Positions 1-64,000 of a stretch of DNA of 64,000 nucleotides are shown in pieces. A model generated the notes under the pieces. That model worked only from the letters and a program-made list of their open reading frames with translations, searched no databases and was not told the origin of the DNA. The DNA lies in the NCBI RefSeq assembly GCF_033958435.1, contig NC_134147.1:42154001-42218000 (forward strand), read 5' to 3'. The position numbers were made by a program, and so were the translations under genes. The first letter of the stretch is position 1; each line of letters starts with the position of its first letter. The stretch comes from Carettochelys insculpta. Lineage: Eukaryota > Chordata > Testudines > Carettochelyidae.

Positions 1-97
1 ATGTATTCACCATGCAAAACAATTTACAGGATCATTTTTCACAATCCTTGTTTTATGACAGCATCTAGGAACCTTGATCCATTGGTCTAGGCACTAC

Positions 98-564
98 GGC
101 TGTTTCTACACAGGCCACTTCCTTTGGAAGTGGCATGCTAATACATGGAGTGAAAGATGCTAATGAGGCACAGATGCAAATTCCCCAGGCCTCATTAGCA
201 TAACATCACATGATTTGGAGTCCGGAAGACCGTTCTTCTGGACTCCAAAATGCCGTGAAGAAGCACGGCCCCGGGGGAGTGCTGGGGGGACATCCGGAAG
301 GAAGTCCTTCTTCCAGAGGCCCCTTCTTCCCGAAAATTTTTGGGAAGAAAGGACCTCCAGAAGGAGGACTTCCTTCCGGAAGCCCCCCAGGGGCTGCACT
401 TCTACACGGCGTTTTGGAGTCCGGAAGAACGGTCTTCTGTACTCCAAATCATGTGATGTTATGCTAATGAGGTGCGGGGAATTTGCATCCATGCCTTATT
501 AGCATCTTTCACTCTGTGTATTAGCATTCCACTTCCGAAGGAAATGGACTGTGTAGAAACGGCC
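98..564. mobile_element. Palindromic Harbinger-like MITE (TCCGGA type)
   Basis: The two ends are inverted copies: GGCTGTTTCTACACAG on the left and CTGTGTAGAAACGGCC on the right. Inside, the arms stay complementary for about 180 bp each, with shared modules such as GCTAATGAGGC, TTTGCATC and ATGATTTGGAGTCCGGAAGA. The centre is GC-rich. The flanking trinucleotides are TAC (95-97) and TAA (565-567), close to a 3 bp duplication. No protein is encoded; the reading frames on both strands are products of the palindrome. Family assignment rests on the TCTACAC end shared with better-bounded elements in this window. Confidence 0.75.
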
Positions 565-774
565 TAAGTGGGTAGGTAACAAAAAAAGCCAGACTGCCAA
601 CACTCCAGGTGCAAGACAAAATATAATGATCAGATGTAATACACAACATAATGCAGGTAGGTTAAGAGTATGAGATTACAATAGAAAGATTAGAATAGCA
701 AAATTCAGTTTTGTTTGCACACTGGATATATTGACACAAACAAGCAAGCAATAGACTTAAATTGCAGTAGAAGC

Positions 775-1165
775 ATTATTTTATAGACCTCCATCATATC
801 TTCCCTTAGTTGCTGCTTTTCCAGGCTGAAAAATCCCAGTCTTAATCTCTTCTCATGTGGCAGCCATTGCATACCCATAATTTTTGTTGCCCCTTCTATG
901 AAACATTTGCAATTCCAATATATCGTTTTGGAGATGAGGCAACCATGCCTGCTTACATTATTCAAGAGGTGGGCGTACCACAGATTTATGAAGAGGCAGT
1001 TAGATATTTACTTTCTTATTATGTATCCCTTTCTAAATGATTCCTAACATTCAGTTTGCTTTTTTTGATGGCTGCTGCACATTGAGTAGATGTTTTCGGA
1101 ACTATCCACAATGTCTCTGAGAGCTCTTTCCTGCTAACAATAAATTTAGACCCCCTCATTTTATA
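775..1165 (-). mobile_element. Old CR1-like LINE 3' fragment
   Basis: On the minus strand the 3' half of the last ORF can still be read, with residues resembling the CR1 stretch RLRLGFFSLEKQQLREDMMEVY. The adjoining sequence also follows a CR1-type pattern I recognise from sauropsid genomes, including a run about comparing a barrier of phrases like GCACATTGAGTAGATGTTTT. It is truncated at both ends and carries many substitutions. It is non-coding today. Confidence 0.6.
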
Positions 1166-2400
1166 TGTATAGTACATTTACATTTTTAAAACAAAAAAAA
1201 AAAACTCATTTGGAAGAGACATTTTGAAATAAAAAGTTTCTTTTCAACACGTCAAAATCTTTCATTTCGACATTTCCAAATGGAATTTTTCTGGAACTGT
1301 TTGTTCTGAGATGAAAATAAATGCTAAATGATTTCAGTGTTCCACAAAATAGCACTTTCATTTTCCAAATGGCTCCAGTCCACTGCTAGCCCTATTGAAT
1401 ACAGTTGCAAATGCTACTGCCTTTACTGGAAGCCAAACTAAGAGTTCCATTTCAAAGGGTGCTCCATAAAGAATGGAGGTGGTGCAGAGGGAAGAAGGTT
1501 TGGACACTGATGGGGTAACATGTAACAGAGAAGAGTGTAACAAGTGAGAAACCTGCAGAAAACAAAAGCCATTTTGGACACTTCTGTGATGTGCTGTGAA
1601 GTGAATCACATTTTACATAACTTGCATTAGCACCTCTATGCTCTGTACTGTCCAGATGGAAGAGTGGCAGGGAAGAGGGTAGAATGGAGTTGTGGTACAC
1701 AGGAAGCTCATTGTCATCACACTCCTCTGTCACTGGGTGGCTAACACTGCACCCCATCTCCAAGCACACACTGGCACACCCAGTCCCAGGCAAGGGGTCT
1801 ATTATTTTATAACAAAGGGGAAACAACCAGAACATTCCTAAGTCAATACCTTGCCTCCAGCCTTCAGAACCTCTGGAACTCTGGCTCCTAGCAGCTTCCT
1901 TGCCTCAGCCAGCTCTGCTCCTGCTTGGAGTTACCGTAGGTTTGCCTCCTTGACCCCTCACTCCCTTGTTCCAAGGTCTTCAGCTCCACTCCACTGTGGC
2001 TTCTGCCAACTGAGGCTCAGCCTGTCTCAGTCCTTCCTACTCAGCTGCTTAACAGCAGCCCTTTGTAGGCACAGGTGAAGCCCAAGCACTCTTTAATTAG
2101 CCCGATTAGGCTCACCTGCTCCAGCCCAGGGGCACTAAGGTCACTCTATCCACAGAAACCACCTACCCAGGAACACTCTCCTGTGTCAGAGCACTCTCAC
2201 CAACCCCAATTGTACAACTCCTGTCCTTGCACCCCCTGGCTTACTAGGATATTTGACCTGCCTGGCTGTTTTATTTATTTATTTTCTAGTGGCTTTTTCA
2301 GTTGTCAGAAAAATGATTGAATATGCTGGGTTTTTCACCTGCGTCCAAATATTTGCGTTATTATCACAATACATTCAGACGTCGACCGCTAAAACTTGTT
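1166..2400. other. No gene or repeat recognised
   Basis: I see no conserved protein frame here. The part from about 1850 to 2240 is C/T-rich on the plus strand and gives open frames full of Ser, Pro and Leu, typical of composition and not of selection. An old repeat could be present but I cannot name it. Confidence 0.5.
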
Positions 2401-2777
2401 GGCTATGGTCTACACTAGAGGGTTTTGTTGACAAAACCCATGGAGCAGCCACACTAAAAATGCATTCTGTCAACATACTGATGACACAACTTGGCACTTT
2501 CTTCAGTCAGAATGCCCTTCTCAACAGATTCTGTGTGGACACTCCAGGGGGCCCTCTGTTGACCTTCTCTCCCGGTCACCCCGTCTTCTGTGCTTTCGGT
2601 TGGCTGCTCTGTCAAGAGAGCAGCTGGGCAATCTGGTCACTCTCTGTCGACAGAGCAGATTGACAGAGCGATCTGCTTTTGTGTGTGGCTGCCTTCTCTC
2701 AACAGAAGGTTTGTTGGCAGATGCCTTCCGACCGTAACTTCTGTTGGCAGATCGCTGTAGCGTGGATGTAGTCTCTG
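2401..2777. mobile_element. Harbinger-like MITE, GTCGAC type
   Basis: The left end GGCTATGGTCTACACTAGAG runs into TTTTGTTGACAAAA, and the right end is a decayed GTGGATGTAGTCT. The body repeats the module CTGTTGACAG or CTGTCGACAG in both orientations, for example near 2520, 2645 and 2740. The same modules in opposite order occur in the element at 43688-44130, so these two are copies of one family in opposite orientation. I could not find an intact target duplication. It is non-coding. Confidence 0.7.
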
Positions 2778-5560
2778 TGTCCAGCAAAAGATGCTGCAGT
2801 ATTCCCACTTCCACAGCCTCAGCGACAACAGATCAAAGCTATTTAAAATACAGCAGCTTTCTGCTCACCAACATGCGAGCGCTCTGGGCATGTGTAAGAG
2901 AGGGGTTGAGTCCTGTGAGAGTGAGGAGATATGAAAGGCCTGTTAAATAATGGAGGAGCAGGATGGGGCAGTACAAGTGATCCTACTCTATTCCCCGCCT
3001 TTTTTTTCCTCAGAAAATGTACATTCAATGACAACTGTCTAAACAAACAGACTACAAAGACTGGCTGGCAAAATGGACTTGTAAATCAAACACTGCTGAA
3101 GATGGGGTAGGCAGTGGAGTTGCCTCATGTTTGGGGGCTACAGCTGCACTGCAAGGGGAGAGGTACCCAATCATTTTGTATTTCAAAGCTGGTAAACTGA
3201 TGCACACCAGCCCCATCCTTTGACCAAAAAGGTGTCAGTTCACTGCAAGGCTGCAGAAAATCAAAACAGAAGCTAATAAAGAAATTAAACCAATGTAAGT
3301 ACCAGGGGTGAATGTGGCAAAAAATCCAGTGAACTGATGTCAAAGTTCTGATCACTGTACTATCGATATTAAAATATAGTGTCCTAATAATGATCTGCTT
3401 CTACCCTCCATAGGTAGAGATGACAGAACAAAATGTTTCAGAACAAGAGCCTGATGAAACATCCTGGTTGCCACCTCCAGATGTTACGTTTGCATGGGAT
3501 AGTCCATAACTATTCAGCTGCACCCAAATATATAGCTTTTAGTGACTTTAGTGGCAGACTGGGACATGCATGGTGAAGTACTGGTAGAGTGGAGTGAGCA
3601 TCCCTGTACTGAGCTTCTCTTCATTTAATCTTTCCTAATTATAAATCATGGCTGTCTCTCCCCACTCATACGCAGTTTGGTTCTAATAAGGAGAGTCTTG
3701 TTTTATATTAGCTGTGAAGAACCCCGACACTGCCAAAATACACTTTTTCCCCTCACCAGAGGTAACTGTGCATTAGGATAAGGCTTAATTAAATAGAAAA
3801 GGGATTAAGGAGAGAGAAGAAACAATATTACTTTATTCTTAGAGTCTGTGTACAAACAGAGCCTAGAATTACAATGCTGTATGTTAGCACTGTTTTGTTC
3901 TGGCTTCATTAATTTTTTTCTTCCAAAGTCAGCACCCAGACTCTTACATGCCTTTTTCTCCTGCTGTCATCAATGCATTTGCATGCATTAATCCATGACA
4001 AATGGCTTCATTTGATCCAAACTGATTTCCCTACCTGCCACCTAGAAACAGATTGTAAACATAAAAACAAAAAGTAGGCTAGAACAAAAGGGATCATCCA
4101 TTTCTTGTGTGTTGTGGGGGAGGGGGAGAACAATATGAAAGTTGAGGCAAACAATACCAGGCTGGCTGTCACAGGGGAGGAAATATTGGAAAGTCAATTT
4201 CCAGCGCACGCGGAAAACAAACTATGTTTTAATCCAGTTCAAATGATATGATACAAGTCCAACAATTACAAATGTGGTGATTGATTTGGGAAGGAAAATT
4301 CCATATATCATTACTAATACAGCACAATGAAAATACCTGCCTGCACCCTTGCCCTATATTCAGCCCCTTTGAAAATTTTTATAAAACGTTATATCCCTCT
4401 GTTATTTTTCACCTTAATGCATAACGATGTCCCCTGGATCTTCCTGAGTCCCCACAAACTTAAAGCACCTTACCGCAGAAATAAGTGTAAGACAAGCTAA
4501 CGGTGACTGATGCTGCCTATCACAAATGAAAGACCGAAAAGAGCCGGAAACCACCTCCCACATAGTTTCACACCACACAAAAGACACAGATATATGTCAT
4601 GAGAAAGTTGCTCCAGAGCAGATCTAAAACAAGAACACTGGGATCTCCTGACAGGCCAACCTTCTCTACGCAGCCTGGATGTCTCTTCAGAATTGGCTTA
4701 TCTGGCTACATGCAACTGGACAGGATTTATCCTCTCGGAGGATAATGCCTTCATCATTGGCTTTACATCTTTGCCTGGGATAAAAGAAAAATCCTGATAC
4801 TGATAGAAATATTTACTAAAAAGGAACAAAGAAAAACTAAGGAAAATATACTTTTTCTCCTTTTTAAAATAAACACATCCAGTTACATCTTATTAAATCG
4901 ATTTTCCCATGAGGTGGCAAGACCTTTTATAGAATTCTTCACTCTATTCTGATTCTAGAAGCAGCTGATAAGGTTGAAAACGTTTCTGAATAGAAAAGCT
5001 GGTTGATTTTTGTGCATGATGAAAAATAGCTATTAAGTCACATTCATGTTGCTTTTCACTAAAACTTTACTTACCCAGTACCCACTCACCCAAATCCTCA
5101 GCGGTATAAATCAGTTTAGCTCCATTGAAGCTAGGCTGTTTTATAGCACCTGAGGAGCAGCTCCTTTTTCCATCCATGTGAATTTTTTGCTTCTAGCAAA
5201 TATATGATGGAAAACTTCACCTGTTCATGGGACCAGTCTCAGTTGCACCATCTGTAAATATAGAGTAATGGCACTGAAGAAACAGTGAATAGGCTCTTAA
5301 GATTTTTAAAATTCTGAATTAGATGTTTACATTTATGAGGTTCAAGTAACAGTAATATTTATTATACATTTCTATCACCCCGCATCCAATTTCACAGTTC
5401 CCCCCATTTCTTTTCCCTACTAGTGCAGTCCACAAAATATTAATCTTCAGCAATGGATATAGATTTTCTTAGTTTTAATCATATTATTTTAATAACAAAC
5501 AAATATATCAGTGGAGCTTTGTTTGCTAAATAAACTATACTTACTTGCTTCCAATTTAAA
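2778..5560. other. No gene or repeat recognised
   Basis: AT-rich sequence without a conserved protein frame, RNA gene or bounded repeat that I can identify. It supplies the target site of the LINE insertion that follows. Confidence 0.5.
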
Positions 5561-6622
5561 TACAATTAACTGCCATAAAGGAGGGTGCTGAGGATGCAGG
5601 CTCTGTAGACTTGCATTTTGGTGTGAGTGTACAGCTTGTTGTTATTCCACACTCTCTTGCTGAGTCTGGACAGAGTTGTGGCCGCTTTTCCTAATCCTCC
5701 TATTTAGCTCAGTGTCCAACGACAGGGTGTCAGTGATGGTGGACCCGAGGTAAACGAACTCGTGGACAACCTCTAACGTATAGTTGTCAATGCTGATTGA
5801 TGGGGATTCAGCAACATCCTGACCGAGTACATTCGTCTTCTTTAGGCTGATGGTAAGCCCAAAGTCCTTGCATGCTTTGGAGAACCGATCCAGCAGTTTT
5901 TGAAGCTGGTCTTCTGTGTGAGACACTACAGCAGCATCGTCTGCGAACAGCATGTCTCTGATGAGGACTTCTCGCACCTTAGTCTTAGCTTTCAGCCTTG
6001 CAAGGTTAAACAGTTTCCCATCAGATCTTGTGTGCAGCAAGATGCCCTCTGTTGAAGATCCAAAGGCATGCTTCAGGAGGAGTGCGAAGAAGATCCCAAA
6101 CAATGTCGGAGCAAGCACACATCCTTGTTTGACGCCGCTCCTGATTCTGAAAGCATCCGATAATGCGCCGTCATATTGGATGGTTCCTCTCATGTCTTCG
6201 TGGAACGACTGGATCATCTTGAGTAACCGTGGAGGACAGCCTATCTTGTGGAGCAGCTTGAACAGACCATCCCTGCTGACCAAGTCAAAAGCCTTGGTCA
6301 GGTCGATGAAGGCTGTGTAGAGTGGCTTTCTCTGCTCCCTGCACTTCTCCTGCAGCTGCCTTAGAGAGAAGACCATGTCAACGGTAGACCTCTCTGCGCG
6401 AAGTCCGCACTGCGATTCGGGGTACACCCTCTCAGCAATCTTCTGGAGTCTGCCAAGGATGAAGCGAGCGAACAGTTTACCAGTGACGCTTAGGAGGGAG
6501 ATTCCACGGTAGTTGTTGCAGTCGCTCAATGCAGACGCTGTAAATGAAGTCTTCAATTGAAACTTTTAAGGGCGCGATCCATAGTCTATGCAGACTGAAG
6601 GATGACTACTACAATTAACTGC
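5561..6622. mobile_element. Twin-primed (5'-inverted) LINE insertion with target duplication
   Basis: TACAATTAACTGC occurs at 5561-5573 and again at 6610-6622, a perfect 13 bp target duplication. From about 5570 to 6526 the LINE lies antisense; from about 6527 to 6609 the 3' end lies in sense and ends in GGATGACTACTAC. Compared with the longer copy at 26632-30796, the antisense part equals 29228-30184 and the sense part starts near 30713, so about 530 bp are missing at the junction. This is the classic product of twin priming during target-primed reverse transcription. The antisense part shares CTGC with the target at its outer edge, a microhomology suited to second-strand priming. The family is the APE/RT LINE described at 27582. 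Confidence 0.92.
5642..6526 (-). pseudogene. LINE reverse transcriptase fragment (FADD intact)
   Basis: On the minus strand the frame encodes the core of the reverse transcriptase from NNYRGISLLSVTGKLFARFI through FIDLTKAFDLVSRDG (motif A), RSGVKQGCVLAPTLFG (motif B), FADDAAVVSH (motif C, both catalytic Asp present), LKKTNVL and HEFVYLGSTITDT. It lacks the endonuclease and the C-terminus, and its apparent start lies in the inverted junction. It is about 97% identical by eye to the same stretch in the long copy. It cannot make an active protein because it is truncated by the twin-priming event. Confidence 0.9.
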
Positions 6623-7495
6623 GCTTTCTTTTGGCAACCAATTAAAGTCATGATCAAATACAAATAGATTGATCAAGAAAAGATTATAGTTAATAAATCC
6701 TTTACAATACTGTAAAATTACATTGAAGCTGAGCTTGCCAGAAATACTTAACTGTATTTTTGAAGTATATTAATAATGACACTAAAAAAAGCTAATAAAG
6801 TTTTATCAGAGTATATGCAGCTACTTTACTATGGGTCTGCCCTCTCTTAATCTGACCTATATTGCTGGCAGGCTGATAACATTATTTAGACTTCATGAAA
6901 GAGCAAGACCAAATTTCTTGATTTCTTGATCAATGCATTTGTTATAATTTTTTAAAATATTTAAAGCCAATTTTACATGATAAAATTGATTTAGACAGGG
7001 CTACGATAGCAGAGATTTTTGCTCTGGGTGTTTAGCTCATTCGCTGATAGAGAAAAGAGCTAAGAAATAATATCCAATATGTAGTATTACAAGAAAATAA
7101 AAGATATGTCTTCATATGACTGACATGACTCCATTCTGACAGGAACTTTGGGAAGGTCTGGATAAACCTATATTACGACCGATGTTTTTAATAGCAATGC
7201 TAATATGTGGAGATACAAGCATTTCCAATCCTTGTGTTTTCTAACATGCAAATACACTAGTGAAGCAGTAGTATATGCAGTCTGTTATGTGCACATGCAT
7301 GCACACACCCTAAAAAAATAGCCGCAAGTATGTGAAAGTAAAATCTTTGACCCAGGTTTTTTAGAGCTCAGAAACCACAAATCTCGATGGAAGGCACCGG
7401 CTGTGCTTTCCAGTTTTGAAGACGGCCTCACTTTCCCAAACCCATCCATATAGTATACCCTCCAAATATGGGTCATTTCAGTGGGGCCGATGTAT
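6623..7495. other. No gene or repeat recognised
   Basis: AT-rich flanking DNA. No conserved frame, RNA gene or bounded repeat is visible. Confidence 0.5.
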
Positions 7496-7497
7496 TA

Positions 7498-8166
7498 CAG
7501 GTTGAACCTCTCTAGTCTGGAGCCGACTGGTGCCGAACCAGAGAATTTGCCAGACTACGGAAGGTCAGTATTGTCTAGCAGCCTTACCAATGCTTCCATT
7601 GTTTACTGGGCTCTTAGAAGACGTTTAGGCTGTGTCTACACTAGAAGCATCTGCCAACAGAAATTACTGTCGACAGGGGAATCTCGGCAGAACCTCTGTT
7701 GACAGATTGCATCTACACACAACTTGCTCTGTCGACAGGGAAATGCCAGACTGCACTGCCCTCTGTTGCCAGAAAGTGGAATGGCAGCTCTACAAAGCGG
7801 CTGCCCAGCAACCAGAAGACCTCTCTGTCTAAAGAAGTGTCTACATTGCACTTCTGTCGGCAGATTGTTATGCCTCAAATTTTTGAGGGATGACACTGTC
7901 GAGGCAAATGCAGAGTTCTGTTGAGACTCTATCAACAGGCCCCTTCTGTCAACAGAGCTCTCTAGTGTAGACACAGCCTTAGGGTTAATTAAGCTAAATA
8001 ACAGCACAAAACACTGAGAGCCAGGACTGGTGGCTGTAAACAAACTTTATAGGATCACAGGAAACTTGGCTACACTCATGCTAAGTGAACACCCAGCCAA
8101 CTAAAATCATGCCAGACCATGGATATTGATGGACCAGAGAGTGCCAGATTAGAGAGGTTCAGCCTA
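7498..8166. mobile_element. Pogo/mariner-like MITE, split by a second MITE
   Basis: The left end is TA followed by CAGGTTGAACCTCTCTAGTC, and the right end is AGAGAGGTTCAGCCT followed by AT. The family has at least three more copies here (46.0, 48.5 and 63.1 kb) with TA duplications and the internal landmarks GTTTACAGCCACCAGTCCTG and CTTCTAAGAGCCCAGTAA. The end resembles the CAGGTTGAGTATCCC end of mammalian pogo-class MITEs. At 7628-7978 it is interrupted by a Harbinger-like MITE; removing that restores a continuous family sequence with a single TTA. This copy is antisense to the 48.5 kb copy. Confidence 0.88.
7628..7978. mobile_element. Harbinger-like MITE, GTCGAC type, TTA target duplication
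   Basis: A 351 bp element with ends GGCTGTGTCTACACTAGA and TCTAGTGTAGACACAGCC, flanked by TTA at 7625-7627 and 7979-7981. The interrupted host repeat gives independent proof of both boundaries. The body carries about ten copies of CTGTCGACAG or one-base variants, the likely subterminal binding modules. It is non-coding. A 3 bp TTA duplication is the hallmark of PIF/Harbinger transposases. Confidence 0.92.
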
Positions 8167-10253
8167 TGGAGAGAATCCTAGCCACTCCAGTCCACACACC
8201 TTCCATACCCTGCAGATCTCTTTGGACATACGCAGTGAGACATGCTGTGAAATACATGTACTGCCTGGTTCTCTGATCCCAATATCATTGTGCATTGTGG
8301 GAGCTGCTCAGGACCTTGCAGATTTGGGCCTTACAATGTGACCCAATCCCCAGTTGATGCTGAGCACCCATAACAACCATCAACTTCAACAGAAATTGCA
8401 GGTACTTTTCCAAACGTAAGACTTGTTCCCATAAGTCCTAACTTGCACAAACAGTCCTTGTTCACAGGTCATTCCACTGTATGGAATGGGACAAAATCAT
8501 AAAAGCAAGAATTTGCAGGATTGGGCCCTTCCTCTTCCACCACTGGTCTGTTCTTCAAAATAGCAGGCTACCCTTATGCAAAGCATGCTTCCTTCTTCCA
8601 CTGATCCTGTACCAACAGACATAAAGAGTTCTCCTGTCCATTTTGATAGGAGCCAGGCTGAGTTCTTAAACTAACACAACAAAATGGGAAGTCTGACAGT
8701 TTAGACCATTCTGCAAGATGCACAGAGATAGATGCCAGGAAATTATTAACAGAGCCTAGTAATATGAGTCACAAATTTCTATGTGGTACTTTAGAACTGT
8801 ATTCATTTTAACCTACATCTCAGTTCCCCGCTGTGCATTACTTATTGAGATTAATAAATGCAGACTCCAGCTGTTCTGCAACCCCAGTGGTACCTGACGA
8901 GAGCACAGTAGAAAGAAGTCTCTAGTGCTTGCCCAGTGCTAAAATAACATTAGCTTGGGAGAACATTTCTGGTTAGAACATTGGAGAATAGTGGATCTGC
9001 TGGAAATCCCACAAGGAAAATAAATCTTGCTCAGAGCAAAGGCTGATTTCACAAGGGAGAGAAAGAAAACCCTCCAAAGGCAATGTAAGATTACAGCTGG
9101 ACAAGAATAGAATCATATGAGAACAAAAGAATGAATGCACTTGCATTTTAAGAGGTGATGCAGTTGTTATTACTTTTAAAAAATACAAGTTAGTGTTGGG
9201 CTTAAGTTGGCCATCAATTCAGAGCAGGCTTCTGATCTTATCAGAAATAATGTATATTGCCTTTGAGGTTTATATTTGTATCTAATTTTTCTTGAGGCTT
9301 AGCCATGAGTGTGAATTCTTGCAATAGTATGACAGCAAGATACAAATATTACTGTGAACTGAAAGGTCCTTTTGTGACTCACATCACCCCCTCAGGCTAC
9401 TCTGAAACACAGACTGTGTTTTGACACATGGGTACAGGAAGAGAAGATATCCACTAGGGATTCAGTTTGTCATGCTGATGTCAGGCAATGCACAAGTGCT
9501 GAATATTTGCTGAGTACCTCCAATGAATGATCTCTGTGACATATGCACCACACCCAATGCTAGAGAGCAAGCCTTTGTGTCTACTCTCAGCTGAGCACTG
9601 GTGAGAGAAAGTGGGCACATCAGAAAAGTGGGAAAAACTGTGGTCAGGGCACATGGGTTTTATGCAGCTCCTGGTATTTGTTAAGAGCCAGTCTCCAGAT
9701 ACTCCTGATATCACCCAGGGGTTCTTTCACACAGTGCATCTGGAAGTCCTGAATTTAGGAGACATAGAAATGTTTCTAACAGTTATTTTGAAGCAGTATT
9801 TGTCACAGCCAGCTGCTGAGTGCCCCAGGGCTCTCACTGAAACACCTGCTCCTGGCAGCCCATCAGACTGCAACAGCCCCAGTTTAATTCACCTTCCTGG
9901 ATCACAAGTAACCAACCATCACTTGGGTGGATCGACACACCTGCAGCATGGAGATGCGAGGAAGATACCCAAAGCTGGATGAGAAGCTGCAGTGATGAGC
10001 ATCTGACAGGACCCTGGCAATGTTGTTGGTGAAATTCTGTATGCTCTTTGTCTCCCTGCCAACTGTTAGGTCTTTTTTCTGTAACAATGGCCCAACTCCT
10101 TGTCCATGATACATGGGTGCACATGAGATGGTGACAGATCAAGCACACTGGTCAAAGCATTTTCCTAAGCATTTCCATACAGAAAGCTCTACAATCTGTC
10201 TAAACCAGCCATGTCACAGCAGCCTTTGTAAAATTCATGTTCTGCCACATAGT
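8167..10253. other. No gene or repeat recognised
   Basis: Mixed-composition DNA. The frame at 9611-9982 plus and the overlapping minus-strand frames show no motif or composition suggesting a real protein. Confidence 0.5.
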
Positions 10254-10532
10254 GGCTACATCTACATTATAGAGTTTTGTCAACAAACCTGGGATTTTGT
10301 CAACAAAACTCACGGAGCATCTATACACAAAATGTGTTTTGTCAACAGAAACCATTAACAGAAAAACCATGTAGATGCTCCGGGATAATGGGGAGGGGAC
10401 TTTTGTTGACAGAGTGGGTCAAAAGATTGATCAGCTTTTATGTGTAGGTGCAATGTGTCAACAGAAGTTTTGCTGAAACACCTCTTCCAACAGTAACTTT
10501 GGCAGACAGATGCTTCTAGTGTAGACGTTGCC
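10254..10532. mobile_element. Harbinger-like MITE, GTCGAC type, decayed
   Basis: The left end is GGCTACATCTACATTATAGA followed by GTTTTGTCAACAAA, and the right end is CTTCTAGTGTAGACGTTGCC. The internal modules are TTTGTCAACAAAA, TTTTGTTGACAGA and TGTCAACAGAAG, the CG-decayed form of GTCGAC (GTCAAC or GTTGAC). The flanking trinucleotides no longer match, consistent with an older copy. It is non-coding. Confidence 0.78.
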
Positions 10533-10924
10533 AAGGTGATAAAGTATCAGAGTTCTAGCTGGACTGCTCTCCATTAGATCTTTTAACTGGTCGGTAATCG
10601 ATTAGGGAGTGTTCTTACTTGCATTTATAAATGTGTTAATTGCTTTGCGTTTGACAACCAATTATTTAAAGATTTTTGAAAAAATCTAGTGTAGACTTGT
10701 CCATTAAAAGGTCTGACTTGCAACAGACCCATCAACTGTTGGAACCCTTGAAAGGCAAGCCCCCATCTCTTTCCGATAGAGAAAATCCAGTAACAAAATT
10801 ATTTTACAGATACTATTGCCTAAACAATTATTGTGTGAGATGTACAGATCATAAAGATGGTAGATAGTACACTATACAAAATAGTGTATACAGAAGATAA
10901 TCAAAGTTAACACAGGCATCAACT

Positions 10925-11030
10925 AGATGAGAATTAGGCCTTGGCAGAGCGGTATCTGGTTTTAGCTCAAGACGTAGAGGCTCATTCATTAAGCTCCAGA
11001 GGTCCCAGGTTTTGTTCTGTCTGTCAGTGT
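10925..11030 (+). repeat. Possible tRNA-like SINE remnant
   Basis: The stretch reads TTTTAGCTCAAGACGTAGAGGCTC, then TTAAGCTCCAGAGGTCCCAGGTTTTGTTC. This has the order of an A-box-like start, an anticodon-arm-like middle and a B-box-like GGTTTTGTTC, as in sauropsid tRNA-derived repeats. It is too diverged to be a tRNA gene and I see no clear tail. The assignment is tentative. Confidence 0.3.
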
Positions 11031-11832
11031 TACACTATGACCAATGGGCCATAGGTGCAATCTGACAATGCTCAGGCAGTTGGTGGGGTATGATTAATAA
11101 CCCTGTTTGGCTAAGAATTGCAGGTATCCAGTTATTGCTACTCCTTCTTTCCCAACACCCATCCTATCCTGCTTATCTGTGTCAATAACCTGTTATGTCT
11201 TTTGGATTATAAGAATTTTGTGGTCAGTTACTATATGATAATCTAGTACAACAAGGCCCCAAGATGGTTGGACTCTTGGTTCTGCCACAATATAAGGTAA
11301 TAAATAACACATTGAAAATCTGGTAGGTGAAAGCAGGATGCACAACAGAAAAATAAAAAATAGCTTTGCATTTTGCCATGAAGTAAAGGCATGTGCAGGC
11401 ATAATGACTGGGACTTCTAAGCACTACAATGATACAAAATAAATGAAACATTTACAGCATTCCCCTGCCAAGCTAGGTCCATAACCATGTGTTGACATAT
11501 TAAAGAGAACAGATCACGGTCTAATATCAGAACCCATGAAGGTGTCTTCCCAAAGTAGAAATGAAGACCCATTAGAAATGTTAATGAGAACTTTTAGCAA
11601 AATTGGGTTAAAAATAAATTTTTGGAACTTCCCCAATGAGCAAATCATTTCTCTTTCTTACCTTAGCAACCTTGGAAGAAACTAACAGAAGAAGAAAACA
11701 CACCTTTGTCCCAGAGAAGTTGGGGGTGGGGGCAGTGGGGATAGAGAAGTTGCTACATTCCCAGTTGCAAGGACTGAAGTTCTCCACAGTCCTTTTGCAG
11801 GCCACACAAAAGGGGGCACAAGGGCTCTTTAC
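11031..11832. other. No gene or repeat recognised
   Basis: AT-rich DNA upstream of the next MITE. No conserved frame is visible. Confidence 0.45.
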
Positions 11833-12515
11833 AGCCGTGTCTACACGTGCACGCTACTTCGAAGTAGCGGCACTAACTTCGAAATAGCGCCCGTCATGGC
11901 TACACACGCCGGGCGCTATTTCGAAGTTAACTTCGACATTAGGCGGCGAGACGTCGAAGTCGCTAACCCCACGAGGGGATAGGAATAGCACCCTACTTCG
12001 ACGTTCAACGTCGAAGTAGGGACCGTGTAGTCGTTGCACGTCCTGCAACTTCGAAATAGCGGGGTCTGCCATGGCGACCATCAGCTGAGGGGTTGAGAGA
12101 CGCTCTCTCTCGAGCCCCTGCGGGGCTCTATGGTCACCGTGGGCAGCAGCCCTTAGCCCAGGGCTTCTGGCTGCTGCTGCGGCAGCTGGGGATCCATGCT
12201 GCAGGCACAGGGTCTGCAACCAGTTGTCGGCTCTGTGTATCTTGTGTTGTTTAGTGCAACTGTGTCTGGGAGGGGCCCTTTAAGGGAGCGGCTTGCTGTT
12301 GAGTCCGCCCTGTGACCCTGTCTGCAGCTGTGCCTGGCACCCTTATTTCGATGTGTGCTACTTTGGCGTGTAGACGTTCCCTCGCAGCGCCTATTTCGAT
12401 GTGGTGCCGCGCAACGTCGAAGTTGAACATCGACGTTGCCAGCCCTGGAGGACGTGTAGACGTTGCTACATCGAAATAAGCTACTGCGATGTAGGCTTCA
12501 CGTGTAGACGTAGCC
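11833..12515 (-). mobile_element. Young Harbinger-like MITE, TTCGAA type, copy 1
   Basis: A 683 bp element with ends AGCCGTGTCTACACGTG and CACGTGTAGACGTAGCC, flanked by TAC at 11830-11832 and 12516-12518. It is much richer in CG than its surroundings and is built of repeated ACTTCGAAGTAGCG, TTTCGAAATAGCG and CATCGAAATA modules at both ends around a unique middle. It is nearly identical to the element at 34676-35385, which lies in the opposite orientation. The minus strand carries a short shared frame starting MDPQLPQQQPEALG and ending at TAA in both copies, perhaps a relic of the autonomous partner's ORF start. Confidence 0.92.
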
Positions 12516-15393
12516 TACATCTGCTGCATTGCTTTAAATAAAAGAATGATGGAGAATACTGCTGTGCTAAGCTGCAGAAATATGGGGAAGTCACATGGTC
12601 CAAGATGAAGCACTTAATGCATCAGGACAATAATGTTTTAGTAAAATTTCATAACAGCAACCTGTTTTTGAAAGTTAAGAAGGAAGTTACTAGATCTTAG
12701 AACAGCTTTTCTGCGCCTAGGGTTGGCTCATTCACTTTACAGTGCCACTGCACAGGATGAAGCTCCAAAAGCTGATAATTATTTATCATACCACAGAAGA
12801 AATAAATAGGGAGGTTTCTTAATACTACAGGAATATCTTGTTTTATCTTCATTTAGGGATTTTTCAGGCCCTGCATGGGTCCTCTGTTGGAGTTTTAATT
12901 CCCTGGAATATTTTTTATAAGCAACATGTCCTTTTATCCTCTTAGGACTTCCACTGCCCCAGATCAGCAGATCACAAGAGCACAACTCAGCGCATAATCC
13001 TGACTGATAATACACAACTTATTCACATTACCCAGCCCAAATTCATGCTATTTATTGAACTGCGCCTACATACACAGCATCAATTCTGGTTTGCATGAAA
13101 GTAGAGGTAATATTATGTTGAGCTATATTATTTCTCTTACCTCAGTAGCTGACAGCCCACATTTGCAGATACAAACTTTATACGATATTAAAAGCCGTAT
13201 TGTACCTGTAGTCAGTTCATTAATTGCAGCATATCAAATTCTGGGCCAGATTCTATTCTTGTTAATGTTTGTGTTAACCTGGAGGAATGTAATTGATTTT
13301 AGGGTATTTACTCCATATTTATACCAATGTAAACAAGATCAAAAGCTGATCCTATGTCTTTCTTTTTTGATAAATTATCACGCGATACTGGCAATTACTT
13401 TTTGTGATCACTTGACTACTTGATGTGGGTTGAGAGGTTATATGTTTCTTTTTTCCCTTCCTTTCCTCAGTATGGACTCTGATTGGCTTAAATACAATTA
13501 CTAACAACAATAGATCTTCAGACCTGCTCTTATCAACATCAATAGCAAAAGCCCCGATGGATTAAGGTATTAACTCTCAACTCTCCTGGAAGGTAGGCAA
13601 GGAAATATTATATTCACATTTTTATTGAGGAAAAAGACAGAGAGGCTAAGTCCAGTATGTTTACCAAGATGTTGTAAATTGGATGCCAAAATTGGAACCA
13701 CCCCAAACTAGTAGAGTTGAAGAACTGGACCTAAGGAATTTACTCAAGGGCAGTATTAAAGCTACAGTCCCTCGCTCCCAAGCCATAGTTCAAGTCATCA
13801 TAAGATGCTGCCTTTCTTTTATGAAATAAGCTCAGAGAACAACTAGACTCTTATTTGGTGTGACGTTGCATAGGATTGCTTCAGCATGGTGAATTATTCC
13901 TCTCAGTATTTATGGGCAAACTCGTCTCAAGATGATTTTTGATTTGTGTAAGATCAGCTGCTGACACAATAAATAGAAGTATGAATAACTTAGTATTCAG
14001 TAGGTGTATGTATAACCTAAAGTCCTGTTTTTAACATATATAGAACTGTATTGCTTGATGCATTTCTGTTACAGTACAAAGTAGCAAATGAAATGTTGCC
14101 AATAGAAAAAAGTAGAAGTAAGAAGCTACAAGGCACTTTCTTGGCATGCTGCCTTGAGAAAGCCAACCACAACTTCACTGATACAAGCCAAGCCAGCTCA
14201 TGCTGATACAACTCTCTTTCCCTCTCCAAACAGGCCTATGTCTTTAATTAACATCTTTGCAAATGTCAACTTTGTTACAGTAGGTCTGTGTTTCTGGCCC
14301 ACATCTTTATATTTTAGAAAACTCATGTAGGACCAACTTGGAAACTGGAACGCTTAACGAGTTATTCTTTGTAGGCTACAAGATGTAATGTCCAAGTGAT
14401 TGTAACTTGCAGTTTTTGTGTTTTACTTACAGGTGTATCCAGTATACATTCCATTTTGATTTAATGATAATTAAGGTTATTTGCTGAATTTCTTTGCACC
14501 CTTAAGATCTGTTGTGCTTTGTTGATACCTTAGTATCTTGTCAAATCTCAGTGTCTACTTCCTACTTCTGTAGAAATGAATATTGTAGAAATGAATATTG
14601 TCAATCAGATGATCAATGGACTATCATTGGCATACTGTTAACTCTTTAAATCACAACCTGTCCAGGCTAATCGTCAGGCCTATTCAACAGCCATACAACT
14701 GTATGTGTACTAGGGTCTAAAATGGCCAATCTGAAATTCTTCTCATAACAGAGTTTTTAGTAAATCCGAACCAAACTAAGTATTCAGAGAACATAGATTG
14801 TTCTACCTAAAGTTATATCCTATGACTGTATTCATACATGCTTTAAATAAGTATCCTGAAAATGAAATATAAGGGCCTGCAGGAGACTGTATAACCCAAA
14901 AAGAATTATATTTCATTGGAGCTATGGTGGTTTACACCAAAGACTTTGTCCTTTGAGTCTCAGACAAGGGGGGAGGGGAAAATTCCACTCACGCATACCT
15001 GACCTTTTTCATTTTAAAAGAACATTCACCAATACACAACTTTATAAAACATAATTATGTGCATTCAAACTTGTGTTAATGTGACAAAGGAGACAACAGT
15101 TCATTTAAATGGACAACGTTACACAAAATGTTATACTCATAGAATTATTTCATATGTCCTATATGTGCCCTGGAGACACTACTTCACAGAAATTAAAGGT
15201 GCAGTTACTTAGAAATTTTGTGACATAAAATGTTGTGTCATTTTTTTGCTGCTTTGTAACTTCTGCCAACTCATCTATAGGTTACCAAAATGCTAAATTA
15301 TAGAAGTATATACTGCAATTAAATGAAAATTTAAATTGGTGTTTGTGTGCATGCTATGGAAAGAGTTCATTTGAAAACTTTAGAACACAAAAG
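12516..15393. other. Repeat-poor DNA, nothing recognised
   Basis: AT-rich, with no bounded transposon and no conserved protein frame. The plus frame at 13055-13423 encodes hydrophobic, low-information sequence and has no recognisable domain. This block forms the start of the longest repeat-poor part of the window. Confidence 0.5.
14571..14600 (+). repeat. 15 bp tandem duplication
   Basis: TAGAAATGAATATTG occurs twice head to tail with no difference between the units. It is most simply a small replication-slippage duplication. Confidence 0.9.
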
Positions 15394-15490
15394 CATAAAA
15401 GAATGGCCATACTGGGTCAGACCAAAGATACATATAACCTCCAACCATGGCCAATCCCAGGTGCTTCAGGGGAAATTAACAGAACAGGTG
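15394..15490 (+). mobile_element. CR1-like LINE 3'UTR remnant
   Basis: The stretch ATGGCCATACTGGGTCAGACC followed by GGCCAATCCCAGGTGCTTCAGGGG and ending near TTAACAGAACAGG matches a widespread sauropsid repeat I associate with CR1 3' regions. It is short and diverged and encodes nothing. I know the pattern from memory, so the family name is less certain than the repeat status. Confidence 0.55.
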
Positions 15491-21979
<6,489 letters not shown>

Positions 21980-21990
21980 TTATGCCAATA

Positions 21991-22566
21991 GTAACAGAGA
22001 GAAAGCCGTACTCGTCTATATACTATCAAAACAAAAAAGCAGTCAAGTAGCACTTTAAAGACTAACAAAATAATTTATTAGGTGATGAGCTTTCGTGGGA
22101 CAGACCCACTTCTTCAGATCATAGCCATACCAGAACAGACTCAATATTTAAAGCACAGAGAACCAAAAATAGTAATCAACGTTGACGAATCGGAAAAATT
22201 ATTATCAAGGTGAGCAAATCAGAGAGCAGAGGGACAGAAGGAGGCGGTGAAGTCAAGAATTACATAATGAGCTAGAAAATTATCATCCCAGTTCATTATG
22301 GGGGCTCTTTTACATACTTCACTTAATCTAATTCTTGACTTCCCCCCGTCCTTCTGCCCCTCTGCTCTCTGATTTGCTCACTTTGATAACAATTTTTCTG
22401 CTTGTCAACCTTGATTACTATTTTTGGTTCTCTGTGCCTTACATATTGAGTCTGTTCTGGTATGGCTATGGTCAGAAGAAGTGGGTCTGTCCAATGAAAG
22501 CTCATCACCTAATAAATTGTTTTGTTAGTCTGTAAAGTGCTACTGGACTGCTCTTTTGTTTTGATA
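21991..22566 (-). mobile_element. 576 bp asymmetric foldback element with 11 bp target duplication
   Basis: TTATGCCAATA flanks the element at 21980-21990 and 22567-22577. The arms 22024-22262 and 22329-22566 are inverted copies, separated by about 66 bp. Landmarks in the arms are CAAAACAAAAAAGCAGTC, CACTTTAAAGACTAACAAAA, GGACAGACCCACTTCTTCAG and CAGAGAACCAAAAATAGTAA. The left end carries about 33 bp (GTAACAGAGAGAAAGCCGTA and on) with no partner on the right, so the ends are not terminal inverted repeats. Read on the minus strand it ends in GGCTTTCTCTCTGTTAC. It is non-coding. Confidence 0.92.
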
Positions 22567-22695
22567 TTATGCCAATATTGTGATTCTACAACTCTGAGAC
22601 AAAGTAGGGACTGGCTAACTTAGCTACATTAGGACAGCTCTAATTTTCATTTGACTGCCTTTAGCCCAGAGAAATGCAGAGCTGTTGCAGTTGTT

Positions 22696-23104
22696 GGCCA
22701 TGTCTACACTACAGTGATCTTTCGAAAGGAGCTGTTCTGGAAGATCGTCTCCAAAAGAGCTTCTTTTGAAAGAGAGCGTCCACACACAAAAAAATGGATC
22801 AAAAGAGTGATCTGCTCTTTCCAAAGGGAGCAGCCACACAGCCCCTGCTTTTTCAAAAGAATGGGCCAGGGGATCGAAAATGAAGACTGTCCTTTTGAAA
22901 GAAGGGCCTTACAGAGCGTCTACACACATTTTCTTTCAAAAGAAGCTTTTGAAGGGGGGCGCTTTTCCAGAAATGGGAAAGGAAGATTGATTTCTAAAGG
23001 AGTGCCACATTCTTCCGATTTACTTTCCAAAGAATGCTTTGGGTGTTGATGCTCCATGGGCTCTTTCGAAAGAACCCCCTTCTTTCAAGAAAACTTTCTA
23101 CACA
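22696..23104. mobile_element. Harbinger-like MITE, TTTCGAAAG type
   Basis: The left end is GGCCATGTCTACACTACAG. The body repeats TTTCGAAAG and its decay forms TTTTGAAAG and TTCCAAAG about fifteen times in both orientations. The overall plan (outer modules, then a purine-rich middle) parallels the GTCGAC-type elements, with a different palindrome in the module. The right end stops at AACTTTCTACAC and seems truncated by a few bases. The long plus-strand frame from 22651 is an accident of the repeated GAAAG modules. Confidence 0.78.
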
Positions 23105-26100
23105 ACTTGCTATTGCAGACGCAACCATACAGTCCCTGTGGCTGTTCCCACCCCTATGTCAGGAGCTGCAAGTGGAGTGGTACACTGAGGGAATTCTCAG
23201 GTGAACGTATTGTTCATTTCCACAATTCCTATGCCACAGCAGAGCCAAGAAGAAGACCCATGATATTGCTTTGAGATGGCAAACCTGCTCTAGGAGTAAT
23301 AGGGTGAGTAAGCATTAACTCTAAACTGGTGTTTCTCAAATTAACCCAGGCCTTAATGGGTTAGAATGTTGCTATGCTATTAAATTTTCCTTATTGTTTT
23401 TCAGTGTGTTGGGTCAAATTGGATCGCGATGGAAATGGTGTAATGGGTAAGGATAGCACGGTGTGTACCAGTTTGGCAGTGGGCAGCACACAAAATAAAG
23501 TGTTATTTGCACAGTATTGGAGGATGTAGCTGCTAAAAACCATGAGGCAGGCCACCAAAAATCATTGGGCAGGCTTTTTATTTATTTATTTATTTACTTA
23601 TTTATTTTACAATGAGTTATTATGTTTGCTTCTCCTTTCTAGTTATCTTGACTCCGACGCCACAAGGGCTAAAAAAGAAAAGTTGAAAGCCTCACATAAC
23701 TCCCAAAACTGTGACATTAAGCTTACCAGATATTGTAATGCTTAAAATGAGTTTCTAGGACTACTCAGGAAGATGTGAGGCAGGAAAATAGTTAGCAGGG
23801 ACATATAAGGAATTAGACCCTTTCTTCCAACACTTATTTTGTCTTACACCTTCCTGTTAGTTGTTTTTCTTGCAACGATTTCTATAGTGACCCACTTCTG
23901 CTTCAAAAAATTAAGCTACAAAGTTCACCGAGTCAGCACAAGTTACATTAGTTGTTCCACTTACATCCATGGTATACCTTGGCCTGTGATTTACGTCCCC
24001 ACTAAATTTGGCTCTTTTTCAATAGCTCATTTCCCAAAGACTGATTTTTAGGCAAACGCTTTTTTAAAAAATAACAAGTGATCCACTTTTTTGGCAATCT
24101 AATGGCCATATTCAATGTAAGGGGCACAGAACCCTTCATTCATGTGTTGTGCAGTAGGGAGGCAATTCGGCATGTGCGTGCCTTGAAAAAAATCTATGGC
24201 GTCTTTCAGGTGTTTGCATTAAAGACGTGCCATTTTTCATTCTGATCACTGGTGTAACGATGTTCTCTCTTTGGAATTTCTTTAGGCTTTTAATAAAGCT
24301 GGCAGTGGGGTCACTCCTGCCTATAAAGGACCAGACCCATTTGCTCAGCTCCTGGGAGGGCTCTTGGAGCCAGGAAGCTGTGCAGGTAGGCATTGCAGGG
24401 AGTGGGCGAGGAAGGCACATGGGAGCTACAAGATGGGGGTGTGGGGAGGCCTGGAAGGATGGCATATCTCTGGGGAGAGGGATTTGGGGAAGTTGCTCCA
24501 CAGAGAGGCGATAGGAGCAGTTACACAGAGTAGTGTTTCTTGGACAGCGAGAATCTGGTAGAACCATAGGGAGCAGAGGCTGCGGCAAGTCCCTGGTAAG
24601 GAGAGGTCTGGAAAACCTGCCAGAGAAGGAGGTGTTTGGAGGAGGAGGAGGAGAGTGAGGAGCAGCAAAGTGCTGTTTTGTAAGGGGGAGGGTGTAGCTG
24701 GCAAGTTCAAAGAGTCACCCCTAATGCAGGGCTCTCCTGAACACAGACCTGAAAGCTACCAGCTTGTAGCTTTCGCTTGGAGTAAGGAGAATAATACAGA
24801 GCTGGAGGCTTTTGCGGGAGCTGAAGGGAGACAGGGCAATGTGGGGAGAGCGAGGAGACGGGGGCCTACAAGAGTGCCTGGAGAAGGGCTCGGGGGCAAT
24901 TCCCAAAGAGTAGCTCCTCTGGAGGCTCATGGGAAGTTGGGAGGACAATACCTGGGCCACACACCATAGCAGGGTAGGCGCTGGCAAGGGAGGAAGGTAC
25001 GAGATGACTGTCACCCCGCCAAGTACTGCTAACTCACAGCACAAACAGCCTAATGCCACCACAGCCCCTAGCAGCTGCTGCCATGGCACAGGACAAGCGC
25101 CTCAGAAACAGGGGATGTGTTGCTTTCACAAGAGGAGGCAACTTTAAATAGTCTGCACTTTTCATCTCTCCCCTGCCTGGGCTCCTGGCAGCACAGACAC
25201 GAACAGAGGAGTCCTTGGCAAATCCTGCCGTGGCATTGTCACACCTGCTTGGCTGCCTCTCCTGCCAAGTCCAACTTTCAATGGACCAACAAGGCGTGGG
25301 TATGCTGTGCTTGCCTTGTTCTGGCCATCTCCACACGCTCCTCACAACTGGCTCTGAGCACTCTGCCTCTGCCCGTCAGAGTCCAGCAGGTCTGGGGGAG
25401 AAGGAGAAAGGTTGGACGACCACCCTGAGCCTGTGTGGCACATTCAGGGCTTAAATTTTAGGGTCGATGATAAAAAAGAAAAATATTATCAGCCTGAATG
25501 TTGAATGCACCAGCACAAGACTTACCAAACAGCGATCTGCCTCCCAAAAGAAACCCGAGTGGGGGAATCTGAGAGATGCACAGGGGTGTGGATCATGGCA
25601 ATAAGCAGGTGAAATGTCAGGTCCAACCAGAGAGAGGACATGAGGGATAAACGCCTCTGTGACAGTCAAGGAGAGTTGGTTCTGCTGTTCCCTAGCCGTT
25701 CCCCAGGGATGGCTTGTGGCGGCTTCAAACACAGCAGGCATGTTGGAGCATGTTTCCTTCTGGATTATTATTGTCTGTACTACAGCCTTGGGTACAGGGT
25801 GGGAGCGGGGAGCAGCAGCGACAAATATTCTGGGCTAATATGCCTAGAGGTCACATAGTCAGTCTCTGCACCAGCTGCTGCATCCAGGGCACTGGCAGGA
25901 CCTCACAGAGGGAGGGGAGAAACTTCCAACTAAACCAGGTCCAGCCAGCAAGTCCAATCACTTAGCTCAGAAACCCCACTGGAAGAGGCCTCTCCACAGG
26001 CTTCTCTCTTATGAGCTTCCGTCTTCCCACTCCTTGTACCTATCCTTCAGCGGCAGCCAGGCTGTGAGGGAGGATTCCAGGGTGCAGATGGATGTAGGCT

Positions 26101-26618
26101 GCTACTTTCTTTCATGGGGTCCTGAAGTCAGGGCAAGTTGGTGGGATGGGTTAGGGAAAGTGCATCCCACAAGCAGCAGAAGGTGGATGATGGCAAGTGC
26201 TGGTCACAGCAAGAGGAGGCTGAGACAGCAGAGTGCATAAGAAGCCTTCACCACCACCAAGTCAGTCCTTACCAAATTACAGTGGGGGGGGACCCGAGAG
26301 TAGAACTAAAACACTTTCAAAACCCCCTCTCCATTGGCCTATGTCATTAGGTGCAATTTCTCAGAGCAGATGCCAGTTACAGGTCATTTCCTGGGAGCTG
26401 TGGGAAAACACACCTCTATTAAGGCAAATTAGTTGATATGGATTCCAGCAGGAGGGCCACACCAGAGAGAGGAGTACAAAGTGGGGCGGGGCTGTCCCTG
26501 GCCATCAACCCATCCCATCCAAGAGAGTCACAGAGAAATGGTCCTCAGTGGGGAGAAACTAGAGCTGAGTGGAAGGTTGGAGAGGGCAGACTGAGGTAGA
26601 TGCCATATTGTCAGCTGT
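23105..26618. other. No gene recognised; GC-rich from about 24.3 kb
   Basis: The first kilobase is AT-rich with an ATTT microsatellite. From about 24.3 to 26.6 kb the DNA becomes G-rich on the plus strand, with many GGAGG and GGGAG runs, and gives many medium-length open frames on both strands. None shows a domain, and frames overlap on opposite strands as expected from composition. An old LTR or an unknown repeat could account for the G-rich part. Confidence 0.45.
23578..23611 (+). repeat. (ATTT)n microsatellite
   Basis: About eight TTTA units with one interruption (TTTACTTA). Confidence 0.95.
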
Positions 26619-26631
26619 TCCTCATGGGGGT

Positions 26632-29600
26632 TAGCCTCTGGGAGTTCGCCAAGGGAGGAGCCCCGTGTTTGTTGTCCTTTTCAGGTATGGTGTTCCACCT
26701 GTGCCCTGCAAGGCAGCACTATCAGGAAAAGGAATCTCTGAAGAGAAGAGCCTGAAGAGCGATGGGGGAAGGTGGACCTGGGGGCACTGAGAGCAGCTGG
26801 GGGGAGAGGGGCCAGTGCAGTGAGGAGGGCAGACATGGGAGCAGATGGGGGTAGTGGGTTCGGGAGGGTCCTATGGTGATGGTAGCTGGGGGGCGCGAAA
26901 AGTGGGGAGGAGGGTCCTGGGGATATGAGGTCATTGCTCCACAGGGAGCTATGGTGACTTGTGGTGACAGGGAGGTATGCAGTAGTGGGGTCCTTAACCA
27001 CATTCTCCACACCCCACTGCCTTGTGGGTTCTCCTGGGAAGGAGAAAGGCTAAGGGAGTAAACCCTGACAGAAAATCTGGAGAGGAGTCCGAAGGCGGTT
27101 CGGTGTCAACTTCTGGCACTGTCCTGGCAACTCCTGCAGCTTAGCTGGTACCAGACGTGGAGGTTATCCTCTCCTTTGGACTGTATCAGTAAAGCCAAGA
27201 GGGGGACACTGGTGTCTGGGCAGCCCAGAGTCTCCATAATAAGTGCCCAGGCTCGTGCCTGGAGAGGTACTCCAGCATCACTGAACAGCGTTGCGTCAAC
27301 ATGGGAGGCAACAGATACCGGTTATAAGCTCTTGCTCGATTGGCGTAGAGAACGAGCGCCAGGGGTTGCCTTCGATGATGGGAGAGATCGTCGCATCTCA
27401 CTGGACAGTCACCGCCCACCTCAAGCTGGGCAGCCCCCAGCCAATAGGGTACTGTCCCACCACAGTTCACCTGCCTCACTGGGTGTGTGAGGCTTAAGGT
27501 TCCTGAACCTGACAAGTGACTGAAATTTGGGCACCAGGAAAACCAATAAGAAAATCAACAAGAAATGAGAAACATCAACAATTTAAGCTTGCTTGCTAGA
27601 ATGTGCGGACCATGCTGACTGGCTTGACTGAAGATTTTCAGGCCATCAGTGACACCCGAAAGACCGCTGTCATCAATGAGGAACTGAAGAGGCTCCGAGT
27701 TGATATCGCTGCACTGCAAGAGACGTGGCTCGCAGATTCGGGATCTCTAAAGGAAAAGGACTACACCTTTTTCTGTCAGGGTAAAGCCCAAGAAGAACCC
27801 AGACAGCATGGTGTTGGCTTTGCTGTCAGAAACACCCTTCTACAAATGGTGGAATTAGTCATGGGCGGATCAGAAAGACTTCTTCAGATCACGCTTCAAA
27901 CTTGCGCCGGTCCCATCCACCTGATCAGCGCTTATGCTCCAACCCTGTACACCACACCAGAAGTAAAAGACAAGTTCTATGACGTGCTTAGTGCTGCTGT
28001 AGCGCAAATACCTGCTCGTGAATAACTGTACATCTTGAGTGACTTCAATGCAAGAGTTGGAGCTGATTGGGCCTCATGGCCTTCCTGCTTAGGACACTTC
28101 GGTGTGGGAAAAATGAATGACAATGGACAGTGTCTCCTTGAACTGTGCACGTACCACAATCTGTGCATCACAAACACCTTCTTCCAAATGAAGCCACAGC
28201 ACAGAGTGTCGTGGAGACACCCACGCTTGAAGCACTGGCATCAACTAGACGTGGTCATCACTAGGCGTAATAACCTCAGGAACGTCCTTCTGACACACAG
28301 CTATCATATTGCTGACTGTGATACAGATCACTCGCTAGTTTGCTCCAAGCTCAAGCTGAGACCCAAGAAGCTGTACCACTCTAAACCTGCTGGAAGGCCC
28401 CTCATTGAAGCCAGAAAGACGGCAAACTCGGAGAAAGCTGAAAAGTTCAGAGAGACCCTCCAGGAAAATCTGCGCAGCGGCCCTGGGGGTGCCGATGTGA
28501 CATCCAAATGGCAACATCTGAGGGATACAGTTTACAACACGACCTTGTTGGTGTTTGGAAGAAGAGCTAGAAACACGAACGACTGGTTCGAAGCTAACTC
28601 CGATGAGATGATTCCAGTCATTGAAAAGAAGTGCGCTGCACTCCTGTGGTACAAACGCTCACCGAGCCAGAGTACCCAGCAAGCACTTAGAGAGGCCAGA
28701 AGAACAGTACAGCAGACAGCCAGGCGCTGTGCCAACAACCACTGGCTCCAGCTATGCAGCAGCATCCAGACCTGTGCTGACTTTGGTAATCTCAGAGGAA
28801 TGTACGAGGGTATGAAGAAGGCATTAGGACCCACCCAGAACAAGATGGCACCTCTGAAATCCAAATCTGGTGAAGTCATTGCTGACAAAGCCAAACAGAT
28901 GGAGCCCTGGGTTGAGCACTACTCCGAGCTGTACTCACGTGAGAACATTGTGGTTGACGCAGCCCTCGATGCTGTCGAGCTCCCACCAGTAATGGACGAA
29001 CTGGATCAAGAACCGACTGCAGATGAACTGAAGAGAGCCATCGACAGCACTGCAGCAGGAAAGGCCCCTGGTCAGGATGGTATGCCACCAGAGGTAATCA
29101 AGTGTGCCGCAGACACACTCCTGGAACCCCTACATGAGCTACTGTGCCTGTGCTGGAAAGAGGGTGAGGTTCCACAGGATATGCGCGACGCTAACATTGT
29201 AACGTTGTATAAGAACAAAGGAGACAGAAGCGACGGCAACAACTACTGTGGAATCTCCCTCCTAAGTGTCACTGGTAAACTGTTCACTCGCGTCATCCTT
29301 GGCAGACTCCAGAAGATTGCTGAGAGGGTGTACCCCGAATCGCAGTGTGGGTTCCATGCAGAGAATTCTACCGTTGACATGGTCTTCTCTCTAAGGCAGC
29401 TGCAGGAGAAGTGCAGGGAGCAGAGAAAGCCACTCTACATAGCCTTCATCGACTTGACCAAGGCCTTCGACTTGGTCAGCAGGGATGCTCTGGTCAAACT
29501 GCTCCACAAGATAGGCTGTCCTCTACGGTTACTCAAGATGATCCAGTCATTCCACGAAGACACGAGAGGAACCATCCAATATGACGGCGCATTATCGGAT

Positions 29601-30796
29601 GCTTTCAGAATCAGGAGCGGTGTCAAACAAGGATGCGTGCTTGCTCCAACATTGTTTGGGATCTTCTTCGCACTCCTCCTGAAGCATGCCTTTGGATCTT
29701 CAACAGAGGGCATCTTGCTGCACACAAGATTGAATGGGAAACTGTTCAACCTTGCAAGGCTGAAAGCTAAGTCTAAGGTGCGGGAAGTCCTCATCAGAGA
29801 CATGCTGTTCGCAGATGCTGCTGCTGTAGTGTCTCACACAGAAGACCAGCTTCAAAAACTGCTGGATCAGTTCTCCAAAGCGTGCAAGGACTTTGGGCTT
29901 ACCATCAGCCTGAAGAAGACAAACGTACTCGGTCAGGATGTTGCTGAATCCCCATCAATCAGCACTGACAACTATACGTTAGAGGTCGTCCACGAGTTCG
30001 TGTACCTCGGGTCCACCATCACTGACACCCAATCGTTGGACACTGAGCGAAATAGGAGGATTAGAAAAGCGGCCACAACTCTGTCCAGACTCAGCAAGAG
30101 AGTGTGGAATAACCACAAGCTGTACACTCACACCAAAATGCAAGTCTACAGAGCCTGCATCCTCAGCACCCTCCTTTATGGCAGCGAGACTTGGACCCTG
30201 TATGCCCGTCAGGAAAAGAGGCTGAACGTCTTCCACTTGCGCTGCCTCAGGTGCATCCTTGGAATATCATGGAAGGACAAAGTGACCAACACCGCCGTCC
30301 TCGAGCAAGCTGGAATCCCAACCATGCACACCCTCCTCAGGCAGCGTCGGCTCCGCTGGCTTGGCCACGTCCACAGGATGAATGATGGAAGGATTCCAAA
30401 AGACATCCTGTATGGTGACCTAGCCTCTGGCAAAAGACCTCCCGGATGCCCCGAGTTGGGCTACAAAGATGTCCGCAAGAGAGACCTCAGAGAGGTAGAC
30501 ATCGAGCTGGACGACTGGGAAGAACTAGCAGACGACCGCAGCAGATGGAGGCAGGGGTTACACAAGGGCCTTCAGAAGGGCCAGATGAGGATCAGACAGC
30601 TAGCAGAGGAGAAGCGAGAGCACAGAAAGCACACTAAGGACTTGCCAGACGCCCACCACATCTGCAAGAGATGCAGCAAGGACTGTCATTCTCGTGTGGG
30701 TCTTCATAGTCACAGTAGACGCTGTAAATGAAGTCTTCAATTGAAACTATAAAGGGCGTGATCCATAGTCTATGCAGACTGAAGGATGCCTACTAC
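26632..30796 (+). mobile_element. Nearly complete APE/RT LINE with 13 bp target duplication
   Basis: TCCTCATGGGGGT is found at 26619-26631 and at 30797-30809, which sets the insertion at about 4.17 kb. It has a long 5' untranslated part, one long ORF (27582-30731) and a short 3'UTR that ends in GGATGCCTACTAC without a poly(A) tail. The 3' end agrees with the twin-primed copy at 6609. The single-ORF plan with APE then RT is that of RTE-like and some related clades, but a C-terminal C2HC finger is unusual for RTE, so I leave the clade open. The left duplication is slightly less certain because it is G-rich. Confidence 0.88.
27582..30731 (+). pseudogene. LINE ORF: APE endonuclease, reverse transcriptase, C2HC finger (inactivated)
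   Basis: One reading frame of about 1,050 codons. The N-terminal APE endonuclease shows NVRTML, ALQETW, ISAYAPT, SDFNARVG, HQLDVVITRR and TDHSLV. The reverse transcriptase follows with GKAPGQDGMPPEVIK, FIDLTKAFDLVSRDA (motif A), RSGVKQGCVLAPTLFG (motif B), FADAAAVVSH (motif C) and LRWLGHVHRM. The C-terminus has C-x2-C-x12-H-x3-C in CKRCSKDCHSRVGLHSHSRRC. The frame is broken by TAG at 27597-27599, where Trp of the WNVRT motif is expected, and by TAA at 28023-28025, just before the DFN motif. Motif C reads FADA because codon 29817-29819 is GCT, so the second catalytic Asp is lost. Downstream of the second stop 898 codons remain open. In turtles and lizards such frames are often misnamed as craniofacial development protein 2-like. 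Confidence 0.93.
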
Positions 30797-30809
30797 TCCT
30801 CATGGGGGT

Positions 30810-33800
30810 GGGGGAAGGAGGATTCCCCCTAGCAAGTGGTAGCAGGATCCTAATTCCTCATGCACCTCAGAAACCAGAAGGAGGAGTGTGACAGGAGAGC
30901 CAAGCACAGCTTGGGTTGCAAGGGGCACCAGCATACTGGCAGGGCTCGGGAGTACCAAGGAAAGGGCAAGACTTGGAGAGGAATGGACTTGCTCCATAAT
31001 CTCCTTAGCTTCCCAGCTTTCTTCTCTGCCAGGCCCTAACTCCTATCTGCTCCCCTCCCTAGCACCTGCTGGCATGTGTGCCTTCTTGAGAGCTCCAGGC
31101 TGGCTGCCACCCCAGGCTGAGCAGAAAGAAACAGATACTGTCTGCCACAATATTCCCAATGCAGCTGTGGCCACTGCCTCCAACACCCCTGAATATTTAA
31201 GACCTCAGATGGGACACAGATGGGCACCTCAGGACTGTCAAAGATCAGAGTTTCACAGGAGAGGGAGATGCCCAATACTCAGCTGTTCTGAGCTGAAGGC
31301 CACATTGTTTCCTCAGGCTAGTAACAGAGGATGAACTATTCCAAAACCAATTTTTAAAGAGGGGCCATCTAGATGCATAACTATTAAATTCCCATTTATA
31401 ATCCCTTCTTCCCCTTGGTTCTACCAACGAAGTAAGGAGGACAGCCTGCTGCGAAAGGCCGGACTCCATGGATTATTTGCAAGTGCAGTTACATGAGTGA
31501 CTATGCCACAAGTTTTCGCTTTGCATGTGCATTTCTGTTCGCTTCTTGTGCAGAGCAGGCTGGCAAAAGCACCCACACAAGGACCTCTGGCCTCCGCTTT
31601 CTGAAAGTTAGGGCCCAAATATAGATTTCTTCAACAGGGAGTAGGGGGGAATTCAAAGAGAGGGAGGAGGGGGGAGTCTGAAGCATAACCAATTCAAATG
31701 CCAGACCCAAAATATCACACATCTCCTTATAACTCAGTAACACATGTAACCTACACAGTGGTGTCATTTCCAAGAACACCCACATTGTATGTTAATGCTG
31801 TTTGTGCAAAGAAGTTTGACTCATTTTCTTTTTTAAAAAGTGTGCATCTTGAATTCGTTGGCAGTTTATTTTCCCACCATTGGAGGCAATGGGTGCATTT
31901 TAATTAGAGTGCGAAGGTTTCCTACGGAAAGCATTGCACAACCTCAGACATTTGAAGACAGCCTTCGACATTCTGTAAAAGATATTCCTGTTTCCCCATT
32001 TTTATGTATTTAACACTCAATACAGAATATAATTGGCTTACTCCTTTAGAAATGCACAAATCCCTGCTGCCTGCTCTGGCTTAAAATCACATTACCCTGA
32101 CCTCATTCACCAAGTTTGGCTAGGATGCCCTGTTCAGTACATTTCTAAATATCCCTTGCAGGCATGAGTATTGTGGCTACTGCTTGAAACCTGACCTTCT
32201 GAGCTCTGTTTTCATTTGTATTTCCAAGAGTAACAAACTGACCATCCAAGTAGAAACCAGAGACAGTTGAATCCTGCTAAGGAGGATATTCTTACATACC
32301 AAATTTTAGTAGGGAAAAAACCCCAAATGTATGTCATCCATGCTTGCCTTGTTGAGCCCCTGATTTTCCATTTGGTTTATTCCTCCTTTCTCTCAGGAGC
32401 CTACATCTCTGAGGTTTTGTAGTTAGTGTAGCTTTGTCAGGATAAGTATTTACCAGTTCATCATGAAAGGCCAGTCTGCTCTCAGCCATTGGTACCAGGA
32501 AACTGAGGAGGAGCCCTATCAAACCTCCTATTATTCTCCAATTACTCCCGTGCGCTTTGGGGGGAGTAGGGGGGAAGTCCAACTTTCTGTCCTCTGCCCT
32601 GGGGCACTGTGGGTTCTGAGATGAAGCATAAACAAAGAGTGCAGGCATGCGCACTGGGAGATGTCCCCTTTTCCTAGCCTACTCTTCCATGGCTGTAAGT
32701 AGCAATGGCTGCTCCCAGCTTCCACTGCTGAAGGGCAAGGCTTATGGTATGCCATGCCTACCTCTCTGAATGGAGACACACAAGAGCTCTGCCTTCTCTT
32801 TTGGTCTCTTTCTGGGGGCATATCCCCTCAATATACCTTCACCTTTCCAGTTGTGTTCCCACCACATCCTTTTGATGCACCCCGCCCCCACAACTCCAGT
32901 GCTGTCCCTCTCTAGACTTGCCCTTCTTCTGCAAAGTCTCTCTCAATTTATTTTTCTTCTCCTACATTGTGCTTCACTAGCCCGCGTTCCCCTCCATTTC
33001 ATGTCCTTTTCCAGCATTTCTCTTTCTAGCTGAGGTCTGGGGTATCTGGACTAACTCTGCTGGAATTACTGCTTCTACTGGCCAGAGGTAAGAGCTGCAT
33101 CCCCCACCCCCAAAAAGACTGTTTTCTACCTCAGCTCTTTAGGACGGGAACAGGGGCCTAGGAGGGAACCCAAAATCTTGGTGTTGCCACACAAACCCTA
33201 CCACCCCCTTCCTTATTGCAGCATTTTCCTCCCTGCACAGGCCCACTGTTTGGTATAAGAGTGAGGCATACCCTGGCCAGGTCTGGCCCTAGGGCAAGAT
33301 GAGCAAAATGGTTGCCCTGAGTTCCATGCGCCAACCGATTTCAGCATCCACCACTCACTGGCAAGGCCCTACACAGAGTTCTGCCTTGGGCCCAGCCTAT
33401 CGGCCGGGCCCCACTGGCCTGGTTCTCACTCTGTCTCTGGAGTAACAGAGCAACATGTCTCACACAGACCTTCTGCAACATGAATGAAGCAGTACAGAAG
33501 CGGGAAGGGAAACCACTTCCCACACAAGCTGAAGGGCTTGCCTGTGCAGTTTCTGGTAAGACTTACATGCATATTGGGTTAGAAATATTACCCTCACCCT
33601 CCACCCAAACACACACAGAAACAGTCTGTGATACTTTTAAAGGATTCTGAGTGCAGCCAAGGTTCTGTGATGTCATGTGGTATTTCCATGCAGAAAGAAA
33701 GGCCCAGGTTCCTTTTAATAGATGGACTCTTATGATTCTGGTTGTATGCTGCACAGAATACAGAGTTCCTCTCCAATGCAGATTATTGCTTTGAGGTAGC

Positions 33801-34019
33801 TTGAATTTAAATTTGAAATGCAGTTATCAGCCTGCTATCTCAGCTGCTCAGGAAAAAAAATCAGTAGTTTCACCAATTCCTTCTGTAGATAGGAGGTTTG
33901 TAGGCATGTTAGCTTAGCTAGATTGCTTAAGAAGAGTCACAGATCACTTTTTTAAATTGGAAAAGTGTCAATTAAAAATCATCATTGAGGAAAGTTGAAT
34001 ACCAGAGGAAAGACTTTAA
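30810..34019. other. No gene or repeat recognised
   Basis: The right flank of the LINE is moderately GC-rich to about 31.3 kb and AT-rich after that, with C/T-rich stretches near 32.8-33.1 kb. I see no conserved frame, RNA gene or bounded repeat. Confidence 0.45.
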
Positions 34020-34235
34020 AGCTGTGTCTACACGACCGCTCCCTTTTGGAAGGGGCATGCAATTGAGTGAGACCAGAAATGCAGAGGAGGTGCAGATTTA
34101 AATATCTCATACCTCATTTGCTTATTCCCATGTGATCTGGCTTCCGGAAGACCCATTCTGGAAGCGAAAGCAGCCGTGTGGATGGGGTTCCTTCAAAAGG
34201 AAACCCCTCTTTTGAAACCACTCTTCTTCCTTTTA
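34020..34235. mobile_element. Half of a palindromic Harbinger-like MITE (TCCGGA type)
   Basis: The stretch starts AGCTGTGTCTACACGACCGC, continues CCCTTTTGGAAGGGGCATGCAA, and has GGCTTCCGGAAGACCCATTCTGG in the middle. The order matches the left arm of the palindrome at 98-564 (end, CTTTGGAAG...GCATGCTAAT, then GTCCGGAAGACCGTTCTTCTGG). The right arm is missing, so this is a truncated copy. The right limit is approximate. Confidence 0.6.
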
Positions 34236-34645
34236 AAGATTTGTCATGCCTATAAGACAAGTGAGAGGGGAAAAAAAGCTATAGTTGTCAAGGAATTTCA
34301 TCCTGAAAGTTCTGTTAAAGTAAATGAACACTATGCATAGGACAACACATAATGCTCATTAATAATTTGCCAGCAGTAAGCAATAGGGACATGTCATCTC
34401 TGCCAAGAAGCAGCAAAAGGAATCAACACCACCGTACCTCCCATCATCAAGGAGCATGAAATTTAATTAACGACCAATATATTCAAAATACAGATATCCA
34501 GGACAGGATGTTCTTGAGTAGAAATAGAAATGAAGGCGAGGGAAGAATTTTACACCAAACTGGAATTCTTTTGAACTTGGGAAATAATTGATTCTAAACA
34601 TTTGACATGTTAGATGAAACATTAGTACCATCTTACATGGTGAAA
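34236..34645. other. No gene or repeat recognised
   Basis: AT-rich DNA between two repeats, with no visible frame or motif. Confidence 0.45.
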
Positions 34646-35520
34646 AGTCTCAGAGGAGTAGCCATGTTATTCTGTGGCTACGTCTACACGTGAAGCCTAC
34701 ATCGAAATAGCTTATTTCGATGTAGCAACATCAAAATAGCTATTTCGATGAATAACGTCTACACGTCCTCCAGGGCTGGCAACATCGATGTTCAACTTCG
34801 ACGTTGCGCGGCACCACATCGAAATAGGCGCTGCGAGGGAACGTCTACATGCCAAAGTAGCACACATCGAAATAAGGGTGCCAGGCACAGCTGCAGACAG
34901 GGTCACAGGGCGGACTCAACAGCAAGCCGCTCCCTTAAAGGGCCCCTCCCAGACACAGTTGCACTAAACAACACAAAATACACAGAGCTGACAACTGGTT
35001 GCAGACCCTGTGCCTGCAGCATGGATCCCCAGCTGCCGCAGCAGCAGCCAGAAGCCCTGGGCTAAGGGCTGCTGCCCACGGTGACCATAGAGCCCCGCAG
35101 GGGCTCGAGAGAGAGCGTCTCTCAACCCCTCAGCTGATGGTCGCCATGGCGGACCCCGCTATTTCGAAGTTGCGGGACGCGCAACAACTACACGGTCCCT
35201 ACTTCAACGTTGAACGTTGAAGTAGGGTGCTATTCCTATCCCCTCATGGGGTTAGCAACTTCGACGTCTCGCCCCCTAACGTCGAAGTTAACTTCGAAAT
35301 AGCGCCCGGCGTGTGTAGCCATGACGGGCGCTATTTCGAAGTTAGTGCCGCTACTTCGAAGTAGCGTGCACGTGTAGACACGGCTTGTATCTGTAAAAAG
35401 AATGAGGAGTCCTGTAGCACCTTAGGGGCTAATGGATTCATCTGATGAAATGGGTTTTATCCAGTTTATGCGCCCAAATAAGTCCACTCATCTCCAAGGT
35501 ACTATAGGACTCATTGCCAT
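34646..35520 (-). mobile_element. Foldback-type repeat interrupted by a young MITE
   Basis: GTCTCAGAGGAGTAGCCATG (left of the MITE) and TGTATCTGTAAAAAGAATGAGG (right of it) are consecutive parts of a sauropsid foldback repeat that also ends the copies at 40.6 and 63.1 kb. The right part then has GGAGTCCTGTAGCACCTTAG and a weak inverted copy in AAATAAGTCCACTCATCTCC. The MITE at 34676-35385 sits inside it, which puts the foldback insertion before the MITE insertion. Confidence 0.72.
34676..35385 (+). mobile_element. Young Harbinger-like MITE, TTCGAA type, copy 2
   Basis: A 710 bp element with ends GGCTACGTCTACACGTGAAG and GCACGTGTAGACACGGCT, flanked by TGT at 34673-34675 and 35386-35388. It aligns along its whole length with the reverse complement of 11833-12515, differing at few positions and by about 25 extra bases near 34730 (an added copy of the ATCAAAATAGCTATTTCGAT palindrome). 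High CG content and near identity mark a recent family. The short frame starting at 35021 (MDPQLPQQQPEALG) ends at TAA, the same as in copy 1. Confidence 0.93.
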
Positions 35521-36221
35521 TTTGCATGTTAGAGAATCATGGGTTTTCAGGCCAGAGGGACATGCTGATCATGTAATCTGACCACCTGGATATCACAAAT
35601 ATTAGAATTTCACAAGCTCAGGTGCCTGGTTCAGCTAGTCCACATCTGTCAGAGAAACAGTCATAACCATGCATGTTATTTTCTCATGCTCCTATTTCTC
35701 CTAGGTGTTCCTTTGATAACTTAGCCACTTAAAAATAATATTAAAACAAGAACTTGTTTAATAAATATGTTGCAGTCTCTTGCATTTCCATGGGTAATTT
35801 CAGTCCGTGGCATCCTTTCCGAGCAAGCTAGGTAGCAAAGGGGAGAAAAAGCTTATATTGCATTCAGGTTCCACTGACATCTCTGGAAATCCACTATAAA
35901 GCAACAACAATGCAGGGTCCTTTCACTGAAAAGTAGTTTGTCTATAACATTGAATAAGTGGCACTTAAGCCTAATTGGCCAAATCCCAGGAGCACTGGGC
36001 ATATTTTTTTTGACAAAGGGTTTGTTTGCTGCACAATGCAGTTGTAGGCAATAAGAAATCATTTGGTTCAACTTCATCAGGTACACTAAGGCAACTTTTT
36101 CTAGGACTTCAATGCTATACACAGAACAGGGTGCCATTTCACCATGACAGTAATTCATATTCATAACAATTATGAGTAGTCATTGAATCAGGGAAAGACC
36201 AAAAACAAGAATATATCTATT
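35521..36221. other. No gene or repeat recognised
   Basis: AT-rich DNA with no conserved frame. The minus frame at 35853-36164 has no recognisable domain. Confidence 0.45.
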
Positions 36222-36593
36222 GTCCATGGTTAGTGCATTCATCTAAGAGATGGGAGACCCACATTCAAGCCCCTTCTCCAATCACTATATATTGAAATAC
36301 ATCCTCAAGAGGAAGGTTTGAGAGAGACACCCCCACCCCCTTACGCGAGAATGACTCACAGCTAGAGGGTAGCAAGGATGCTGAGAGAAACTGAACCCAA
36401 CTGCAAATGCAGTCCTTATGACAGACAGGTTTAAGCACGGGAATGCAGCAGCACCTCCAGTTCTAGCACTGATAGTGCTTAGGGTACTTCCCTGCAATGG
36501 GGACCCAAGTACAAAACCTTTTTCAGATCAGGCAGACAGGGAAACTGAACCTGGGTTGCTCACATCCAAGTTGGATTCCCTAACAGTGAGCCA
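36222..36593. repeat. Inverted repeat with tRNA-like ends
   Basis: The left part TGGTTAGTGCATTCATC then GAGATGGGAGACCCACATTCAAGCC looks like a decayed tRNA 5' half with A-box-like and B-box-like stretches. The right part 36529-36593 is an inverted relative: its complement reads GTTAGGGAATCCAACTTGG then GTGAGCAACCCAGGTTCAG. Palindromic repeats with such ends are common in sauropsid genomes in my memory. Divergence between arms is high, so the copy is old. Confidence 0.5.
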
Positions 36594-37863
36594 AAAGGGA
36601 AAGGAGGCCATCACAGCCTCTTCTGGCTGTTTTGTGAATCTAGCTCTTACCAAGTGATCCCGTTAGGGTCCCATGGTGCATGAACTCTATTTGGGATGAA
36701 ACCAGAGGATTCATTTTACCCACATTGTTCAATCAGATTATACAAAAACAATTGTTTTCCTCTCCCAAGATGTCCAGCAGACAAGTGAGGGGCCTTGGGA
36801 AACAGGATTTTCCCTCTGAATAACACACTCAGTGAAGAGTAGCCCTGGGAGTTCAGATACTGGATCCACCGCGCCCTCAAACTCTTATTTACCCTGTAAC
36901 AGCAACTTATCCAGTCCAGCATCAGGATGCAGCCAGAGCGTCCTAATTCCCCTCTCCCACCCTCTCCCCAAGACAGCCTTCTCCGGGGTGGGCAGGGAGA
37001 ATTGCCTTACAAGACAAATCAGAAGGATCTCCTTCCAGCATAAACAAAAGTAACAAAAATAAACCATCCTTTAGCTGTTCCCAGATTAAGATTCTTCTGC
37101 ACGCCTCAGGAGTTAAAAAAAGGGAGAGCAGTTTTTAACATGCTCTGAAAGTTAGTAACCCTTGAAAGTAGCTATAATGGGGGTGGCACACCCTCTTTAC
37201 CTGTCCCCATCTGGCAGAGTGGATGTGCCTTCACTCACTCTCTACTTCAGCTCTTTATTGCTACGCAGCCCTCTGGCCAAGCCACACCCTTGTGTGCGAT
37301 ACAAACCCCTTCTAGGGTACACACTTAACAAGGCCCAGATATTGCCCTCTGCTGGTGCCCCTCAATTTGTTCTCTCTGTCCATTCCCCACTCTGAGAATG
37401 GCACCTCCAGGGCTACCCCTACCGGGGACAGCTTCCTTGTGCTTTCCTCAGGGCTTGTATCTCAAATCTACAAGAGCGTTCCCCATGGAGGCCTACACCT
37501 TTCCAAGGATCCAGAGACGCTGTGCTGTTGCAGGTTCTGCAGCTTCTTATAGGCCTTCCTGACCCCTAATTGGCTAATTCCTTTTGCAGATCCTCTAGCC
37601 TTCTTGGAGGACTTCTCTATGTCCCCTTTAGACCTCAGGACCTGGTCTGCCCTTTTCCAGTAGCTCTAACACAGACCAGGCCTCATGTTCACACTGTTCC
37701 AACTAGCCCAGGCTCAGACAGTCCATTTCCTAAACACAAAGCCTCACATCTCACTGCTGGGACTTACAAACAGCCCTTGGCTACTGGATTCCTTCCACAG
37801 CCCTCTCTAATCCCAACATATGTTTTAATAAAGTACTTTCAACAGCTATTTGAATGCCTCTAT
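36594..37863. other. No gene recognised
   Basis: C/T-rich from about 37.2 to 37.8 kb, with several open frames that lack motifs. An old LTR or other repeat is possible. No RNA gene is visible. Confidence 0.4.
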
Positions 37864-39719
37864 GGCCACCCTACAGCAATCTGTCGACAGAAGTTACTCC
37901 TGGAAGATTTCTGGTGATAAAACTTCTGTTGACAGATGGTGGCCAGACAGCAAAGCAGATTGTTCTGTCAATCCACTCTGTCAACAGAAAGCAGCCAGGC
38001 TGCCCAGCCAATCTCTGGACAGAACGGCCCCTGGAACCCTGTCACACAGAGTCGCATGGGTGGAAATCACTTCCAGGAGACCCGTCGAGGAGGGCCTCTA
38101 AAGGACCCCCAACACCCATTCCCTGCCCATGCTTAGGCTTGCCTGACTAGTTGAGGGACAGCACAGCTAGAGCAGGGCTCCCACACTTGCTGAGAGAGAC
38201 GTTTGCTTTCCACTTAGCCAGGTTGCCAAAGCAGCTCGTGGGCCTGCACTGACCTCACAGAGTGGTGCTTCAGCTTCAGGGGGGGTGTCCATCCCCAGAG
38301 GGGCCCCTGCCTGGGTGTCAGGCAAGCTGGGTGCAGCCTGGCCCTCCCCAGGCCCAACCACCACATGTGTGGCTCACAGCACTGTCTGTGGGAAAGGGTG
38401 CTGAGACTTGCCTGTGGCCTGACTGCATGCCAGGAGCTGCATTGCTTGGTATGTCTGGGGCCAGGCCCGCGCCCATATTGCTCGCCAGCTTCCAGTCATG
38501 GCAGAGGCAGGTGAGCCCCCTCTTCCCCAGGGCCTGGGATTTGTCCAGCATCCCATGAGACTGTCAGCAGGCTGGTGCCTGTGCCTGGGCACTGCCTGCG
38601 CTGGGTGGGGCATGCTCCCTTCCACATGTTTCCACGTGCTAGGCCCATAGTGTGATGTCCCACCCAAGCCAGCCTGGCAAGGCTCACAGCACACCCTCCA
38701 TGCCCTGGGGAGCATCCATGTGGGGTGCTTACCAGAGAGTCCCTCGAACGGTCTGGGGACACCCTGGAGGTGGGTTGGCTGGAGGGAACCAAGCCCAGGG
38801 CAATGATGAGGGTGCTCTCGCTGGCCTCAGACCCTGTGTCCATGTCCACCTCTAGATCTGGTTGGGTCCTGGGGTACTCCTCCTACTCTGGCTCTGCCTG
38901 CAGGGTGGGGCCTCATCGGCAGTGTTCATAGGGGCAGGCAGAGGGGAGGTATTGTAGCCCCTCCGGAGGTGGTGAGGCACCATGTAATAGGGGGAGGTGG
39001 TGGGTCCTGCCCCTGACCTCTGGATGGCATCCCAGGCCTGGAAGTACCCCTACTGGAGCTCTTTTACTTTGGCCCACATCTCTTCCATCATGTGGGTGGG
39101 GTGGCATCATGTTGCCAGGGTGGTGGTCAGCCAGGCATAGGCAAGGGTGTTACACCTTTTTGCAGAAGGGTCCAAAAGGGTAACCTCCTCAGCACACAGG
39201 CTGAGGAAGTCCTGCACCTCAGGAGAGGGCCCAGCATTTTGTGCCCCAGGGGGAGCTCCTGGGACCCCTCCAGCTGCTCCCTAGAGGGCCTCAGGGGGCC
39301 GCATACTGGCTGGCTCTCTGCCATGTAGCTCAGATGATCAGGAAATAGTGGCTCTGAAGCATTGAGCAGACAGCATGTAACTGGACTTCTTCCCCAGTCT
39401 CAGCTTCCTGCCATGGCATTTCTGGGCTCCCAGCAGCTTTAAGAATGGCCGGAGGCAGAGAGCATAGAGCTGTGATTACTGTGGACAGGGCATCCCCTCA
39501 GGCCAGCTGGCCAGTGCCGTGGACCGAAGGCCCCCTGAAGTGTCCACACTGGCTTTCTGCCAACAGATTCTGTTGAAAGAGATGTTCTGCCTCCTGGGGG
39601 AAATGGCAACACGCTGTCAACGGAAGTGCTGCATTCTGTTGATTTACTGCTGACAGAACACCTTTGTAATGAGGACTCTCCATGAGTTTTGTCGACAAAA
39701 CTCTCTAGTGTGGACGTAG
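37864..39719 (-). mobile_element. Long Harbinger-like element (GTCGAC type) with internal gene remnant
   Basis: The left part, from GGCCACCCTACAG through CTGTCGACAGAAGTTACT and CTCTGTCAACAGAAAGCAGCC, matches the left part of the 443 bp element at 43688-44130. The right part, from about 39515 (GGACCGAAGGCCCCCTGAAG) to TCTCTAGTGTGGACGTAG, matches that element's right part. Between them lies about 1.4 kb that is absent from the short copy. This internal part holds a broken Myb/SANT-type gene on the minus strand. So this is a longer relative from which short non-autonomous copies could derive by internal deletion. Confidence 0.75.
38733..39324 (-). pseudogene. Broken Myb/SANT-like DNA-binding protein of a Harbinger-type element
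   Basis: Translation of the minus strand from ATG at 39324 gives MAESQPVCGPLRPSREQLEG. After a frameshift near 39255 it continues PPGAQNAGPSPEVQDFLSL, CAEEVTLLDP, AYAWL, MMEEMWAKVKELQ, GYFQAWDAIQRSGAGP and PYYMV. This is the helix pattern of the Myb/SANT-like proteins found with Harbinger transposases, where AEV+DLL-LW at the start and AKVKELR-GY near the end of the domain are typical. It has in-frame stops (TGA near 39112, TAG near 39052). A tail, TQPDLEVDMDTGSEASEST, runs to about 38733, followed by a good splice donor (G|GTAAGC, GT at 38732-38731). The transposase ORF is not visible. Such proteins usually bind the element's subterminal modules. Confidence 0.62.
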
Positions 39720-40357
39720 AGTATAGTTATCCTCCCAGGACTTTTGTTGAAAAGTCCTGTTATCTGCTACTACTTCCTTTGCTTCTCTCCAGGTTCTGCA
39801 CCAAAAAAGCCTTCTATTATCCCAAGATTTTAAAGAAGCCATGACTTGAAGCCTGTTCATAAAGAGAACCAGATGAGCAGACAGCACCTTTGGCAAACCT
39901 TTTTTAAAGGCTTTTCTCCTTTCAGGAATCTCTGTATGGGAAACAACACTGGTTCTGCTGCCTGATTGACCTTACAAGTCTGAAACCCAAGAAGGAATCA
40001 AGGTTGTGGCTAAAACAATGTTATTGGTTAAACTAAGATCATGATATCAAGACATGACAGGGCTGATTTAACATTAATACAGCTGTGGTGTGTATGCTGT
40101 GAAATAGAGAATGCTGTATGAAGTTCTGATAATAGAAGAGTCTTTAGCCACACATGTGATTTCATGTACGCAAATGTATATCAACAGTCATCTTGGAAAA
40201 TCAAGCACACCTCATACACTTGTTGTAAATTTGCTGGATGGTGCATGCTGATGTTGTCCTAAATAGCTAACATCAGACAGGACCCCCTCATTGGTGCATA
40301 TTAAAAATGAGGTGCATATAGTAAATTTAATCTGCATGAACAAACACTGTAAGGATA
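39720..40357. other. No gene or repeat recognised
   Basis: AT-rich DNA with no frame or bounded repeat that I can identify. Confidence 0.45.
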
Positions 40358-40585
40358 CAAAACAAAAAAGCAGTCATGTAGCACTTTAAAGACTAACAAA
40401 ATAATTTATTAATATTATGAAATAATAAAAATACAATAATTTATTAATTTCCAGATCTGAAGAAGTGGGTCTGTCCCCTGGAAGCTCATCACCAAATAAA
40501 TTATTGTGTTAGTCTCTAAGTGCTACATGGCTGCATTTTTTGTTTTGTGAAGATACAGAGTAACATGGCTACCTCTCTGTGACTA
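40358..40585 (+). mobile_element. Foldback repeat with partly lost left arm
   Basis: The right half reads CTGAAGAAGTGGGTCTGTCC, CTCATCACCAAATAAATTAT and TGTTAGTCTCTAAGTGCTAC, and ends GAAGATACAGAGTAACATGG then CTACCTCTCTGTGAC. The left half keeps CAAAACAAAAAAGCAGTCAT and GCACTTTAAAGACTAACAAA, then loses its inner part to a short AT-rich run with a repeated AATAATTTATTAAT. TAAGGATA at 40350-40357 and 40586-40593 looks like an 8 bp target duplication. Confidence 0.82.
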
Positions 40586-40593
40586 TAAGGATA

Positions 40594-43500
40594 GACTGCT
40601 GAACACTAAAGGTCTCTCATTGGTCCATAGCAGAAAGGTGAAATCTCAGTTGTAATGCATCACCTAGCCATTGCTCAAATAGCCTATTTGCAGACTTGTT
40701 TATCAGCTTCTGTTTTATCACAGAATAAGTCAGTGGTGGAACAACACTGAGAAACTGAGATATTTCTTTGGGGTGGGCCCCTGGGGTCTGTTACCAGCTC
40801 TTCTACAGATTCTTTATGTGGCTTCAACCAATACTGTAGGCACCTTATTTTATTCCCCTGTAAAATGTGCTGACATTTACACGGGGTTCTGAGGCTTAAA
40901 TCCACATTTTTAATGTGCTTGGAGGTCCTCAGATTAATGACACTCTATCAAAGAAGAGTGCTGTTATTACTGTGAACAGAATAGAAAATACTGCACCTAA
41001 CTCAACAAAGAGTATTCCTGAGGCGTATGAGTAAGCCCGTTAGTAAGTCACATACTTCAGGCTACTGGGGCAAATTCTGCATGCAGTTAAATCCATGGAA
41101 ACGTGACATGGAAAGGCAACATGAATAAAGACACTTTTAAGAAGGAAACATATATTAAAGGATAGCAAAGATTTCCCAATTCAGACAAAAAATAGCACCC
41201 AGTAAGGAATATGTAAGACACAGGTGAGCCAAATCTGTCCTAGAAAGTATATTTCAATATTTTGGACATGAACCTACAATCACTGTACACACACAGTGAG
41301 TTTCCTTGTTGTAAGGCCCACAGGAGCATACTTTTATATTTAACTCCACACGTTATTCATGTGCCTTGTATTCCACCTCATTATTTAAGAATAACATTTT
41401 GAGCATCACTTTCCAAATACCGTCTGCTTGTTTACTGGGCCGGATAGACAGCAGCAGCCGTAGGCTTGTGCATTACATCAGTGCTGTAGATGTGTAGTTT
41501 CTCAATAAGTAAGTAGGGCATGAAATGAACATGGGAAAGATTCATATACTGTCCTGCTTTTGCTTCAGAACAGGTTGGCTGATTGACACAAACCCTATAT
41601 AATAATTCCTTCCAGGTACGTGGTGAAATCATGATTTGCTCCTCAGTTTCAATTCACTGCCATCTCTCAGAAGCAAATAAGTAGCTACATGATCTACCAC
41701 TAAGAAAGGCCTGTAATAATTCCCATGCTGGATGAAAACATATGGATTAATATTGTGACTGGTTTTACCTTTTATTTTGTAAAAAAATGCCTTAAATTTA
41801 TCTCCAACAACTCATAACTGATCAAATGGAGATAATAGCTTCAGAAAGCTATGCAAAAGCAACTAGTAATTTCCTACACCATCTCTGACAGACAATACTC
41901 CCTTGAACAATTGTGTAGGTGTTGGAATTCTTGCTTGCATCTCCAGCTCTCTCAGCACATACTGTTTTTAGGCTGCCATCTGCTAATGCACAGTGCCACC
42001 CAAAGAGATAGAGAAGTGCTCCAGCACCCTATCTGTTCTGTTTTCAGATTTACTTGTCTATTTCCTTCAACTCCCAACACCCAGGCTGTGCCATCCTTTA
42101 CCTCTGACGCTAGTGACAAGATCTATAAACTCCCCCACATTACTGTTAATTTTCAATGACTGAGAGCATCTCTTGAACTGGTACCCAGGCTTTCTTTTTG
42201 ATGAATGAGTACTGCTATGCCATTGCACCAATATAATGCTTAGCTTGGTGGTGTAAGTTAAAAGCAATTCATTTGTTTTGATATCCTAGAGGTTGCAGAT
42301 GAAGAGGGGATTACACTGTTTGGAAGGGCAGTATAGTTTATATGTCATCACTGAGCTTTTAAAGCACAGATTTCATCTATCTTTCTATCTATCTACATAT
42401 AGTCTTTCTTGCGAGCTATGTATTGTCTTAAACGTGCTTTCTGTCAAAGGAACAACACTGTTAGTATTTTGAATTGAATACAGACATGCACATCATGCAG
42501 TTCAGAATGTCAGAATCTAATTACCACGCCACATATGGGATGATGTGCATTATAGTTGATTCACTGGGCTTTGGACTGAAGTTGCCAGCAGAACACTTTG
42601 ACTTACTGCTGATTTTGCTTCAGTGCCTGGGATATTTGGAATATTTATAAGATGACGTTAATTTAATTCTGGTTTGGTTTTTTTTGGGAGGGGGGGCAAT
42701 TTTACACAGGATAATGCAGGTTAAGCTTGTTATGCAGCATCCATAGCTGAAATATATTGCAAGTTACAAATTTAACTCCAGGAAACTGAAGCATATGTTA
42801 TCCCTCACCAATTGAAAATTATTGCCTTTAGCCATTATTTATATTTGCTCCCATCTCTTTTCAGGGTTCCAAAATTTGTGTTTTTGTTTGCAGCCAAATA
42901 AAATACTACAGTTATGTTGGCATTGTAGGTTCTGTGCGGCAAATTGAGATGGATGTCACATTCTGAATTCTGTATTTCAAACTGAGAAATCAGAAGAAGC
43001 AAGTACAGGCAACCAGCAAAGAAATTCTCCCCGTATTGCTTGCAAAACATAAAAGAGAATAAAAGAGAACCAAGATAAGAAAGTTGAGTTTGGGAACGAG
43101 GGAGTATAAAAGACTGTATGTTTAAAAGAGGTTCAGCTAATGGCTTACCTTTTATTCTAGCTGTTCCAGAAATCCTTGCTATCTCTAAATTGCACCAACA
43201 AATGGTATAGCACAATGTTTCTTGTATTTTTTCCATGCATGTGCACAATAAATTTTGTTATGGGCACGAAGGCATAGGCAGATGTGCACCACCCGTAGAA
43301 ACACATGCTGCCAGCGGTGGGCAGCTGTGGCTGCCCTGCTAATCATCTAAGTGGTATTTCAATCTTGAGTGGCCACCCAGGCGTGCAGCTTACAGGGAAA
43401 ACTAGTATACAATACTTAAATCTTTGGTTTTGGTAGTCAAGATAAATTAGAATAACTTTAAATGAAAATAATGAATGTTTTTGCATCTAAGCTACAGTGT

Positions 43501-43687
43501 CATTCTTGTGAACCTGTCTGTCATAGTAGAAGTTTGCAATATTTTACAATTACATGGAGGTTGCACACGCAATAAAAGAAGATTCCATTCTTATGGCAGA
43601 CTAAGCGTAATGCCAGCTGATTTTCAGGAAAACGCCACAAAATAATTTAATAGTTCAATTGTTAAAGATATTTAAACAATTCTCTAG
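40594..43687. other. No gene or repeat recognised
   Basis: About 3 kb of AT-rich DNA. Frames at 41851-42159 plus and 42835-43248 minus have no domain or compositional support. A short TATC-type repeat lies near 42.38 kb. Confidence 0.45.
42378..42398 (+). repeat. Short (TATC)n repeat
   Basis: TATCTTTCTATCTATCTAC, about five imperfect units. Confidence 0.85.
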
Positions 43688-44130
43688 GGCTACATCTACA
43701 CTACAGTGCTCGGCCAACAAAAGTTACTGTTGGAAGGTATCTTCTGACAAAACTTCTGTCCACAGAGTGCAGCCAAACATGAAAGTGGATCACTGTCGAT
43801 TCACTCTGTCGACAGAGAGCAGCCAGACTGCCCAGCCGCTCTCTCCACAGAACAGTGAAATGGAAGGACAGGAGACAGGGCTGCCTGGTGTCCCAGAAGC
43901 CATGTCTGTTGACGGAGGGCCCCCTGAAGCATCCACGCAGCTTTTTGGTTGGCAGATTCTGTTGAGAAAGCCATTCTGTCCCATGGGAGAGAGGCAGAAG
44001 GCTGTTGACAAGACTGCCAAGTTCTGTCAAGAGTATGTCGACACAATGCATTATTAGTGGGGATGCGCTACGGGATTTTGTCAACTAAACACCAGTTTTG
44101 TCAACAAAACTCTCTAGTGTAGATGTAGCC
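43688..44130 (+). mobile_element. Harbinger-like MITE, GTCGAC type, short form
   Basis: A 443 bp element with ends GGCTACATCTACACTACAG and CTCTAGTGTAGATGTAGCC. Modules include CACTGTCGATTCACTCTGTC, CTGTCGACAGAGAGCAGCC, CTGTTGACGGAGGGCCCC and TTTTGTCAACAAAACTCTC. Flanks are TAG (43685-43687) and TGG (44131-44133), a 3 bp duplication with one difference. It is the deleted form of the long element at 37864-39719 and the reverse of the copy at 2401-2777. It is non-coding. Confidence 0.85.
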
Positions 44131-44133
44131 TGG

Positions 44134-44832
44134 GGGTATGTCTACACAGCAGCCTTATTTTGAAATAAGCTATTCCAGAAAAGCTGTTCCAGAATAACTT
44201 GTTTCAAAATAATGCTGCTACATGCAAAAATGCATTTCAAAATAGCACTTAGCTATTTCAAAATACAGTATCTACACACATAGGCTGTAGCATTCCTAGC
44301 ATTCCTCTTTTGAAAGAGGCATTTACATGAGGGAAATCAAACATGCAAATGAGGCACAGATTTACATATCTGGCACCTCATCTGCATATTCTTTTTTTGA
44401 AAGAGCTTCTTTTGAAAGAAGAAAAGCACTGTAGACACAGCTCTTTCAAAAGTAATACCCATCTTTGAAAGAACCCTTCTTTCTATTTCCTTTAGGAAGC
44501 GTAATGGTGGCCAGCTACACTTTGAAAGTGCTGCTTTTGAAATGCAGACTAGCTGTATAGATGCAGGCACTTCGACATAAGCCCCACACTTCGAAATTCC
44601 CTTATTCCCGATGTGTTTTGGGAGTAAGGGAATTTCAAAGTATGGGGTTTATTGCCAAGCTCCTGCCTTTATACAGCCAGTCTGTGTTTTGAAAGCAGCA
44701 CTTCCAAAGGGCGACTGGCCATCATTATGCTAATGAGGTGCAGAATATATATGTCAGCACCTCATTAACCTGTTCCAAAGTGCCTCATTAACATGCCCCT
44801 TCCAAAAGGGAGGGGTATGTGTAGACATGGTC
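44134..44832. mobile_element. Composite of decayed Harbinger-like MITEs
   Basis: The region starts GGGTATGTCTACACAGCAGC directly beside the previous MITE and ends GGGGTATGTGTAGACATGGT. Inside are TTTCAAAATAG modules (a decayed TTTCGAAATAG type) at 44139-44275, a palindromic unit with CTCTTTTGAAAGAGGCATTT and ACTGTAGACACAGCTC at about 44300-44440, a CACTTCGAAATTCCC and GGGAATTTCAAAGTATGGGG hairpin near 44590-44650, and GCTAATGAGGTGCAG modules shared with the 98-564 palindrome. This looks like a large element that took in others. I cannot fix the internal limits. Confidence 0.65.
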
Positions 44833-46009
44833 TCAGAGTGATATTCACCCCTCAAGCAAAGACCCAACAAAATGGTTATGTACTCTTTCATCACATACTA
44901 GCCTTCTTTTCATGTGTAAGAGGGTCTTTAGTGGTCCACAAGTCTTGGGCTGATCTTCTGAACTTCACCTCATACATTCATCCTCTCTGGCTTTAAAAAC
45001 GCAGCTGCACAGCCAACTGGGCTCCTCCTCTTCCCATTTCCCCACAGAAGGCTAAAAAATGTTCATCACAATGAAATTCATGAAACACTTTAATTCTGTG
45101 GCAGCCAGACACTAAGGAACAGAAAAATCATTTAATCTCATAATGTTTTAGGGCCCCTAGGCAAATGTAAACAGTACAGTATATGCTGATAGACTGTGGA
45201 TTTATTGCCAGTGCTGAACAAAATATCCGGTGCCTTGTTTGGCATTCCGCTTGATTTTGTAGGCAATTTATTAAATTGTTTTCAGAATTTCAGTAACGAA
45301 ATTATTGCTGGGCAAGTCTGAACATACCAGCCTCATTTGGGAAAGGAGGCATTTTTCATTGAACAACAGAACTATATTCAAACCTCATTAAATTGGCTTG
45401 AGGTAACTCATTGCACTTCAAGAGTGAGTCACTCTCAAAGTCACTCCGCTGAGCCAAAGCCACATGCAAAGCCTCTGTCACAAGCTGACCCTGTAAGGAG
45501 GAGCAGGGTCCAGGGCTTTGTGATCAATTTACCAGCTGACCAATTCTGCTTAAGGGAAGGCAACTGGGCCTTCTAATGGGGTAAGACAGCAGCAGCCACC
45601 TGCGATCTTTCTACCTGGGAGGAAAGGAAAGCTGCTGATAGGGTTCCTAAAGAAAGAAGAGAGAAGTTGCTGGAAGAGCTGCAGACAACACAGAACAAGG
45701 AATGTGCAACCTCTTCTATATGGGCCAGGTAACCTATTATTTAGCTCTTGGTATAAGAGACTTCATTTCAAGTTTATTTGGACTTAAAGTAGAACCCAAG
45801 CAGGGGGACTTCATCTGGCATCTGCAGAATGTGTGGAATTCTCAAAGGGGCCTGAGAAAAGGTGAAACTGTGGTTGAAGAACCACAAAATACACAACAAG
45901 AAGGCAGATGACTTGACCAGCAGAAGATGGTAAAGCACAGGTTGTCCCTTTCTCAGACTTCGAAGAACAGAAACACTTCATTACCCCATATACTGCAATA
46001 TAGATAAAG
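44833..46009. other. No gene recognised
   Basis: Mixed DNA. The part from 45420 to 45720 is richer in G and C, with GGAGGAGCAGGGTCCAGGG, and may be an old LTR or other repeat. No conserved frame is visible. Confidence 0.4.
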
Positions 46010-46011
46010 TA

Positions 46012-46330
46012 CAAGTTGAACCTCTCTACTCCAGCACCCTCTTATCCAGCATCATTCTTAATCTGGCATGATTTTACTGGCCACATGACCACTAATCAGA
46101 GGTGCAACCAAGCATCCATCAGTTCCATAAAGTTTGTTTACAGCCACCAGTGCTGGGTCTCAATGTTCTGTGCTATTTAGCTATAACTTATCCCTGGATG
46201 TCTTCTAAGAGCCCAGTAAGCAGTGGAAGTGTTGGTGATGTGCTGGACAATATTGACCTTCTGTGGTCTTGCAAATTCTCCACTTTGGCACCAGTTGGGT
46301 CCCAAAGGTGCTGGATTAGAGAAGTTTAAA
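46012..46330. mobile_element. Pogo/mariner-like MITE
   Basis: TA then CAAGTTGAACCTCTCTACTC starts the element, followed by CCAGCACCCTCTTATCCAGC, GTTTACAGCCACCAGTGCTG, CTTCTAAGAGCCCAGTAAGC and GGTGCTGGATTAGAGAAGTT. The right end is decayed. It has the same orientation as the copies at 48.5 and 63.1 kb. Confidence 0.85.
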
Positions 46331-47495
46331 TGGCAATATTTGTTGAAGTGCCTTATGAGCCTATGTCCTGTTGAAAGTAAATAGAACTTAGGCTCCTGGG
46401 TCACATAGGTGCTTTTGAAAATGTTGCCCAAGATTAACTTCAATGGGACCAGGATTTAAGTCACTGAAAAGTACACTGGGGCTTAGCTTCTACAGACATG
46501 AGATTCTATGGCCATGGGTTTTATAGGCACGTAACGGCCAATTCAATCAACCAGAGAAAGGTAAGTGCCTGAATATTTGTGAGGATCTGAGCTTATAGCT
46601 TTGCTTTCTGACAGACTTCTGTCTAGTTTTATATGTTTTTAATTTCCTTAATAAAAACCCAAAGAAGAAAAGTCAGGAAGCCTTTGAAGAAAGATCCTCC
46701 CTCAGACAAGAAGCTTAGGAAGATGCAGATACAGACAATAAGGCAGTGCCCTGACCACATACTGTATTTCAACCTGCCCATTTAACATTTAAGAGGAACA
46801 CCATGATGTTCTCAACAGAATGAGGAGCAACCTCATGATTCAGAGAGACCAGCAAATGCAAAATTGAAAGCAAAATACAAAATAGTATTCTCAAAGCTGC
46901 AAAGCATGAAAAACGAGATAGGCAAGCAACACATTGACAAAGGAAGAAGGCAGAAAAATGTTGATTCTCAGGCAGTTTTTCAGGACATGGCTGCTTAAAG
47001 AGAATCCACCTCCTTCTGTGCCAAGTGGAACATGGTCAGGCTGCTTATTGAGGCAACGAAGGTAAGAACAGAGCAAACCTTCCTCTCTGCAGTTCTCTGA
47101 ATGTGGGCACCTCAGGGCCCAATGAAATAGTGATAGGGAACAATGAGAATTTGTAAAACACACTGTTGAAGTCAGGGGACCGTAAACTACAGCTTGGCTG
47201 AAGAAAGTGAAAGCAGTGCAAACAGCATTACATCTGTGTCACCATGAAGTGTTATTCCCAGCTACCCTACTCTTACAGTTTGTCCAGACAGCTGACAGGT
47301 CTAGAGTCCTCTCCAGTTTGTAACAAACTTTCAGTCCCTTAGTACCAGAGCTCAGAGAGAAATGACAGCGTGCCAGCAAGTACAAGAATATCTCAATGCA
47401 AATGTTCAGGAACAAAAAAGCATAGGAACCAACTGAACAAGGGTTGATCTGAGTATGGTTTCTGGATCTTACTTTTCCAGAGGGTGAAACTGGAA
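46331..47495. other. No gene or repeat recognised
   Basis: AT-rich DNA with no conserved frame or bounded repeat. Confidence 0.45.
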
Positions 47496-47497
47496 TA

Positions 47498-48023
47498 CCG
47501 TATATGCTCATTTATTAGCCTGTTTGTTGATAAGCCAACCCCCGCCCCCCGCCCCTGACTGGAGATGGATAGCAAAAATAGCAAAACACTGTGACTCCTT
47601 CATAAGCCAAGCCTATATTTCAGGAGTTGGAAAACTTCATTTCTCAGCCCATTAGGGTAAGTTGCTGGGGCACCAGGATGTTTTGTTAACTGGAGCATCA
47701 GCAGACACAGAGCCCTGAGCTTCCCAGTGTCTGCAATTCACCCTTGCCAGCCAACCAGAGCAGTGGCCAGCACATCCTTTACCTCATGCTGCTTCCCACA
47801 GCTCCCATTGGCCAGGAGCAATGACTTGCCATCACAGGCAGCAAAGGGGCTCTTTGCTTGCTGATGTGCATTCCAGGCACACAAAATGTCTGGGCACACC
47901 AGAGGCTTACCCAGACAATCTGGGAACCAATATTTTGCTGACCTGTTGCTAAGCGAGCCCCTCTTCTCAATTATTCACTTTTTTACCCCTCCCAAAGATT
48001 GGCTTATGAACCAGTATGTACAG
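47498..48023. mobile_element. TA-flanked MITE with CCGTATATGCTC ends
   Basis: The left end is TA then CCGTATATGCTCATTTATTA and GCC. The right end is GATTGGCTTATGAACCAGTA then TGTACAG and TA (48024-48025). Its complement, CTGTACATACTGGTTCATAA then GCC, pairs with the left end. A 526 bp length, TA duplications and inverted ends point to a Tc1/mariner-type MITE. Its ends differ from the CAGGTTGAACC family, so it is a separate lineage. It is non-coding. Confidence 0.82.
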
Positions 48024-48491
48024 TAATTAATAGCATTCCAAATTCACTACCACTCTGTGGTAGTTCACAAGGAACTAGAGGCAACATTTCAACAATAAAG
48101 AAAGGAGAGGAGCCACCTGAAAGAATTTACTTTACAAAGCTGGAGATTTTCATAAGTGTTTGAGAACAATTCATATGAAGGCAGTCCTTTGGAGAATACA
48201 AGAATATCCTGTTTAATATAGTTTGCTCTGAACATATTCCTACACTGCTCTAGTGGGTTGATAAAATGTGGGTCGTATTTTTGTGGCTCTAAAAGAAAGG
48301 AGGCCATCAATTGCATATATGAAAATGTATATCTCCTGTCTCTTCCCTGAGATTCCAATAGCATTCTTTCTTTAAAAAAAAAATGTATCCACATCAGGCT
48401 GTATAACTAACCCACAGTATAACAGAGTAGGGGAGCATCCCTGCTCAGTGCATGCTTAAAAATGGCAAAGAACACAACAGCCAAATGTTTG
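48024..48491. other. No gene or repeat recognised
   Basis: AT-rich spacer between two TA-flanked MITEs. Confidence 0.45.
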
Positions 48492-48493
48492 TA

Positions 48494-48815
48494 CAGGTTG
48501 AACCTCTCTAGTCTAGCACTCTCTTATCCAGCAACATCCATAATACGGCATGATTTTAGTTATCCAGATGACCACTTACGGCTGTGACCAAGTTTCCCAT
48601 AGTCTCATAAAGTTTGTTTGCAGCCACCAGTCCTGGCTCTCATTGTTCTGTGCTTTTATTTAGCTGTAATTTACCCCAAATGTCTTCTAAAAGGCCAGAA
48701 AGCAGTTGAACATTGGTAATGCTACCAGACAATATTGACCTGCCCTGGTCTGGAAAATTCTGTTATTTGGCACCAGTAAGGTCCCCAGAGTGCCGGACTA
48801 GAGAGGTTCAACCTG
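48494..48815. mobile_element. Pogo/mariner-like MITE, best-preserved copy
   Basis: A 322 bp element with ends CAGGTTGAACCTCTCTAGTC and GACTAGAGAGGTTCAACCTG, flanked by TA at 48492-48493 and 48816-48817. The first and last 24 or so bases are near-perfect inverted repeats. Internal landmarks are the same as in the other copies. It is non-coding and mobilised by a partner not present here. Confidence 0.93.
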
Positions 48816-48994
48816 TATTAAGCATTGCAGTGAGTGAAGCCTACAGAACTCTAACCGATGGAAGGAGTTGACCAAGACTCCGACATTGCCTTAAATCTAA
48901 TAAACAAAATGTCACATTGTTAAGTGTATTGACTGCAGTTTTGGTTGTAAGAGAGATCTGTGGTCTGGTTTGACTAGTCAGAGTTTAAAACTAA

Positions 48995-49272
48995 GAGCTT
49001 ATTTACACTTAACACACTACAGCAGCACCACTAGATTAGAGCTGAAGCAGCACTTCAACATAGACACTACCTTCCCCAGCAAGAAGGCTTCTCCTATAGC
49101 TCTGGCTAAGCAACCTCCATGACAGGCAGTAGTCAGGCTAACGGAAGAATTAACCTAGCAATGTCTACTCTTGGACTACGGTTGGTTTTAACAAAACCAC
49201 GAAAGGCGAAACCTTTTCACGCCCTTGACTAATGTAATCAAACCGACCTAATTTTCTAGGGTAGACCAAGCC
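48995..49272. mobile_element. Harbinger-like MITE, AGCTT/AAGCC ends, TAA target duplication
   Basis: The left end is GAGCTTATTTACACTTAACA and the right end is CTAGGGTAGACCAAGCC, flanked by TAA at 48992-48994 and 49273-49275. The body has no long inverted arms; CTTTTCACGCC and CGAAAGGCGAAACC are GC-richer islands. The TAA duplication fits PIF/Harbinger. It is a different family from the GGCTACGTC elements. Confidence 0.62.
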
Positions 49273-49275
49273 TAA

Positions 49276-52200
49276 ATAAGGTGTTATGTCTCTTTGGAAG
49301 ATAACAGTCTGCCACTGATTATTTAATATTGAACTATATATAACCTGCTACTTCCGGCAACTATTCTTACCACAGAACATGGAGGTTTGCACATTTGCAG
49401 AAACATTAGGAGCTTCACCCATCTATCTCCTTGCATCAAGAAGGTAACAGATAACATTCTGCCTCCTACTCAAACATAAGTTCTAGTCACATAAACGAGA
49501 ACTACAAGATAGGAACATTTTTGGGGTGAATAAATCCCAATTAAAAGACAAAGTTGAAGCTTCTGAATGCAGACACGTTAACAAATTCAGCAATGCTTTA
49601 ATGAACCACACTGTGCTTATCAAGGGCTAGGAAAATAAAATACTTTTTGTTCCATTGGTCTCGGGGCTCGTATTGCTCCTTCCTAACTTTGCCTCCCTTT
49701 TCAATGCTTTAAGTAATAGCTTGCTGTATTATATCCAGTAGTAAGGCTGTCTTGCCTTTCAATAAGTGTAACCAATTTGAGTTGACACAATTCCTTTTGT
49801 ATCTCATTTTCTTTTATTATAATAGTGCCTTTTGTTCCATTTAAAGTAAGGGTCTGTCAAGGTTTTCATTTCTAAATCCTAATTTATGGCATTTTTAAGG
49901 AAAAAAACTAAAAATTATTCTGCAATGAACTTTGGCACGGAACAAGCACTATTAAAACTTAAAGGCAATCATCACATCTTTAATTCAGCATCCAGCCTGG
50001 ACTCTCATAATAATCAACAGTACTGCAATGGAGACAACTGTACTAATGAAAATGGGTCTTTATGAAAGATGTGAGGCTAGATTCTGAACTGATTTAAATC
50101 CTGTGCAACTTTATTGAACAAATATCTCACCAGCAGAGATCATGTTGATACCTAATTCAACATGTTATCAGCAGACAGCTGGTGAATCCCTGGACTAGAG
50201 GACAAAGAATTAACATCCTGAGGACAGAGGACAGGGAGCCAGAGGACGCATGTGCATGTAATGCTTTTGTTGCCTGTCTGACAGTCAGGCAGCAGTAGTG
50301 GGTACAACAGGTTACAGGAGAGTGACTGGCTGCCAGAAATGTGCGACAATTGTGTAGGTATAGATACCAAGAGGATAAAGCAAAGGGGCACAAAAGAAAC
50401 CAGAGAGAAAAAGGGTCTGAGCTCTGGCTGCTGGGTTTGAAGGTCAGCATTCAACTGCCTCCCAAACTGGGATAAGCTGGGGAAAGTATCTCAAGTGCAT
50501 GGCCTGAAGATATCCATGGAGTGCCAGCCTCTTTCATACCACTTTAGTCTACTAGACTGCTGTAGAGGATAGATTTAGAAATGTGCCATTTGATCTTTAG
50601 CAGCAAGTATTAAGTCCTTGCGGCTAGGGCTTTGAAAACCATTTTTCCCTGGCTTCTTATGTGAGATGTATGCATGTTGGGAATCTGTATGCTTGTAGCA
50701 CCTGCGAGCACGTGCCTTTGAGCTCAGGGTATGCAGCAAACATCTAGAAGGGATTGGAGTACTATGGCAAGCACAGTGACATCTTACAGTGGGGTGGGCT
50801 CTGACGCAGCCTGAGACACCAGGTCTGTAGCTGATGCAAGTCAGTGTCAGTCCACAGAAGTCAGCGAGAGGTGTGATGCTGATTCACACTTGCAAAGGAG
50901 CTACACTGCTGTAGCAAATGCTGTGACTACTGGAGAATTCTAAAGCATGTGAGGAATGCTCACTTGGTGAACAGGAGACAGATACAGACACAGACGCAGT
51001 ACTTAGGAGTCATTTTGGCACAAGAACAAATATTTGAAATTTAATTAGCTTATCTAAGGCCCAGTTCATTAGTAATTGAACTTTTCATATTATTTAAGCA
51101 GGAAAACTGTGTAACGTGCCTCCTGTATTTGACTTTACAGATTTCATATGGTGCTTCCCAACTTCACAGCGCTTCACAGCCCTTAACTTCTCATAATAAC
51201 TTCAGATAGAGGTTAGTAAGTTGAGTTACTACCATTTTATAGGTAAGGGTTATATGTATTGCTTGCTGGACAATAACTTGAAGGGACTCCATGCATGTAA
51301 AACTACACTGGCTCCTTAGTAAAGCATACAGGGTAAACTTAGTAAATTCAAAGCAGTGCTGTAGCTAGAACTAGCTTTCAAGCCAGGTGCTAATTGACTT
51401 CTTGCTTTCTCTTCCAAAATCTTCCCCCCTCTGCAACCTGATCTCCCTCCTCCATGTTCCATGCAGGTTGTGCACAGATTAATTGGGTCACTCAAAGAGG
51501 GAATTAAAATTGCTCCTCTTGTTCCTATTCTCAGATGACTAGACCATGCATCTCCCTCTAACATTTCGAACTAGCTTACTCAGCTATTGCATTTCATAAA
51601 AATTGCTGCAATTTCCAAGGAAAAACAAGTACATCCTGAAGAAAATATATTACCCTGGGGATGTTTGAGCTCCCTCTCGTCAAACAGGGTGAGACTTTTG
51701 TAACTGAGCAAGCACAATGTCTTCACTCAGTGCTAGTGATTCTGTGTGCCAAAAAACAGCTGTCCTCATGTGGAGCATGGAGCTTTTCAGGGGACAGTGC
51801 CACTGCAGAGGGGGAAAAGACAAGTACAGTCTAGCCTATGGTGACCCCACTGAAGCAGGGAAGACTTCACCAGTGGTGTAAGGACGGATGGTCAAACTTC
51901 AGTACATGCACTGGCACACTGACAATCATGTGTGTCCAAATTATGTATGAAAATATCTACTTTGAAACACCACAGCATGTCCTTAAGTTATGCAATCAAT
52001 ACCTCAATGGATGTGCTGACCCCGTTGCGTCATTTATTGACCAGGTGTCCCATTTTTAAAGGGACTGTCCCATAGTTAAGCCCTCTACAGGTATCCTGAC
52101 TTTATCTTAAAACAGACAAATGGTCCAATACAGTCTCTCTCTCTTCTTTCCACACAATTCGGTATTGGTGGGTCCTGTAACTGGCTGGACTCATATTCCC

Positions 52201-52559
52201 CAGCCACATGCCCACCAGCAGGGGATCCAGTGTCTGAGAATGGGGTGGGTGTGCAAGGCTGCTGGCAGCTGTTCCCACTGGTGATCTATCAGTGAATCCC
52301 TGCATAAGAACCCTAATGCCATAAAGATAAGGTACATAAAAAGAATTTAGCTACAAACTATTTCCTTGTAACAGGACCTCAGTCAACTTGACGTCAGGTG
52401 AGCTGATAGAATTCCCGGGCCTCTGTGCACCTGCCTGTCAACAGAACTGCTTGATGCTAATTTGAATGTGTGTACAATTGGTTGCCCTTGAACTTACATG
52501 ATTATGAGTTAATTTTACCAGGTGTACCATATTCAACATAGGGAAATATGGTCACCTCC
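49276..52559. other. No gene or repeat recognised
   Basis: About 3.3 kb of AT-rich DNA. The overlapping minus frames at 50152-50454 and the minus frame at 51316-51564 show no conserved domain. Confidence 0.45.
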
Positions 52560-52682
52560 TTTACAGCAAATGGAGAGACTTGGTCAGAAATGAGGAGCTT
52601 TGGAACAAAGTAGGACAAGACCCACTTAACATTCAAATGGAGTGAGGAAAGTGGCGATGGCTAGGCCACACTCTCAGAAAAC
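52560..52682 (+). mobile_element. Second LINE family, C-terminal fragment, part 1
   Basis: A plus-strand frame reads KWRWLGHTLRKP just before the CR1 insertion. This is the conserved segment after the reverse transcriptase in several APE-type LINEs (W-x-GH-x-LRKP). The upstream part (LWNKVGQDPLNIQME) fits the same region. It is distinct from the LINE at 26632, whose equivalent is LRWLGHVHRM. Confidence 0.68.
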
Positions 52683-53128
52683 CATAGAATCATAGAATAC
52701 TAGGACTGGAAGGGACCTTGAGAGGTCATCAAGTCCAGCCCCTACCCTCATGGCGGAACCAAGTACTGTCTAGACAATCCCTGATAGACATTTATCTAAC
52801 CTGTTCTTAAATATCTCCAGAGATGGAGATTCCACAATCTCCCTAGGCAATTTATTCCAGTGTTTGACCACCCTGACAGTTAGGAACTTTTTCCTAATGT
52901 CCAACCTAAATCTCCCTTGCTGCAGTTTAAGCTCATTGCTTCTTGTTTTAGCCTCAGAGTCCAAGAAGAGCAAGTTTTCTCCCTCCTCCTTATGACACCC
53001 TTTTAGATAACTGAAAACTGCTATCATGTCCCCCCTCAATCTTCTATTTTCCAAACTAAACAAGCCCAGTCCTTTCAGCCTTTCTTCATAGGTCATGCTC
53101 TCTAGACCTCTGATCATTCTTGTTCATC
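52683..53128 (-). mobile_element. CR1 LINE 3' end with intact tail
   Basis: On the minus strand 115 codons stay open and read the end of CR1 ORF2: MTYEERLKGLGLFSLENRRL, RGDMIAVFSYLKG, LKLQQGRFRLDIRKKF and VVKHWNKLPREIVESPSLE. The 3'UTR follows, ending in the CR1 tail CTATGATTCTATGG on the minus strand (plus-strand CCATAGAATCATAGAATAC at 52683). It is 5' truncated, as most CR1 copies are. It lies inside the second-family LINE fragment. Confidence 0.92.
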
Positions 53129-53272
53129 CTGCATAGACTGACAAGCTCTCAAATGGAACCCACAGGGAAAACACAAACGAGGAAGACCTCAGACAACCTG
53201 GAAGGGAGATACTGAGATTGAAGGACAGCAACTGGGGTACTCCTGCAGTCAGTTAGAAGTTTTGTCCTGAGA
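53129..53272 (+). mobile_element. Second LINE family, C-terminal fragment, part 2
   Basis: Past the CR1 the plus frame continues QALKWNPQGKHKRGRPQTTW then KGDTEIE and SQLEVLS with a TGA stop. The NPQGK+KRGRP+TTW pattern is a conserved C-terminal signature of an APE-type LINE family. An in-frame TGA lies before QALKW. Together with part 1 this shows one LINE cut in two by a CR1. Confidence 0.7.
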
Positions 53273-54405
53273 CAGAGTGCAGTGGAGAAGGCTATGCTAT
53301 GTCAGAATTATATCAATGGAAAAACTGTTTACATCAATAGGATTTTTTTTTGTTTTTTTTTAAGATCAGATGCATTGTGTGTAGAGCACTCAATGAGCCA
53401 ACCTCTAATAAGACAAGGGGTATAGTCCATCAAATTCTATGCCCTATGACTGAAATGCACTGGTTTCAGAGAAGTGTGGCCAATTATTCCATCTGATTAA
53501 CATAACGGTACTAATTCACTTTTGGGTTATTGATCAATCTCATAACTGTTCTAAGTGGCAAATATGTTTTTAGGCACAAAACTTCCACGAACATTGAACA
53601 AAATCATAATACTGAAAGTTAATACAACTCAGAAGAATTTTAGGGGAAATGGAATAATTCATAGCCTGTCACTTTCACATTCATTCCCCATTTCTATGAT
53701 TCATTTAAGTATAAGTATGTTGCCAAAATCATTGATCAGTAATATCCTGGCAAAGATTAATCCTTTGTTGTGCCTCACTTTGGGAGAAATTCATCTGATA
53801 CAGTGAGTCACTGGCAGAAGAATAACTAATAAAAATTCAGTGTTTCCTCACAGTGATTTAAGTTTTTGCTGAATCTGAGATTTTTCTGCCGATACTCTGA
53901 TTTAGATAAATGAAAAGCATAACTCCTATGGAAGCTGTAATTGCAGGAGTATTTTAAATTTTCACTTGATATTTATAAAATCTTCTTTATTTTATTTTGT
54001 ATTATGGCCTTGGCTGTTGTTAGACGGAGATAATTTCTTCTTTCTGATTTTGGCCTGCTTGTCGGGTCTTTTCACAGAATTCCCAGCTTTCCATTTCAGC
54101 CACTCATCATATTAAAAGAAATCTTGCTATCTGCAGTTTAGCTGCCTGGGCCATCAGTACTCACCTCCACAGTAAATATTCTTTAATACTGACAAGTGTC
54201 TCCACCAAGAAAAACATGTTTCAAGATATCTCAGGGGTTGCAAAGTGCCATTGATCTGGTTTTGGCAGCTGGTAGGATCAGCTCCCAAGCACATTTTAGT
54301 ATGGTTACCATATTTGAGCTTTCAAAAAAGAGAACACTCCTGAGAGGATCTGTGTCAGTACGTACCAACTCACATTGTATTAATGTGTTACAGTATATAG
54401 TATAG
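53273..54405. other. No gene or repeat recognised
   Basis: AT-rich DNA with no conserved frame. Confidence 0.45.
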
Positions 54406-54613
54406 ACACTTCCTAACTGTCAAGGTGGTTAAACACTGGAATAAATTGCCTAGAGAGGTTGTGGAATCTTCATCACTAGAGTTATTTAAGAGGAGGTTGG
54501 ATAGACATCTATCTGAGATGGTCTAGATACTGCTTGGTCTGCCGTTAGGGCAGGGGACTGTACTCGATGACCTCTCAAGGTCCCTTCCAGTCTAGTGTTC
54601 CATGATTCTATGA
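54406..54613 (+). mobile_element. CR1 LINE 3' end
   Basis: The plus strand reads TTCCTAACTGTCAAGGTGG, AAACACTGGAATAAATTGCC, GGTTGTGGAATCTTCATCAC, GATGACCTCTCAAGGTCCC and ends CCATGATTCTATGA. This is the last 200 bp of CR1 with its tail. A MITE has entered the tail, and TGTTCTATGG after the MITE looks like the rest of the tail repeat. Confidence 0.9.
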
Positions 54614-54925
54614 GGGCTTGTCTACACTTGCCCCCAACTTCAAAAGGGGCATGTTAATCAGGGCAACAGGAGATTACTAATAAAGTGCTGCGGTGAATAC
54701 AGCAAAAATTTTGAGGAGTAAAGGGACTTTAAAGTAGTGCTGGCACTTCAAAGTACTCACGGCTATGCATATGCCAGCACTTTGAAGTTTGAAGCTTTGA
54801 AATTGCTGTGGGGAAGAATTAGCCTAATGAAGTGCTGCATATTCACTGCAGCACTTCATTAGTAATCTTCCGTCGCCCTGATTAACGTGCCCCCTTCGCA
54901 GCTGGGGGCAAGTGTAGACCCACCC
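54614..54925. mobile_element. Palindromic Harbinger-like MITE, TGA target duplication, inside a CR1 tail
   Basis: A 312 bp element with ends GGGCTTGTCTACACTTGCCC and GGGCAAGTGTAGACCCACCC, flanked by TGA at 54611-54613 and 54926-54928. The whole element is close to one palindrome, with GGGGCATGTTAATCAGGGC paired with GCCCTGATTAACGTGCCCCC and AGTGCTGC paired with GCAGCACT. Copies of CTTCAAAG or CTTTGAAG mark the inner part. It is non-coding. Confidence 0.9.
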
Positions 54926-54928
54926 TGA

Positions 54929-56420
54929 ATGTTCTATGGTATATATGCAATAACATTAATACACCATGACTTGCTAAATAGATACAGATACACTCCCTCT
55001 TAGGAATGTCCTCTTTTTTGAAAATTCAAATTTGGTAACCTTATTTTTTTAAACAAAGACCAAAAGTTGTGTGGGAGCTGTAGGCTGACCTCATGGCAGT
55101 AAAGATCAGCAACGTAAATAGGTTACTGTATTAATCAATATGGTGATTTATGTAATAACAAAATGGAGTAAACAGGTCATGTGACCTTAGACCAGACTGG
55201 AGAGAGGCCTCCTCAAAGTGGGAAATAAGAACCGTCAGTGACCAGAATTTCCCGCCTTTTCTGCTGGCCCCTGAGAATTACCTCAGAACTTTCCTGCCCC
55301 TGAGGCTATGAGTCCGGACACTGCCTGAGAGGGTTGTTGCCTTCTAAGCGGCAGTGTGCATGTGGGTTAACAACTTGGAAGGGGACATCCCATCCACTAC
55401 TTACCACCCTGCCGGCCATCTTGTAGCAAACCTAAATAGCTAAGTATATTTCAATAGAACTTTGTATTCCTATGTATCTTGGTATCACCCTGGATCTTTT
55501 TAATAGCCCACAGACTTTTGTATTACTTTTTAGATTTGTTATTTTATATACTACTTTCTACCTTCATATTATCCTTTACATCGGTTATTTTATATTCATA
55601 AGACACTTTATACTGGATTCCATATTGTGCCTAAAACTCCATTTTACTCTTGTATGAGCCTGTAACATTTGTGCTGTCTGTGAGAATGGGTGTGTGTGAG
55701 AGCCACCTGGAAGTGTGAATGTGGGTGCTTACAGAGTTACTCTCTGGAGCCAGCCTGTCTGGACAACAAAGACTTGGAGGCCGAAGAACAATAAAAACTG
55801 GACTCTACAGCAGTGACCCACCCGGAGAGGAAGGTCAAGTCCCATCTGTAAGTGAGGAGTCACACAGAAACCTGGGCAGTGGGAAAGGATCAAACCCATC
55901 TGCCATGGACTGGTGACTCATTGTGCCTGGGGCAGTGGGACAGAGCCAGAATTATGGAATAAGAGCTATAAAAGATGTGTGCACCACTACCAAGCTGGGT
56001 TCCTCTTCTTGTCCTGTCAACATCGGAGCGTTGATCCAGACCAACAGAACCTGGCTCCACACACACATTGGCCAGTGTGAGCAACCGTTCGTAACTTTAA
56101 GCAACCACAAGACAGGTGTGTGCATGTGTGTGTGTATGTGCCTCTGAGTAATCTATATATATTACATGTATATAATATAATGGTAGTGAATTCTCAATAA
56201 ACACAGTGTTCTTACCTTGTCCCCCTAAAAAGGTCCTGTGTACTTCTTGTAAGAATAACTAACTACCTGCAATCCCCTTCAGGGTTCCAGTACTACCAAT
56301 GTGGGACTCCCCAGTGTTCCTCCCTCCAGGCTCTAAATCAGCCCAAAGGTAGAAGGCCCTGGGCAATGACCCTTCAACCCTGCCAGCTCCAATCCAACGA
56401 AGTGGTGAAGTAACCATAAT
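54929..56420. other. Possible LTR-like segment, otherwise unassigned
   Basis: From about 55150 the DNA is GC-richer and carries ordered promoter-like and poly(A)-like signals: AGCTATAAAAGATG near 55967, then CTCAATAAACACAG near 56193. The AATAAA and TATAAA spacing and the size (about 1.1 kb) would suit a decayed solo LTR of a retroviral-type element. I see no clear TG...CA limits or target duplication and no internal coding region, so this is a suggestion only. Confidence 0.28.
56115..56143 (+). repeat. Imperfect (GT)n repeat
   Basis: GTGTGTGCATGTGTGTGTGT followed by ATGTG. Confidence 0.85.
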
Positions 56421-59120
56421 TTGGGGCATAATTTACCAGTTTATTTTCACGTGTTGGGATTTTAGGGGTTTTTAGTGTTCACTTCCATCAATTACTAGAG
56501 TTATTAGTCTGTGACGGGTTTTCCCCATTTTCCCTTTTATTGTAACAAATACCTTGATACAATTTACCCTGTTTACATCTTGACCTGAGTCTGTTTTCTT
56601 TCTTTTTTGGGCCTATACGTGCAGGTGATATATACCGAAGGAGCAGTCAGATTTGTTCTTCTGACGGGTGTGATGCACACCTTGTTATCCAAAGCCCCCA
56701 AGGTAACAGAGCAAAGGAAGCTGCTATGTAAACTAATTTTAAAAATCTGGAATAAAAGCAGTGATGGGCAATATTTTCCAGAAACATCTGGGAGAAGAAA
56801 AGTAAATTTACTCAAATTGCCCTGGGAGACAATGGAATCGCTTGATGTGCTAGATTTTATACAGCACTAAGCTCATTGTCGTCTTCCAAGTACACTTCAT
56901 CACTAGAGTCTCTTTGCAATAGTCAGTATAGCTGACTAGAGGGTGACAGACGGATGAAGAAAGCATAAAATTAAACACTGTAAAAATGCGGATGTGACAA
57001 ACATCCTTTCAGACGTTTAGCTTGTTACGAAGCCCAGTGAAGAAAGCAAATTGCTGATGACACATCTGCTCATAATCTCCCATTTGGTAAATATGAAACA
57101 AACTTTTGACAGCGATAAAATGGAGGGAACAGTTGTGTGCTTGTGTTGAAACATCATTAAGGTAAGCAATAACTAGTGATCAGCGCAAAAGAATATCTGC
57201 ATATTATCTTGCTCTTTTTGTTTGAATCATCTTACACTGAGAAAGGAAACAAACAAACTAACCAACCAGAGGAATGAAGTCATCACTTCTAATTTTTTAA
57301 ATTGAGCTTGGGTAAAGGCATACTCCTTTTTATTTTCCAGTGTAGGTCCCAGAAAGTTAAAAGGTGTCCTTTGTATAGGATCAAATTAAACATGCTGGTG
57401 TTTTGTGTTTACTGTGAATTCATGTTTCTAAAATACTTTGGTGATTAATTTTTAATCCCAGACTGATAAACTCCTGCACGCACAGTAATGCTAACATTAA
57501 GATCCAAGTCTTTTTGAACCATTAATCTGAATCTCCCTTGTTAGTACTAAGAGGGTTTATTTTGTCTATGGGAAAAATAATTAGCAATAACAGAAAACAA
57601 GCCTGAGATGAAAAGAATGATATAGGAAGAGATCTTTTATAAACTAAAGCACGTTAGCCTTTTGTTAGGTAATAACAAAGCCATTTGATTATTAGTATCC
57701 AGTGTCAAAAGATGGAGGAAATTCATTCTAGCCACAAAAAAGCATTTGCAATGTTGCATAAAAGCAAACAATTTCTGTTTTGTGTATACTTAGGGGTTTA
57801 AAGGCAATTTTAGGACTTGCAGCTTATCAGTTTGTCAGACAAGAAAATGATAAAAGACACTGGTTTTATTAATAATTTACAGCAACTAGTTATTTATAGC
57901 CCGCTGAGCAGGCAGCAAATTGAAGGTCCACAACAATAAACAACTCATGAGAAACATTAGGAATTTAAATTGTTTAAATTTACAGTAAACAGTTCACAGT
58001 TACACATAAATAATTAAATAATTGTAAAGCGCTATGTAGATGTGGATTTCGAAATGGAGAGCCACTCTGAAGCTGGCGCACTTTGCCTGTGGAGGATCCT
58101 TCATGTCGCCGTCTCTGATCCATCATCTCCGATGCATCATCTCCAAAAGCAGAGGGTGTTTCCAGTTAGCTACTAGATCCTGTGGGGAAATTGACTGGTA
58201 TTTGATCCTGAACCCCTCCCTGCTTGACATTGACCACATGGTATGTAGATGTTACATCAGATGTGTCTTTTTAAAAAATTGTTTAAGGTTAACCCTATTT
58301 ATCATCTCTGTGGTTTAGGGAAAAGGATCTTACATCAGTTGATGGTCTTGATCTTATTCCAATAGCAAGAAGTATTTTCATGAAAAATGGCAAATAGTCA
58401 TGTTCTTCAGAATCCTAAAACTGTGTGGTGAATTACAAAGAAAAGCATTCAGACACTCCCAAACCATCTTTCCAGGTCATAGCTTGTCTCTGAAGATTAG
58501 ATTTTGAGAGCTGAATAACCAAAATTGGGTGTGAAATTCCTATAGGGTGATGTTGTCCAGCTGTTTTTGTAAGTCTTTAGTTAGAAAGTGAGATGGTTAA
58601 AGTTTTTAAGGTACTGGAGGGGATGCAAAGGATAGCTTAGCAACAGACTTCCTGAGTAACCTTTGGCTTGTCACTTAATCTACCTTGTGACATCAATAAT
58701 ATTTCCACACATGAGATACATGTATGGGAATTTATTAATGAGCATGAAGTCCTTAGATACTAAAGTGATAAGGATCATTCAAAGATAGATACCACTATTA
58801 ACTGCGGGCCCAATTCTGTATTGCTTGCACAGCTCAAATGCCTATGATTTTCAGAAATGTCTAGGATAAAATCTCCAGAAATGTGCCCCATGAATAATAG
58901 GTATCATTATTAACAAACCTTTAAAAGCTGCTTCCTGAAACTGTTCAATAATATGTCTAGGTTTCAGAGAGTGGTGAAAGTGAATTATAGGGCCTAATAA
59001 AGAAGTATACCACATGTCCCTGATACAGTAAAGGTAGTTTTGTAAATCCTTAGCCAGTTAGTACAATGCTTTTTTCCCATCCTCAGAATATACTGAAAAG
59101 TCCTAAATCAGGACTTTCTG
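56421..59120. other. Repeat-poor AT-rich DNA, no gene recognised
   Basis: No bounded transposon or conserved frame is visible. Frames such as 58040-58318 plus have no motif. This block and the one after 59.5 kb may contain conserved non-coding elements, which only an alignment could show. Confidence 0.45.
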
Positions 59121-59122
59121 TT

Positions 59123-59215
59123 ACACTGGTCTGAAGAAGTGGGTCTTTCCCACAAAAGCTCACCTAATAAATTATTTTGTTAGTCTTTAAAGTGCTACTT
59201 GACTGCTTTTTTGTG
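59123..59215 (+). mobile_element. Solo half of a foldback repeat
   Basis: GGTCTGAAGAAGTGGGTCTT, CCCACAAAAGCTCACCTAA, TTATTTTGTTAGTCTTTAAA and GTGCTACTTGACTGCTTTTT follow in the order of the right arms at 22.5 and 40.5 kb. There is no partner arm. It lies only about 45 bp before the complete foldback copy. Confidence 0.78.
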
Positions 59216-59259
59216 TTGCTATTCTTTGTTTAAAAAAAGCCAATTTCTCAGGAAAAGGT

Positions 59260-59496
59260 AACAGAGAGGAAGCCGTGCCAATCTGTACACTATCAAAACA
59301 AAAAGCAGTCAAGTAGCACTTTAAAGACTAGCAAAATAGTTTATTAGGTGAGCTTTCGTGGGACAGACCCACTTCTTCAGACCAGAGTCTGTTCTGGTCT
59401 GGCTGTGGTCTGAAGAAGTGGGTCTGTCCCACAAAAGCTCGCCTAATAAACTATTTTGCTAGTCTTTAAAGTGCTACTTGGCTGCTTTTTGTTTTG
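59260..59496 (-). mobile_element. Compact foldback element with 10-12 bp target duplication
   Basis: TCAGGAAAAGGT lies at 59248-59259 and at 59497-59508. The arms, 59291-59382 and 59408-59496 or so, differ at only a few positions and meet around GTCTGTTCTGGTCTGGC. The left end again carries an unpaired extension, AACAGAGAGGAAGCCGTGCC, matching the 22.0 kb copy. Both arms share AGACTAGCAAAATAGTTTAT where all other copies here read AACAAAATAATTT. It is non-coding. Confidence 0.92.
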
Positions 59497-59508
59497 TCAG
59501 GAAAAGGT

Positions 59509-62500
59509 GAGCTCTTGATTGTCTATTGTGCACAGGACTTTGTTTTAGAGCAGGCTGGAACAGATACCAGCACAAATACAGCCCAGTGGAAATTTTAGAA
59601 TTCAGAGTAGAAAAAGATGGGTCAAACAGAAGAGAGACTGAGCTCAAGACTGTAGAAAAAGATGCCCTTTAAATGGCTAGTCCTCTAGCATCACCAGGAA
59701 TCTTTAGGGAGTGGATCTCAGAGGGACTGCAAATGAGAGAGGAGACCAGAGAGCATGCCCTGGATGTGATTCTAAGAAGGAAGTTATAATAGAGTGTCAA
59801 TGTTTGCCCAGAACACCGCAACCTGTTAGCAGGCATTGACCCTGTGGGGTTATGTTAAGTGGGTTCTGCTGCCTCACTCAGGCAGGTGATTTGTTTCCCT
59901 CCTCAAACACAAAGGAGAAGCGCACAACTCCCTCTACAGAGAAAGTGAGAACATAGGGTGTGGGCTGATCAGTTTGAAGGAGGAGCAGCAATGACTGGGG
60001 GAAAAAAATACTTATGCTGAATTTATGTTAGTATTAGTACAGCCAAACCACATAGAGGAACTGAGTTTCACGTTCTTTATCCTACACCACATGGGGGCTT
60101 TCAGAGCAGGTTTTGAAAGTCATCTGCTGACAATTACATTATTTTGCTAGAACAAAGCATAGAGTGCATTTCTCAGCTTACCTTTTGAGAAGGCAACTGG
60201 CAATACAAGGCAAAATGGATATGCATTTTATTCATTTATGAAGAATCAAAGTGGTGAAATGGTACAAACTGAATTGCATAAGCACCGCACTCAGTTTTTT
60301 AGAATATTTAATTATTTCACCTGCCTGTGTTTATGCTGGATTTTAAAAGGTGCGGTCTACGTGAATAGAGTCATGTGAAAATACAAGAAATTATTCAGGT
60401 TGTTTCTTCTTTTCTGTTCCTCTGTTGAACAATAAAATACTGTGCCAAATCTGTGTAGGGTAGATATGACTAGTGTGCATGCATAATACACACCATGTTT
60501 ATAGAATGTATGTATTTTGTAAAGCAACCATGGGAAATAGGCTCGTTTGACAAGTGTCTTGTATTTTAATATACATCCCGCGTATGTAGTGCATATATAT
60601 TATTATATATAATTATGTTTCTACATGTGTATTTAAGATATGTTATAGTTGCTTATTAATCCTGCAAATAAAGGGACAGTAGAAAACTCACTTGTTTTTT
60701 TATCTTTATTGTTTAATGGAAACAGCAAGTCGATCAGACATTGCAAAATGAATTGAGCCAGGCTGAAGTTCCTTTGAAATAAAATTCAATAAGCATGTTC
60801 AGTCATAAATCTAAACACTTCTCTTTGCAGAACAACTTAAAAGAACGGTTACAGAATTATAAAACATTTGAAATGGCCTTTTTAACATTGAGATATAACT
60901 CTGCACTCTGCTGTTTGAGTAAGCTAGCTAACCACAAATCAGAAACGTCTTTTTTTTTCCAGAATTTTACATTTTAATTCATAGCAATGATACATTAGTT
61001 AAATGGCTACTCCTACCAGCAGACAGTAATTTTATCATAAATTGCATGATATTTTATCTGGAGTACAATAAACCCGGTGACTACCAGTTGTGTTAGTGTT
61101 AGAACCTGTATTTAATAATATGTTTGAAATTAATCAAAGAAAGTGAAGCTGAGCAGAGAGCTACTGTATGGTTATATTATGGGGTGTATTATTTCCAGAC
61201 GATAAGGCCAGCTATAGATGCCCTTAATGTAGTCTTCCATCAATGCCCACTCTGCTAAAGCAGTAAATGAAAATGACTGATCTACAATTTGCATCCTCTT
61301 TGCAGTCCATCAACAGAACATTATTAAAACCAGTGAGCCAAAACCCATTAGCACAGTACTCACGTATGAAACAATGCATAGGTCTGCTTGTTCCCCATTT
61401 TTATGCACTGACATAGTACTATAAATATTCATTGTAATGTAACTGAAAATTATTGAAGTGAGAAAAAAGAGAAACGGGGAAACCATTTGCTTCAATTCAT
61501 AAACAGCATCTGTTGGAAAGTTATTCATAGATTGCTTCAGGGCCTGCTGAGCAGTAAGCCCATGCAAAAGGATGCCATTGCAAGCAAATTGGCCAAAACT
61601 GCAACGGAGATGCTATTATACATGTTTCACTGACAGCCAGGGAGCATGATCAGGCACTGGGTTGTTTTATGTCTTCTTTTATCACTGGGACACAGAAGTA
61701 GCCTCCAGACAAAATTTCACACAGTTCAAATTAGAAGAGCAGCCTTGTAAGTATATTAGGGCCTAACTAGTGGCTAGAGAAAGTTGTACGAAGGGATATT
61801 ACAGATGACTACACTTGTTTATTGGTTCCTACCTCTGGCACATGCAAAATGCCTCCTGTGATTTGACCTTTCCTGCTGTATATTTTCTGTCAAAAGGTGT
61901 TTATGTGCCTTTTTGAAAGAGGGTGGAAACTAATCACAAAGGAAGAGAGAAAAGTAATTAATAATCTGCTGAAAAACATTTAGACCGGCATTAAACCAAA
62001 GAATACATCATGATCACAATCGTGCAGGATGAAAAGTGGCTGGATTCCACAGGCAAATGTCTCTTTTATTACTATGTGGAAGTCCTCAGAAGACAGCAAA
62101 AACAAGATCTTCCCAGGGTGTGATTTTCAAGAATTAAATACTGCCTAGGAGAATTTTGCTTTCCCTTGGAACTGAGATACCAGATCCTCAGCTGGTGTAA
62201 ATCAGATCATCTCCATGGAACCCAAAGGATCTATGCTGGTTTAAATGCAGAGAACCTGGCTCAAAATACCTGCCACCTATATTTGATTCCTTCCATATGA
62301 AGAATTGGGAATATACACTTTGACAATGGCTATTCCCAGCAGAGGTCTTCTTGCTGGATAGAAATTATTTACACTTTTAATTAATTTAGGCACACCATTG
62401 ATACTGAGTAACTGAAACTGTAATCCAGTTACATGTGCAAATTCCTGGAGGTTTATGTGTTACAGTAAATGGAATGTGTGCCAAGCCGCTTGTTTGTGTA

Positions 62501-63004
62501 ATAATCATGACACCGCTTTGCCCCGTGGTTCATAAGACTGCTGGTATTTGCGTGTTTGATCTTCTGTGTGTTGGAATTCATGTGAATTAAAAACAGGAGA
62601 CATGTTTGACAATGGGAAAAACAGAGTTTAAGAGCATTCATTCAAATTTCAGCCAAATCTTTAGTTTGATCCTGTCTGAACCCCTTATTTTTATTAGGCA
62701 TGAATACTCCCACAATTTTTGTTCATGTAAGATTAGGGAAACAGTTCTTCTCTAAATGCTTCTTCTAAAAGGGAATGGATGTTTATCCGTTGACTTCAAT
62801 GGCTTCAGATCAACTCCCCTCCCCCATGAATAGCCGGATTGGCATGCAAATCCAAGATATTAATGCACACCCCAAAGCATTCATCATTTGCTGCTTGTTA
62901 TTCATATTCAGCAATTTATTAAAACAAGATTTAGTCTTCAGACAGGAAGTAGAACTGATACCTATGGCTGAGATGAGCAATCACACTACAAATAGCAAAT
63001 ATAG
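59509..63004. other. Repeat-poor AT-rich DNA, no gene recognised
   Basis: About 3.5 kb with no transposon limit, RNA gene or conserved protein frame that I can identify. A short AT repeat lies near 60.6 kb. Confidence 0.45.
60591..60616 (+). repeat. Short AT-rich simple repeat
   Basis: CATATATATTATTATATATA followed by ATTATG. Confidence 0.8.
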
Positions 63005-63123
63005 GCTGAAATTGGGTCTTTGTCCATGAAAGCGTGTGCATCAATAAATCTGTTAGTCTATAAGGTGCCACAGGACTTCTTGTTGTTTTTGAAGAAACAG
63101 ACTAACATGGCTACCCCTCTCAT
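63005..63123 (+). mobile_element. Foldback-type repeat, right half
   Basis: The stretch reads GAAATTGGGTCTTTGTCCAT, CATCAATAAATCTGTTAGTC, TATAAGGTGCCACAGGACTT and CAGACTAACATGGCTACCCC followed by TCTCATAC. It is the sister form of the 40.5 kb copy and has the same end as the repeat around 34.65 kb. It touches the next MITE directly. Confidence 0.75.
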
Positions 63124-63436
63124 ACCTCTCTAATACGGAACTTTCTGATCTGGCAACATCCATAATCCAGCATGATTTTAGTAAAATGGATGACCAATTA
63201 TCATAGCTGTGACCAAGATTCCCGTATTTCCATGAAGTTTGTTTACAGCCACCAGTCCTGACTCAGTGTTCTGTGCTGTTATTTAGCCATAATTTATCCT
63301 TCCATGTCTTCTAAAAGCCCAATAAGCAGACAAAGTATTGGTTATGCTGCTAGACCACACTGACCTCCTGTGGTCTGAAAAATTGTCTCACCTGGAATTG
63401 GTCAGGTCCTGAGGGTGCCAGATCAACCTTCAATTC
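63124..63436. mobile_element. Pogo/mariner-like MITE, decayed copy
   Basis: Starting at CTCTCTAATACGG, the stretch continues GGCAACATCCATAATCCAGC, GTTTACAGCCACCAGTCCTG, TGTCTTCTAAAAGCCCAATA and AGGGTGCCAGATCAACCTTC. It follows the 48.5 kb copy along its length with more substitutions. The terminal CAGGTTGAAC is missing on the left. Confidence 0.82.
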
Positions 63437-64000
63437 TAGCACTTTAAAATTAAATGTTTTCTTGTATGTTCCATTGGATACCTGCAAATAACAGATATAC
63501 TTACAAGAGTCAGAAGTGGTTTGTGTATACAGAAAAGGACCAAATTAATTATTCACCCATCACTCCATAACACAGTAACTAGTAGGTGTCAGTTACTTAC
63601 ATTGATAAGGAAAGCTCCTCAGAAAAGGTCTGTAGGACTCAGAAATCAAATGATTCATTTAAAGATTCGCTCAACAGATGAGTACAGCTGAGCAAATAAT
63701 GCACAATGAATACAGGGACAGTGAGATATTTGCTAGGGTGGGGTAAAAGTAGAGTTAAGGCATAGATAACTTGCTGGTTCTTAGAAGTTTACACTTAGAA
63801 TGGAAAACATTTCATGAATGGAATGGAATTTTTTTCCACCACTACCAGTCCAAAACTTTAGTGCCTTTTCTTGAGCCACAAGCATGCCTCTTTTGCATTC
63901 ACTTTATGAAAATACTTTAGCCATTTAATTTCACTGATAATAAAAAGGATCTGGAGAATACAAATTTAAAAATCACACATGGGTGTTTTGACAGATGTGG
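63437..64000. other. No gene or repeat recognised
   Basis: AT-rich DNA to the end of the window. Confidence 0.45.

Follow-up and report, generated by a model that had tools for sequence, protein, structure and literature searches.

The published systems that most resemble the repeats described here are Penelope-like elements (PLEs), which have been called enigmatic (PMC3846280) and about whose transposition mechanism relatively little is known (PMC11167929). In the accessible text on the Penelope elements of Adineta vaga (e.g. Pen2a_Av), the pseudo-LTRs (pLTRs) are inverted and mostly head-to-head, with palindromes at the inverted junctions, an optional 31-bp "tail" that one inverted pLTR bears at its 3′ end, and duplications of 8, 9, and 10 bp (PMC3846280). 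For Poseidon_Ac/PAc of the green anole, the available portions describe an ORF with GIY-YIG nuclease and reverse transcriptase (RT) and a preference for AT-rich targets; in vitro, the Anolis PLE cleaves both strands of the target and extends each of them, and reverse transcription begins at two neighboring internal positions close to the ORF start, a 30–40 nt tail being the stretch between them, with no strand difference in the choice of start site (PMC11167929).

We analyzed a window of 64,000 nt from the turtle Carettochelys insculpta and verified three foldbacks, at 22.0, 40.4, and 59.3 kb. Each carries an extension of ~33–34 nt on one side only, with the terminus GTTAC or GTGAC, as expected from a first-pass annotation that had reported three copies with unequal ends. 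The foldbacks resemble the Adineta vaga elements, as far as these are described in the accessible text, in their inverted head-to-head pLTRs, one-sided tail, and short duplications; in contrast to the Adineta examples, which hold ORFs or captured DNA between the pLTRs, they are compact and lack an ORF. They resemble Poseidon_Ac/PAc, within the available portions of that report, in the GIY-YIG and RT ORF of their relatives, in AT-rich targets, and in two start zones bounding the tail, but the evidence there comes mostly from in vitro products, and those portions contain no genomic foldback-only copies with duplications of the kind seen here. The first-pass annotation had proposed an undescribed mode of mobilization; since the parts of two reports open to us (PMC3846280, PMC11167929) already describe PLEs with inverted pLTRs, an optional 30–40 bp tail, and short duplications of the target, the mode is not wholly undescribed. 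The foldbacks are real and are accounted for by a known element class, and the new contribution is a data set relevant to PLE integration. The features in the window are as follows.

21980–21990, unstranded: copy 1, left target site duplication, TTATGCCAATA, an exact 11-bp direct repeat
21991–22024, minus strand: copy 1, tail, one-sided extension of ~34 nt, reading ...CTCTCTGTTAC on the sense strand
22025–22289, minus strand: copy 1, tail-bearing antisense arm (PLE 3′ end/pLTR), inner boundary approximate
22117, minus strand: copy 1, hammerhead-like core within the antisense arm
22290–22566, plus strand: copy 1, sense arm without tail, inner boundary approximate
22567–22577, unstranded: copy 1, right target site duplication
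40346–40357, unstranded: copy 2, left target site duplication, 12 bp with one mismatch, at most 2 nt possibly belonging to the element
40358–40411, minus strand: copy 2, antisense arm without tail
40454–40583, plus strand: copy 2, sense arm and tail, terminus GTGAC
40582–40593, unstranded: copy 2, right target site duplication
59127–59221, plus strand: single-arm fragment of the same pLTR beside copy 3
59248–59259, unstranded: copy 3, left target site duplication, TCAGGAAAAGGT, final 2 nt ambiguous
59258–59291, minus strand: copy 3, tail
59292–59394, minus strand: copy 3, tail-bearing antisense arm, inner boundary approximate
59380, minus strand: copy 3, hammerhead-like core within the antisense arm
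59395–59496, plus strand: copy 3, sense arm without tail, inner boundary approximate
59497–59508, unstranded: copy 3, right target site duplication
63007–63125, plus strand: related pLTR, present as one older and diverged copy whose end is tail-like (matching segments 63040–63092 and 63109–63125; start placed by eye)

A chance origin of these repeats was rejected: the window contains six occurrences of an 18-nt arm motif, where 0.03 would be expected. Two other stretches of the window were noted in passing, a further repeat-like sequence beside copy 1 (22690–22900, GGCCATGTCTACACTACAG...) and a set of overlapping open frames at 160–502, on both strands, whose similar translations hint at a further palindromic repeat.

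The genome was sampled over 2.18 Gb. With copy 1 as query, 83 matches were obtained in 40 scored places (the best 40 of 8400 first-look candidates); with the core of copy 3, lacking the tail, there were 80 matches in the best 40 places of 1159 first-look candidates, and neighborhoods were retrieved for the other 39 places of each list. Compact foldbacks without an ORF occupy 27 of the 40 places in the copy 1 list, the remaining 13 (L035–L047) showing a one-arm match at the site, and all 40 places in the copy 3 core list, the queries being foldbacks themselves. The 27 copy 1 places, window copies 2 and 3, and the 39 other places of the copy 3 core list give 68 scored foldbacks; L002–L008, the same places sampled again, were left out of the counts. 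All 68 have the head-to-head pLTR layout, a rate biased by queries that are themselves head-to-head.

It is as good as certain that the foldbacks are the product of a PLE. They are non-autonomous, 5′-truncated PLE insertions in which two PLE 3′ ends are joined head-to-head. The sense arm of copy 1 runs from the end of the PLE reading frame into the pLTR, and the arms of the longer foldbacks contain the tip of the ORF, then the 3′UTR, then the pLTR. At 7 of the 13 single-arm places (L035, L036, L037, L039, L042, L043, and L045, with L043 being the reference itself), the tail arm continues upstream into a common PLE body for more than 500 nt, and up to ~2 kb, while at the others the continuation stops at −298 to −357. 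The upstream body of L039 holds RT and GIY-YIG-like pieces in broken frames, of which the last ends ...FALSNS-stop where the foldback arm starts; these pieces are 52% (nuclease end) and 69% (RT) identical to L054, and their Pfam matches (RVT_1, 2.5e-4; GIY-YIG, 0.046) are both under the cut-offs. RT and GIY-YIG nuclease are found in one ORF in L054 and L060, relatives from another subfamily than the foldbacks, with frames of 607 and 601 aa and matches above the Pfam cut-offs to RVT_1 (9.1e-12 and 1.1e-10) and GIY-YIG (2.5e-6 and 3.4e-6). The wider stretch around L060 (L079) has the order direct pLTR, ORF, direct pLTR, with pLTRs of 182 bp that are 95% identical to each other, and 73% identical to the foldback unit over unit positions 172–300 (80% over 172–244); L078 has direct pLTRs of 127 bp that are 98% identical. 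The continuation of the arm into a PLE-type ORF, together with the pLTR-ORF-pLTR layout of L079, identifies the source as a Penelope-like element.

No intact copy of the foldbacks' own subfamily was seen in a nuclease search covering the best 150 of 3795 candidates. CPB is the code of the painted turtle. Penelope-2_CPB, named as a PLE in the accessible part of one report (PMC9004415), is a PLE assigned to a turtle and so a natural candidate relative. Rfam "miRNA" matches to the foldbacks were under the gathering scores and were taken for hairpin artefacts; pattern scans of viral contigs and genome contigs gave no matches.

The extra ~34 nt are present on exactly one arm in 66 of the 68 foldbacks, on both arms in L101 and on neither in L028, and the latter two were omitted from the arm-length and duplication counts. 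The copy 1 query did include the tail; the copy 3 core query did not, so the tail result in its list is not derived from the query. Tail-bearing arms end between −4 and +15 relative to GTTAC in 53/53 copies. Arms without the tail end between −32 and −47 in 45/53; the other eight were not placed, and among these at least one, L027, ends further inside than −47. Several copies carry TATTC or TATTCAACAT beyond GTTAC and before the duplication, a continuation resembling template sequence that extends as far as an ATG, and in L078 and L079 an ATG, which we infer to be the ORF start, closely follows the position matching the tail end. The two-tailed foldback L101 (G000:C29 near 7591574) has flanks that are mutual reverse complements, indicating either a larger palindrome or an assembly fault.

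The duplications of the window copies had been given as 11, 8, and 12 bp. That of copy 1 is an exact 11-bp repeat, TTATGCCAATA, of which 4 nt are possibly element sequence, and that of copy 3 is exact over 12 bp, TCAGGAAAAGGT, or 10–12 bp as GT is possibly the element's; the value for copy 2 had to be revised, its 8 bp being a stretch that stops at a mismatch within a full repeat, ACTGTAAGGATA/ACTATAAGGATA, that is 11/12 identical (40346–40357/40582–40593). The window copies alone therefore show no length variation, and a uniform length is compatible with them (11 bp; 12 bp with one mismatch; 10–12 bp). The variable length that had been claimed for this family is instead demonstrated by the genome sample. 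With a cut-off at a direct repeat score of at least 9, 53 of the 66 one-tail copies have a duplication, compared with 0.15% of 1304 swapped-flank control pairings. The longest repeat in these 53 measures 9–16 bp (mean 12.3, sd 1.7; exact repeats 9–15 bp), or 4–13 bp (mean 9.0, sd 1.9) when nucleotides possibly belonging to the element are subtracted, and unambiguous lengths of 9 (L105), 10 (L026), and 11 bp (L020 and L116) rule out a single fixed length. Among the 13 copies below the cut-off, five (L030, window copy 2, L100, L102, and L113) have an 11–12 bp repeat with one mismatch, L012 has an exact 8-bp repeat, and L110 has an exact 10-bp repeat missed by the scoring, while L015, L016, L021, L022, L032, and L033 showed no convincing flanking repeat in this scoring. 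The duplications are AT-rich (GC 34.5%, against 42.6% for the window).

We propose that the foldbacks probably form by priming on both sides of the target cut. The PLE protein, with its RT and GIY-YIG nuclease, would cut both target strands with a stagger of ~9–15 nt, or less if the ambiguous nucleotides are element sequence, and the free 3′ ends on both sides would serve as primers for copying PLE RNA into cDNA from internal start sites. One of the two syntheses would start just upstream of the ORF start and leave the tail; the other would mostly start 32–47 nt further in and leave none. Both cDNAs would be antisense and would grow towards one another, joining at their far ends, perhaps via a few complementary nucleotides, with repair filling in. 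LINE-1 twin priming, in which both target strands prime cDNA synthesis and an inversion junction results, is a related process, but its product is one copy with an inverted 5′ part, whereas the foldbacks consist of two 3′-end copies. No study of pLTR-only foldbacks in reptiles or of twin priming in Penelope was found among titles and abstract openings, which leave most of the subscription literature uncovered.

A broader form of the proposal, for and against which we are evenly poised, is that PLE insertion in this genome is typically primed from two sides with a division of labor, one start at the tail site and the other ~35–40 nt inside, such that each insertion is a head-to-head pair, some derived from two RNAs. 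If correct, this reading would account jointly for the inverted pLTRs and the one-sided tail, and foldback-only copies would be the normal short product of PLE integration, with no need for a special element. The Anolis finding of no strand difference counts against double priming, as the occurrence of one start site of each kind per insertion here is left unaccounted for. The model is concrete and testable with purified PLE enzyme, and the many short foldbacks with readable duplications make PLE integration countable with respect to the longer arm, the arm ends, and template sharing.

Of the 13 single-arm places, L037, L044, L045, and L047 are head-to-head with arms up to ~1.3 kb and duplications of 12, 11, 12, and 17 bp, with one mismatch each in L044 and L047; L043 is head-to-head and extends off the retrieved piece; L046 has an antisense body piece and lacks a clear duplication. 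For the remaining seven (L035, L036, and L038–L042), the duplications are unconvincing, scoring 8 at best, and the 3 kb retrieved contain no full partner; L042 has an inverted piece of 73 nt at the far end. These seven count against two-sided priming as the best explanation.

The principal alternative, which we consider doubtful, is that a single target-primed cDNA (or antisense RNA) folds back and primes its own second arm, so that each foldback derives from one molecule; self-priming on an antisense template has been put forward for rotifer Penelope in the accessible text (PMC3846280). A tail-primed strand that snaps back predicts that the tail arm is always the longer one, and one fixed polarity would be expected from the route through an antisense template as well. 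Both polarities are seen. Among the one-tail copies, the arm without the tail is longer in 37/66, the tail arm in 18/66, and 11/66 were not resolved, counts that are not independent for the short class, where centers recur; in the long class, the numbers are 13 and 7 (9 and 6 for copies with a duplication). That either arm may be longer is unlike simple snapback and supports double priming, and the arm counts thus disfavor a single-molecule origin, which also leaves the stop of the second arm 32–47 nt short unexplained. In support of a single molecule, one arm accounts for the loop in 54/55 copies.

Comparison of the two arms provides evidence on both sides. Arms are more alike within copies than between them (0.913 versus 0.873 in the long class and 0.967 versus 0.961 in the short class, window copy 2 being assigned to neither class here or in the analysis of allele discordance), and an arm's own partner is its best match in 9/26 long and 4/39 short copies. 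In 23 short copies a diagnostic triplet can be read on each of the two arms; it agrees in 16, against 11.1 by random pairing, with 1% of shuffles as high, and in 5/20 long copies with a duplication the arms differ at no more than one informative site. Likeness of arms, triplet agreement, and near-identical arms are as from a single-molecule origin and so argue against double priming. Conversely, the arms carry different common alleles of the triplet in 7/23, which is difficult to reconcile with snapback. For shared non-CpG alleles, discordance within copies is 0.167 in the short class (background 0.021, between copies 0.277; only three sites) and 0.152 in the long class (background 0.063, between copies 0.418; 21 sites). 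This analysis also omits L015, L016, L021, L022, L032, and L033, which have no duplication, and L110, which was unscored for duplication. Within-copy discordance lies between the background and between-copy values, consistent with some foldbacks having one template and others two; the implied share of mixed-template pairs, likewise contrary to snapback, is 0.57 in the short class, based on only three sites, and 0.25 in the long class, based on 21. Later mutation and gene conversion may be other sources of arm discordance. L022, considered as an extreme two-template chimera, was dropped because it has no duplication and its flank resembles the PLE body.

Less probable again, in our assessment improbable, is that some foldbacks are themselves transcribed into hairpin RNAs, which the PLE enzyme then inserts in full, the center junctions being inherited. 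The short copies provide some grounds for it: 29 of 39 fall into five center types, and nearest neighbors share a center type in 10.0/29 cases against 5.5 when shuffled (76/2000 shuffles as high). This weak tracking of sequence relationship by center type fits the copying of ready-made foldbacks and speaks against double priming. The association becomes weak when orientation is ignored (286/2000 shuffles), however, and a given center can face either way with respect to the tail (9 and 6 for A/a, 6 and 4 for B/b). Long-class centers, by inspection, vary from copy to copy. The earlier suggestion of a hairpin RNA template is not required and does not suit the long copies, whose centers differ; it may apply to the short class. 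Many short copies (L081–L119) have, by inspection, a longer arm ending near one point, AGAGTCTG, as if the 5′ end of the template RNA were fixed there.

Target-primed retroposition, the first guess of the first-pass annotation, is supported. Its proposed driver, a LINE with a 3′ end matching the tail, would imply a SINE-like hairpin RNA moved by that LINE, for which there are the target-primed appearance of the copies and a LINE-like frame with an RT match in the window (28026–30731, plus strand, 901 aa, strong RVT_1 match). This is very improbable, since the pLTR belongs to the PLE and the tail, compared with the 1.3 kb after that frame, the one LINE examined, gives a best ungapped match of 18/34, as in shuffles (mean 17.5, maximum 21). 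A similar 307-aa fragment, also with an RVT_1 match, lies at 5642–6565 on the minus strand.

Long inverted repeats with duplications of ~9–12 bp, as seen here, occur in MULE or Foldback-like elements, but a DNA transposon with long terminal inverted repeats, the other option that had been raised, has next to no probability, because the inverted repeats fail to reach both ends (the ~34 nt being absent from one arm in 66 of 68 foldbacks), the duplication length is not fixed, arm lengths and centers vary, and the arms correspond to the 3′ end of an element that encodes RT and GIY-YIG.

PLEs carry minimal hammerheads, according to the available text of two reports (PMC6155905, PMC7229834). In the searched repeat sequences, Rfam gave no match to a hammerhead family, and the folding of three single-arm RNAs did not stand out from that of shuffled sequences (z of 0.08, −0.74, and 0.01). 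A pattern of CTGANGA, a paired stem II, and GAAA has 99 occurrences, spread over 60 of 81 loci, all chosen for carrying the repeat, against one occurrence in 20 mononucleotide shuffles of the window, and always with one extra nucleotide before stem II. Stem II shows a paired change, with GTGGG/CCCAC in the foldbacks versus GTGAG/CTCAC in L078 and L079.
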